From Nymphaea colorata (lineage: Eukaryota > Streptophyta > Magnoliopsida > Nymphaeales > Nymphaeaceae): a stretch of DNA of 64,000 nt. Location of the stretch: positions 2,365,503-2,429,502 of the forward strand of contig NC_045143.1 of the NCBI RefSeq assembly GCF_008831285.2, given 5' to 3'. This document shows, in pieces, positions 1 to 64,000 of the stretch. The position numbers were made by a program, and so were the translations under genes. The first letter of the stretch is position 1. Each line of letters starts with the position of its first letter. The notes below the pieces were generated by a model that was given only the letters and a program-made list of their open reading frames with translations, searched no databases and was not told the DNA's origin.

Positions 1-350
1 ATTCCATTTATATCGGATGCTGAACCATTTAAAAAAAAATCTGATTAGAAACTAATCTAATATCTGATTAAGAAATTGGATCGAATTAAGATTTAAGGAA
101 TAGCATCGGATCAGATTCAGATTAGAATATACATAAATATCCTATCAGATTTAGATTTGGATTCAAATTGGTTTTAGTTTTAAATAAATATCATACATCC
201 TTAGATTCGGTTCAAAATTTGGATTCATATTTAGATATGAATTTAAAAATCAGATTTCGGTTTTGAGTGTGACTTTTCTTTGTTTGTATTTGAATCTAAA
301 TTTGAATCCGAATAAGGTAGATCGGATCTGTTGACATCCTTAATTAACAC
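1..350. repeat. Dispersed AT-rich repeat, family A, copy 1
   Basis: The stretch is built of imperfect motifs such as 'ggattcaaatt', 'gatcggat' and 'atacataaatat' and ends near 'ttgacatcc'. The same order of motifs recurs near 27,140-27,600 and 50,985-51,380, with a short piece near 54,040-54,130. This is seen by eye; no reading frame survives. It is probably a decayed non-autonomous element, but its class is unknown. The window edge may truncate it. Confidence 0.55.
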
Positions 351-2237
351 TTAGTTTAAATATGTCGACATCCTTGCATGCATTCTCCAAATTTAACGGT
401 GTAACATTTTGAACATTTTACTCTACGTCCCTTAACTAAGCTTCAACGTGAGGCCAAACGTTTAAACGTACGCCGGAAGCAATGGGAACAAGGAAGAAGT
501 AGTAGAAGAAGAAGCTCAGCAATAACAGCACATGGAGGAGGTTGTTTGGGTGTGAAGCAAAGCTTTTGAGCATTATTCCTGATCATGTGCACCAAAACGC
601 ACGTTCGACAGGAAAATTTTGGAATCTAGACGTAGTTTGTGGCGCTGTCTCCATCTCTCGCGGCCATTGATTAGATGTTGGTGCTTGAGAATGGCGGTGC
701 TTTATGGTGGGAAGAAGAAAGAAAAGCAAGAAACAAGCAAGATTTAACGTGGTTTGGTCTGCTCAGACCTACATCCACGACAAAGGCTCCATACCTCGCT
801 TTGTATTTTTCATTGTTTTTTAGGCCAAAGGCAATACACGTGATATATGAGAGCTTCCACCAAAATGCCGAAGGAATGTGGAAGGCTCTATCACAAGACA
901 ATACAATAAAAGAAATTATGATAGTTTCTAAAACATGCACAAGAAGAGAACGGCTATATGCCCAACAGGTAGGAACAAGAAAGGAAACTTGATTCTTCAA
1001 CAACAGATAGAGAAGAAATTGCTAAAAATAACTGAAGGACAAACACTTGGGCATCTTTTGTTATGAATTATGGAGACCATGCATGAAGCAGCTTGGTCAA
1101 AGCAAAATTGTTTGCTTCCTTCCTAGCCCTGTATGCATGTGCAGAGTTGGAGTAAAAGGTGAACAAAGCATGGCCTTCTTCCACCTTTGTTCTTCTGTCT
1201 CCTTGTGTCCTTTCTTTTTTAAACTTATACCTCTCTCTCTCTCTCATCTTTACTTCGTTTCTTTAGATCTCTCTCTCCCTTATTTTGCTTCTCTAGGTCT
1301 CACGCAAGATTTTTAGATAGTCGACGATTTTGAGCATATACAACTCGTCTGAACGGTTCTTCGTCGACTGCACAATAAATTACGTTCCATGTCATACTGG
1401 GCAACAGAACCCAATAAGCTCTCTATGTGAACTAATTAATGAACCTCAAGAACCTCGAGGGGCTTGGTGCATTGCGTGGATTACAAAACTCATAGTTACT
1501 GTCACGATCCAATGTGCTACTTTTCTAGACCATAAAATGCATGCGCTGGGCACAAGAAGGGGCTACAGCCTGTATTCTGAGCTGTTGCAGAAAAGAAAAT
1601 GAAAGTAACTGTTTAGTGAGGTTGAAAATATGTCTTAAATTGATGTTTAAATTCACAAAAATAAAAAACACGCTGATATGGGCCAACACATGAAACCGAC
1701 GCGCTGCTGATTCCGGTCAGTTACGTTACAGCAATGAATCATATTGCAAGCTGATTTCTTCTTATGACATTCTAGCTGATGGAAATTTATGAAGTAAACA
1801 TGGTATCAGCGGTTTAACCAAATCTTTGTTCACCTTCTTTAGTATGTGATCCATCACTAAGAAAAACATTGGATCTCCAACTTTGGACAAAGACGACGCA
1901 AAGACGACGGTTCTTGAGTTTTCCATTTAGAATTTGTCTTAACTTTGAAGCATACAAAAACTTGCATACAGGTTTGAAGAGATGCGATCAAAGAGCTATT
2001 CTTACAAGGTGAGACCAAAAACAGGACTTTAAAACATTGTTCACTTAAAATTGAGGGGGCGTTTGATAGAAATCCACACACGAAACTGGTTTGCCAATTT
2101 CTCTGTTTTTTCTCAAATTTTCGCCTGTTTTTTTTTATTTTCTAGTTCATTTTTTCTTTTCATGTTCACCCTTTCTATTCTAAGATTGTAAGATTGGTCG
2201 CAGCGAAAAAGATCGTAAGATTGGCAGATATTCCATA
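351..2237. other. Intergenic, no gene recognised
   Basis: Only short open frames of about 60-110 codons occur here, on both strands. None shows a recognisable motif or splice partner. Around 1,230-1,275 there is a CT-rich patch. The left end of the receptor-kinase 3' region begins within the last few hundred bases. Confidence 0.5.
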
Positions 2238-2240
2238 ATA

Positions 2241-2260
2241 TGTGTGTGTGTGTGTGTGTG
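2241..2260. repeat. (TG)10 microsatellite
   Basis: Ten perfect TG units, located about 180 bp past the stop codon of the minus-strand receptor kinase, so possibly in or just beyond its 3' UTR. Confidence 0.9.
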
Positions 2261-2442
2261 GAGGCAAGAACACAAGGAAAAAGAAATTGAAAGAGAAGAA
2301 AGATCTAATGGAACCTATCCAAAAAGGAATTTCAAATCTCTCGAGTTCTGTACAAAGGATTCCCACACTTTTTGAGGCTACCAAAGATGCCTTTTCGAGT
2401 TTCCTCCTTTTGTTAATGCGAAGAAAGCACCATCTTTGGCAT

Positions 2443-5400
2443 TCATGGTTTGATGAGGGGCTGTGAGTTCTTCCCCCAGTCTTCCTGTGGATTCTTCACC
2501 TCCATCAACAAGGCCACCACCTCCTTCATGGTCGGTCTCTCCGAAGGTGTAGGGTTTACACACAACAGTGCAATGCCCAGAGTCTGAAGCATCTCCTGCA
2601 CCATCTGGTCAGACATGCCTCTGAGCTTTGGATCAAGTATGCTGCTCGTCGGCTCGAAGCTCCCCATCTTCTTCTTCACCCACTCCACTATGTGCAGGCC
2701 ATCGCCTATACACGGCTCCACCGCGCTGCGGCCGCTCAGTATCTCCAGCAACACAATGCCATAGCTATACACATCACTCTTCTCTGTTATGTTCATGGTG
2801 TAGCCATACTCTGCAGCAGCATAGGTCAACACATTTTAGATGTAAAAATGCAAATGCCAGATATATTTGCCATCCAGCGCAGCATAAACAAGCATCTGAT
2901 GTACACATAAATCTTTACTGTCTGGTCATTGGAGTCTAGCACCTAAAGCCTAAAGGAAACGTAAAGATCTCAAAAGACATGAGGATTTATTGCTGCCCAA
3001 ATGTTGCCAACCATCACGATGTTTGTCAACCATATAAATAGAGCTGACAAGAGGACGCAGAATCATATATTCGAGGTAGAATATGTACTGAACATTTTGA
3101 ATCGTAACATAACTGAAAAAACCCATCCGAGAAACAATTGAAACAACAAGTCATAGTTTCTTAAAAACAATTTGACAGGGAGCCTCCTTGGAAGCAGAAA
3201 AAGATAAACCCCCCAAGTAAAGGGACTGAAAATCAATGGAAACAACTACTGAGTAGAACACCAATTCTCAATATTGTCGCAGCGAAAGTATTCAAAAAGT
3301 AGATAATAACAGAGACATCTAAAAAAAGTTTGAAATAACTGAAAAAGCAGAAAAAGCAGGCAGAGCAGTGGACCGAGGAGGATTGGAGTTATACCTGGAG
3401 CTATGTAGCCATATGAACCAGCAACTCTCGACATGGCATGGTGGAAATTAGGCGAGTTCATCAACTTTGCGAGACCAAAATCTGCTAAATATGCCTCATA
3501 TTTGGAGTCTAATAGTATGTTGTTGCACTTCACATCTCTGTGAAGAATTGCTGGCACACAGTCATGGTGAAGGTAGGACAGTCCCTGCGCCGATCCTACT
3601 GCAATCTTGTATCGTGTCTCCCAGTCCAAGTTCCTGTTGTCTTGCAGCAATTGCTGCAAATTCCCATTCGGTATATAGTTGTAGAGCAGAAGATTCACAC
3701 ATTTGTTTGAGCAGTAGCCCAAGAGCTTCACTATATTCCGATGCCGAATGTGACCTAGTATCTGGATCTCAGAAGCGAATGCATCAAAAGCTTCTTCTTC
3801 CTTCTTTGATTTCCAGAGCTTCTTCACAGCTATCACTTCTCCGTTGGGCATCTCTGCTTTGTAGACAATTCCTGAGCACCCTTTTCCAATTACATTTTCG
3901 TCGACCAGACAGTCCAAGATGTTGTCCATGGTGAAATTTAGCTTCTGGAATGGGATGAATGTCCAAGGGAAAGAGAAGTCCTCGATACTTGAAGACGAAG
4001 AACATAATGCGTTTCTCTTATCTGCCATTGCTTTATTGTACTTGGATATCAGAACCCACGCAGAGAAAGACATTAGAGTGAAGCAGCCCAACAGCACACA
4101 TACTAGAGCAGCGGTCTTTGCCGATTTTAGGCCGGCAGTTCGAATTTGAGCGGAAGAACATGACTCCCCGTCGAATGACATGCATAGGCCTGGGTTATTA
4201 AGGAAGGAATTTGCAGACAGTGTTCGGAAAAACGGTGTAACCGGAATCGGGCCGGAGAAATTATTGAATGAAACATTCAATGAAGTTAGGCTGGTGAGCC
4301 TGCCCAATACTTTGATGCTACCGGAAAGAGAATTATGCGACAAATCCAATGACTGCAATTGCGTTAATCCGGCCATCTCAGGAGGAATCTCACCACTGAA
4401 ATTGTTCCAACTGAGGTCCAGACTAATCGTCAAGCTGGTAATCCCCCCAATTTCAGGCGGAATCGAGCCAGAAAATTCATTGAAGCTCAGGTCCAACAAA
4501 GTCAGCTTCTGCAAGTACTTCACCACCTTCGGCACCGTTCCAGACATCAAATTGTTATTCAGATTGAGCTTATTCAGGTAGCTTAAGTTCCCAAAGCTGT
4601 CGGGGATCTCCCCAGTGAACCTATTATGGCTGAGATCGAGCTGCTCCAGATTGAACAAACGGCCGAGCTCGCTTGGCACATTGCCTGTTAAGAGATTACC
4701 TGAGACGTCAAGCAATTGGAGCATGGAGATATTGAAGATTTCCACCGGCAATCCGCCGGAGAAGTTGTTGGAGTACAGGTCAAGAAAGACAAGATTCTCC
4801 AGCTCGCCAATCTCCCGGGGTATCTCACCGGAGAGCTGGTTTTCTCCGAGCCTGAGCCTAACCAGCGACCTGCATTCCGCGACTCTGCTTGGCAACCGGC
4901 CGGAAAGTGAGTTTCCGAGCAGAAGCAACTTGCTGAGCTTCTTTAAGGCAAAAACCTCCCCAGGAATTGAACCAGTGAATCTGTTCTTGGAGAGGTCCAG
5001 TGAATACAATTCAGTGCAGTTTCCCAGAGTGGGAGGTATGCCCCCGTGAAAGAGGTTGCCCCAGAGAAATAGACTCTGCAGAAATTTCAGATTGCCAATC
5101 TGCCATGGAATTTCTCCAGTAAGCATGTTCTTGTCCAGCTGCAATGCCGTCAAGCTAGAGCAGTTGCTCAGCTGCCACGGCACAGAGCCAGTGAATGAAT
5201 TCTCAGAGAGGTGCAGCTGCTCCAGCGCCGACAGCTGGCCCAGCTCCGGCGGAATGGCGCCAGAGAGCTTATTCGTCGAGAGGTCGAGCACGACCAACGA
5301 CGAGCAGTTCGCCAGCTCCGGCGGCAGTGGCCCTTCCAGAGAGTTCCCCCATAGCAGCAGGCTGGTCAGCTGCTTCAGCCGGCCGAGCTCCGGTGGGACC

Positions 5401-6269
5401 GGGCCGGACAGCTGGTTCATGTGGAGGTACAGGTTCCGGAGAGCCGCGCAGTTGCCGAGTTCCCCCGGGACCGGTCCGGAGACATCGGTGGCATACAGGG
5501 CCAATGTCTCCAGGTTACTGAGCCGGCCGAAGGCCGCGGGAATGGGGCCGGAGAGAGAGGTGGCGGCTGCGCCGAACGTGGTAAGATTGAACCAGTTGCC
5601 AAGCTCCGGAGGGATGGGGCCGGAGAGCTGCGGGTTGCCGCCAATACGGAACTGTTCCATGGCGGGGATTCGGCCGAGTTCCGGTGGGATGGTGGAGTTG
5701 AGGTCGTTGTCCTGGAGGCAGAGGATGCGGAGGTGGGAGAGAGCGCCAAGTTGGTGGGGAATGGGGCCGGAGAGGCGGTTGGAGTTGAGGAGTAAAATCT
5801 GGAGGGAGGAGAGGCGACCGAGCTGAGGGGGAATGGGACCGACAAGGGCGTTGGAGGAGAGGTCGAGGAGGCGGAGAGAAGGGAGGTCACCGAGCTCGGG
5901 CGGAATGGAGCCGGAAAGGTTGGTGGAGGAGAGGTTGAGGAGCTGGAGTGAGGTGAGGGAGGCGAGCTGGGTGGGGATGGTGGCGTTGAGGAAGGTGGAG
6001 GGGATGTTGAGGGAGGTAACTCTGTCGTCCAGGGAGCAGGTGACACCCTGCCATGAGCAAGGGGTAGGCTGGGAAGGATTCCATGAGGTGAGGACGGGAT
6101 CGGAGAGCTGCGCAGTGGGGAGGAGGGAGAGGAGGGCGCGGCCGTCTGGGGAGAGGGAGGTGGTAGTGGTGGGAAAAGAGCTGAGGAAGAAGAACAGGAA
6201 CAAGAAGGTAGTGGTGGTGGTGGTGAGAGAAATGAAGGAGAAGAAAGTGGGAAAATGATGGGTTTTCAT
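2443..6269 (-). CDS. RGI5: LRR receptor-like kinase, RGI5 type
   Basis: Spliced gene: exon 1 is 6269-3395, intron 3394-2811 (GT...AG, 584 bp), exon 2 is 2810-2443. The junction rebuilds the codon for E in the APE motif, giving 1080 residues. Visible domains: hydrophobic signal peptide (about 1-38), LRR N-cap with a paired-Cys CSWQGVTC motif (about 41-79), roughly two dozen plant-type LRRs with LSGxIPxxLG repeats (about 90-690), one membrane helix (about 728-752) and a Ser/Thr kinase. The kinase has the glycine loop GKGCSG (805-810), Lys826, HRD with Asp912, DFG Asp930 and APE at 957-959, so it looks active and is of the RD class. The kinase and the C-terminal QPLIKP closely resemble what I remember of Arabidopsis At1g34110 (RGI5, a receptor for RGF/GLV root-meristem peptides). 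The ligand is inferred by family, not seen. The protein should sit in the plasma membrane. Confidence 0.93.
2811..3394 (-). other. Intron splitting the kinase APE motif
   Basis: On the minus strand exon 1 ends ...GCTCCAG and is followed by GTATAACTCC. The acceptor is GCTGCTGCAG before AGTATGG. The split codon is G/AG (Glu of APE). If the intron is kept, translation runs 49 codons past Pro958 and stops at 3246, leaving a receptor without kinase subdomains IX-XI. No gene features were seen inside the intron. Confidence 0.9.
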
Positions 6270-7714
6270 GTGGATATTTTCTTGTCTCCAAACCTTGGTT
6301 GAGGATGACTGGAGATTTGAGGCGAGAATGAGAGGCTTCTTCCTTCCTCTGGCTTTTGTGGACCTGTGGTCTTTCTACAGTAGCTGCTGGGCTTCTATCT
6401 TCTTCTTCTTCTTCTTCTTGTTTTACTGCATGGTGCAGACGCGAAGAGCGGTTTCTCCTGATATCTATCTATCAGGAGAGTTGCAGTGACATGCTCCGAC
6501 CTCCATGAGGGAGAAAGGGAGAGAGACGGCTTTGAAGGAGGCGAAAATGGAGGCCGTGATCACAGGGTGAGTTGAAGAAAGAGACAGCATGTGGGCTACA
6601 TTTCCGAGCGACTTAAAAGAAGACACGGAGAGATACTCGGCAATTTAACGGAAGGTGAAGTGAAATAATCGCGAGAAAACTAGTTTTCTTTAATACTTTT
6701 TAATTAATTTTGGAAAACAGATACAATAGAACTAAAACACAACTCTCTTTGATTAATAATTTGGAGAGTGCCAGGCACGCCTATTCAAAAATGGTTTTTG
6801 CTGAAAAAAAATATTAATGAAAGTTTTTTTTTTTTTTATCATCTGAGAAGAAAAATCATTTTATATCCCCTTCATTTTCATGTTTAAACTTTAAACTCGG
6901 CAATTTCGTTTAACATATATAAATTTAACAAACCACACCCTCTTTATGCTAAACGTAGCTCATGGATCTTTAAACTTATTTCTTTATTACGATACCTTTA
7001 AGCTTTTGAAATCATGGAGTAAGAACAAGATGCAGTAACACATTTTGTTTGGAGTCATCGTTTCGATCAAAACCTGAACAAGCACAACCGAGCAGAGCGG
7101 ATCATGTACCATATTTGTATCAGAGACCAAACCGGGTCAGATGGTCCGCGTCATAAAATCGGCGATCTCTTCCGGCGATTAGAGGGGGGGCGGAGGCTGG
7201 TGCGCGCCTGCGTGCATGGGGAATTGGATTGTGCCTGGAAGGACGTGAAAGGCAAAAGAGTAACGCCCTCATATTTCAAGTCAAGGACCAAACGAGGATC
7301 TCTGCCCGAATCGATCTTTCGACTCGGTTCGAAAACCGATTCGATTTATAGAGAGAGGAGCAGTGCAGTAGTTTCCATTGCTGAGAAACTAAGAAGCCGT
7401 AAGATACATTTATAAAACATTATAAATTTACCTCAAACTTATGATAAGTTTACTGCATCATTCCTAATGTCAAATGGTTTTGAAGGAACGTTTGGCAATT
7501 GAAACATCCCGTGAATGTTTTATAAATAAATCTGCCTCATTCATGTGTTTTCTTTCTCATAATATGAATCTAAATCAAATACTTCTATAACTGATGAAGG
7601 AAACAAGCGTTTAAGAATTCACATATGTAAAACGATGTATGTATGTGCTTTGGTCATCTACATAAATGATGTTGTATATATTATGGAGCCATTTTTTTTT
7701 TTGAGGGGGAAGAA
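6270..7714. other. 5' flank of receptor kinase, then intergenic
   Basis: A (CTT)n run near 6,400-6,420 (GAA on the gene strand) and a purine-rich stretch lie upstream of the receptor-kinase start and could be 5' leader. I see no convincing TATA box. The open frame at 7,104-7,415 has no recognisable motif and is not called as a gene. Confidence 0.5.
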
Positions 7715-7847
7715 CACTCAAATCACCAACCCAGATCTAGTGCGAGCACTATATGCGGCTAGACAAGTGTGAAACTCTCATTGGCACTCAAATCACCGAC
7801 CCAGATCTAGTGCGGGCACTATATGCGGCTAGACAAGTGTGAAACTC
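7715..7847. repeat. Tandem duplication, 70-bp period
   Basis: Units start at 7,715 and 7,785 and share 'cccagatctagtgcg' and 'gcactatatgcggctag', with only a few differences. The near identity points to a recent local duplication. No function is evident. Confidence 0.85.
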
Positions 7848-7935
7848 CTGCTAAATATATTTACCTTTTTTTAGCCTAGCCAACCATCATTCATTCATCA
7901 ACCGAGTCTACCACCGGCGTGATACGGTCTCCCAA

Positions 7936-7959
7936 AGACTCGGTTTTGAAGCCGAGTCT
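7936..7959. repeat. Perfect 8-bp inverted repeat
   Basis: AGACTCGG, an 8-nt loop, then CCGAGTCT. It is a short stem-loop in otherwise unassigned DNA. Its GC content is higher than the surroundings. Confidence 0.6.
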
Positions 7960-8839
7960 CCGGACTCTGACGAGGGGCCAAAGGCTTGCCACCAGCCAAT
8001 CGATTTGTCTGAACCGAGAATAATTCACGACTGAGCTTTTCATTTTAGCTAACACAGGTCAAAGAAGAACTCATTATTCATATTTCTGGAGAGTGGGCAG
8101 GCTACTTCTGGACATTTACATATTTCAGTACTCTCGTAAATATTTATAAAACATAAATGTATATATATGTGAATAAAATATGACCGCAGTGGTTAAAGAT
8201 AGCGTGGAGATTGAGGGAAGCCATGGAGGGTGGACGCAGAAATCAAGGAGCAAGATTTTAAAAATAAAATGAAAATAAATTAAGAGGAAAAGAGAAAGAA
8301 GTTTTTTGAGAAACGAGGGCGGATGTGCTTTGGGAGTAATAACTAATAAAAGAGGAGGAGGAGGAGGAGGAAAGGGAGCGGTCGTTCGGTGCTTAATTTT
8401 ATTAGGAAAAGTAGAATTTAATATGTAGCGTGTGGAGGGGAGCGCCGTTGAGACAAGAGCCTTTTTAATGAGCGTCAAGCCACAGCATTTTTAGGGTTTA
8501 GCGGCCTTTTCCAGAAATGTGCTACTAATAACCGCATTTATCAATTAGGTTTATCACATCAAATGGGAAAGCAACCTATCTTAAGATTAAATGGTAGATA
8601 TTCAATTGCAAACATAAATAAAAAAGACAACAGTTTTTTTTAAAGAATCGGAAATGCATGAGCAAATGGGGATACTGATAAGGTTCTTTAAATGAAAATC
8701 CTTATTTATTTGATGAGTATTTTGGATTTTTGAAAAAAAAAAAACTTGCTTTCTATATTTGTAATTTAATCGTCATCATTTGGTTTCCTCAAAATTGATG
8801 ACATAGATGCTTTTGATCAAAATCTCATACGTGAGGATT

Positions 8840-8889
<50 letters not shown>

Positions 8890-10480
8890 TTCTTCCTACT
8901 AAGAGTTCTCACACATGCAACCCAATGTATTGCATCGGAATGTATATGTGAAACATTTATATGGATGCATGGCTAAAGTATTTCAGTAAATTAATGATCA
9001 TTTTGGTAACCAGTGGCCCATGCTGCCCTTAGGCCATAATGCCTGCTCAGTTTTTTTTTTTTTTTTAAAAAAAAAATAGATGCTTCCATGCGTAGCAATT
9101 CCATGTTAGAGGATTTTTCTATCCAAACTCCAAACTTGATTGGAGAAATCTAACAATTATATACATATAATTACTTATTTTGTAATCTAACCTTGCAGAC
9201 AAATATGACTTAATCATTAAAAGAAAAACAATGGCGTCCAGCTCTTCTAGTATCAAACTTTTGGTAGTAGAAGATCATTAGTTTTCATGAAAATGGCTTC
9301 AATGAAAGCATGTTTATACGTAGATTAATATTTAAACATGTTAGCATGTTTATATTAGTGACAACTAAACAAACATCTTTCATTTCATAAGCTAAGAGAA
9401 TTCCACCACACAAAGTGCTCAAACCTTTTGAAAGCGTCACGTTATTTATCGAGATATCAATGCCTTTCTCTCATTTATGTTATAGACGGGACTTTCTCAC
9501 GGAAGGGAAAAAGTATATACGCTTCTTTATAATGTGACATTGAACGATTATGCAAGATATCTCTACGTGTACAAATAAAACCCATGAATATGAAAGAGAT
9601 GATGTCAAAGAAGTGATTTTGTGACTATTTCTTAGAATATATAAAAGCTTGGTTTTGATCTTTTTATGAAAGTTTATATATATATACATTTGTTTTACAC
9701 GTACTTTTTATATAAATGAATATAAATAATATAACCATGAATGTATGTGTACATTTTCGTTCATGTGGCACGTGGTAAGGGTGGGCTAGACAAGACCTGG
9801 GTTGGAGTGCAAGATGGGCATCTCGAAAGGAGCATGTTGTTGTTTATTATTATTACCAAGATGTCTCATACTTATTATAGTGCATGTTGTTCCTATCATG
9901 GACGCCTAATTATTTTATCTCATCCTGCCTTTGTCCCTTCTTTCCTCGCTCCCCTCCTGAGTTCGCGTGCCCTTCACAATCATCATGGCATTTAGCGCCA
10001 ACCCTCCGCCCCTTTCAAACCACTCCGGAGCCCCAAAACCCTAACCCCCTCGTTTCCTGGTTCAGTATTGCCGAATCGGTTTTAATGAGTCGACTCGGTG
10101 ACTGATTTACTGTCGTTCTCTTTTTTTTTTCTCTGCTGAATCGGCTGCTCCGATTAGTTTGGTGCAACTAATATATACTTAGCAATGGTCAAGCTAGAAA
10201 TTTTGAATTAGTGATTACTAATTTAATAAATTAAATTTTGATTTAATGACTGCCAATTGAATTAATTTGAAGGGTCTTTTGACAACAAAGAAACTTAGTG
10301 AGTGTCATATGAATCTGTCTCAAAGATTGCGACATGTTTAATAACATTAGAACTATTGTTTGATGAACCTGCACTAACTTTTGAAGCAAATTTACGAAAC
10401 ATTCTGCTGCCAAACTACCCTTAAATTCTTAGGGACATTCGTTATTGACCGCATCAATACGTAAATCAAGAATTTTATGG
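7960..10480. other. Intergenic, no gene recognised
   Basis: AT-rich DNA containing a long (AT)n tract at 8,842-8,885 and several A/T homopolymers. Small open frames exist on both strands, but none has recognisable protein features. Confidence 0.5.
8842..8885. repeat. (AT)n microsatellite
   Basis: About 22 uninterrupted AT units in intergenic DNA. Confidence 0.95.
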
Positions 10481-10487
10481 GACACAT

Positions 10488-10650
10488 GTAGGCGGATGCA
10501 CAAGGGCGCTGGCAGGGGCCATAGCCCCCTTCACATTAAAAAAAATAATATAATTTTTTTGAAAAATTATATTTCGATTCTTACCAAAATTCGAAAACTA
10601 TAGTATGAAAAATTTTCAGCTGTACCCTTGCCACCAATAATAGCTACCTA
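10488..10650. repeat. Dispersed repeat, family B ('ggctccgcc' family)
   Basis: Pattern: 'ggggccatagccccc', an A/T core with 'ttgaaaaattatattt', then 'ccaaaattcgaaaactatag' and 'aaaattttcagc'. The same order of motifs recurs, in either orientation, near 20,325, 21,735, 45,710, 52,375, 56,030 and 59,140. It is probably a short non-autonomous element; ends and class are not resolved. Confidence 0.5.
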
Positions 10651-13560
10651 GTTTGATTCTCAGAAGCCTCGTTCCTCACCAGATATTTGAATGGTAAAAT
10701 TTTCATTTATTTGATCTTTTGTTAATAAGAACACAATTTATCTAGTCATTACAAATGGAGATCCAAATCATTATCGGATTGGAGCCCCTGATCTCCAGGT
10801 TTGAAACAAAACCGATCTGATACGGATAAGGCCCATATTGGAGTTCCACATTCTTTGTCCCTATCTCCGGATCTGCTCTAAACTCGATTTTCCTTTGGAT
10901 TTAGCTGATCGGAATCTGATCCCCTTGTACATGCAGCTCCGGGTCCCAAGCATGGTGCACGGTATTTCATAGGAGACGGCACAAACACCGGTTTCTGTTT
11001 GGAGTCGCAGATTTCTAGTTTGAAAAAAAAAAAAACCAGAACAAAAAGAACGGATCCAAGAAAAACCCACCTCCAGTTTGTACCACCCTTGCTTGGACTT
11101 GCACAAGCTTTGGATTTTGGTTCGTGATCAGAATCGGATTTGGATCCACCAATATATAGATATAGAACTACTACGGCCTCTTAATGGAGGAAATTGTCGT
11201 CTACTCTCCTCCCCAAGTCTCGAAGACCTCTAGCTATTAATAATATGGAGCATAGTTCCTTGTCTTAGGGACTCTTTTAACATTATTTATTCGAGACTGT
11301 TCGATTGACTTTGTTCGTCTTTGATTTGCCTAGCTTCTACGCATAGTCGGGTCGCTAAAGAACAGATGATGCATGGACAAGGAGATAGAGATACCGAACA
11401 ATGTCTTTAATATTTATAAAATATTTGCTGCCTTGGGACGCAGGAGAACGGATTTCAAGTCCCTTGAAACTTGCAAACGCTGCTCCCTTCTTTTGTTTTT
11501 TTTTTTTTTTTTCTTATATCCGACTGTGGGATTTGAATATGAGAAAAGGAGGGCGAGCTCCCAGAACTTCATGCAACTTTGACTGCTTTACCTGTATTTT
11601 TGTGTTATTATATTCCCGTATTAATTATTTTTGTCATTTGACTCGAGAATTTCCTGGGATGGATATCATATGTAGTACATATCATGTCACTTTGAGTTGG
11701 TATATAATTACATGTGCCTTTTGTTCATTTCAAGCTACATGGATCGGTGACCGTCCATCACCTTCACCGTAAATGACTCCAACTCACATGACAACCACCA
11801 CATTTTGCACCAAATGGAAGAATATATATATATATATATATATCAAGAGAGAGAGAGAGAGAAAATGAAGGGTATATTTTGGCAATCTCCAAGCCTAATA
11901 AGTAGACCCAAGTATAGGTTAAGACTTCATCAAGTATAATAATGTACTTTACATTAAGTTTTGAAGAGATTAACGGTTAATATATGAATAAATGACTTGT
12001 TCAAGCCTAAGTTCCTATATAGTTTAACTTGTATGACTTGTTAAAGCCTAAGTGGCTTTCTTATTTTTTGGCGATAGTTTTGAATATGAAGTGTATTGCA
12101 GACTTGTTAAGAAGAGATCATATAACACCTCGTAAGTTTAGTCTCGTATGTGATATGGTGAAGAATATTAAGAGACTTATAAGAAGTTGATTAAATGTAA
12201 ATTGTTCTCATTCTTAAACCTTTTAGAGGCAGAAATAGAAATTGCTAGGAGCAGATTGGGATCCATTAAAAACAAATAAGAGTGGGCCGAATCATGACAT
12301 GAGTGGATACAAATATTATATAATTTTAACCCTACCTAGCACCAAACAAGAATACGGCCGGCATTATCTATTGATCTATTTCTCCTACCGACATTATTAA
12401 TGAAAAAAAGTAGAGGAATCAAGAATTTGTTTTGTGCAATATTATATTGAGAAGTTTTCATTATTGAACCAAACTTTTGTTCATAATTGAAGAAATAAAA
12501 GAGACAATCTTTTGTGTTCACTTTTCATGAAAACTATCATATAAGAGCCCCAAGCCAATTTTTGTTAACTTGAAAAATAAAAACTATTAGCAATTTTTTT
12601 CAATATTACCTTCTATTATCAGATTACATTGATACCGCTTTGGCTAACATTTTTGTTTCAATAGGCCCTTATTTTAATGTTTCCATGAAAATGTCATTCT
12701 GACCAGAAAATTACAAAAAAACAATCTTATTTTTGAAATAACGAGAAAAAATAGGTCTGAAAATGAAATTTTTGCATTTATATTTGCTTTAGCTCATGTT
12801 CTTAGCATGACATTCAAATATATCATTTACATAATTAAATGAAACCAGATCTGACACAGGATGCAAAGCCAACTTCAATTAATTCATTTCTCTCTTAAAT
12901 CTCATTAAGAAAGTAGCTTGTTGCCAAAGCATAAAGCATGTGGGTGGCAGCAAACAGTTAAAGCAGCATCTCCTTCATTCCTACGAGCTCTACTCTTTGG
13001 CCATTGTTTAGAGTGCCGTTGAATACAACTGGAATGTGGGTTCAAGCGCCTTCTTGCTCATCTACCTGCTAATATTTTATTGTAGATTATATGTATTATT
13101 AAGATCAGTTTGAATCAATCTATTCAACTTGAATGTGTAGGAAATCAATTCGATTGATTAGCTGATACATGGTCGCGATATTTCATACATTATTTATTTT
13201 TTATTAGTTTAAAGAATATCATACGTATATAGATGATTGCATAATCAATTGATTCACTGCAATCAGAGAAGGCATTTGATGATAAGAACATTGTGTTCTT
13301 GGAATACTTGTGCATATATAAAAAATATGACCTAAAAACATACAATTTTGTTTAAATAAATGTGATGTAATTATAGTTATTGTTATAGATCCAACAATTC
13401 GTGCTTAAAAAGATTGCAATATATTTTCTAAAACAGCAACATGATGTTTCTAAAAGATGTGTTTAATATGTGTTCCAAGAACACAATATTTCTCTTATTA
13501 GACTTCATTAAAACAGGTGGGTGCAGTATAAAGATTTTGATTGCGGTACAAAAATTTTAT
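10651..13560. other. Intergenic, no gene recognised
   Basis: AT-rich, with an (AT)n(GA)n compound microsatellite at about 11,822-11,862 and a T17 run near 11,500. No supported gene on either strand. Confidence 0.5.
11822..11862. repeat. Compound (AT)n(GA)n microsatellite
   Basis: About 11 AT units followed, after a short break, by about 8 GA units. The same TA-then-GA order is seen at 44,969-45,099 and 54,834-54,922. Confidence 0.9.
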
Positions 13561-13574
13561 TGCTCTCGTACAAC

Positions 13575-13682
13575 GAGCGAGCCGAGCTTGAGCTTGAGCT
13601 TGAGCTTGACTTGGTAAACCTACTTTGAGCTTGAGCTCGACTCGGTAAACCTACTTTGAGCTTCAGCTCGGCTGGGTAAAGC
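13575..13682. repeat. GAGCTTGAGCT-rich tandem patch
   Basis: The run 'gagcttgagcttgagctt' is followed by two copies of 'ggtaaacctactttgagctt' 31 bp apart. Similar words recur at 13,860-13,890, 14,640-14,765 and, more loosely, 33,000-33,075. These are degenerate copies of a repeat made of GAGCTCGAGCTCGACTC words. Confidence 0.65.
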
Positions 13683-14634
13683 TTGTACAAATTGATTCTT
13701 ATATATAATATATATATAATGAAAATGAAAAGCACAAAAAAGATGTTAAAATTTGTCAAAAATTAAAGACATAACCCTAAAGATTAATGAAATAGAAAAG
13801 GCACGAACTGAGTCGAGATTAAACAAGTCAACACTTCTTGTAACTTGACTCGTTAACTTGAGTTTTAATTCAAGCTCGAGCTCGAGAGCGGAACTTACAC
13901 AAGTGAGTTCGAGTCTCGTTGTATATCCCTACTCTCAAGGGAATCGTAGATCGAGATTTCAAATATGTTTTTGAGAAACATTTTGATATGGAACTCCAAA
14001 CTCCGGGTTTTTAGTGCATCCACATTCATGTTAAATGGCTCTTGGAAAAGGTAGCAATGCTTTAATACGGATATCTTTTGTATACTGATAAATAGATTGA
14101 TCAAATAATTTAATATTCTGTGTGCACCTACCAATGAACTGGCGTTCAATTTTCTTGCCTCTATGCGCATCAAAACTACGAAACGTTAAACTTTATGACA
14201 AGAGACCCATAAACCAAGATCAGGATCCACAACTTGCACTGAAAAGAAAATGATAAATCACACTTGATTCCTAACAATCGGATGTAATGTACTCATTTTT
14301 AGAAGATCAAGAATTTAGAATTTATCAAAGAAAGAGTCTGCACTGTGGCCTTAAAGCCTGAAGGAGCCCGTTCTGTTTGATTTAAAAGCATACTTTAAAA
14401 AAAAATTGATAGTCTTGTTGGGTCAATCAAACACTAGGTTATTCTGTAAGATGATGCATTGGGAATTGAATGTTTACCTTCTTTCAACTTGGAGGTTTTA
14501 AGTTTAATATCTGGATAAACGAGGTTTATGTTTTGCAAATACTTTAAAATCTGAGACAACTTCTTTTTTCTTGATAAAGAGGTGAAACATATTTTACGTG
14601 TTTGCTTTCCACAGCTTAGACAAGTTTACTCGAC

Positions 14635-14770
14635 CTGTGCTTGTCAAGCTCGAGCTCGACTCATTTATTTGAATAAGTTGAGCTCTTGACTTGAACTTGA
14701 CTCGTTTATTAGACGAGTCGAGCTTAATTGAGGGAGTTTGAGTCAAGCTCGAGTTAGCTCGACTCATTCA
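14635..14770. repeat. AGCTCGAGCTCGACTC-rich patch
   Basis: Words such as 'caagctcgagctcgactc' recur several times on both strands, in the same style as the patch near 13,600. The patch ends about 80 bp before the TATA box of the next gene. Confidence 0.6.
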
Positions 14771-14848
14771 TCCTTACTAAAGGGAGTGTCTGGTGACATA
14801 AAAACTTTGTTCTTTGAAATTCATTGTTCCACAGTTTAAGTTTTCTAT

Positions 14849-14855
14849 TATAAAA
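14849..14855 (+). promoter_or_regulatory. TATA box of VDE-related gene
   Basis: TATAAAA within 'ctattataaaacgcac'. The expected transcription start is about 25-35 bp downstream (about 14,880). That falls after the ATG at 14,873 and before the ATG at 15,026, so it favours the second ATG. The site is inferred from the motif and its spacing. Confidence 0.6.
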
Positions 14856-15025
14856 CGCACTTTATAATAGCTTTGTTCATACCGAGTCCGAACCGCTTAC
14901 CACATCCTTGCCAAGTTGCCAAGAGCCCAAGATGCCGCTCCTCGTCCTCTCTCCCGTCAATCATTATCCGGCAAGTGCTGTGTCCAAAGGCCTCACTGTT
15001 TTCCTCCTCGCTCCTCCAAGCATCC

Positions 15026-18001
15026 ATGGAGACCATAACCTCAGTGCTTCGAAACCACCACTATTACCTTCCCTCTACTGCTATAGCCAACCATTATTGC
15101 CTTCCCTCTACTTCTGCGACCACTCTTCCCACAATCCATTTCCGCCGGGAAGCCGCCTGTCTCCATCCGGAAACCGCCTTTAGAAGCCTGTGTGCTCAAT
15201 TTCCCACCACCCGAGCGGTTTCACAATCTGCCCACCTGAGTCCACCAACTGCTGATTCGCTGGTGAGGATTGTCACAGTGGTTGGTGATGGCTCTGTTAG
15301 CCCCCTTAAGAGCACGCCATGGGAGGAAGTCATGCAACATACTGTATGGTTAAGCTTTCCGGCTACTTATTTTTCAATGTCTGGTCCGTCTTCTCTTTAT
15401 TGGGGATATGGACCCTGTGGTGGTGAAATTATGGTTATTTTGTTCGTTTTTTTCTCATTCAATCGCTGGTCTGTCAACATTTTGTGCTTTGTCGGCAGTT
15501 GTTCCACTTTTTTTTTTGGATATGCTTGCTTCTCGCTTTTCGTTGTTGATGTTGATGTTTTCTTGCTAATCGTTTTGCCTTTTCTTTATCTAGTACAGTG
15601 TTCATATCTGTTGCATCTATATCACATGTTAATTCCTTTCCTTTTTCCTTTTTTTTTTTCCCTCAGTACCGGTTGAAAGCTAGTACGTGTCATTTTTCTT
15701 ACTTTTTTATATTGTTTATCGAGTTTGTTAGGCCAAAACCTCAACGATCCCAGATAGTTTTGATTAATTGAATTTGATGGATGGCATGAGAATCAGTTGG
15801 TGATTGTCTTGATTTTTGCATTAAATTAGTAACCATCAACTGTTTGTTCTCTAATCCACCATCTCCAAATGCTGTTGTTCCTCAATCCTTTATTTATCTA
15901 CTTTTTCTGTAAATTAGGTTCAGGACCTGTGATTGGTTTCAGTTTCAAATGGAAAGAATGCATTTTTATATTTTTAGAATTAGTGCTAATTTCCGGCAGG
16001 GTTTTCTGCAGTATTTGTTGTCAATGGCAACCATACGGCATCAATTACTTTTTGCTAATTTTTCACAACACCAATAAAAACAAAAACTAACTAATCTGCA
16101 TTTATAGCAGCCGGCCTTCTTAATGTTTTCTATTTCTTTCTTTATATTTGTTCCCTCGTATGCTTCTTTAACTCCTGAATTGGCTGTCTCATCTTGTGTG
16201 TCTGTGATAATATGCTAGAAAAAGATTAATGTTTGCTTGTTGAGTTCGTTTTCATTTCCACTTTAGAACTCAGAAATGGATGTCTGCCACCTTCTTATCT
16301 CCCGAATTTCTACTTGTTGCAAGCTCCTTCTTAAGTATGTCATGACTTAGTTGTGTCAGAAGTTATTTTCCTGATGGTCTATCCATTGACTCCTAGGGCT
16401 GAATACAAAGGAAGCACCTGCATGAATTTTTAAGTTCTTTATTAGTTGTCATTATTGAACATAAATATATTATCAAACTCCGACAGCCATAAAGCTCTAT
16501 TTAACATTTCATAAAGGTAGTTTCCATCTCCATTTTCCTGTGCAATGCCTTGTATGCAGGGAAAAGACAGGGGATTTGCATCTAAAGATAACTTTTATTT
16601 TAGTCTTAGATTTTTTCAAGGCATGAAGCTACTCAAAATAACTGCTGACATTGTTTGACTTTGTTTTCTTGTTTTCTATGGAAATTGCAGGCAGAGAGGC
16701 TAAAATGGGTCGATGAGGGTTATGAAATGCTTGTATTTACTGACAGAGCACTTATATCTGATGGCATGGATCAAAAAAACCTAAGAAGAGCATTGTTGCA
16801 TGGAGACATATTGTTGGTTGTGGCAGTTACAAGTCAAAATTCCGTTAGCTGGCTTGACCGTAATACTCAAGAAATTCAAAATGTGGTATACCTCGACTCA
16901 TCTGGTGACCTTAAGAACAAATTAGGAGGCAAAATCGTGAATACTGATGCACATGGAAGTTTTTTTGGTAAAGTTGCTAATTTAGTGAAAGGGCCTGAAG
17001 AGAAGGAATCAGGTGAAATCCTTAAACGAGTGTCTGAGTCATGGGCACGGAGAAATGCAGATGACATAAGGTTTTGCTTGTTGGTACTCATCAATTCATA
17101 TGTTAGACCTGTTCCAATATTGAAAAACCTTAGAGCGAAGGGTTTCTCCACTCTGAATTGTATGGTGAAGAACTGTGGGACTGAGATTCTAAACTGCCTT
17201 TTTGATCCCAGCTGCAGAAAGGCTCTTCAATGCCTGAACAGCTGTGGCCCCACTGATCAGGTCTGTAGTTATCGCTGTATTGCCTCATATGAGAGCAAAA
17301 ACCTAGAAGCCTTTTCTCTCTGTGTTTTGGAAAAGCACAACTGCCTTGGAATGACTGCAGAGATCTCTTCAAAACCTTATGTTCCACCACTTTCCATCTT
17401 TAGAGGGGAACAGTTGACTCATGAAGCTGCAGAAGATATTTTTGTGGGGTGGTTGGGAAGGTTAGATTGGAGTTGGCGGGTGATTGCAGGTCAGAACCCT
17501 GCATATGACCAGTTCCCTTGTCAGTATCAGCTATTTTATAGAGGTAAAGCCCGAGGATCATTCTGGTATGAGCCAGTCTTCAGGGTGAAGACCCTAAGTG
17601 GAGAAATGTTATGGAGAAGAAGGCGCTACCGCGTTAGGCGGAGTTCTATACCTGGGACATTCTTTTTCACTGTTTTAGATAATGGCGTTGTGTCAAAGGA
17701 GTTCTGGACTATCGTGGATGTGTGTGATGATTTGAGCTGGGCACTGTTCCATTACAGTGGCGCAGCTCGAGCAGCTGGGCAGTCTTACACAGGGGCAGTC
17801 CTTGTCAGCCCTGATGGGAGTTGCCCATCCAAGTCAAGCAGCGAAAGTCTTGCTTCTGCATTAGAGAGGTGCTGTATCAAAGACTGGGAGCTCTATGCAG
17901 TTGACAACCGGTCATGTGAAGGTCCTCCTCTAGGGATTCCTGAAGGTTCTAGCCTCCATCAGACAATTAATGTAAATGATCTGAAACCATTCTTCGTTTA
18001 A
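15026..18001 (+). CDS. VDR: Violaxanthin de-epoxidase-related plastid protein
   Basis: Two exons: 15026-15343 and 16691-18001, with a phase-0 GT...AG intron of 1,347 bp. The predicted protein has 542 residues. Order of parts: a Ser/Thr/His-rich N-terminus that could be a chloroplast transit peptide (about 1-70), a conserved block VRIVTVVG..SVSPL before the junction and AERLKWVDEGYEML after it, a Cys-rich segment with ten Cys (about 263-314), and a VDE lipocalin-like barrel (about 344-494). The Glu-rich C-terminal tail of true VDE is absent. Together with the long insert before the Cys-rich part, this points to the VDE-related protein (Arabidopsis At2g21860 type) rather than VDE itself. True VDE converts violaxanthin to zeaxanthin in the thylakoid lumen; the substrate of the related protein is not shown by sequence. 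The start was chosen from the TATA position; an in-frame ATG at 14873 would add 51 residues. Confidence 0.88.
15344..16690 (+). other. Intron of VDE-related gene
   Basis: It starts GTATGGTTAAG and ends with a T-rich tract and AAATTGCAG. It separates MQHT from AERLKW without splitting a codon. T-rich throughout, with no open frame of interest. Confidence 0.88.
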
Positions 18002-20320
18002 ATGCACATTCACTCTCTAGATCTACTATTTGCATGATTTGGGAGTCTCAGGGCAAGGTTGAGTAAAATGCCAAAATATCTTGTCGTCGCATCTTCACAT
18101 AGAGCTAAGAACCGTGGCTGTGTATGCTGAAAGTCAGTCTTTTTACGTGCCTGAGTTGATGGTAACTTGTACCGCCATCTGCTTCTTCTATTTTTTTTTT
18201 CCCTTTTTGACAAATCCCAGGTCTGATAGGTAGTCCTAAGTCGTTGCTATTGAATCTTGTAAATTGTGTATGTTTTAGTTTGTCTGTTTGTGGATTACAT
18301 TCTGATCAACTATTCTGAGCGATGGCATGGTAAGTTATCCTCATCATGAGTTACTGAAAAGCAACATAAAGCTGCTGCTTCCTGGAAGCTTGACGCTGCA
18401 CTTCTGCAAAATCTCGGGAACAGCGATACTTGTTGAAAAATCAACAAGTTCTCCTGTGATTCTTTTTTTCATGTCTGCCTTGCGCGTCATATGGTTCTTG
18501 TAAACCTTTAATGTAAAGTGAAGACCTCCTCATTTCCTGTGTCATGGCAAAGTTTCAATTTACAAGATTGTGAAACTGGTGGTTGAGTTGTTCGTGGTCT
18601 TCTTGCATAAAACAGAAAGGTGTGGATGGAGCAGTGCAATCCTCTTATCATAAAACATGTTCCACTGTCCAATGATATTTTATCATTCTGCCAGTACATA
18701 AGTCTGTCCATGCGCCACTTTCTGATGTATACATATTGGGATAAGTATCATTCAGTTTTGAGGTTCTCTCTCAAAATTCTTCATTGTTTTGTAGCCTTTA
18801 GGAGGTGACCCTCATGGGTTAAGATTGGCAAGGTCTAGCCACTAATGTTTCGAATATAGTATGTTACTCGGCAGGCTGAAGTCAGATTAAAGGTAGAAAC
18901 TCCCTAATTGGCCCTGCAGAAATCAGTAAGGAGGCTTCAATCTGACCTCTCGGTCAAACCGTATCTGTTCGGTGAAACAAATAAGAAAGTATATGACCTA
19001 ATGAAAAATATAAAATGTGAACTCAGGTAGCATAGGCCTAGGCATGAGATTCTGCCCTATCAAGTTACCTGTGGGCTGAATGATGATTTCTTGAGTCTTC
19101 AAACTAAGTAAATATTTACCCCTTCACCATTGACCAGCATCTTTTCGACGGGCAAATACAAGCTGGCTTAAGCCAGATTTGACTGTACAGGACTTTGGGA
19201 TACTGCTCCACGTACCCGCCTAGACTGAACCATGTTCCTTTTTAAATTTTCATGGCATCGGACGGGGCTGCACTCTTGCAATAAGGTGGCGCACCTTCAC
19301 CTTCAACAGGTGTTCTTATCGCTTCATTATAACCATTCTCTCTCTCCTAGCTTACACACACATATTTTAAACCCTTCCCAGGTAAATGGTAATGCATAAT
19401 TCGTGGGCTATTGAACCGCAGAATTTATAATGGCTATTTCACTGTCAACCTTGTATTAAGCACTCATGTAATCGCATATGCTATCACGGAGATTACGTGC
19501 TCGTGCCGATTGCTTATCAGCTTCAACAGAATATATCTGTGCAAGTTTGGGAATCAATACAGCGGGCTCTTGGTTATGGCAGGTCAGTAAAGCTATCTTT
19601 GCCATCATTCTGTTGAGGCACCTAGCGAACCAATTACTCCAAGACCTAGCGTTATTTTTGTTATTAAAGAACTATAATCGCAAATAGCTGAACTGCTCTT
19701 CACTCCGAATTGCAGGTTACCTTGAATCCAGTCCTTTGCGACAAGAATTCCAAGTCGGATTTTGTTTCTTTGTTGTTCCTCTTAAGGAATGAGGAGTGAT
19801 GCAAAAGCAATAAGGCTTTATTCTTTCTTTAATTTTCCCAAGTACGTGAATTGTAGAATGTTGCACTTAGTGATGAAAATGGAGATCTTGTTCCCTACAC
19901 ATGTTGATAATGATATTGACAAGAACTTGAGATTTGGGCACTAAATTTGTTGAACTGGGCTAGCCCTTTGTGGTTATTTAGAACCTTGGGTTGTCACCTG
20001 AATTGTGGTCTGCTGATAAATCTATTAGGATTAGAACGTTCTTGACCTTTTAGCCATTGAAGCCGCAATTGCTGGTAAGATATTCTATCCCAAATTGAAT
20101 ACTGCTGTAAATGGTTCCTAAAGTTGGCTTTGAGCTGGAACTACTGTTGCAATATTACGGTCCTGTTTTGCATCTGAAAATCAAGTTTACGTCCAGAGCT
20201 ATTATTTCCTGCAAACTGTTGGAAACAAGTGCTACAAAGTTTATGATCTCCTCAATGCGAAGTTAAAATAAATGGCATTCGAATTTGCTTTTGGTGTATG
20301 CTCTTGGCACGTCGAACTAA
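18002..20320. other. 3' flank of VDE-related gene and intergenic
   Basis: The first part should be 3' UTR. No clear AATAAA was found close to the stop. Small open frames occur on both strands without recognisable motifs. No RNA gene was recognised. Confidence 0.45.
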
Positions 20321-20324
20321 TCTA

Positions 20325-20495
20325 GTTCTGCCACTAGGGGCAAAGAAAGAAATTTTTTGTTTAGGGGCCGAACTATAGTTTCAAAATTTTAACAAGGGCG
20401 GAAATAAAAATTTTCAGATCTTTTATATATATTAAACTAAAACTTTTTACATGTACATATAAATTTTTATTTCCTCCGCCCCTGCCTGCCAGCAA
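20325..20495. repeat. Dispersed repeat, family B
   Basis: 'aggggccgaactatagtttc', 'aaaattttaacaagggcgga', an A/T core, then 'cctccgcccctgcc'. It has the same arrangement as the copies near 10,490, 45,710, 52,375 and 59,140. Confidence 0.6.
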
Positions 20496-21077
20496 GCACC
20501 GTCAATAGCGTTGCCTTTCCACTGAGACCAATCAAATTTAAGTTAATAACGCTACCCTTTAATCTCCATCAAATTGTCGAAGTGCTTTGACTTGGATAGG
20601 GAATTGGAATCTTGGCTACTGTTATATGCATGAGACGATACCGCGAAGCCATCACCTTCAACTATTTTGTAACTGCTACTGATTGTGATTAACTCCCTTG
20701 TGCATAACCTGTCCCACAATGACTTGTTAATGACAACATGATTGAACACTTAAGAAATCTTTTTATTTTTTCTATGTTCAAGCTCTGAATGTTTACTGAC
20801 ACTAAGGATTGTGGTCCTGGGTGGAGAGAGATGACACTACTTATGACTAAGCAATCCCATCTTAAAGTGAACCTTCTTCTACGCATCAAAGGTTTAATAA
20901 CCCCATCTCTTCTGCATAAAGCTAAACAAACTCAATAGAAAACTCATTATGTGGCCTGCTTCTATCTCAAATTTTGAGCTTACCTGATGTGCATTTGGCT
21001 ATTGCATTACATGTTGGATTGACAAATGGGTGTCGTAGAGATGTAGATGCGCTGGTCATCTTGCGAACAAATTGTTG

Positions 21078-21170
21078 AGTGGCTCCCAGAGTTCCCCCAA
21101 ACACTTCGGTCGGGCCACCACCAAGGGCAGCTCCACTGAAGGGAATGGAGGAACTCAAGGGGACTCCCAA
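21078..21170 (-). ncRNA. MIR395: MIR395 precursor hairpin (minus strand)
   Basis: Read on the minus strand, 21,109-21,089 gives a 21-mer beginning CCGAAGTGTTTGGGGGAAC, which is miR395 with C for U at position 2. The opposing 5' arm (21,156-21,134) begins GAGTTCCTCCATTCCC and pairs with it. The stem extends beyond the duplex (GGAGTCCCC against GGCTCCC). The mature sequence lies on the 3' arm, as in the known family. miR395 guides cleavage of ATP sulfurylase and SULTR2;1 mRNAs and is induced by sulfate starvation. A TATA-like box lies at 21,255-21,248. A second MIR395 points the other way 1.4 kb to the right. Confidence 0.86.
21089..21109 (-). ncRNA. miR395: Mature miR395, position-2 variant
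   Basis: On the minus strand the 21-mer differs from the common Arabidopsis miR395a sequence only at base 2 (C instead of U). Base 2 starts the seed, so target pairing there would lose one base pair unless the targets co-vary. The 5' base is C; the canonical form also starts with C. Confidence 0.82.
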
Positions 21171-21247
21171 CCTCATGCCATGCCTTTCTTGCTCCCTGAT
21201 TGTTAGTTCCTGCTGTGTGCTGTCTAAGGGGCAGCTCTTCTGCTCTG

Positions 21248-21255
21248 TACTTATA
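21248..21255 (-). promoter_or_regulatory. TATA-like box for minus-strand MIR395
   Basis: The minus strand reads CTATAAGTAC here, about 85 bp before the outer base of the hairpin. This would give a start near 21,225 and a short leader, typical of TATA-driven plant MIR genes. Motif and spacing evidence only. Confidence 0.45.
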
Positions 21256-21734
21256 GTCCTGCCAAAGGGATGCCTTGGTTACGAACTATGGTTTTGTTCA
21301 CCTGCCTCGAGTGTTGGCGACCTTCATTCTTGAGAGTGTATACATTGAATCTGGTCACATTTTGGGCTTCTGTGTGAAGGTGCGGAATCACACTGTGTGG
21401 ATGAAATTCTGTTCTGACCAACTATGGGGATATCATGGGCCTTTCTCTACCTTTTGGCAGACTTCTTTTCCTTTTTCAGATTTTGTGTCTATTTCCACCA
21501 TGTTGCTGACTCTGATTTTGTCGGTTAATTTTTGATGCTCAACAGCCATGATATCAACTGCAACCAAGCATACATGTGCCTTTGACGGTCAATGTGTGGT
21601 GTTCCACCAGTGAATGTCTTTACTCTGGAGAGGACACTCATAGTTTCAGGGATAAACTCAAGACAGAGTTTGGCTCATCCAGTGTAGTACCCTCAATTGG
21701 CTTGTTGCTGCTAAATTAGGAAGTGGGTGGCCTT

Positions 21735-21910
21735 GTTGCAGTAGCCTAGCTACATATAGGCCCACGTGGGCAGTTGCCCACGTCAACAACAAATTTTTTA
21801 TTTATTTTTACGATTTACTACAATTATTTTCTTATATATGTTGCGCCCCTTCAGAAATGAGAATTTGTATAACAGTGTCCCATAACGTAAAATTTTTAGC
21901 TCCGCCACGG
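21735..21910. repeat. Dispersed repeat, family B
   Basis: It contains 'cccacgtgggcagttgccca', an A/T core, 'gcgccccttcagaaatgaga' and ends 'tttttagctccgccacgg'. It sits between the two MIR395 hairpins, so an element has inserted into or been kept in their shared upstream region. Confidence 0.55.
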
Positions 21911-22454
21911 CCTTGCTGGTGGTGTTGCTGATGCACAATGCAACATTTTTGTGACCTGATTTGCATTTAGAAGCTAAAGCGAAGACCAACATTTTTATAT
22001 GTTTGTGTACAGATGTTGCATACCTGAGAGGACTTGGCAAGTATAGACTTGAAATATTTTCAAGTTGGGTGCACATAAAACTTCCTATATGGTTACTTTG
22101 ACACCCAAAATTTCTGCCTTTTCCCGCTTGACCCTTGAGACTGCAACGGTCTAATGCCCACTTTTTCCTTTTTCCCTTCTTCTTTTCCTTTTGGTGAATG
22201 TAAAGGATCTTTCTGTGAAAAAGACTGCAAAACTTTCCGCCACTAACTTTAGATATTCTCCGCACGCCAATGTCTAGGTTCAATGAACCAAATCTTCTCT
22301 CTAGAACTGAAGTTTTGCATGTCAACATTTACATATGCCCCTTAATTAAGTGAAAGAACTAGTTGTATGGAACCAGAATTCAAGAATATACTTCTCCGGA
22401 TAGCTTTTCTTAGGACAATTAGTAAAGATTTTGATTGCAAAAAGGTGGTTCTGC

Positions 22455-22462
22455 TATATATA
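22455..22462 (+). promoter_or_regulatory. TATA box for plus-strand MIR395
   Basis: TATATATA in the context 'tctgctatatatagaggga'. It lies about 50 bp before the hairpin, so the predicted start near 22,490 leaves a very short leader. Confidence 0.6.
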
Positions 22463-22507
22463 GAGGGACGAGGCTATCTGCAATCCACAAGCGACTAACT
22501 CATGTTG

Positions 22508-22598
22508 GGAGGTTCCAGGAGTTCCCTTCAAGCACTTCACTAGGAGGTCCTAGTAAAGGGCAGCCCATTGAAGTGTTTGGGGGAACTCTAGGAGCTGC
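22508..22598 (+). ncRNA. MIR395: MIR395 precursor hairpin (plus strand)
   Basis: The 3' arm, 22,568-22,588, is a 21-mer beginning TTGAAGTGTTTGGGGGAAC, matching miR395 except U for C at base 1. The 5' arm GAGTTCCCTTCAAGCACTTC (22,519-22,538) pairs with it. The stem continues outward (GTTCC with GGAGC). The terminal loop holds a smaller perfect stem CTAGGA/TCCTAG. All hallmarks of the family are present: mature on the 3' arm, short loop, 21-nt duplex. Known targets of the family are ATP sulfurylase and the sulfate transporter SULTR2;1. The nearby TATA box supports an independent transcript. Confidence 0.92.
22568..22588 (+). ncRNA. miR395: Mature miR395, 5'-U form
   Basis: The sequence is identical to canonical miR395a from base 2 to base 21, so target pairing in the seed is unchanged. 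A 5' U is favoured by AGO1 loading. Confidence 0.88.
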
Positions 22599-22679
22599 CC
22601 AACTCTATTTCCTGTGCTGTTTCGGCATATTGAGCAAAATGATATGCCTCATGAGGAAGCTACATCACCACACCTATTC

Positions 22680-22713
22680 TTTATGTGCGTGTGTGTTTGT
22701 GCATGTGTGTATA

Positions 22714-22754
<41 letters not shown>
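22680..22754. repeat. Compound (GT)n(GA)n microsatellite
   Basis: Broken GT units at about 22,687-22,728 run into GA units to about 22,754. It separates the MIR395 hairpin from its degenerate third copy and creates low-complexity open frames that should be ignored. Confidence 0.9.
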
Positions 22755-22781
22755 ATCAAAGAGAGAGAATGAAAGTGTTTT

Positions 22782-22830
22782 CATGTTGAGAGGTCCCCAA
22801 GGTTCCCTCGAACACTTCATTGAGAGGCAC
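22782..22830 (+). pseudogene. Remnant MIR395 5' arm without 3' arm
   Basis: 'catgttgagaggtcccc' and 'gttccctcgaacacttcatt' align, over about 50 bp, with the 5' arm and left flank of the intact hairpin at 22,501-22,550. The expected mature arm is missing: the following 150 bp hold no copy of GAAGTGTTTGGGGG, only 'ttgaacgtttgattt'. It looks like a decayed tandem copy of the MIR395 locus. Confidence 0.6.
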
Positions 22831-22878
22831 CTTGAACGTTTGATTTCCCATACTAAAGATGCCAGGAACGTGACATCC

Positions 22879-22961
22879 TGTTCTTGGCGTCTCAGAATCT
22901 CAAGAACTGGAAGAGCAAATGCAGTCCCAAGAGGGACCGCGTTTGCATCAACAGAGAACAG
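22879..22961. repeat. Nested inverted repeat
   Basis: The outer arms are CTGTTCT and AGAACAG. The inner arms GCAAATGCAGTCCC and GGGACCGCGTTTGC (22,915-22,946) pair over 14 bp, counting two G-U pairs, around the loop AAGA. There is no match to a microRNA family that I know. Confidence 0.5.
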
Positions 22962-25370
22962 CCCTTCCACTAAGGAGAAAATTCGCGCCGGAAAATGCAG
23001 GCCCCACTGAGTTGCAGCATATGCTGCATGTCTCTCACCGGCCTTATCTTGTAAACAGGAAAGTGATTCGTTATGGTGTGCATTTGAAATGTGTTCCGAC
23101 ATACGTATTTCTATCTTACGGTATCTTGTTTTCTTATTAGTCGCTCACGTTTGAGACTGAATAATTTTTGTTAAATTTTCTAACGTTTTTTGATCTGTTG
23201 TGCATGGTGGAATTCCTTTTGGCAAAGATAAAGTGCAGCATCTGTTCTTATCAGATTCTGGAATGCAGAAGATTTGAGCACCCGAGGGAGGAAGAACTCT
23301 TTAACGCTTGAAGATGAAGAACAAAACGGGATCGGTATCTCTTCTCTGCCGTTGTTTTCATGTGCTTGGAAAAGCTATTTTTTTATCGGGTTGGCTATAT
23401 ACTGCGACCAGCATTGTTCCAGTCTTCCAGAGGACTTGAAAGTTGAAACAGAATGCTCGTCTTCCTCGTTTCTCTTATAAACTCCTATTTGCGCTAAAGC
23501 TGTAAATATCGATGACACTAACGTACCATTTCTGTAACTTCATGTCAACTGGTAAGTGATTCTGAATTATTTTATATGCTAATAAACCAACCAGAGACGG
23601 CAAGGCCGCTTACACAGGTTTGAACCTTGTAGTCACTGTTAGATTTAACAATAACAAACATGACATCTGAGTTGTTGAACGATGTATTATAAGTTGACAC
23701 AAGGCTCAAAGCAAGTGAAAAAAGCAGCCATGCACCTTGAAGGGATAGGAGAAGGGGAGGACTTCCGCCTTTGCTCAAATGGTGGGATTAGATTCTCCCC
23801 ACCAGAAATGTTCAATAAGAAACTTTGAATCCAACTAGCAATCTACTTCAACTTCAGAGAGGAATTTACTTGCTGTATCAGACCAATGTCTGGATTCTGA
23901 GCTAAAGAAAAAAGCCACGCTTGGTTTTTTGTTTTAAACATTTGGGTTCTAATCCAATTAGGCAGTATCCTATCAGTTGAATGTGACAACAACTATGCCT
24001 ATTCTGAAACAACAGATATCTTAATTTCTTATCAACCAATGATATGTTAATAGTTTATTTCAAAAAAACAACTTAGGATTTCTTCCTTATTTGTGATTTG
24101 ATACTAATCAATTGAAGAGTCAGAATATGTTGGACATAGTTACCAATCAATGAAATACGCAAGTCGCAAAATGGAAGCAGGAAAGTAAATGTTTCGTAGA
24201 ACATTATATTTGCAAAAGTAATCGAACAAAAGATGAATCGGGAAGAAAGGAGGAAGTGTTAGAAAAGGATAGTGAGTTCAAAATCACCATGATCTGCTAA
24301 ACTTCCGACACCTTGGTTTCCATTCAAATTTAGATCCAAATTCGATGGAGAAACCATGAATTTTAGGTATGTATTCCTTTTGCTAAATACGAAGGCATGG
24401 GCAACACAGGCATGAATAAAACTGCCATCCCTAACGCTTCTAATGATTTCTGTGTCGATCTCTTGTTAGGAAATTTCAATAGCAAAACGTTCCCAAGTTT
24501 CTTACCGTGAACTGAAAACATCTGATGAAACGGTATGAGCATCTTCCGCCCAATTTACATGAGACCAGAAAATATTAACAAAAAAAAAAAAAAAATCTTC
24601 CAACGTCAGATTTGATTAAAAAGAGAAGTCCCCTTTTCTGCGGAATTTGGAATTTCAGATCAAACTTAAACTTATAGAGCTTGTTTGGATCTCGTTCACG
24701 AAATTTTAAGAACAAAAATATATGATCCACAAAAGTTCTCAAAATGAAAGGAAAATATAGAATCATTTCTATGTTTAATAAAATTTGAAAATAAAAAAAG
24801 AGAAAAAAGTCAAAATTAAAGCAAAAATTTAGTTTGACTATATAAATTTTTAAGTTTTAAAATATACCCGTACCCATATACCCATATGGTCTTACCTACG
24901 GAGCGAAATGGGAACATGGGTAGATCACATGTACCCGTTTGACTTAATGATGTATAGAGCACTGGTGTTTTAAAAACACTGTTCTACCAGTGTATCAGAA
25001 ACGCGGTGTTTGAAACAAACTTAGAAGTGTTTGGATGCAGGGTGAAAGAAATAAGAGAATAGAGAAATTTAGCGTCGGTATATTTTTGAGAGGAAACAAT
25101 TTTTCAGAGGAAGAAATTTCGCCTTGTTTGAATGCAAACTTAATTTTAGCGTGAAAAAGAATCATCTTATTTGAATTTGGGAGTGGGTGAATTTTTTTAA
25201 CCTACGAATTATGTTCCTGCATGTTTGATAAAGTTTTTCAACAAAATTTTTTGGAAGACTAATTTACAAAAGCTATTTTTCACAAAATCATAAGCTAGGC
25301 AATAAAGAGATGAAAAAGCCAGTCATGGCATCCCACCAAAAAGCAGGAGTTTTTTTTAAGCCCTACTTAG
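22962..25370. other. Intergenic, no gene recognised
   Basis: Short open frames occur on both strands with no recognisable motif. An A17 tract occurs near 24,580. Around 24,660-25,130 the DNA is A-rich with words such as 'cttgtttggat', typical of decayed element sequence. Confidence 0.45.
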
Positions 25371-25506
25371 CGGTTCTTCTTACTTCCTGCTTTCTTTCTG
25401 CATACTTTCTCTTCAAACCTCGATATTTGAAAGAGAAACGGTTCTTCTTACTTCCTGCTTTCTTTCTGCATACTTTCTCTTCAAACCTCGATATTTGAAA
25501 GAGAAA
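25371..25506. repeat. Tandem duplication, 68-bp period
   Basis: Units 25,371-25,438 and 25,439-25,506 appear identical by eye, beginning 'cggttcttcttacttcctgc'. A very recent duplication. Confidence 0.9.
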
Positions 25507-25739
25507 CTTGAAAGCAAGTATAACCAAATAATTTGCATTAGTTTCAATATATCATCCAGCAAACATGTCAAAACGCAGAATTCAACTTGAAGATCCCATA
25601 AATAACAAAGACGTTCCACGAGAGAGTGTTGAGCATAATACCAAGCTAGTTATATACGTTGTCCCTAACCTTATATGCATATCATTATGACCAATATACC
25701 CTTTAAGCAGTTAAAAAAATGTTTTTGTTTTTTTTTGTC

Positions 25740-26170
25740 CGTTCACAGTATTATCTCATTATTTCATAAATATTTTATTATTTCATAAACATTATCTCAT
25801 ACTTAAGTTTAGTGATATCTTACACATTTGTTCATTATCTCATTAATATTTATTATCTCGTAAACAATTTTTCATAATTATGTTTAGCGTCATCTCATAC
25901 ATCTGGCTATTATTTTATTATCTTATAAATCTTTTGTTATCTCATAAACCTTATCTCATACTTTTGTTTCACCATTATCTCATTATCTTATAAATTTCTT
26001 GTTATCTCATAAACATTATCTCATACTTATGTTTCACCATTATCTCATTATCTTATAAATTTCTTGTTATCTCATAAACATTATCTCATACTTATGTTTC
26101 ACCGTTATCTCTTTATCTTATAATTTTTTTGTTATCTCATAAACATTATGTTATACTTATTTGTTATTTT
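25740..26170. repeat. Minisatellite, 65-bp period
   Basis: Units contain 'ttatctcataaacattatc', 'tcatacttatgtttcacc' and 'attatcttataaatttcttg'. Clear unit starts at 25,981, 26,046 and 26,111 give a 65-bp period. Older, more diverged units extend left to about 25,740. The array is strand-biased (T/C-rich on plus). Confidence 0.8.
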
Positions 26171-26256
26171 ATATTTATTTGTTATTTTGTGCACATGCAT
26201 ATGCAATGTTTGGACATGAAAGTAAATGTACATATAAATGATATGATCTACATCCA

Positions 26257-26318
26257 ACATACGCTCATTACTACTTACATACATGGAACATACGCTCATC
26301 ACTACTTACATACATGGA
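26257..26318. repeat. Tandem duplication, 31-bp period
   Basis: Two units start at 26,257 and 26,288 with 'acatacgctcat', differing at one visible base. Confidence 0.85.
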
Positions 26319-27139
26319 GACAATGTACAAAACTCGATCTTAGCATAATATATACCACTTGTTAGTATCTAGTGAAACTTAAATTATACCTTTCACACAG
26401 AAAACACGCCTAGCAAAAGGCCAACAATGGGAGCAGAAACCTTTTATTTTCCATCTCACGAGGTTCTTCTATAATCGTTATGTAAGTAGGCTGTAATCCA
26501 ATACATTGTATTTTGTGTTGATGGTTTGAGAGAAGCAAAGTCATTCCTTTCCTCTGCCTTTAAGGTTGAAGGTTGAAGGTTGCTTAGAAACTTAGCTGGT
26601 CATTCATTGCAAAACCAATTATTGAAGCATTTTATGTTTGAACAGTAGGTCTGAAGCATTTCATAAATTTTTCTTGCAAAGAGCACATACCATTGTGGTG
26701 CAACACACAATCGGGTTCAGATCTCTAAGCAGTTCACATGCAACATATCGCCTCAAAAGGGTGTCATACGTATAAACATTAAGCTTGACTCCAAAAGATG
26801 GCTGTAGATTTTCACCGAAGTTCCGTATCGAAGTTCTGAATGCAGCAGTACATCTCCAAAGTGAATTTTATGTGAACGACCCACTTCTCACAATCATCTT
26901 ATGATGCTAACAAATATGTTTCAAGAGTAAGCAACGCCTTCTGATTTACCATTCAGATCCTCCATAGATGTCAAGCTTTTGGTTCGTCATCTTGTACGTG
27001 CGCGTGGTGTCCTTGGAATTTTTAGACCAATTTGAAATACTCTGGTGCAACAATCTCTTCTTCTTCCTTCTTCACTCTTCTTGGTTGTATGTGGATGATA
27101 CTTGAAAAAAAAGAACGCCATTCAGTGAAACCCAAGTTT
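26319..27139. other. Intergenic, nothing recognised
   Basis: No open frame with recognisable motifs and no RNA gene seen. Confidence 0.45.
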
Positions 27140-27600
27140 TGTGATGGTGAGAGGGATATCAATATATTGATTTAGATTGAATATGTGATTGAACAGTTCC
27201 AAAAAAACAGATATGGAAAAAAAATTTAATATTTAATGAAGAAATCAGATCAGATTTGGATTTAAGATATGACATTTGATTGGATTTGGATTTACATATA
27301 CATAAATATTCCATTGGATTTAGATTCCGATTCAGATTAGAGTTAGTTTTTAGATAAATATCATATATCCAATGTTCTCATATTTTGAAATCGGCACAGA
27401 ATTCAGTTCAAAATTCAGATTACGATTCATATATGAAGGCAAAAATGAGATTTAGCTTGTGAAATCAGATTTTAGATTCAGATATGACTTTCTTTTGTTC
27501 ATATTAAAATCTGAATTTAATTTCAAATATATAAATATATGAAAAAACAGACATGATTAAGAATATATCTAACTCAAATCCAATCTGCTAACATCCGAGG
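27140..27600. repeat. Dispersed AT-rich repeat, family A, copy 2
   Basis: Shares ordered motifs with copies at 1-350 and 50,985-51,380: 'gatcagatttggattta', 'tacatatacataaatatt', 'cagttcaaaattcagatt' and 'gattaagaatatatct', ending near 'aacatccg'. No coding capacity. Confidence 0.6.
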
Positions 27601-28032
27601 CAGATTGGCTTTCAATAAGTTTTGGTTTATGTATTTGGATAACAAAAACAATGTTTAAACTTTAAACATGTGGGGATGTCCAAATTATTTAATTTTTTAA
27701 ACATTTGTTTGTTAAAAATTGAGTTTCTCCAAAAACAAGTTTCGAAGGGCATACAAACATGCCTTAAAGGCCTTTTTTTTTTACAACTAAAATTCTAATA
27801 GAATCGGTAAAATAGTCTCCGACGATTTCTCCCCACTTGGAATAATAAGAAAAATTTTCACACCCTCAAATTTCACCTCATCCCTCAACGCGTAGGGCAC
27901 CGTCATGTCTGCTGCTCAACTTGGATTGAGATTTGGATCCCAAAATAATGACCCGACCCGTTTTACCCCGTTCTTATGCGACCCGATGAGGTTTCTAGAG
28001 CTTCTTAAACCTACCTTAGGCTGAAACGGTAC

Positions 28033-28154
28033 GCCTCTCTCTCTCTCTCTCTCTTTCGCGCCATCCATAAAACCTCTGCCTCCTCGTTTCCTCCATCCCG
28101 CTGTTTCTGGTCCGAAGGAAATCCGTCCGTGTCGATCTTCTCTTCAGTTCTTGG

Positions 28155-28182
<28 letters not shown>
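28033..28182. repeat. CT-rich leader of SF1 gene
   Basis: Two (CT)n tracts, 28,035-28,053 and about 28,157-28,182, flank a region just before the SF1 start codon. CT-rich leaders are common in plant housekeeping genes. No TATA box is evident. The transcript start is inferred to lie in or before this segment. Confidence 0.6.
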
Positions 28183-28186
<4 letters not shown>

Positions 28187-28190
28187 GAGC

Positions 28191-30518
28191 ATGGAGGGTC
28201 CAGTGCCTGTAGAGATGCATGTTCCGTACTCGGAAAACTCGGCCAATGGAGACGCTGCCTACCTCCAAAATCCGTCGTCACCTCCGCCAGGAAACCCTCC
28301 TCTCCCTCCGGAGGAGCCGACTTCCCCATTCCAGGCAGGGCCCTCCCCTCCCCCTCCTCCCCGCTCCCCCAACCCATACGGCCCTCCTCATGAAGGAAAC
28401 CCTAACCCTAATCTTCCTCCTGCGGACAAGCACCCCAACGCCCACCGAACCGACTTTGTGCCGCCGCCACAATCTGAATCTGCGACGGGAACAACCACCA
28501 CCACCCCGAGCGGCAACGTCGGCGGGGAAGGGTCTGGAGGCGAAGATGAGACGGCAACGAGCCGCCGCCGGCGCCGATCACGCTGGGAGCCGCAGCTGGA
28601 ATCCGAGGGCGATGGCGCTGCTTCCGGTGGCCGAAAGAGGAAGTCCCGTTGGGCGGATGACGACCCCAAACCGCTGATCCAGCTACCGGATTTCATGAAG
28701 GATCTCGCCGAGCTCGATCCCGAGGTTCAGGCCTTGAATTTGCGCCTCCTTGAGATCTCCCGCTTATTGCAGTCGGGCCTTCCGCTGGATGACCGACCGG
28801 AGGGAGCGAGATCACCGTCGCCTGAGCCGATCTACGACAACATGGGTGTTAGGATCAACACCAGGGAGTTCCGTGCCCGAGAGCGTCTTAATCGCGAGCG
28901 TCAAGAGATTATATCGCAGCTGATCAAGCGCAATCCAGCATTCAAACCGCCAGCGGATTATCGGCCGCCGAAGTTGCAGAAGAAACTCTACATCCCAATG
29001 AAGGAGTACCCGGGATACAACTTTATCGGGCTCATCATTGGCCCCAGAGGTAACACTCAGAAGCGGATGGAGAAGGAGACGGGCGCCAAGATCGTCATCC
29101 GCGGCAAGGGTTCTGTTAAGGAGGGCCGTCTGCAGCAGAAGCGTGATCTGCGCCCAGACCCGGCTGAGAACGAGGACCTCCACGTCCTAGTAGAGGCTGA
29201 GACGCAGGAGGCTCTCGATGCCGCCTCCAGCATGGTGGAGAAGCTACTCCAGCCCGTGGATGAAGTGCTGAACGAGCACAAAAGGCAACAGCTCAGGGAA
29301 TTAGCCGCGCTTAATGGGACGATTCGGGAAGATGAGTTTTGCAGGTTGTGCGGTGAGCCTGGCCACCGTCAGTATGCTTGTCCAGCAAGGATGTCTACCT
29401 TCAAGAGCGATGTTTGTTGCAAGATTTGTGGTGATGGAGGGCACCCCACTATTGATTGCCCGGTGAAGGCAACAACCGGGAAAAAAATGGACGATGAGTA
29501 TCAAAATTTCCTGGCTGAGCTCGGAGGTGGAGGGGGGCCTGGTGGATCTACCGCCTCCGGAGGAGCGACCTTGGCGATCACGGGACAAACCGGCGGAAAC
29601 CCTCCTTGGGCTAATGGTAGTTCTGCAACTAGTGCTGCTGCCACCACCGATTCTTCAGGAAAATTGGGTTTGCCCGGCGCCAAGGAGTACGATGACACAA
29701 ATCTTTACATAGGATACCTCCCTCCGAATCTGGAGGATGATGGCTTGATTCGGTTATTTGCCTCATTCGGAGATATAGTGATGGCCAAGGTGATCAAAGA
29801 TAGAGTGTCAGGGTTGAGTAAAGGATACGGGTTTGTGAAGTACTCGGACGCCAACCAGGCAGCTCAAGCGATCGCTGCCATGAATGGGTATAGATTAGAA
29901 GGCAGGGTAATAGCTGTTAGGATTGCTGGAAAGCCGCCCCAGCCACCGACCCCGACAGTGGTGGCTCCACAGCCACCTGCTGGAGCAACATTTTCGAGTG
30001 CAGATCCTAATTCCTATTCATCTTCACAGAGTTATGCTCCGCCTCCAGTTCCTCCACCACCGGTTCCTTACATGGGAGCGGTCCCTCCACCATGGGGGCC
30101 TCCAGTTCCATGGGCACCGCCGCAGCCAGTGCCTAATTATGGAATGCAGTACCCTGCAATGGGTGGCTATCCCCATGCAGCCCCAGTGCCCCCTCCTACT
30201 TCGAGTGCTGGTACCGATGCTTCACAGGGCTTCTCTTATGTGGGGATGTCAACTCCTCCAGGAGTTCAGCCAGCTTATGCACCAGGTGCTCCTCCTCCTC
30301 CTCCACCGCCACCAGGTAGTTACCCAATGTACTACGGGATGCAGCCTCCTCCACCAGTGTCAGTTCCTGCAGGTGTTGGCACAGCAGACGCATCCCAAGC
30401 TATGAGCATGCCAGTCCCATGGGCGCCTAATCCATCTTCGCAGCTTGGTTCTGCTTCTGCCGATCAAAATGCAGCTGGAGATCCTGAGTATGAGAAATTC
30501 ATGTCAGAGATGAAGTGA
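28191..30518 (+). CDS. SF1: Splicing factor SF1/branchpoint-binding protein
   Basis: Single-exon gene for 775 residues, close to the usual size of plant SF1. In order: a Pro-rich N-terminus; two Arg/Lys-SRW motifs (W132 and W154) of the kind that bind the U2AF65 UHM domain; an SF1 helical segment (about 160-260); a KH/QUA2 domain with the GLIIGPRG loop (279-286); two zinc knuckles of CX2CX4HX4C form (C384-C397 and C410-C423); an RRM (504-580) with RNP2 LYIGYL and RNP1 KGYGFVKY; and a long Pro/Ala-rich C-terminus. SF1 binds the intron branchpoint with U2AF during early spliceosome assembly in the nucleus. The RRM is a plant-specific addition. The start is the first ATG after the CT-rich leader and gives a plant-like N-terminus. 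The high GC and third-position bias contrast with the AT-rich flanks. Confidence 0.96.
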
Positions 30519-32980
30519 TCTACGATTTCATTTGAGGTAAATTAATGAAAACTGATACATTTGGATTGGGTGGTTGCATCAACTAGGTGGCTAAAATCAC
30601 TAATCACAATTAGACATGAGAAACTGCACCTTTTCCAACGATAATTCATCACGTAGACATGTAAATATCTAAGTATTTGCATTCAAATGCCATATCTTCT
30701 GCTAATATCGCAGTTCAATTGTGCGGGTTTGCTTCTGGGATAGATGACCTTTACTATTTTTTGATCATGGTCAGGCTGAAATCACCAACTGCCCCGTCTC
30801 CTTCCGTTTCATTGCTCTTATTTGTCTTTTAGTTAGTTGTTAGTTTTTTTGGCAGATTTGGGTTTCATTTGGTCGAGTTGCCACATGGATCTTTTGTTAA
30901 CCTTCTCCTTCTGGTTATACTTTTATTGTTTTCGCAGGAGTGAGATTTCTTGACTTGGGACTTGTTGGAAGTTTGGGAACTTAACGTCTTAACCTTGCTC
31001 TGATGTTATGACAATTGCAGAGATTTTTGGATCAACTTGTCATATAATTGTGGTGGGAACTGGATAAGTGGTGGCAGTGGTCTCTTCACTAACAGCATAT
31101 TATGTATTCTTCTTGCTGCTTGTTTTGTTATGAGTCTGGATGTGAAGTGGTTTCTCTCTTCAACTTGATCTTTGATCAGATGCCACTTGGCAATTCTCTT
31201 ACACAGCTATCATTTCCCTTGAGCGCACAGGGACAGAATTACAATTTCGCAGCATTATTACTTATTTGTTTTCTTTTGCTTTAAGTTTAAACATTGTTGG
31301 ACCAACTTTGCTAGCATGTTATTTTGTTATTATGAACTGATATTTTAGAATGTTGGCGTGTAGTTAGTTCACATGTTTGTTAACATTCATGTGGGAACTC
31401 TTGCGCAGCTTGCTTGCTTCATCGTTATGTTGTCCAAGGAGAAGGTGAGTTCTATCTAAGATCTCTGCTTGCTGTTTGGGTACAACTCTGTCTGATGTGT
31501 TGCAGTTTTGTATTAGTTGGTCTGAGTTTGAGGATGTTAACATTCTCTATCATTTTTTTTTTAAATTATGTGAAGTCATCACCACACTGATGTCTGTCTT
31601 CAAGTTTTATCTGTTGCAGGTAAACAAGATGTACGTGGATGTTGGTCTGCTACTGGATCCTATAGATCCTAAAATTTATGCTCTTCTTCCTTTTTTTATG
31701 TTGATTCTTCCTTAAAAGAATTAACAGTTATTGCTTATCTTTGTCCTAGGTAGAAGCGATACAGTCAGTTGGCCAGTTAAGAGTGCAACACGTGAGAGTC
31801 TGAGACTATGAGAATGGATTCATGATTCAGAAACTCGTTGAAAAACAAGAATTATAAATGATGAAAAAAGGAAAGTGGAGAAAGGCTTCAGGAAATAATG
31901 CAAAGCAAAAAACCCTCACATAAATTTGAAGTGTCATCAACTGAATCAATCCCTTAAAAGTAATTTTACAATGAACATAAAAGATATATATGTAAAGTCA
32001 TATTTGCATCATACAGACACTGCAGTAGAATAACGCCAGAATGAAGGGCAAGCAGAGGAGTCCGTTCCAAAAAAGTTGACTAGTGGGTACTCCGAATTCA
32101 TTTTAAGATTTTAATATTTTGAGTGGTGGTGTGTGGCATTTTACCATCAATGACATAATATATAAGATAAGAATATATGTATCTCTCTCTCTCTCTCCCT
32201 CTCGATCTTTTCCTCTTTGGTCTTGCAATGTTAAGGGGGAGAAACCTTGTTGTTTTTTTCAACAGGCTGGAAAGCACATTGTGGATTTTTTACTGTGCTT
32301 GTCTGCTGAGTATCTTTCGTTATATTCTTATTATATGTATTAATTGAAGTACGTTACACTGCTTTTGCAGTATTCAGTTTTTTGTCTATACTTGAACATA
32401 TGAATATATGTTGTGATATCCATTGTTCTATGTAGCACCTTAGGAATGAGGATATTTTTTCATACTTTCTTAATGAAAATATAATTTCGACCATTTGATG
32501 CATTTACATGAGTACTTATCTACATGAGTTATTTATCAGAAGTATTTAGAAATATCTATGATTTTTTAAATTTATTTTAGTTATTCATGTCTGGTCCATT
32601 ATTGATTTCTTTCATTTTTCGTATACTTAAAAATTGGAATTATAGCAAATAATTATAGTTAGTGTGAAAGAAAGTTTGGATTCTATGCTTTTTCTATTTA
32701 GTATTTGAAAAATGTAAGTAATTTATGTTTTGAATATTTGCATCGGTTATGGAGGTTTATATGAAGATGATAAGATTTACTTGAGAAACTATGGCCGCAA
32801 ATGGTTTGCTTTGAAGTCTATAATACCCGTTGAATAGCTTCTGTCGTCCTTGTTCTTGATGTCATCTAGTTTACCTCTTGAATGTTGAGCATTGAGCCAC
32901 CTTGGGTGATTTTCCCCCTTCTATATGATTCAGTCGATCCATTCCAAATCATATGGCTGGGGATTATTTGCTGTGTTAGT
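30519..32980. other. SF1 3' region and intergenic
   Basis: T-rich sequence with several possible splice-like sites; it may hold a long or spliced 3' UTR of SF1, but I cannot fix its end. A CT-rich tract occurs at about 32,183-32,203. No second gene was recognised. Confidence 0.4.
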
Positions 32981-32989
32981 TAGAGGTGT

Positions 32990-33080
32990 TCACGATCTGA
33001 GTTTGAGCCTATCTGGGAGAGGTCGAGCTTGGCTTAACCCTGAGCCTGGGAGAGATCGAGTTTGGGTTAGCTAAGCATGT
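32990..33080. repeat. GAGCTTGG/GAGATCGAG-type repeat patch
   Basis: Repeated words such as 'gggagaggtcgagcttgg' and 'gggagagatcgagtttgg'. It resembles a degenerate relative of the patches near 13,600 and 14,700. Confidence 0.45.
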
Positions 33081-36000
33081 CTTGTTTAAGCTGACTAGGT
33101 TTGTCTTTTTTGACTTATAGAAGTGTCATCAAGGAGGTTTGAACTAAAGGTTTACCTTAAGAGGGACGAGGCACCCAGGATACCAAGATTACTTTTTGTG
33201 TTAACAATTGTGGAAGAGACTGTATAAATTTGCTTTAGTTGAGCGTACTGAAGTTTACATGAGGCAAGTTCTATCTCAGACTCAACTTGTGTAATCAGAC
33301 TAGTTAAACTTTTTACTTGAGCCTTCGGCTGAAGCTGCCCTAGTTTGCTTCATTGGTTTTACCTATGTTGTTTCTGTGTTTTGGGTGGTTCTATTTCATT
33401 TCTGCTTGCTTGATTCCATCATTTGGCATATGATGAAACAAGAGTGCTATGACCTTTCTGGTGGTAAAGAATTATCACCTGTCTTCTTCATGTTCCGACA
33501 CCAGCCATGTAGACTGACTATCTTAATTATATGGGTTTCTTGCAGCCTTTAGTGTTTGAATGTATTAAAACCAGCTGTATGGTTAGAATTTCTAGTTGGT
33601 GCTCAGGCGATACAAATCCCTAGAAAGCCTCACCAAGAATTAAAAAGGTTTAAAATGAACTTAAAGGGAAGAAGTTAAGTTTTAGAATAAAAGTGATTGA
33701 AGAAAGAATTGAAGTGCTATCCGCTTAGTGAACTATAAAAGCTACCCCAGTTCCATTCAGTGAAATATGAGAGAGTTGGTTGCTTTGCTTCGAGGGAACT
33801 GTAAAGAGCTTCTCTTGATGCATGCAAGAAGGGGAACCAAAATGGGACATTCGTCCATCAAACTGTGCTGGAAAATAGTGAATTTACTCCTACACAACAA
33901 TGGGAATGTACATAGTAGAATAATGTGATGTCACTTGGCCAGATGACTTATCAGCTGTGGTTAGGTCAAGATGTTTTCAGTGGAAATGGCTGAAGGATGT
34001 TCGGGATTTAGTTGGCCGGAGGTTGGGGATTGTTGTTGGAACGCTGTTTCAAGTAACGATCATGCTTTGGTAGTTATGATTCTTGTTGGCTGGCCATCAA
34101 CAAGATTGGTGGTTCCCAAGAATGTCCTTGCAATTTTTATCCAATCTTCTGTCAAACTGCCTTTGCAACTACAAGTTGAATGTGGAGGGGTATAAGATGG
34201 TTCTGCACCAGGGTAGCTATTTCTGTTTCCTTGGAACCACAATAAGTTCCACTAGAATATTTAGAGGATCTGTCACTGATGACTTGAGGTGATGGTGGCT
34301 GGACAGGTGGGAAAAATAGGTTCTAGGTTGAGTTGTAAAAACGTTAATCTCACTCTTTGTAATGGGGCTTGTTTCCTCCATGTGAAAGAGGCATAACACT
34401 TTTGAGGTTTTGGATATTAAAGAGACTGTTAGATGAAAATTCTGTCCTGTTATGTATTGGTTTTTGCTAATTTGTGTTGGCTTTGGGGACTGAAGACTTG
34501 GAAATAATTCAGAAAAATTGGAAAAGTCACTCCATGTTGTATGGGTGCGGAAGGAGGAAAGATATGGATTAGGAATTTGTTTTGGTGGAAAAATTTTATG
34601 TGAAGTTATCCATAGTTTTACTTGCGATACCAAACGCTTATGCAAAAGCCTTTATTCGAAATAGTGTAGGGAGTTGACATTCCTAACCATTCTTTATTCC
34701 AAATTGATCTACTTCTCAGAATTGTTGGTGAGGGAACTAGAGTTTGGAATTTGTGCTCGAGTCAAATACTATTTATTGTTCTCATAAATTATGTTCATGG
34801 TTTTACTCATAAAAGGACTTATGCAAGGACCATTTTATCTTTCATATGGTAATAATGTATGTTTTTGAATTCTTATGTGGTTTAATTGTATCCGTGCTAG
34901 TGTAAACTGTTTGGGTAAAATCTTGCCCGACTGCATGGATCGAATGTTTACCCTTCTTTTGGCCACATCCTTTTTTTATGAAAAATGTCACTTGCAGTTG
35001 AGAGAGGCTGGTCTCTGTAGTTTAGAGTTTCTTTCTTCCTGTACCAATAAAAAAGTTTTGGCTTCATGGTTTTAAAGATGTCTCCCTTTTACAAATGACA
35101 TTGACCAGAAGCAAAATAGAACTACTGAAGTTCGAAGTCCTAGATTAGGAGTAATATCTTCCCTTCAGGCAAATGGGTAGTTTGGTACAAGATATTTGTG
35201 AAGCGTTGAAAGTGTAAAGGTGCTTAAACTTGTTATGATTTGTACTAACGGTGGTAAATGATGTAGGCATGTTTCAAGGTTACTAATTCTAGCTGGACTG
35301 GCTGAAACATACCAGTGGTGGGATATGGTGGCCCTCGCTGAAATTTCTTGTACAATTTGTTGCACTTTAAGACCTTGTTGTGCTTGGATCAGAATAATAA
35401 ACTTTTCAATTGATCACATTGAATTTATGTTTTGCTGGTGGGATAGTGGTATGAGGTATTGGTGTTGATTGTCGCTTTGAGCTTCTTTTTGGTTACGTAG
35501 GCTCTCTTACAGAAAGTGATATGCTTTGCTTTATGATTTATTACTAGCAAAATTGCATTTTTTTATTTCAATTTACCTCGTATTTTCACACAAATTTCCG
35601 ATCGTTCCTCGGCCTTGCATAGCGTAATGCAGCAAGTTATGCATCCGTCTCTGAAAACTGTCAAGACCGCTGGGCAGTTGATATGCTGTTATAAATTATA
35701 TAATATATGCAGTTTTCATGTGGAATTTGGTCCACGTAATTCCGTTGGATAGAGGTAGAACATTCGTGCTTTGCATATTCTACCTAGATTTGTTCTGGTC
35801 TTGCATGTAGATCTGTGACTTTTCACAGCTGGCGCAGAGCAGGTTCCATTTATTAACTTGAAGGTTCGTACTTTGAGCATGTTAACCTGAAGTGTTTAAT
35901 TGTGTTGCTTGACAGCCCTCCTTGGAATTTCATAACATATATTTTCTGTTCATTCATGTGACTATTACCATGAATAAGGCAATTGGGTGTGGTTAGGTTG

Positions 36001-36107
36001 CACAATCGTGCTTGGTGATCTCTGATTTCTGTGGTCTCGCAGCCCACTTAATCTTTTTTCTCCTAGTGTTCACGTCATTGTGCAGGCCCAAATTAAGTTA
36101 GAATTCG
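33081..36107. other. Intergenic, no gene recognised
   Basis: Several open frames of 60-140 codons on both strands; none shows a domain, signal peptide or splice-consistent extension that I recognise. Confidence 0.45.
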
Positions 36108-36225
36108 GACTACCCAAATTAAGTTAGATATTTTGACTATGTACTAAATCAGTAAAGTTTGAATGCGCAAAAGACTACCCAAGTTAAGTTAGATATCAGT
36201 AAAGTTTGAATGCGCAAAAATAGCG
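36108..36225. repeat. Tandem duplication with internal deletion
   Basis: Units start at 36,108 and 36,173 with 'gactaccca' and 'ttaagttagatat'. The second copy lacks about 19 bp, present in the first, between 'gatat' and 'cagtaaagtttgaatgcgca'. Confidence 0.75.
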
Positions 36226-38876
36226 ATCTCGGCCTCTGACAAGTCTTACGACCGTTGAATGTTTTTCTTCGTTTCAATGTATGTATATTTTGGGAGTGTA
36301 TGCGAGTTGGCTTTTATGTATCCTAAATCCTCTTCTGAATCGTGATGATTTTGATGCCCTACACTGTACGAATGCGGAGGTTTTATCAGATTTCGTGTGG
36401 CTAGGCTTTTCTTCTTTTGTTTTTAAAAATTTAAACCATTTATGGTAATGGTAGATCGTCTTTGGGCGCTCCAATCTGGAAAAATTGAGACGATCAAGAT
36501 GTTAGTTGGGTCCTGCCGCGGGTTGTAGGAGCTCAGCAAATGCTGCCTGGCAACTTGAGAAATTGCTTCTTTTAAGAGCTGGTCAATAATTAGTTTATCT
36601 AGGAAAAAACTGCTTGGATTTTCCCTTGCCTCACAGTTTGTCGCAGGTTGGGTAAGGCGATCAATCTAAACGGCAAGCTTTGTAGGTTGCTTAGATCTGT
36701 TTCCCGTCAGCTCTTTATTTAATGGTTTTAAATAACCTTGGTCGCCATTACCGAGCCAACTTTCGTTTATGAAAGGGATGATCTCAGGGGGTTAGATAAT
36801 GATCTCAGTGGGGTCGATGATGCGGTTGATCAAGGGGCCCTTGGGGTTCTCTAACAAACTGTATGCTAATTTGTCCGAAGCCAGAGTTGGCTCCCGCAGT
36901 CGAACGTGGGACCTGCCGATCAAGGGTACAATCAAATGGAACTATGAATGGCTTTTTGCACGCGCAGGTCTTTCTATGTTCTTCTGGATGAATCCTAATT
37001 TGATTCGGTGTGATAACTGTTAATTGCACTAAGATTCCGGAAGCAACGGATCCAAAAGGATGCAGTTCTTCACAAACATAAGGCAGACAAAAGTTGACTT
37101 TAAGCGCTTCGTCACTGTTACTCTCTCGTAGATCAATTGTAACGGAGATTGAGGATTGATTATTTACTATTTTGTTTGTACTTCTATCACTTATTATAAT
37201 GAGGAGTTCCTGAAGTTTTTCATAATGTGCTTTATCCTTAAATTGTTTGTATAGTGAAGAAATTCAATATACTGCTTGTTCGGATTTGAAGTGAAGTCCT
37301 AATGAGAATCTCCACCATTTTTTTTCCTGCTCTAATTCCTGTTGAATCCAACCAAAACTTATAATCTCTAATTCCCCTTGAAACGCACTTGGTTGGATTC
37401 GTACATCTGGTAAATCCGAATTACCCTTCACGGACTATGACCTCCCAATCAGGGTGCTTGTCTAGGTGTCAAAAGCCTGTCTTTAAGCACTGTTCCATGT
37501 TCTCCCTTTCTGGGCTGGTGGGTTTCATAATATAGATTGTCAAGCTGATGAGCTGGTGAAAGTTCACTTATCAATCCGATCGTCCTTGGACTGTAAACAA
37601 TGAGAAACACAACACTATAATTGATAGGGTATGTTGGCTCCCACCCAAGCTCAGCCTTAACTAAGCCTGGGCATCGGGCTTGGGCCCCAAAAAACCGGCT
37701 CGGGCCAACTCGGGTCAGCCCGATTTGTTTTCTTTAATAATGGTGTATATTTTATTATTAAAATGTATTTTATTTTTTAAAAATATTATTCTATTAAAAA
37801 ATATTTCTATTTTAACCGGTTCGGGCTCGGGTTTTGGGCATAAAGAGACATATTAAGACATCAGCCCCATGTTCTCCCGCTAAACGCAAGAAAAGTGGAC
37901 AAGAAGAAAGGGATACAATCTTAACTTCAGCAAAATGAAGTTGGCAAAGGACTGCCGATTGAAGCCCTGCACTTTAGTATTTAGATCATCGATCATTTGA
38001 AAAGCGGAGAGGATCAATCATATTTGTTTCCCTTCCACACCATGCGTGATCATAATAAAGAATGTACGTTCTGCATAATGAACAAACAAAATTGTAGACC
38101 GAAGAGACAATTGTAGACCTACTTCGACTTAGAAACTTTTCAAGTCGACCGCTAGGCCACGCTGGGTTTGTCCGTCCTCTTTGTTCAGAAAAAAAAAAAG
38201 AATAAACAAAAATCTTTTAAAAAGTAACATTTCAATGATATTTCAATTTTGAATCTACCACAACCAAATGAGCAAGCAAATGATATTTGTACCAGTGACA
38301 AGCAAGGAAGAGCGAAGAGCTCCTTTAATGATCATGAGTTGAAACTAATCTACGGACTAGCAGTAGCTGTGAAGTCTAGATCAACGCTAAAAATATATAT
38401 AGACAAGAAAGCTGATAAAAGTTCCACAGACCAGGCAACATGGGTAAACATAACACTTTCAAGCTATGGAAAAACATCACAGTTCATCGCCAGGTATATA
38501 TAGATTTTGGCGATCGGGCTGCCGAAGGAAGAATTGGAGGAGATCTTCAAGTATGCAGATCTAGCATTCAAAGGGCTTCAAGTTCATAAAGGCTAGGACA
38601 ATGAAACTGGGCCTCACTATCAATGGTGGTTTCTCCTGCGAAGAAAGGGCAGGAGAGAGAGAGAGAGAGCAAGTTGCACTGAAGACCTTTGTGAGAGAGA
38701 GAAAGTTGCATAGTGGACTACTATGTGAGAACAAGCTGCATGGGAGGTTTTGTAGGAGTGAATTGTAAGAAATAAATATGTCCAAGTTGCTGCATGTGCC
38801 ATCATCCACAGAGAGAACATGTGCTAATTGAAGGTATCTTGCATTTAAGAGGCTGATCAAGTGGTTTTTCTTTCTG
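36226..38876. other. Intergenic with decayed repeats
   Basis: Around 37,660-37,840 inverted words ('ccggctcggg' against 'ccggttcgggctcgg') bracket an AT core, as in a decayed element. The open frames at 36,799-37,029 (both strands) and 38,249-38,503 have no recognisable motif. A GA-rich tract is at about 38,650-38,670. Confidence 0.4.
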
Positions 38877-41800
38877 ATGTCTACCATGGAGCAAAAAGGT
38901 GAAGAGAGGGCTGCCGACGAATCCCAGACCACCATTCACACTAGTGACTGATCGATCCACAAAATAGTGGTCCATGAACAAGGTAACCCCAATCTGAAAT
39001 CCACCAGCAGTTTGCTTGATGGATTTAATTATTTACCTTGGTCTATTGCTGTCACTTGGTTCTTGAGTGAAAAATGTAAGTTGGGATTTATTGATGGCTC
39101 CATTAGTAACCTGCCTTGAATGATATTAGATATAGAGAGTGGAGAACTACTAATGATACCGTTGCATCATGGCTGATAAATTCAATAGAACCTAAAATCG
39201 CCGCTAGATTTCAATTATTAGAAACAGCCAAAGAGATTTGGACTTCAGCCAATGAGCTCTATAGTGAGCAGTTTAACACTGCTCGTATTTATCAATTAGC
39301 ACAAAAAAAGGGAAGCCTCCAGAAAGGGTCGACGCCCATAAGCGAATGCCTAGGAATTTTTAAGGGAATATGGGATGAGAGGGATATACATGCTTCTCTC
39401 ACCATTGATCTAAATAAAGCCAAAAAAATGAGAGAGCAAGAACGTATTTTTGAGATTTTGGCTGGCCTACGGAATGGCTATGAGCATATTAGAAGACAAA
39501 TATTATTGGATCATGAACTGCCTTCTCTTAGTTCCTATGCTCCCTCCTTATGAGTAAGAGTCTAGGAGTTGGGAACCAACCCTTAGTGAAATTGGTCCAG
39601 ATTTAAATGTTGAAGAGAAGGCCCAACCACATTCCTCATGGTACCTACGGTGGTAAAATTATGAAGTGAAATTATGAAGATGGGAGGAAAAGGTGTTCTC
39701 ATTGTAAAAAAAATTGGGCACACAAAAGATAGCTGCTCGTATCTCCATGGGAAACCTGAAGAAAACTGTAACTAACGACCCAAGAGCTCTAATCAAGGGG
39801 CGGACAGATCTGATAAAGAGAACATTCAGACCAACCAAGCGTCCACCATTGACAGTTCGGTAACTCTAGAGATGCTTGCCGAGTTGACATACTCAAAAGG
39901 TAGTAGGTATCTCCATCAATACCGCAGACAATAAAATAATTCAGGCACGCTTTATACTTCCATTGCTAATTCTTGCACTCAATGGGTGGTAGATTCGGGG
40001 GGCCACTGATCACATGGCCAATGACTCAATCCACCAAATTATTTGTCCCAAGGATATGTATCTAGGGCCTGTTGCTGCTGCCAATGGGACTCTAATCTCA
40101 GTAAAAGGGAAAGGGTCTACTGATTTCTTTAAAAAAAGTTGCACGAATGATGCCTAATATTTGCCCGATCTTACTTCTAACTTGTGATCAACAGCTAAAA
40201 TTATCAAGGAACTAGATTGGGTTGTCGTTTTTCTGCTACTAAAGTGATTTTTCATGACCGGAAGACTCGGACAACGATTGGTGAAGGTTCCTTCTGTTCG
40301 CTCCAAGGATGATGGCGATCTCATTCATCGCAGGATGGGTCATCCTTCAACCAGAATTTTGAGACATTTATTTCCGAAATATTATTTTAAAGATGATGGA
40401 TGTGACGTTTGCAGATTTGTTAAGATGTCTAGACCTAGATTTCCTTTATTTAGTAAAAGCATGTTTGATCTCATACATTCAGACATTTGCGGACCTGAAC
40501 CCATAGACTCTGTAGATGGGTTTCGGTTTTGTCTCTTGTTCATTGGTGATGTTTATCTAAATCAATGGATCTATTTTCATGAAAAATAAATTTGAAGTAT
40601 TATCTCATTTTAAAAATTTTTACAAATTGATTGAAGTGCAATATAACTCAAAAACTAAGAATTTTTGGTCTGATAATGAAACTGAATATAAAAAACTTGG
40701 CATTTGAAACTTTTCCTACCAAGCATGGTATTGACCACGAGACTTCAAGCCCCACAACAAAACAGTGTGTCGGAGAAGAAAAATCGACATTTACGTGAAA
40801 TTGCTAGGAGTCTTCTATTCCAAATGAACATGCCTAAGCAATATTCGAAATTTGCTATTTCTACTGCATGCCATCTGATTAACAGGACTCAGCAAGCGGC
40901 TAAATTACAAGAGTCCAATCAAAACTCTTACCAGATCACAACCTTAAGCTTGACTATCTTAGTGTGTTTGGGTGTGTTGCTTACGTTTGGCTTCATCAAC
41001 TAAGTCCTCGATCAAGTAAGAGCAATTTTGTTAGGTATCATACAGGAAGCAAAAGGGTATGTATAATACAATCCAGCTACTAAGAAAACCTTTATTTCAT
41101 GTGATGTTCATTTCTATGAAAATCAATCTTTTTTTAACATCGGTACCCACAATGAGGGTAAGGGGAGCTCGACATGCACCAAGGCACCTTGCTGATAATA
41201 AGTCTTATTCTACCTATCCGATTAGCAACTATATCAGCTACAGCCGCATATCACCTAGTCATGCCATCAACAGCCTTGACAAGATCCATGAGCCCGAGTC
41301 TGATGATGAGGCAAAAAATGACCCCAGTTGGAGAGCCGCAATGAGTGAAGAGCTTGAAGCTCTAAACAAAAATGGCCACTGTTGAAATGACACTATAAAG
41401 TTAAGTATAAAAGTGATGGGACATTAGAAAGGTATAATGCGAGGTTTATTACTAAAACGTTTATACAAACCATAGGACTTGATTATGGTGAAACTTTTGC
41501 CCTAGTGGCAAAGATGAATGCCTTGAGAATCTTGCTTCCCATAGCCTGCAACTTGAATTGGAGTTTACACCATTTAGACCTGAAAAATACCTTTTTACAA
41601 GGAGAATTAGAAGAGGAGATATACATGTCTCTAAGCCTTATATGATGTATAACAGTCTCACAAAGCCTGGTACAAGAAGCTTAGCTGCGCCTTAGAAAAG
41701 ATTGGATATCAAAAATGTCATTCAGATAGTACGTTGTTCATCAAGAGGGAGATTGAGAAAACTACTATAGTCTTAATCTATGTTGACGACATAGTAGTTA

Positions 41801-42332
41801 TAGGCATTGTTTTAGATAATATTATTAGTCTCAAAAATTACTTGAGAAAGATCTAGGAAAGCTAAAGTATTTTCAGGGCATTGAAATGGCACAATCTCAC
41901 AAAGGTATATTTATGTGTCAAAAGAAAATATGCACTTGAAATTTTAAAGGAGATAGGGGAGACTGATTTACATCCTGTTGATATGCTTGTGGACCCAGAT
42001 TATAAGCTTGGTGCATGTGAAGATGAACATGAGATTGACAAAGAGAGATTTTAACGTCTTGTGGGGAGGCTCACATACCTTACAGTCACACATCTAGACA
42101 TAGCATTTGCTATAAATGTCATCAGCAGATATATGCAGAGTTCAAGAGAATCCCACATGAAGGCAACTGATTGTATCCTGTGATATGTTAAAAGTACTCT
42201 AGGACAAGGAATTTGGAATAAAAGGAATGGATATATTGATGTTGTAGGTTTTATAGATGCTGACTAGGCAAATGACATCAGTGATAGGAAGTCTCTAATT
42301 GGATATTGTGTGTTTGTTCGTTGGAGAAAATA

Positions 42333-42800
42333 TTGTCACTTGGAAAAGTAAAAAACAAAGGGTTGTGGCTAAATCTAGTACGGAAGTAGAATACCATGCG
42401 ATGGCATACTCAACAAGAAGCTTGATTGAAGAACTTGGATTTGAAATCTTAAGACCCATGGATATGTTCTACAATATATAAGGCAGTTATATATAAAAGT
42501 AAAAAACAAAGGGTTGTGGCTAAATCTAGTACGGAAGTAGAATACCATGCGATGGCATACTCAACAAGAAGCTTGATTGAAGAACTTGGATTTGAAATCT
42601 TAAGACCCATGGATATGTTCTACAATATATGTTCTACAATATATAACTGCCTTATATATTGTAGAACATATCCATGAGTCTTAAGATTTCAAATCCAAGT
42701 TCTTCAATCAAGCTTCTTGTTGAGTATGCCATCGCATGGTATTCTACTTTCGTACTAGATTTAGCCACAACCCTTTGTTTTTTACTTTTCCAAGTGACAA
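42333..42800. repeat. RNase H segment in three copies, one inverted
   Basis: Copy 1 is 42,333-42,493. A direct copy of its core lies at 42,495-42,630, 151 bp further on and identical by eye over 136 bp. An inverted copy lies at about 42,638-42,800, with only a few mismatches. The direct and inverted copies form a long palindrome with arms of about 136 bp and a 23-bp spacer. Such structures can arise by template switching during reverse transcription or by break repair. Confidence 0.88.
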
Positions 42801-43004
42801 GTTTTTCATGAAATAACCTAGCACATTGAAATTTATTGTCATTATGTCAGAGAGAAGGTTTTAAATGGAGATATTAGAACTTCCCTTACAAATAGTGTTG
42901 ATCAAGTTGCGGATGCATTGATGAAAGGATTATCTAAATCAAAGTTGCAACAAGCTTCCAGCAAGTGGGGTTGCTTTAATATCTTCACCCCACTTGAGGG
43001 GGAG

Positions 43005-43330
43005 TGTTACAGCACCAACGTCTATATGGAGCACTATTATCTCATTCACAGCAATTGCCAACTTGGGAGAAATGGATATCGCAACAAATCACTTGAATGT
43101 TGGAAGAAAACGTTGAAGCCCATTCAACGTTAAAACTATTTTGAGTTTTCTTGTATCGCCTATTAAAAGGCTCAAGTATAAAGGCAATGTTTCTTGTACT
43201 AAAAAGAAAAGAAAATAAGGAAATTAGTGCTGCCATTCTACCGCGGATGTAGGACAAAGAGCTGAACCACGTAATCTTTGTCTGTTCTCTTTCTCTCTCT
43301 CTCTCTCTCTCAAGTCTCAACTCTCCCCAA
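43005..43330 (+). repeat. 3' LTR of copia element
   Basis: It starts TGTTACAGC directly after the polypurine tract 'cttgagggggag'. Inside are 'cctattaaaaggctc', a TATA-like promoter site, and a CT-rich stretch at about 43,288-43,311. The right border could not be fixed because no 5' LTR or target-site duplication is available for comparison. Confidence 0.6.
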
Positions 43331-43352
43331 GATATGAAGAAGCATTTTCGGA

Positions 43353-43408
43353 CACATCCGCTTGTGAAAGCCATGGCTTGCACATCCGCTTGTGAAAGCC
43401 ATGGCTTG
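43353..43408. repeat. Tandem duplication, 28-bp period
   Basis: Two identical units beginning 'cacatccgcttgtgaaagcc', at 43,353 and 43,381, plus a partial third start 'cacatc'. They lie just right of the LTR. Confidence 0.9.
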
Positions 43409-44204
43409 CACATCAGCAATTGAATTTGTTGATCGTTCACCACGTGATCCTGATATGAAGGATAGAGCTTCCAATTATTGTGCCTTGCCACAACTGCTCT
43501 GGCTTCTGGTCCATACTGCGGAATAAAGGGGTCCATTATTTAAAGGGATTGTGCATGTTTTTATTGCAGGCTTCTCCTTGAGTGTTGCATGACTGAGGTG
43601 ACACAAGCACTTGGCAAAATTTAAGTAACTTTTTCCGTTTTGAAGAAGTAGCAACTTTCCTTCATCTTAGTGTCGGCAAGGTTTTTGGGGATGAGGAATT
43701 TTTAAGCTTTTCAAATAGTTCTGTTTCTTCATGTTCTCTGTCTGCCAGCTTTTGTGATATGAAGTATCATGAAGCTAAAGCTTGTTTGGCTAAAATGGCA
43801 TGCTCTGGTTAGAGTATTTTGTTACCTCATTTGTAGTGGATACGCAGGAGGACCCTCGGAATTTTCTAGATTCTTCACTGCAAGGTCCATAGTGGAAGTG
43901 GCTGAGCAGAATAATTAGTTCGTGTCATGAATCTGCTTCTTATTCATTTTTGGATCGGAAACCAACTGTAAGGAATAGGCCCATCTCAAGCCAAATCGCG
44001 TCTCTGCTGATGGAAGATTTCCTCATGCATACACAAAAACGAATATGGCTTTAAAACAGGATCTTGTTCATGCTAAATCATTGAATCAAAACTTTAACTG
44101 TAGCGAAAGCGTACTTAAATCCATCTGAACAACCGGAGGGTGAGATCGCAGTAGGATCTTCCAGGGTCTGTGCGGAGCACGTGCGGTTTCTCTCATATGA
44201 AAAA
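43409..44204. other. Intergenic, nothing recognised
   Basis: No gene or RNA recognised on either strand. Confidence 0.45.
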
Positions 44205-44728
44205 GAAACAACCCTAAAAAGTGATGTTTCAAGCAACCGTGCACGACCTCATGGACCACTACCATTTTATCTTATGAGCAATTACAGATTCAACCTATCA
44301 AAAAATTCATAATTGCGTATATGTATCTATACATTATAAAATTGTCACATACCATATAAAATAACGTAATATCCCAAAACGTAATCACTTATGCGGATAT
44401 TTACATTAAGACAGTCATAATGTTTGAAATTCTTCATTGACATATATCGGCCACCAAATTATCCTAGAAACAACCCTAAAAAGTGATGTTTCAAGCAACC
44501 GTGCACGACCTCATGGACCACTACCATTTTATCTTATGAGCAATTACAGATTCAACCTATCAAAAAATTCATAATTGCGTATATGTATCTATACATTATA
44601 AAATTGTCACATACCATATAAAATAACGTAATATCCCAAAACGTAATCACTTAAGCAGATATTTACATTAAGACAGTCATAATGTCTGAAATTCCTCATT
44701 GACATATGTCGGCCACCAAATGATCCTT
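44205..44728. repeat. 262-bp tandem duplication
   Basis: Copy 1 starts at 44,205 and copy 2 at 44,467, both with 'gaaacaaccctaaaaagtga'. They differ at only a handful of bases near their right ends, for example 'tatgcgg' against 'taagcag'. No reading frame spans them. Confidence 0.92.
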
Positions 44729-44949
44729 ACATCTGCTTTTGGTGTTGACACCTCAGTGCCTAGCCATGACATCGTCCTTGCAGATCTTGCTCCTTATACT
44801 GTTCTTAACATATTTAACATCTTTCCTCGTCTTCCATAGAAACGGTAAAAGTCCTGCCAGCACTTGAACAAAGCTTTGTTATTGAATTGAACAAATTTAG
44901 TAAGGCCATGTTTTTATTCCTCACCCCATGTGGTCAGGCATTTACCAAT

Positions 44950-45105
<156 letters not shown>

Positions 45106-45709
45106 GTTGTTAAAACTGTTGTAAAATGTGCATGTGTTGTAAAGAAAGATTTTCTTTTTATAGTAAAGTATCACAGTAATGCTACAAGGTAAATGGCCAA
45201 ATGAAGGGAGGGAGATCAGAGAGGCGTACTTGAGGAAAAGGGCCAAGCTATCGGCAGCATTTTAAGCCGCGGCTGCGGGTGGCCGATGGCCATAACTTCC
45301 GGTGATGCACAGTGTTTAAGTGTAGTGTAGGTCAGCCACTTTATTGTGCGCCATTAAATACAAAGGGCTTCCGGTGGGCGGGGATCCGCTCTGCCGGCCA
45401 CTGCCATTAATCAAAATGCAGGCGCTTTCATGCAGAGAGGACGTGAGCCAGCGAGCGGCAGTAATTGCCACCTTTCACTGCCACAATTCATTCAATCAGC
45501 ATCTTTGACTCTTTGGAGACAAACATTCAAAGTCTTCACTTTCTTTTTATCTTTCATTCAGTGTGCACTGTCCCCACCTTCCAGCTTTAATCCACTGCTT
45601 CCCGGGTTTTGACTGCCCTGCATATCCAAAATCTTCTAGGCAATGTCTTTTTTTCACCTCTCACCTTCAATCTAATGTTGAACAGTTAATACTCAAACGC
45701 CTTCGGCTC

Positions 45710-45865
45710 AGTCAGGGGCAGAGGCCGGTGTACGGAACCTAAAAGATTTTTTTTTTGTTTTTATATTGATTTTTTTGAAAAACTTTTCTCATTTACGCCC
45801 CTTAAAAATAAAATTTTTTATACATAATGTCCCTTATAAGGAAGATTTTCTGGCTCCGCCCATGA
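45710..45865. repeat. Dispersed repeat, family B
   Basis: 'caggggcagaggccggtgta', an A/T core with 'ttgaaaaacttttctcattt', then 'acgccccttaaaaataaaat' and 'ttttctggctccgccca'. One of the clearer copies. Confidence 0.6.
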
Positions 45866-46529
45866 ACTTAGCACGCTCTAAGGAGATGGTCAGGTGTTTC
45901 ACTATTAACTGTTTAAAAGTAAAGATTGAATATATATGTCAGCAACCAGTTCTGTTTTAACACAGAATTTTAGTCTTCATTCCTGAAGAGTTACCGGTCT
46001 TAGGGTCGAAATTTGTACAGTGATCGCGGGAAAAAGAATACAAGGAAAGAAGAAGATAAAAGAAGTGAAAAAGTGGGAGGAAGAAAAAGGAGTCGAAAAA
46101 CTGTTTTCCTAACTCATTTTTCAATATCTAAACAAAAAAAAAATCAAAATTCAAGAAAGGTCACAATTTTAATGTCAAAAATCTTATAAAATCTAATTCC
46201 TTCTTCAACATTTATTTATTTATTTATACTTATATTTATTTCCATGCGAGTGTGCAGATACATATTATATATGAATAACAAGTAACTGCTAAAACATGTC
46301 CAACCCAAGTTAAAACCCCGTCCAAAAGAAGCTGCTTATGTGCACACTCCACCAAAAATTATGCACAGGTGCAAGGGGTGTGCACATGACCACTTGGGCA
46401 GCTCGCTTACAATAATTTTGGCGTACATGCAGATACAAAGGTCTTTCACCCAAAAATTTTACTCCTGAAAAGGACCATCTACAAATTGAAAACACAGTTC
46501 TATGGCTGCTGACAAGCCACCACCACCAG

Positions 46530-46566
<37 letters not shown>
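46530..46566. repeat. (TA)n microsatellite
   Basis: About 18 TA units in intergenic DNA. Confidence 0.95.
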
Positions 46567-46571
<5 letters not shown>

Positions 46572-46660
46572 TGGAGGTACTTGTGACAGTTGTGGACATT
46601 GCCGACATGAATACATAAAATTTGCTTCATTTATGTATTGATACTTCCTTCTTTTTTACT

Positions 46661-46738
46661 GTTTATACCTATATAAGTGCTCCTTAAAGTTTGAAACTTG
46701 TTTATACGTATATAAGTGCTCCTTAAAGTTTGAAACTT
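46661..46738. repeat. Tandem duplication, 39-bp period
   Basis: Two units starting 'gtttatac' at 46,661 and 46,700, with one visible mismatch. A TA/GT/GA compound microsatellite follows at about 46,780-46,812. Confidence 0.88.
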
Positions 46739-46819
46739 AAATAAAGAGCGTCTCTTAGAATTTTTTTGTGATAGATAGATATATATATATATATGTGTGT
46801 GTGAGAGAGAGAAGCTGAC

Positions 46820-48063
46820 TATCAGTTCTGATGATAAGGCGAGACTGTGAAGAACATGCCTACTGCCATTCGTACTCTTCAGGCCTTCGGCTCAGATTTC
46901 GATCACAAACCCGAGTCAAGGATATGATCTCTCCATAAAACGATTCGGGGTGCTGAACTGTGCTTTAGCAGAAGCGGACTGTAACTCCGACCTCGGTTTG
47001 CTCATCTCAAACAACGTGGTGTGGCTGGGTGGATTCCAACAGTCATTCAAGGAAGACATCAGTATTCTGATTTTCAGGGTACTATTGAATGGCGAGGCCG
47101 AAGACCGCTACCGTTTTTCGGTCTGCTCTCGGGGTGGAGGCCTGTTTCGAAATCTATGTAAAACTATAATCCACCCATCAATAAGAATGTACTAGCCACC
47201 ATTTGCAGTAAAAAAAGTTAGCACTCTATATGAATCAAACTACCAGTGGGACTTTCACCCAACCAGCTACGCGCTAAAACCCTTTGAGCTTAATTCTCTT
47301 CAGGCAAGGCAAAGCTAAAAATTCTTCGTTGAGGAAGAATAATCCAAAAGGCCTTAAACCTTTTAAATGCATAATGAGATTGAGAACCTTTTAAATACAT
47401 AGATTGAGAGGTAGTAGTTAAAAATGGGGTTCAGCATTGATTCATGCATAAAATAAATAAATAGTTGTAGATAACCACTATATAAATGAAATACATAATT
47501 TTGTGGGTGGTGTGTAGGCAAATTGTCCACACAAGCCTATTACCTTGATAGGGGCTGTGTCCTGGAGTTTTAACTATCTATCATCATCATCATTGTCACC
47601 ACCATCGTCTTCACTTGCGATCATTGTCACTTCTCAACGCCGACCCAGAAAAGTGCATGACATTAATGAAAGTAAAGAAGTTTGCAAAGCAACTAGCATC
47701 TACAGCTGGGTCCTTCCAATCCTTTTGCTTTATTAATTGCACTTAGAAAGCCAACATCAACAAAACTACACATACAGATATAATACATATACGCTGACAG
47801 CAACATTCGCAGGAACACCAACAACGCGGCGCGCAAGATCAATAATAATAACTAAGTTCAATTATTTCACCGGTAGATCTTGTAATAATGTCGCATCTTC
47901 ATGCATCCATTCATGAAAGTGTGCTGTTGGGTCCCCATCGACTGTCCAAGCAATTAAGCTTCTGCCTTCTAGCTCGCTCACTTCCTCGGGAACGGATCGG
48001 CCTCCCGGTTCGACCTTTTGTAATTTTGTGCTGTATCGAATCGGAAACGATTCTGGTTCACCA
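46820..48063. other. Intergenic, no gene recognised
   Basis: Small open frames on both strands lack recognisable features. The right end may be the 3' flank of the minus-strand KCS gene. Confidence 0.45.
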
Positions 48064-48077
48064 TTTATTTGTTTATT
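48064..48077 (-). terminator. Possible KCS polyadenylation signals
   Basis: Read on the minus strand, two AATAAA hexamers overlap this segment, about 210-220 nt after the KCS stop codon. Distance and motif fit a plant near-upstream element; no transcript evidence. Confidence 0.4.
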
Positions 48078-48286
48078 CCAACAACCCATTTACCCTCTTC
48101 AGGGCCCAAAATAAATTGCAATTCCTACTCAAGCTTATCTCTACACATCCCATCAAACCTCAACCTGTTTGCCAGTAAGAAAGATTGAAAAAGGAGAAGT
48201 AAAGAAAACACTTAAACAAGTCACGTCTAAGATACCACAATCTTCTTCCATTGAAGGATCTCGTTTAGCTCTCTAGCTCCCACCAT

Positions 48287-49699
48287 TCACCATGCCTTTA
48301 ATGGATACCTGTGGATGCAGTCAGCCCAAGGGTTGGTCGAGTCAGGAGATGAGTCCCTCATGGCTTTCCAAACCAGCGAGCCCACCTTGAACCCAGTGCC
48401 GAACGCCAGCATCCACACCTTGTCCCCTTTCTTCACCCTTTGCTTGGCCTCGAAGTAGGCGTACTCGTAGAACACCAGGCTAGAGGACGTGTTTCCGAAC
48501 CGGTGCAGCGTCATCCGGGACGGCTCGGTGACATGATCGCCGAGCTTCAGCACCCGTGAGATGTTCTCGATCACGGCCTTCCCGCCTGTGTGGACGCATA
48601 TGTGCTCGAACGCGGTCGTGAAGTCCGGCACCTGAGGCTTCGCGGCGTCGGCGCCGAGCAGCCTGGACTTGAGGCTGGCGTAGGAGTAGGCGAGCAGCTG
48701 GGAGTATGGCAGCACCCGTGGCGCCAGCGTTCGGATGTGCGCCCGCAGGCCCTCCCCGGCAACCCGGATCAGGTCCTTGGTGAGCGCGAACCCGGCGGTG
48801 CCCTGCTCGTCCTCCTCCTGGAACGCCGCCCTGTAGGACCGGTCGTCTGCGCCGTGGTGGGTTCTCAGCCACCGGACGAGTTCCAGCTTGACAGAGCCGG
48901 TGCGCTGGTTGGTCATGAGGGCGGCGGCCGCTCCTTGTCGGAAGATGCAGTTGGTCACGAGCATGGACCGATTGTCGCCGAAGTACCAGTTGAGGCTGAT
49001 GCTCTCGGTGACAACAACAAGCGCGTAGGATGGTTTCCGCTCCCTGCGGAGTAGCCGGCCGGCGAGGTCTACGGCCATGACGCCGGAGCCGCAGCCCATG
49101 CCGCTGAGGTTGAAGGTGCGAACCGATTCTTTTAGGCCGAACCGGTTCACTATCATGGACGTAGGAGACGGGGATGGGGACATAACACCGCACGTGACTA
49201 TGACGTGGTCAATGTCGGAAGCCGAGACGCCTGTCTTGGCGAGCAGGTCCGAAACGGCACCATACATGCCCTGCTCGAGCTCTTCGAGGGCGGCGGCGTG
49301 CCGATTCGTGGTGTCATCGTTGTTCAAGATGTATGGCGGCAGGTAGGTCTCGTCGCCAAGCCCCGACTTCCGGTAGATTCCCTTCATGAACTGATCGCTC
49401 GCCGGCGTGACGCGGTCGCTCCGGCTGAGAATGTACTCGCACACTTCGAAGCTGGCCTTCTGGTCGAAGTCCGGCTTGAAGCAGGAGTAGTCGACCATGA
49501 AGACCCGAAGAGGTCTGGACCTAATGTACAGGAAGAGGGCCAGGAAGGTGCACCACAGCACGGCCCAGGAGACGTGCCTGTGCTGGTCAAGCATGTAGTG
49601 CACCAGGGTAGAGGAAGAGAGGGCATGTAGAAATAGTGACAGAACCAAGAGGGAAGCAAATGAAGTTTGCAGAACTTGAATACTTGCGAGTTTCCTCAT
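48287..49699 (-). CDS. 3-ketoacyl-CoA synthase (KCS)
   Basis: Intronless gene for 470 residues, in the normal KCS range. Two N-terminal hydrophobic segments (about 10-30 and 44-58) anchor it in the ER. The FAE1/CUT1-type condensing domain and a C-terminal ACP-synthase-III-like domain follow. Catalytic residues by alignment with FAE1: Cys203 in GMGCGSG, His370 in VHTGGKA and Asn403 in RFGNTSSS; the other conserved histidines (H366, H399 and the HH at 281-282) are present. The enzyme condenses malonyl-CoA with a long-chain acyl-CoA in fatty-acid elongation for waxes, suberin, sphingolipids or seed oil. Chain-length preference and paralogue cannot be told from sequence. Odd points: GMGCGSG where many members have GMGCSAG, and CGVMSPSPSPTSMIVNRFG where NxSxxxPxPSLSAMI is usual. 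GC-rich coding sequence contrasts with the flanks. Confidence 0.95.
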   Translation of the reverse strand: MRKLASIQVLQTSFASLLVLSLFLHALSSSTLVHYMLDQHRHVSWAVLWCTFLALFLYIRSRPLRVFMVDYSCFKPDFDQKASFEVCEYILSRSDRVTPASDQFMKGIYRKSGLGDETYLPPYILNNDDTTNRHAAALEELEQGMYGAVSDLLAKTGVSASDIDHVIVTCGVMSPSPSPTSMIVNRFGLKESVRTFNLSGMGCGSGVMAVDLAGRLLRRERKPSYALVVVTESISLNWYFGDNRSMLVTNCIFRQGAAAALMTNQRTGSVKLELVRWLRTHHGADDRSYRAAFQEEDEQGTAGFALTKDLIRVAGEGLRAHIRTLAPRVLPYSQLLAYSYASLKSRLLGADAAKPQVPDFTTAFEHICVHTGGKAVIENISRVLKLGDHVTEPSRMTLHRFGNTSSSLVFYEYAYFEAKQRVKKGDKVWMLAFGTGFKVGSLVWKAMRDSSPDSTNPWADCIHRYPLKAW

Positions 49700-49869
49700 C
49701 TTGGCACCTCTCTCTCTCTTTCTCTCTCACAATGTGGAATAGGCAATAGCCGCGGAAGAAGTTTGGTGGCTTGTTAAAGGGCCGGCCCAGGAGGTATCTT
49801 TATCTGGTAGAAGATCTGTATGCAGGAACTTCTTAGATTTGATGAGGCAAAGGGAGGGGGAGGTGGGGG

Positions 49870-49877
49870 TATATATA
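49870..49877 (-). promoter_or_regulatory. TATA box of KCS gene
   Basis: The minus strand reads CACTATATATACCCCC. The box lies about 170 bp before the ATG, so the expected leader is about 140 nt. A CT-rich tract sits just before the start codon. Confidence 0.65.
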
Positions 49878-49949
49878 GTGTGAGGAAACGGGACGTCGAG
49901 TGTTTGATACAGTAGATCATAGCTTCTTTCTTTTAGCTTCACCATTAAA

Positions 49950-50984
49950 ACTCGCTGACAACTGTACAGGGGCTAATAATGCGAGTGCTTGGAGGAAGAA
50001 AGAGAAATTGAATGACAATGGAGAGTTTCTGGTAGGAGCTTATCTCTCAATCTTTCTTTGTTAATAATAATATCAATGATGATATACTGTTGTTATTTAA
50101 AATCTTTAAAGAGAGAGAGAGTAGGACACAGTAGATTGAACACCCCATGCATGCATGGGTTTGGTTAACGTTGCCTGTCACCTCTGCCCCACCGTATCTG
50201 TCACTTTGTCGTGCAGCAGAAAAGAGAAGATGTCTCATAAAGGAGTCGATCTTTTTCTATTAACATCATCGTCTGTAAAATTGCAGCAGTCGCTTTTCTT
50301 TACGAGTCCAAGCATCAAATGCTTGACCTAACGCATTTAACACTATATTCATTATCATCATTAGCTTCTCTAATTGTCGATCCATGTCTCATGGCATTTA
50401 AAGCTAGCTAGTACGAAATATAGAGGATACTAATCCAGCTACATATAATTTATGAAAATATGAAAGATATTTCTTCAGAAAACAGTATGATCTACGTCCC
50501 CTACAACTAACATTCATTTTTAAAACTAATGACATATACATAAACAGATAGAAGTAGATCAAGTTGAGAAGGAACGGCTGTGGCGGCAACTGTCAGGCCC
50601 TTTGAAATTAGCAGTTGACTTGGCCATTCACGTGGAAGGGAGAGGTGATGCTCAATAAAATAATGGTGATAGGTCAACTTCCTTCTACTCCCAACTTCGA
50701 CCTCCCAACAGGCCATGTGGATCTCCTGGTGATTATAATAACTTCAAAAGAGGAAAAATATTCCACGCTATTTGTTATATGTGGCTAACGTGGCTCTCAA
50801 ACATCCACTCCTTGGAGATCAAACAGCAGTCCCCTGCTGATATTATGCTTCATTTTCTTTCTTTCTTTTTTTTTGTGGTTCTTGTCGTTCTGAGAAATTC
50901 TTGGAAAAGTGTTTTTTATTTTGTTATTGTTATGAAAAATGTGACCGTCATCAATGGGTCCATGTCAATATATCTGATGATTAT
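49950..50984. other. Intergenic, upstream of KCS
   Basis: GA run near 50,110-50,120 and a near-palindromic 'catgcatgcatg' at about 50,147-50,158, a possible RY-type element (CATGCA). No gene recognised. Confidence 0.4.
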
Positions 50985-51380
50985 TGGATATCCGACCAAT
51001 TAGATTTGAAAAAATCGGATATGAAAAATAATTTAATATCCGATAAAAAAATGGATCGGATTTGGATTTAATAAATGGCATCCGATCGGATTATGATTTG
51101 AATTTGGATATACATAAATGTCTTACCGGATTCAGATTGAATTCATTTTTACACAAATATTTTGTATCTAATGTTATTAAACTTTGAAAGTTGGCAAAAT
51201 CCGGTTCAAAATTTGGATTTGGATTCAGATACAAATATAAAAATCTGATTCAGATTGTAAATTTGGATTTGGATATGACCTTTTTTATTTAAATTCAATT
51301 CCGAATATGTGAATATCCGAAAGAGCAAATATGATTAAGGATATATTTGATCCCAATCTGAGCTATTGACATCCCTAAGT
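50985..51380. repeat. Dispersed AT-rich repeat, family A, copy 3
   Basis: Shares ordered motifs with 1-350 and 27,140-27,600: 'ggatcggatttggattta', 'ggatatacataaatgtc', 'ggttcaaaatttggattt' and 'gattaaggatatatttga', ending 'ttgacatccct'. A short additional fragment lies near 54,040-54,130. Confidence 0.6.
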
Positions 51381-52374
51381 ACGCTATAACATGATTTTGC
51401 ATAAGTGGGTGCGGTCAAATTTTGTGGTTGTTGTGAACAAAGTGTGCTCTTGAATTTGGACCGAGTGCCCATCGATACCCACTGCGAGTTCACATTTCCA
51501 TTCACGTAGGCCAAATTATTCGTTATATTAATGCGTGTTGCTCAAACTTGGTCTAGCTGTGTTCATTAGGAGCCCATCTCGGCTCCTCAAAGTGATCAAG
51601 GTGACCTGCCTAGGCTCAAGTAACTTGGTTGGGTTGAGTTGCCTCGCTTCTTCATTAGTACTTTCTTATGCATGTGCAAGGTCGTGCTAAGTTGACCTGA
51701 CTAAGGCCCGGTGGGGTGGGCTAGCCCAGCTGGACGCAGTCATTCCATCATCAATAGAGCTTACTTAGGAGCATGCGTTTGTAAATTGGATTGCTCAAAG
51801 AAAATGTACAATAAATTTTTATATTTCAAATTGATATCCAGCAGTAAATATATATGTTCCGGCAAACAGCTGCAAAGGATAGGCCCTGGTACTACGTATG
51901 TTGACTTAATGCATTTTAGACCTTAAAATATTGGTCTAATAAATAGCTAGCTCTCGTTAAGGCATGACCGATGGTATATGGTTCGATTCTCATGGGCATC
52001 CTTCTCCATGTGGAAAAAAAAAAGAAAAATCTAATGTGTCGCACTTCTAAGCTTGAGGATTCAAACTTCTAAAACTAAAATATCCTTGAGCAATGTTTTA
52101 TGTTTGGTAATAAGAACACTAACACGGTGTTTTATGAATATGTTCTAAAAATTGAAGCAATTTTTATTGCGACAGATTTATGAATTCTCATTGCATATTT
52201 TGCCACTGCATATTTTTAGTTAAATCTTTCTTCTTCTTCCTTTTCTTTTATGTGGTGGAGAGAGGGGGTGTTGGTTTAACCATTTTAAATTTGAGCAGCT
52301 AGCTAGAGAATCTGAGCCCTTACTAGTTGCTCAATAATGTTGGTTTTATTACGAAGGATCCATACGGTTCTCAT
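51381..52374. other. Intergenic, nothing recognised
   Basis: Words such as 'ctcggctcctcaaagtg' and 'aacttggttgggttgagttg' suggest decayed repeat sequence. No gene. Confidence 0.4.
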
Positions 52375-52540
52375 GAGAGGTGGAGCCAACCCCTTAATTT
52401 TTTTTTTTTAATTTACGTATAAATTTTAAATATAAATATTATATAAAATTTTTGAAAAATGATATTTTGCCTTGTCAAAATTTTGAAACCATAATTCACC
52501 CTTTTCCTCCCCATAAAAAATTTTTATCTCTGCGCCCAGT
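52375..52540. repeat. Dispersed repeat, family B
   Basis: 'gaggtggagccaacccctta', an A/T core, 'ttgtcaaaattttgaaacca', then 'aaaaatttttatctctgcgc'. Opposite orientation to the copy at 45,710. Confidence 0.6.
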
Positions 52541-53045
52541 TCTTATTCTTATTATCCAATAAATTGAACAGTGCAAAAGGAGCATTTATTTGGATATCAT
52601 ATTTAAAAAATGAAAAAAAGTACCATTGCATTAAAATGAGGGAGATGAAAAAAATGCAGCCTGGTTAGTTAACGCACGCCAGCTCTCAATTCACATTAAT
52701 AGAATTCATTGTTTTCTTGGGCCCTCTTTTGAATGCGTACCCAACTTGATACAATATCTTATCTTGTTATCCCTGCATCAATTTTTTACTTCTTTTTGCC
52801 TTTTCATAGACAAGCTGTATCTGGGAAGACACCTACCGCCATTCAAGGAGATGGTGTCACATTTTCCAGAAAAATGAAATTTGAGCAAGTTGCATATAGG
52901 AGACCCTTTTCACCATGAATGTATAAATCCATAACTGTGATCCATATTGGCCATTTCGTTACCGCTGGATACGGCTGGTATGACATTTGTCTGGTATACA
53001 TCAGTCAATAAGTAAAAGTGACATATTATTGTATGTCAATCTAAA

Positions 53046-53286
53046 CTTAAAAGCAAATTAGAACTTTAGAGATATAATAAAGGCATGATCGGTTTTACAC
53101 GAAAGACAGTTTCTCTTAAGTAAAAATTTAAGCTTAAAAGCAAATCAAAACTTTAGAGATATAAAGGCATGATCAGACAGCTTCTCTTAAGTAAAAATTT
53201 AAGCTTAAAAGCAAATCAGAACTTTAGAGATATAAAGGCATGATCGGTTTTACACGAAAGACTGTTTCTCTTAGCTAAAAATTTGA
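53046..53286. repeat. Three-unit tandem repeat, 87/71-bp spacing
   Basis: Units start at 53,046, 53,133 and 53,204 with 'cttaaaagcaaat'. The middle unit lacks 'ggttttacacgaaa', which explains the shorter spacing. Confidence 0.85.
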
Positions 53287-54825
53287 AAAAAAGAGACATA
53301 TGGGTCCCTCGATACTGCAACCCAATAAAAAAAGTATTGGGGATTAACTCATGCAGGCTTCAATGAGAATGACTCGGTGCCTGCAACACATATACGCCAA
53401 AGACAAAAAAAGTATGGAGTATGGGTATTTTAGAAAATATTTATAAAAAAAAAGATTTTTTTTTTTTTTAGTCTTTTAACTAAGCTCTCTTTTGTTATTA
53501 ACCAAAAGTGATTTAGTCATTAACCATACGAGGCATGTACCAGTACTACAGAGACCAACCTCAAATTGCTTGTGTACATATATTAATATCTACTTATTCA
53601 TATATTGGGGCCTCTCATTTATTTTAACATACATCAGAATAGTCTGAAGCTTTTTCCATTAATGCCGCTCGACCAAAAGCTTGTGATGAAGTTTTCTCTC
53701 TAGAAGGAACACATAAGAAAGTTAGGAATCTAGAGAACTCCTCAAGCTAATTTTAGAGGCTCTTGCGTGATAAAAAGTCGACCGCATTCAATGGAAAGAA
53801 ACAAAGGAAGGGGACTATAATTCAAACAATAACTCGAAGTCCCAAGTACAAAACTGTTCTCGTTAATTTCATGTGGGCTCCAAATGAACACCTATGCATT
53901 TCTAGGATATATACATATGATTAGAAGACGCACACAAATTCCAAACTCCAACTCCTAGTTCCCAAACTAAGAGAAAAGCTCCCAGTAGGAGAACCAAGGA
54001 TATGTGTAACGTTTTGAGTAGGCGCTTTAGAGGAAGGGAATCATATTTGAATCGGATATATCCTTAATTCTGATATTTACATATTTAGATTCAAATTCAG
54101 ATTTGAATACAAATAAAGAAAAGTGGTAACTGGCCGAATTCAATGTGACATAAAAAGTTATAGATTTCTTTGGTAGGTAGGCCGACAATTTCATGCTCAC
54201 GTCGAGAGGAAGAAAGTGTCCCCGTTCACTCCCCTTTTTGAGCAGCAGAGCATAATCAGACTCTTTAATTAGGAACCTACCCACTTTCTAAGCATCTTTT
54301 AGTTATACGTATAAGATCAAACCTGGTTATATACGCCGTACTGGTGCATGAAAATATAGTGCACCAATATAGTTAATGACAAAAATGCCCCCATTTGAAT
54401 AGAAAAAAAAAGTTTTTGTATGAAAAAATATATATATAACGGTAAAATGACTCAAGAGGACACTTTTTTTCTAATAAAAAATGCCCCATTTTTTTCTTTG
54501 TGCGTGCACTGGCACATGCAACTCAAGCTCATGTATGATTATTGCCCACAACGGCAAACTTGACCCCGTTTATGACAAGAAACAAAAGCAGATGCACATG
54601 GGTTTCTTCAACTCAGCACAGCCACTAAGTTGGACGGGGGAGTTGGGTTTCTACATGTCCACGTTCGTCGGGTTTCTATATGTCCACGTTCGTTGGGCTT
54701 CCTGCCGACGTACTGGGACAATGGATACAGCTACCTTCGAATGCAGTTGGGATCTAGTCATGAAAATTAATGCCAAAGAAAATTGTCAAAATATGGTTCG
54801 AATCCAATTTCTTTTGATGGTGTGT

Positions 54826-54830
<5 letters not shown>
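53287..54830. other. Intergenic with small duplications
   Basis: Contains two 25-bp units starting at 54,645 and 54,670 ('gggtttcta-atgtccacg') and a fragment of repeat family A near 54,040-54,130. No gene recognised. Confidence 0.45.

Positions 54831-54833
<3 letters not shown>

Positions 54834-54922
<89 letters not shown>
54834..54922. repeat. (TA)n(GA)n compound microsatellite
   Basis: TA units to about 54,882, then GA units to about 54,922 with one interruption. Confidence 0.95.
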
Positions 54923-55260
54923 TTGGTAGATACTAGACCACTTACGGATTAAAAACCAGACCCCTTAAATTTGTTTTAAAAGTTTGTTAAATAAGAACAT
55001 TCTAATGTGTTTATAAATACTAATTTAATATAAATCATGTTTCAGTTACAAAATTGATCTTTCTACTACCAAAGTTTTGATATTACAAGAGCCATTAAAT
55101 TTTTTATTATTAAAAAATATTATTTAACAAACAACCAAGCTTAATCAATATGTTTCTCACCAAACCACTTTTATGATCATGTCTGTAGGTAAGTTTGCAA
55201 AAACAAAACTTAATAATTAATTTTAATGGGCCTAGTTTTTGTCTCTTACCCAAGTGGTTT

Positions 55261-55264
<4 letters not shown>

Positions 55265-55300
<36 letters not shown>
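55265..55300. repeat. (TA)n microsatellite
   Basis: About 17 TA units in intergenic DNA. Confidence 0.95.
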
Positions 55301-55303
<3 letters not shown>

Positions 55304-55384
55304 ACTTGAAAAAAAAGGACTGGTTTTGCTTCCCAAACACAAACTAAAGGTCTTGTATATATATACATATGCACACACTAGTAG

Positions 55385-56200
55385 AACCAGAAAATTTTGA
55401 ATGGAGGGGACACTGATTCAATAGCTTTAATGTTTTTTAGGGGCACCTGTATATATAAACAATCAAATATATTAAATTGTTAATGAAAAAATAAATGAAC
55501 TTTATGAGGCTGGTGTGCTGTCATGTGGCCCGGCCACTATATAACAATGTGTGTGTGTATGTATAGAAAAACAGGTGACCACCAAACTCTTACACCCTAT
55601 ACTTTGTTGGGAATTATCCGGATCATCTATTCCAAGAAAATTAGACGACAGTGATTAAACTGCAAATATATAACCCAAACCATTCTTCAAGATTCTGAAA
55701 CGCCTTCCAGAAAAAGAAAAAAAAAGTGAGAGAAACAAATGAGTTTCCCTAAACCAAAAGGTTTGTTTCTTTTGATGATATTTTATATTCTTGAAAGAAC
55801 AACTTGGCTTCTATATTTTCAACTTAATGTTCTCCATGTGATCCCCTTGAAATAAATGGTCTAAACGATCCACTTGATATCCAAAATGTGCTGGCATGTA
55901 TTTTCTTTACACATATATGCCTGACTTGGTTAGTTTCTTCAACAAATCCGAAATTGCATGTGATCTTAGCATAACCACTCAAGCCATACCGAGTCATAAG
56001 CAGCACAGCTTAGAGCTAACCCCAACGTCATAGGGGCGGAGGGAGGGGGAGGGCTACCTAGGCCATGGCGTCACCCTAGCCAATTAAAAAAAAATTATAT
56101 TGAAAAAATTAAAAAATTTTAGTTGCATCGTGTATTGTTTAGATTCAAATTCAATTTGGTCCTATCCAGATCCAGAGGTTGAATTGTTCGACCTGCCTCT
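55385..56200. repeat. Two decayed family B copies and spacer
   Basis: A weak copy lies at about 55,385-55,520 ('accagaaaattttgaatgga', 'ggggcac') and a clearer one at about 56,030-56,125 ('ggggcggagg', 'ccctagccaatt', A/T core). The DNA between them holds no recognisable gene. Confidence 0.4.
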
Positions 56201-59139
56201 AAAAAAATCCTGGCTCCTCTCCTACGGCCAACCATAAACTCCATCTTATCAATAACTGAGCCTGGGCGATGCAATCAATCAAACAAAAAGGTATGAAAGC
56301 TTCTCCAATCACATAAACTCTCCCTTCGGTGGGATCATTTTGAACGCTCCAACTACGACCTACCACCAACCATTTCCCAGCTTTTTCCATCGACCGAGAC
56401 ATGAGCTGCTTGGTTCATGCATCAGAAAGAATAATGGCTTCTTCACCCCACATTTTGCTTATGGCGACCAAGTCAATGCGCTTCATCACCCCACATTTTG
56501 CTAATTAATGGTGAACTACTTTTGGTGGAACAGCACTGGGCTGAGCTTGGTCAAATATTATTATATACTTTATAAAAGATGCCCAACATCTTTAGAAAGT
56601 ACACCCGTCTCTGTCTTTACAATGAGAGGCACCAACTGTAGTGCATGGCTAGGTTTTAAAGTCAGGGATTTGTTATCTCTGATCAGCTGTCTAGTGGTTG
56701 AAGGATGGGTGGAGCCCATGTTTGCAGGAGGGAAATTATCGGTGTTAGACAGTCGCACATGAATGTACCATGTTGTCCCAAACCGTAATTGTTTCAAAAG
56801 TGCGTTCACTGTGAACATATACAATTTGATTTGGCTTTTTATTTTTCTTGTTCACATGACACGGAAATTTGATTTTTTCTTTATTTTATTATATATGTAG
56901 GTCCCTCCACATAATTTAGTTAATTGCATATTGGTGCCTCTAAAACCTAAGATTTCTTATATTGGTGTCGGGCAGTCAATGACTTTCGAGTTCCAACGGC
57001 TGCCATCAGTTTCAAAAACTTGTGGCTTAACTGCTTGGCTTTCTCAATTAAAGGTTCAGATCGTGGTAGACAATGTTGCAGAAAGCCAAGCTGGTTTTTT
57101 TTTTTTTTTGCAATCTAACCTTATTGATATGATAGTAAGAATGGGTTGATGCAACCTATACTAAGTTGATTATTTGTTAAGACTTTAATGGTGAAAGTTC
57201 ACAGCCCCTGATAATAAAAAAAACAATATTTTTCTTTAAAACAACTTGAATGAAAGCATGTTTTATATCAAAATAGTCTTTATAAGCATATTAAGATGTT
57301 TATATTCTATTTAAAAATAGTTTTTTAACAAAAATCAATGTGTCTATTTTTTTATTCCTGACCTGAGTGTCTGCTTCCTTGCGAATGTCAACTGTGTAGG
57401 ATCCAGAATATATATCTAGAGGGGAGAAGAGAGAGAGAGAAGGGATAAACCAAAAAAGAAACACTCATATTATGGGGTTCTAGATCTCTTCCGAGAGAAT
57501 GAATGTGAAATTTTCATATGATATTCGACGAGCTATCTGAATTCGGAGAAACAAAATATCTGCTTGCTTTCTGCAGCAACCACGTACGCTGATCCCCTAT
57601 TAATTTCTCCGTCACCTTCTCTGGACATCCAACAGGCAACCTCTTCCAAGCTTCAGGACAAGACACAGAGTGAAAAGACATGCATTGAAGAGTGAAAAAC
57701 AAAATAGTCTAGTTTCTCTTTAACACAGGAGCAGAAATGCCGGCCACCTATTAAGATAGCCACATGCCTTCTCCAAAGGCCAAGCTGTAGTTACATCCAT
57801 AATCTCTTGAATCTGCTTCTTTGCATTCATATGAAGCAGTCACGAATCTCAACAGCCATGGTAGATCAGTAGGCCAGCCTTCACAGCACTGCCACTGACG
57901 TTGGTGCTCTCATATCTCCATCTTGTTAATTTGGTGGCGAAAGAAGAGCTCTGCTTGTGCTCGGCGACGCCACTGTGGGGCTGTAGTTTCAATGCAGGCG
58001 TCCTCATTTATGAAAAATGGTGAAAAGGGAAAGGAAAATTGCTGCCAAGTTCTCTTTAAGAGGCATATATATATATATATATGAACAAAAATGGTAGTCT
58101 TTCCAGAGACATCGGATAAAATTACTTCATTGAAATTATAGGCAAAAGGTAGGCCCCTTCAAACCCAAAAAGAAAACCCTTTAATAAATTTGAAGTTAAA
58201 AGGTAGACGATTCTAAGTGACATTAATTCTGCAGCTTGATGTTGGTCAGCGTCATCGTTTAGCTCTTATCTGCGTCTCTTTTAGCAAACATCACGCGCTC
58301 TGTCCTGCCAGAGAAAATCATCAGACATGTCTCGTCGTCAGCTCGCTCGCAGAGTTTTTCTTTTTTGTAGAGTTGATCAGCGCGAAACTGAAAACAAAAA
58401 GAAAAAACTATGATGGTGAGAACTATTTTGCACGATATGAATCGAAGGGCATGTTACGAATAGGGGAAACAATAGTTATGGTTATGTTTGATTCGTTCAT
58501 GAATCGTATGGCTGATGGATGTGTTCATTAATTGTATGATTTGCACCAGTGGGGGAGCTAACATTTTTTTGGCTAAGGGACACTTGAATCACGGGCCGCG
58601 GTCGAGGACAGGCACTCAATATAAATTTTTGGGTTATCACGCTGTGACTTTGAGTCTTTCAATGAAAATTTTAGTGGGCTGGCCTCACCAGTGGCCCACA
58701 CCAGCTCCCATGTATTTCCGCTATAACTACTGATATAAACATTCGAGCAACCAACTCTTTTTAAAGGACACAAAGTTGTGCATGGTTCATGCACATTTTA
58801 ATGCCACTTTGACTACAATGCCTGAATATCACATGCACTGTCATCTTGTTTATACAAAAGGCTGACCAAGTTCTTGCCGATGGCTGTCATGAACTGATGC
58901 CTTTAGACTCTTTTGCCATTTTGATTAGGTTTAAAAGAGAGTACTACTCAGGATCTGGTTTGAAGGTTTTGTCATTTTCTAGTGTGGTTCTGGGTCCACT
59001 TTTATTGAGTCTCTAAGTATTACTAGATTTCATTTGGGTACCATACTAGTGACTGATTAGTCATTATAGATGCAACCTATGTTGGCCAAGGGGAGGAGGA
59101 CAAGTAGAGTGCGTCATTGAGTTGGGTTTGTCAGCCGAA
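56201..59139. other. Intergenic, no gene recognised
   Basis: Open frames up to about 100 codons on both strands without recognisable domains. 'ccccacattttgct' occurs twice near 56,447 and 56,490. A TA tract lies at 58,066-58,083. Confidence 0.45.
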
Positions 59140-59310
59140 CCAGAAATTTTTCATGAGGCGGGCCGAATTAAAGTTTTTAAATTTTGACTAGGATCGAAAT
59201 ATCATTTTTCAAATTTTTTGTATAAAACAAGTGAATTTTTTTCAAAGTTACATGTAAATTTTAAAAAATAACCAGGGCCATGCAAGCCCTACCTTGGCTC
59301 CACCATTGCC
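59140..59310. repeat. Dispersed repeat, family B
   Basis: 'gaaccagaaatttttcatga', 'ttttgactaggatcgaaata', A/T core, then 'ccagggccatgcaagccc' and 'ccttggctccacc'. Same motif order as the copy at 20,325. Confidence 0.6.
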
Positions 59311-60014
59311 TTTATGTACATCTAAATATGCCACTCAAACCTAACCCCAACTGCCAACTATGCTATTCCTTGAGAGTAGTTAGTATAGTACTATTATTAA
59401 TTAGTAAGAGAATTGGAAATACTTTGTTAGGAAGTAAAAGAATGGTAATCAAATATCACAAAAAAGATGTAATGCAGGTGCAAGTGCAACTCTCAAGTTG
59501 GCAAGTTTTTAAATGGCTTTAATTACAGACAAGTGAGTTTTCTCGATCAACAAATTCTTTTTTTCTTGCAAATCTTTCTTCTTTTTGGCAAAGAAATCGG
59601 GTTCTCTCCTTAAGGTAGGAAGCACCTTGAGTTTCAATCTTGATTCGCTCCTCCGAAAGAACAATGGGAGATTAATGTAGGCAGCAAACTAAATGTTTGA
59701 GTGAATGGGGGAACAGGGTATATAATTAGAGATCATGCAGGTGAGTAAACAGATGAGCTGATTCAAAGCAGATGAATGCTGATCAGCTAACGCAGAGGAT
59801 GACCTTGTGAATGTGAAACACTTCTCAAAACTATACACTTCCGAATTGATGTTGGTACAATGAAACGCCAACAAAACACCAAAAAACAAAGAACATCATA
59901 CAATATGTGCTGCTGGACCCACGTTCATGGCCGTCTTAAAAGAGTGTCCACATGGATCAAGAAGCAAGAAGGAAGTTTCAGAAAGTGGGGACGGGAAAGG
60001 GTCGACAAAAGGGC

Positions 60015-60057
60015 TGCACCAGCCGGGAATCGAACCCAGGTCTGTACTGCGGCAGGG
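60015..60057 (-). pseudogene. Truncated tRNA-Gly(GCC) copy
   Basis: The 3' acceptor strand, T arm and most of the anticodon arm match the two intact genes to the right, but the D arm and 5' acceptor strand are gone. Flanking sequence ('cataaaccaagaaccacgac', 'aggaatttcaaaaa') matches the flank of the other copies, so this is a tandem copy that lost its 5' half. It cannot fold as a tRNA. Confidence 0.85.
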
Positions 60058-60159
60058 CATGCGGCTCAACTTTTAGCTACCATAAACCAAGAACCACGAC
60101 AGGAATTTCAAAAAAAAAAAAAATGGTGAATCGAGAAGGGAAAAGGGGAGAGAAAAGGC

Positions 60160-60230
60160 TGCACCAGCCGGGAATCGAACCCGGGTCTATACCGTGGCAG
60201 GGTACTATTCTACCACTAGACCACTGGTGC
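60160..60230 (-). tRNA. trnG-GCC: tRNA-Gly(GCC)
   Basis: 71 nt on the minus strand. It folds as a full cloverleaf: acceptor GCACCAG with CTGGTGC, D arm with GTCTAGTGGTAGAA (A box), anticodon loop CTGCCAC with anticodon GCC, and T loop GGTTCGATTCC (B box). The discriminator base is A; no intron; CCA not encoded, as usual in eukaryotes. The outer pair of the anticodon stem is G-U here instead of G-C as in the neighbour. A TTTT terminator for RNA polymerase III lies 3 nt downstream. Confidence 0.96.
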
Positions 60231-60312
60231 GGCACATGCCTTTAGCTCACATAAAGTAAGAAGCAGGACAGGAATTTCAAAAAATCGTGAATCCAGAACG
60301 GAGAAAAAAAAT

Positions 60313-60383
60313 TGCACCAGCCGGGAATCGAACCCGGGTCTGTACCGTGGCAGGGTACTATTCTACCACTAGACCACTGGTGC
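60313..60383 (-). tRNA. trnG-GCC: tRNA-Gly(GCC)
   Basis: 71 nt on the minus strand, differing from the copy at 60,160 by one base (fully paired anticodon stem). A T8 terminator follows after one A. An AT-rich 'atataataaatt' lies upstream, as often before plant tRNA genes. The spacing of the three copies is 145 and 153 bp. Confidence 0.97.
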
Positions 60384-60395
60384 CGTTAATGCTGA

Positions 60396-61518
60396 ATTTA
60401 TTATATTTGTCAAAAGGTATAGTCTCCAACAACAAATTGAACTTCACGGACTCTAAATGGATATTAGCTGCCCTTACGGCCTTACACCACCCATTTCGCC
60501 AACCCTTTTTAAGAACACATTTGCTAATTCATACTTTCAATCCTTACTGTGTGAGCACCACTTTTTATTGTGCAAACAGTGTTTAGGCCACGCAACTTTT
60601 CTCCTATCCATAATTATGGAGGCTTGTATTTTAGCAATTCACATCCAAAAGTCGCACGTTGGCAAAACCATTTTTTTCGACAAATTAAGCTTTGAAGAGG
60701 AGCCCAACAGATAACTTTGTACTTTGAAGCTATTTTTGGAAGTCGTTGACGTCAAACAGAATGAATTTCCTTGGTTTGGCCAGGTTAGATATTGTAAAGC
60801 ACTTGCTATAACGTGATCTAGAGCGTGAACATATCTGGTTGCCAAGAACATCCCCTGGTGGCTAGCCATCGTAATGTGGTTCTCAACGCAATCCTTGTTG
60901 CAATGCTTAGACAATTCCCAGAGAAACTGCAATAAAATCCTTCCCAACAGCAAACAGTGTTGAGAAAACTATGAGATACCTCCAACTCAGGGCTCCTAAG
61001 AGCCTTGGATCAAAAATAAGCAATAAAAAATTCAAGTTTGGACCTCTTTAGATGTCCCTACCTCCCAACCAAACAGATAACAGTAACAGTAACGATAGTA
61101 AAATTATTGCTACTATCATTAAGTAATAACTGGCTTTTGAAAATGTACAATTGAGAATAAAAACAAATCCATAATGCTCATCTCATAGTAGTTGGCCTTT
61201 GACTAATACATGAATTAGAAAAAGCTTATCTCATACAACAGAACAAGACCTTCATATGGTGGTTCATATTTCCACTGCCATGTAGGCCATTATCAAAGGC
61301 CTTAAGCAACTCAGTTCAACGTTTCCAACAAGTTGAATTAAACTCTTGGATTTCTGCAAATGGCTGCAGAATGAGGTGGTGAGGACTTGATTTTTGGGCT
61401 TATGCACCCCTGCACTTTAAGGGCGATGTGTAATAACTGATAACTGTAACAATGAACCACAACACCAGGGCGAGGGATACTAAAACAGTTACTTTTTTAC
61501 CAATTATCCACCACCTTA
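60396..61518. other. Intergenic and 3' flank of glucanase gene
   Basis: No further gene recognised. The right part should include the 3' UTR of the minus-strand GH17 gene; I could not identify its end with confidence. Confidence 0.45.
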
Positions 61519-62626
61519 TTAGAGTAACACCATGGAAACAGCTGCTGTCAATGCTACGGTTACTACTCCCATCAGTGACATTGCGTAGCATTTGTTGGCT
61601 GGACTAACAATCTGGACTGGGAAAAGGCAGCCATCATGTGACATGTTCTTTGTCGTGATTTTTGCCAATCCCCCAAAAACACATGCCTCCACATCCTGAT
61701 CTTGTATCTGAAAATACATATTGAACGCATAGGAACACCTCCCCTTTGAATCGAGGTTGCTGCATGATGAACCATCAGCGAGGGCAGTGCAATCTCCATA
61801 TTGACAAGCATAGTCCATGTTACCTGGAAGCGTTGCCAGGTTATTCACGCTGGTGTCTAGGACACACCATTGTGCAGGCAAGTATGTCACATTTTTTGCT
61901 GCTATGGGAAACCTGTCATTTCCCTGGCCAGAGAAATCTATAGGAAATTTTGGTTGGCCATCATATCTGAAAATTCCCCAGTGGCGCTCAAAATTCCCAG
62001 GAGCTACACTCTTGACATCCTCATCTATGAGTCCAAAGATATAAGCTTCAATATGGCCGGGATGTAGAGGGGTCCCCTTATTACTGGACAGCTTTTTCAA
62101 AATACCCCTATAGAATCTCTGAGCATTAGCAGTGTTAGCATTCTTGTCTCCATCAGTTGGCCACCCAACTTCACCAACAATTATTTTCAGATCAGGAACT
62201 CCTGCCTTCCTTAAAGACCAAACAAGCGTGTCAAAGTTGGCATCAAATACATTGGTATAACTAACACCTTTGTCATTTATAGGGCTCGATTGCCCATCAA
62301 AGAAGGCAAAGTCAAAAGGAAAATCTTTGTTCTGGTAAAGACTCAGGAAAGGATAGATGTTAACTACAAAGGGGGATTGATTTGAATGAAGGAATTTGAC
62401 AAGCTGAACCATGAGGGTGTGAATGTTTGCCCTGAAATTGCCAGCAGAAGGGGCGTTACTACCAGAATCATAAACATCAGCATTTAAGGGCACCGTTGCT
62501 TTTATCTTGTCCCCATGACCAGCTTCGTCCAAGGCCTTCTGAATATTTTGGAGTGCAGGAAGAGTAATGTTGATGAAGGTCCCGTTGTAACTCTCTAGGA
62601 AGGGCTCATTTCCAACTGCCACATAC
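61519..62626 (-). CDS. GPI-anchored GH17/X8 beta-1,3-glucanase, last exon
   Basis: Terminal exon: an AG acceptor (62,628-62,627) precedes G|TAT GTG, giving ..YVAVGNEPF, the codon before Y being split by the intron. It codes for about 368 residues to the stop. It holds the proton donor Glu in VGNEP (near the exon start) and the nucleophile Glu in IIVGEVGWP about 145 residues later, both intact. An X8/CBM43 domain follows (WCVLDTS...CSYAFNMYFQ) and then a hydrophobic C-terminus with a Ser/Ala-rich approach, as for GPI attachment. This layout fits the glucan endo-1,3-beta-glucosidase 5/6 group, wall or plasmodesma-associated enzymes that hydrolyse callose. The signal peptide and first about 110-130 residues are not found between 62,627 and 64,000, so exon 1 is probably beyond the window. 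Confidence 0.92.
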
Positions 62627-64000
62627 CTGCATAGAGGAGACTCAAAAGAATAAACATGTGGAAAGTTCTACGGCAAACAATGGTGCAAACGATTTACTGC
62701 ATTTACAACTAAATAATGTGTAATAAAAATTGGTTTAATGGGCGCCTAGCTTATTAGATATTCTGTAGCAGAAGAAAAGTGCAAAAATTTTCTGCATTTA
62801 TAACTATTAATGCATAACAAAAAGTGGCTAAATGCTTGCTTAGTAAAATTTAAACAATGTTGGTATAACAAGAAATAAAACCATTTAGATCTAAACCTCC
62901 TACTTCAAACTAGACCAACGTTGCACTTTCCATTCTTTTGTACCAAATGTATGGCATTTTTTTCTGCATAATACATTGTGATTGGGATATGGATCTGCAG
63001 AATACCAGCTTACTCTAACCCCAACCTTGTTAAGTTTCTCATCCCCCTAATTGTAGGGTTTTCTAACCCTATTAACCATTAAGGTATTAAAATTTCATGA
63101 TTTGAACCTTTGCCCTATTCCTTCTGTCCCTCCTCGAACTAAAAGAATCATGATAACTGGGTTTTTCTTTTCCTTTTTGGGTTTATTTTGACGATGAAAG
63201 TAATTCCCTCACTTTAAGGAGGCAGTTCTTCTCTTAATTTTAAGGTAACTTTGGATAGGGAGAGATCATTTCTAAGATGAAAGTTTTACCCATTCTAGGA
63301 AAGGTGTCAGGTTGAAGAACTTGGATCAAGTCCTAACCTTGCCATTTTATGGTCTGAGCTTTTCCATTACATTGTTCAGGTAAGATTTGGCAGTCAGGGG
63401 TTCACCCTCATCATCAAAAGTAAAACTCAACCCTTACCTAGGGAATTATGGGGATATCAATCCTCGCAAACAGAGTGAAATTCATCTATCCTACCTTTTT
63501 TTTCCCCTCTTCAAAACTCCCTTTAGGTACATGGAGTACCACTTACCTATCTCTCTCCACTTTACACTTTAAAGTGGCCGTAGCAAAAACTTGCATGCTC
63601 TTATTATTACTTGGCATACTTTAGCAATGTTTGCTTCTCCACAAGTTCTCCTGTTCTCTAAAAATGCATCTCGACTACGAAGTCCTTAGCCTCTTCAACA
63701 AGGACCAGATAATTACAACCAGCTAGCTAAGGTGCACCAACACCGAGCTCTCCTTGAGATGGTCCACAGAGTTAACATATAGATCGACATTTTCCATGGT
63801 GTTTGTGCATTCAGCCGTTCGCACCTTTTGTATTTCACAAGTAAACTTCCCTCCATAAGAATGTTCTTTATACACAAAAGGTACGGAAAATGGAACTTGA
63901 TTATATCAAACAAAAATAACGTATTGCTACAAAAGGTATTCTGAGTATGACAAATAGGCAATTCGCGTGGTTAATTCCATGCTAGATTGCTTTCGAACAA
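62627..64000 (-). other. Probable intron of glucanase gene to window edge
   Basis: The acceptor CTATGCAG lies at 62,634-62,627 on the minus strand. In the remaining 1.37 kb I found no open frame resembling the GH17 N-terminus (GVNWGT, KLFDAD or similar) on the minus strand. The intron therefore seems to be over 1.3 kb. Confidence 0.6.

Follow-up and report, generated by a model that had tools for sequence, protein, structure and literature searches.

Background

MIR395 genes are well known to occur in clusters, and the Arabidopsis clusters are also of mixed orientation. The 16 MIR395 genes described in maize are arranged in four clusters, each confined to one strand (PMC2773440). Short-range MIR clusters have been characterized as strongly one-stranded; within 1 kb, Arabidopsis, poplar, and rice have four clusters whose members lie on opposite strands, and polycistronic transcription has been considered possible for some rice MIR395 clusters (PMC2812943). 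Across four species, an average of 76.8% of tandem MIR copies were reported to lie on one strand (PMC3327684), and soybean has a tail-to-tail duplication of MIR395 and a head-to-head duplication of MIR159 (PMC3481472). The statement in the initial annotation that MIR395 genes are usually in tandem on one strand agrees with the available portions of the first three of these papers, with the qualification that other orientations are recorded in the last.

The UPE-box, with the consensus AG[G/A]T[T/A]CATTGAA[T/C]CT[A/G]GAC[A/G] (PMC9229004), is a 20-nt element described as bound by SLIM1 and by tobacco EIL2. In the available text of one review, the element is not accepted as the prime site of SLIM1, and the sulfur-induced genes of Arabidopsis that contain it number only eight (PMC4212615). 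Two further reviews, again as far as their available portions go, describe the control of miR395 by SLIM1 as direct or indirect (PMC4206189, PMC5344913). The promoters of sulfate-responsive miRNAs in tomato are reported to be enriched for a SLIM1/EIN3 motif (PMC12428225), which is in line with the SLIM1/EIL reading of the promoters discussed below.

The locus described here lies in the window, by which we mean the whole 64-kb stretch of DNA that was analyzed. With the MIR395 family (RF00451; Arabidopsis, rice, and maize) it shares the mature sequence and its position on the 3' arm, the hairpin, the clustering, and the target classes. Unlike the maize and rice clusters, it has two diverging hairpins, A and B, which probably have separate promoters, and only these two hairpins and one relic, C, were found. 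The single strand and close spacing of a tandem or polycistronic cluster are not seen, since A and B occupy different strands and only the relic is in tandem with A. Like the inverted MIR pairs reported from soybean (PMC3481472), the locus appears to reflect a conserved MIR gene that was duplicated locally and inverted; unlike the soybean MIR395 genes, which are described there as tail-to-tail, the present pair is head-to-head. It resembles the UPE-box genes (tobacco UP9C and Arabidopsis LSU1-3, APR1, and APR3), in which the 20-nt element is described as bound by SLIM1/EIL2 in sulfur-starvation promoters, and differs from them in that its boxes precede microRNA genes and have one and three mismatches to the consensus. 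The locus is thus a new member of a known family, uncommon in orientation but of no new kind. MIR395 is an ordinary gene family; the head-to-head arrangement with its putative paired switches is a modest new detail. The available portions of the literature searched describe no MIR395 genes arranged head-to-head in which each has a UPE-box, although we make no claim of absence from print.

The divergent MIR395 pair

Hairpin A, the canonical copy (22504..22603, + strand), and hairpin B, a diverged MIR395-like copy (21076..21175, - strand), were both located with RF00451 and by folding. They lie on opposite strands and point away from each other, separated by an intergenic spacer of 1,328 bp (21176..22503, no strand) that contains both upstream regions. 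Mature-like 21-mers, each one mismatch from the canonical CTGAAGTGTTTGGGGGAACTC, are present exactly where the initial annotation had placed them, at 22568-22588 (+) and 21089-21109 (-), and folding of both hairpins bore out the assignment of both mature sequences to the 3' arm. When the window was dinucleotide-shuffled 100 times, no match to the miR395 21-mer appeared. The divergent pair of miR395 hairpins is therefore confirmed. As a pair of MIR395 genes it is supported by the Rfam comparison, the folding, and the mature sequences, with B the weaker of the two. From these features we class A as an unambiguous MIR395 gene, B as a diverged copy of uncertain activity, and C as a relic.

Against RF00451, hairpin A scored 65.0 bits (cut-off 56, E 5.9e-12), which places it in the family; its opposite strand also scores, at 44.0 bits. 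The minimum free energy of A is -62.6 kcal/mol (z -8.62), and none of 200 shuffled sequences was as stable. Its mature miR395, UUGAAGUGUUUGGGGGAACUC, occupies 22568..22588 (+) with 20 of its 21 bases paired, and folding places the star arm at 22519..22539 (+). A single unpaired base in 21 is what is expected of a 3'-arm mature sequence with few duplex mismatches.

The relic, which the initial annotation did not include, lies 177 bp downstream of A at 22781..22828 (+). Local alignment to A identifies it as a third MIR395 copy, in tandem with A, of which a decayed 5' arm is left; the alignment score is 48, and the best score among 2060 background tiles taken from the window is 37. No mature arm can be recognized in it, and no Rfam match was obtained for it up to an E value of 1. 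A canonical, a diverging, and a dead member of one family thus lie next to each other at this locus. Just 3' of the relic is a small separate hairpin of 14 pairs (22857-22892, +). The fold of the segment 22780-22900 has a z of -3.3, with none of 200 shuffles as stable. This hairpin is possibly an inserted element that helped to destroy the relic.

MIR395 elsewhere in the genome

We searched the assembly (407.8 Mb in 783 contigs) for further copies. At E values up to 0.001, only A and B matched RF00451 among the best 46 of 73722 first-look candidates that were scored; a search that scores the best candidates only could let a weak further copy escape. The 20-nt miR395 core with zero or one mismatch was likewise found only in A and B, and hairpin A as a DNA query matched itself alone. 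With up to three mismatches, 27 core sites were found in the assembly, compared with 40 for a reversed control pattern, so matches with three mismatches are at background level.

Loci were obtained for 20 of these 27 sites, and every one of them entered a crude fold screen; for five (L006, L008, L015, L017, and L022) the fold itself was displayed. We do not count L006 (C3:26143420, -) as a MIR395 gene: it has the core with two mismatches and could form a long hairpin, but by eye the MIR395 5' arm is absent. The RF00451 search of the genome did not list it.

Predicted targets

Two of the antisense core matches are, from their gene context, predicted miR395 target sites in the same genome. The first, with two mismatches, lies inside an ATP sulfurylase exon, within the encoded peptide SEFLQTLHF; the exon matched an ATP sulfurylase structure (PDB 4maf, E 1.6e-49) and the Pfam family PUA_2 (2.9e-28). 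The second has three mismatches and lies upstream of a sulfate transporter gene, its end 15 nt from an ATG that is in frame; later exon pieces of this gene matched the sulfate permease Pfam family (1e-11 and 6.7e-18) and the plant SULTR-like chain 9u9f (1.3e-15). The assignment of the second site is based on its gene context, because core matches with three mismatches do not exceed background in number. Both target classes expected of a MIR395 regulon, ATP sulfurylase and sulfate transporter, are thus represented by sites in the sequence of this genome.

Target mispairing was scored with penalties doubled at positions 2-13. For the ATP sulfurylase and sulfate transporter sites, the mature sequence of A scored 2.5 and 2.5 and that of B 4.5 and 5.5; at a third complementary site (L017) the scores were 3.0 and 4.5. 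The higher values for B arise because the C at its position 2 faces an A, and they suggest that B would be the weaker guide for the scored sites. A background for these scores produced by our script was set aside, since its loci had been preselected for similarity to miR395 or to the UPE-box.

Proposed origin and mechanism

We consider it probable that this is a small flowering-plant MIR395 locus created by local duplication and inversion, in which A and B are driven outward from promoters of their own, respond to low sulfate, and silence ATP sulfurylase and the sulfate transporter. The hairpins, their geometry, the relic, the UPE-like boxes, and the complementary sites come from the sequence, and transcription, processing, induction, and silencing are supplied from known miR395 biology. 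Local duplication, including an inversion, would have given rise to the canonical A, the diverging B head-to-head with it, and the dead tandem copy C. RNA polymerase II would transcribe A and B outward, most likely each from its own promoter. Under low sulfate, a SLIM1/EIL3-type factor would act at the UPE-like box of each gene and switch it on. Processing by DCL1 would release the 21-nt miR395 from the 3' arm, and the microRNA would pair with and silence the mRNAs of ATP sulfurylase and the sulfate transporter.

Hairpin B

The activity of B is uncertain. It could be instead that A is the sole working gene, that B is a pseudogene decaying towards what relic C has already become, and that the head-to-head arrangement has no regulatory meaning. 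We regard this as a credible alternative, although one that falls somewhat short of even chances.

Hairpin B scored 39.3 bits against RF00451, below the cut-off of 56 (E 4.9e-6 in a 4-kb search), and we file it as a diverged MIR395 homologue rather than as a certified member of the family. Its opposite strand scored 34.5 bits; as the reverse strand of a hairpin tends to score too, the covariance model alone hardly decides the strand, and B was assigned to the (-) strand by its mature sequence. The fold of B (-49.0 kcal/mol, z -2.47) was equaled in stability by four of 200 shuffles, and that of a slightly shorter segment (z -2.7) by two of 200. The comparison with shuffled sequence, on which the initial annotation had made its claim depend, is therefore clear for A and marginal for B. 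The same applies to its view that both duplexes pair well, which describes A accurately and B less so: the mature-like sequence of B, CCGAAGUGUUUGGGGGAACUC, on the 3' arm at 21089..21109 (-) with C at position 2 and CC as its first two bases where A has UU, has 17 of 21 bases paired, and its diverged star arm (21136..21156, -, by folding) also has four unpaired bases.

The criteria in use for plant miRNAs allow up to about five mismatches in the miRNA/star duplex, and B, with four unpaired bases on each strand, is within this limit. The symmetry of its mispairs speaks against a pseudogene, as does the retention of 19 of the 21 mature bases of A. The remainder of the two hairpins is identical at 53 of 71 aligned bases, so that any better conservation of the mature sequence of B falls short of significance (Fisher p 0.10). 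In the crude pairing screen, each locus was represented by the best of its eight folds; B was paired at 16 of 20 core positions, a figure equaled or exceeded by 11 of the 18 other core-matching loci. Neither the conservation test nor this screen favors B. Its sub-cut-off Rfam score, a fold only modestly above shuffled sequence, and the position-2 C that weakens pairing with all three scored sites suggest that B may be a dying copy, and relic C is evidence that copies decay at this locus. Against this stands a UPE-like box of its own.

UPE-like boxes

A search of the spacer for SLIM1/EIL3 sites, which the initial annotation had proposed, yielded two UPE-box-like sites. The one upstream of A (22271..22290, -) has one mismatch to the consensus and the one upstream of B (21338..21357, +) has three; neither is an exact match, and the two have the same orientation relative to their own genes. 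They are the only such sites in the 64-kb window at up to three mismatches, both fall in the spacer, and no further match appears in the window at four mismatches. None of 100 window shuffles contained two UPE sites, and among 5000 dinucleotide shuffles of the spacer, ten had one site and none had two. The assembly contains at least 74 UPE sites with zero or one mismatch, the box of A included, and the chance of one such site in the spacer is about 2.4e-4. An alternative EIL motif, AYGWAYCT, is absent from the spacer and is at its expected frequency in the window (14 compared with 15.3 expected). The SURE core GAGAC occurs once in the spacer, and is too short for this to have meaning.

We advance, as a tentative idea that we do not expect to hold in full, that SLIM1/EIL3 controls both MIR395 genes directly, by way of a single UPE-box at each, the inverted B having kept the switch while its guide shifted at position 2, which would give a sulfur-starvation microRNA with narrowed or altered targets. 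With two hairpins, the only ones found in the assembly, and a UPE-like box near each within a single spacer, the locus is a simple place to test direct control of miR395 by SLIM1.

The boxes could also be products of chance or of repeats and not drive A and B at all, which we think rather unlikely. The genome does carry UPE-like sites in its repeats. When the best 30 UPE sites were given as loci, 21 fell into repeat-like groups by flank similarity, from which it appears that UPE-like sequence has spread with repeats, and this makes the motif supportive rather than decisive. For the same reason we rejected as support the genome-wide excess of UPE sites (at least 218 at up to two mismatches, compared with at least 79 for the reversed pattern). 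Furthermore, only one of the seven non-repeat groups among the best sites is beside a recognized sulfur gene; inspection of 1.5 kb on each side, mostly by eye, revealed no recognizable sulfur gene for the remaining six, nor was one seen by eye at five further one-mismatch sites that were fetched. The boxes were first noticed by eye and scanned for afterwards, and of the three motifs tried (UPE, AYGWAYCT, and GAGAC) UPE alone stood out. On the other hand, this class of site had been named beforehand in the initial annotation, the pair of spacer sites was never reached in the 5000 shuffles, and the flanks of both boxes join neither repeat group, the box of A sharing at most 24 bp, itself included, with any of them.

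Neither predicted target site, in ATP sulfurylase or in the sulfate transporter, has a UPE site with up to three mismatches within 1.5 kb; one with four mismatches is near the ATP sulfurylase site.

Two other groups of UPE sites were observed. One repeat group comprises 18 loci with similar flanks (L024-L027, L032-L035, L037, L038, L040-L046, and L052), many of which have several UPE-like palindromes about 60-250 bp apart; this repeat may carry sulfur-response-like sites around the genome. The non-repeat group with a sulfur gene (L029/L030, C6:6480693-6480773) is a pair of exact UPE-boxes, 61 bp apart, that precedes a gene for serine acetyltransferase (SATase_N, 7.5e-35). This enzyme makes O-acetylserine, a proposed sulfur-starvation signal.

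Separate or shared promoters

Upstream of A, 41 bp before the hairpin, is a weak TATA-like element, TATATATA (22455..22462, +), of a pattern (TATAWAWA) that is common in the window, with 159 occurrences on the + strand. Upstream of B is the weak TATA-like sequence TATAAG (21250..21259, -), which fits neither of the two TATA patterns used. The distance from box to TATA-like element is about 165 bp for A and about 80 bp for B. The upstream regions of A and B gave no alignment beyond chance, with 103 of 493 random window pairs scoring as high. Start sites estimated from the TATA-like elements are about 1.2-1.3 kb apart. We disregarded a bacterial promoter and terminator scan as inapplicable to plants.

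The initial annotation had suggested a single shared upstream regulatory region of about 1.2 kb. Because each gene has its own UPE-like box and the upstream regions are unrelated, we disfavor this, and two self-contained sulfur-starvation promoters appear likelier than one shared one. That the spacer acts as one bidirectional promoter inducing A and B together is improbable: the divergent geometry and the two UPE-like boxes within a single 1.33-kb spacer would suit it, but the boxes are about 0.9 kb apart with each nearer its own gene, the upstream regions lack similarity beyond chance, and the distance between the estimated start sites, above 1 kb, exceeds the 1000 bp that one definition of a bidirectional gene pair allows, as worded in the available text of its source (PMC2648788). 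Joint induction of A and B by low sulfate is plausible given the two UPE-like sites.

Neighboring features

Genes recognized by Pfam matches elsewhere in the window are an LRR receptor kinase (3249-6374, -), a violaxanthin de-epoxidase-like gene (16649-17998, +), a splicing factor 1/BBP-like gene (28188-30515, +), a ketoacyl-CoA synthase-like gene (48290-49726, -), and a glycosyl hydrolase 17 with X8 (61522-62667, -). No sulfur gene was found among the ten reading frames of the window that were scanned against Pfam. Two tRNA-Gly (GCC) genes are in tandem at 60160-60230 and 60313-60383 (-), 153 bp from start to start, and differ at one of 71 bases.
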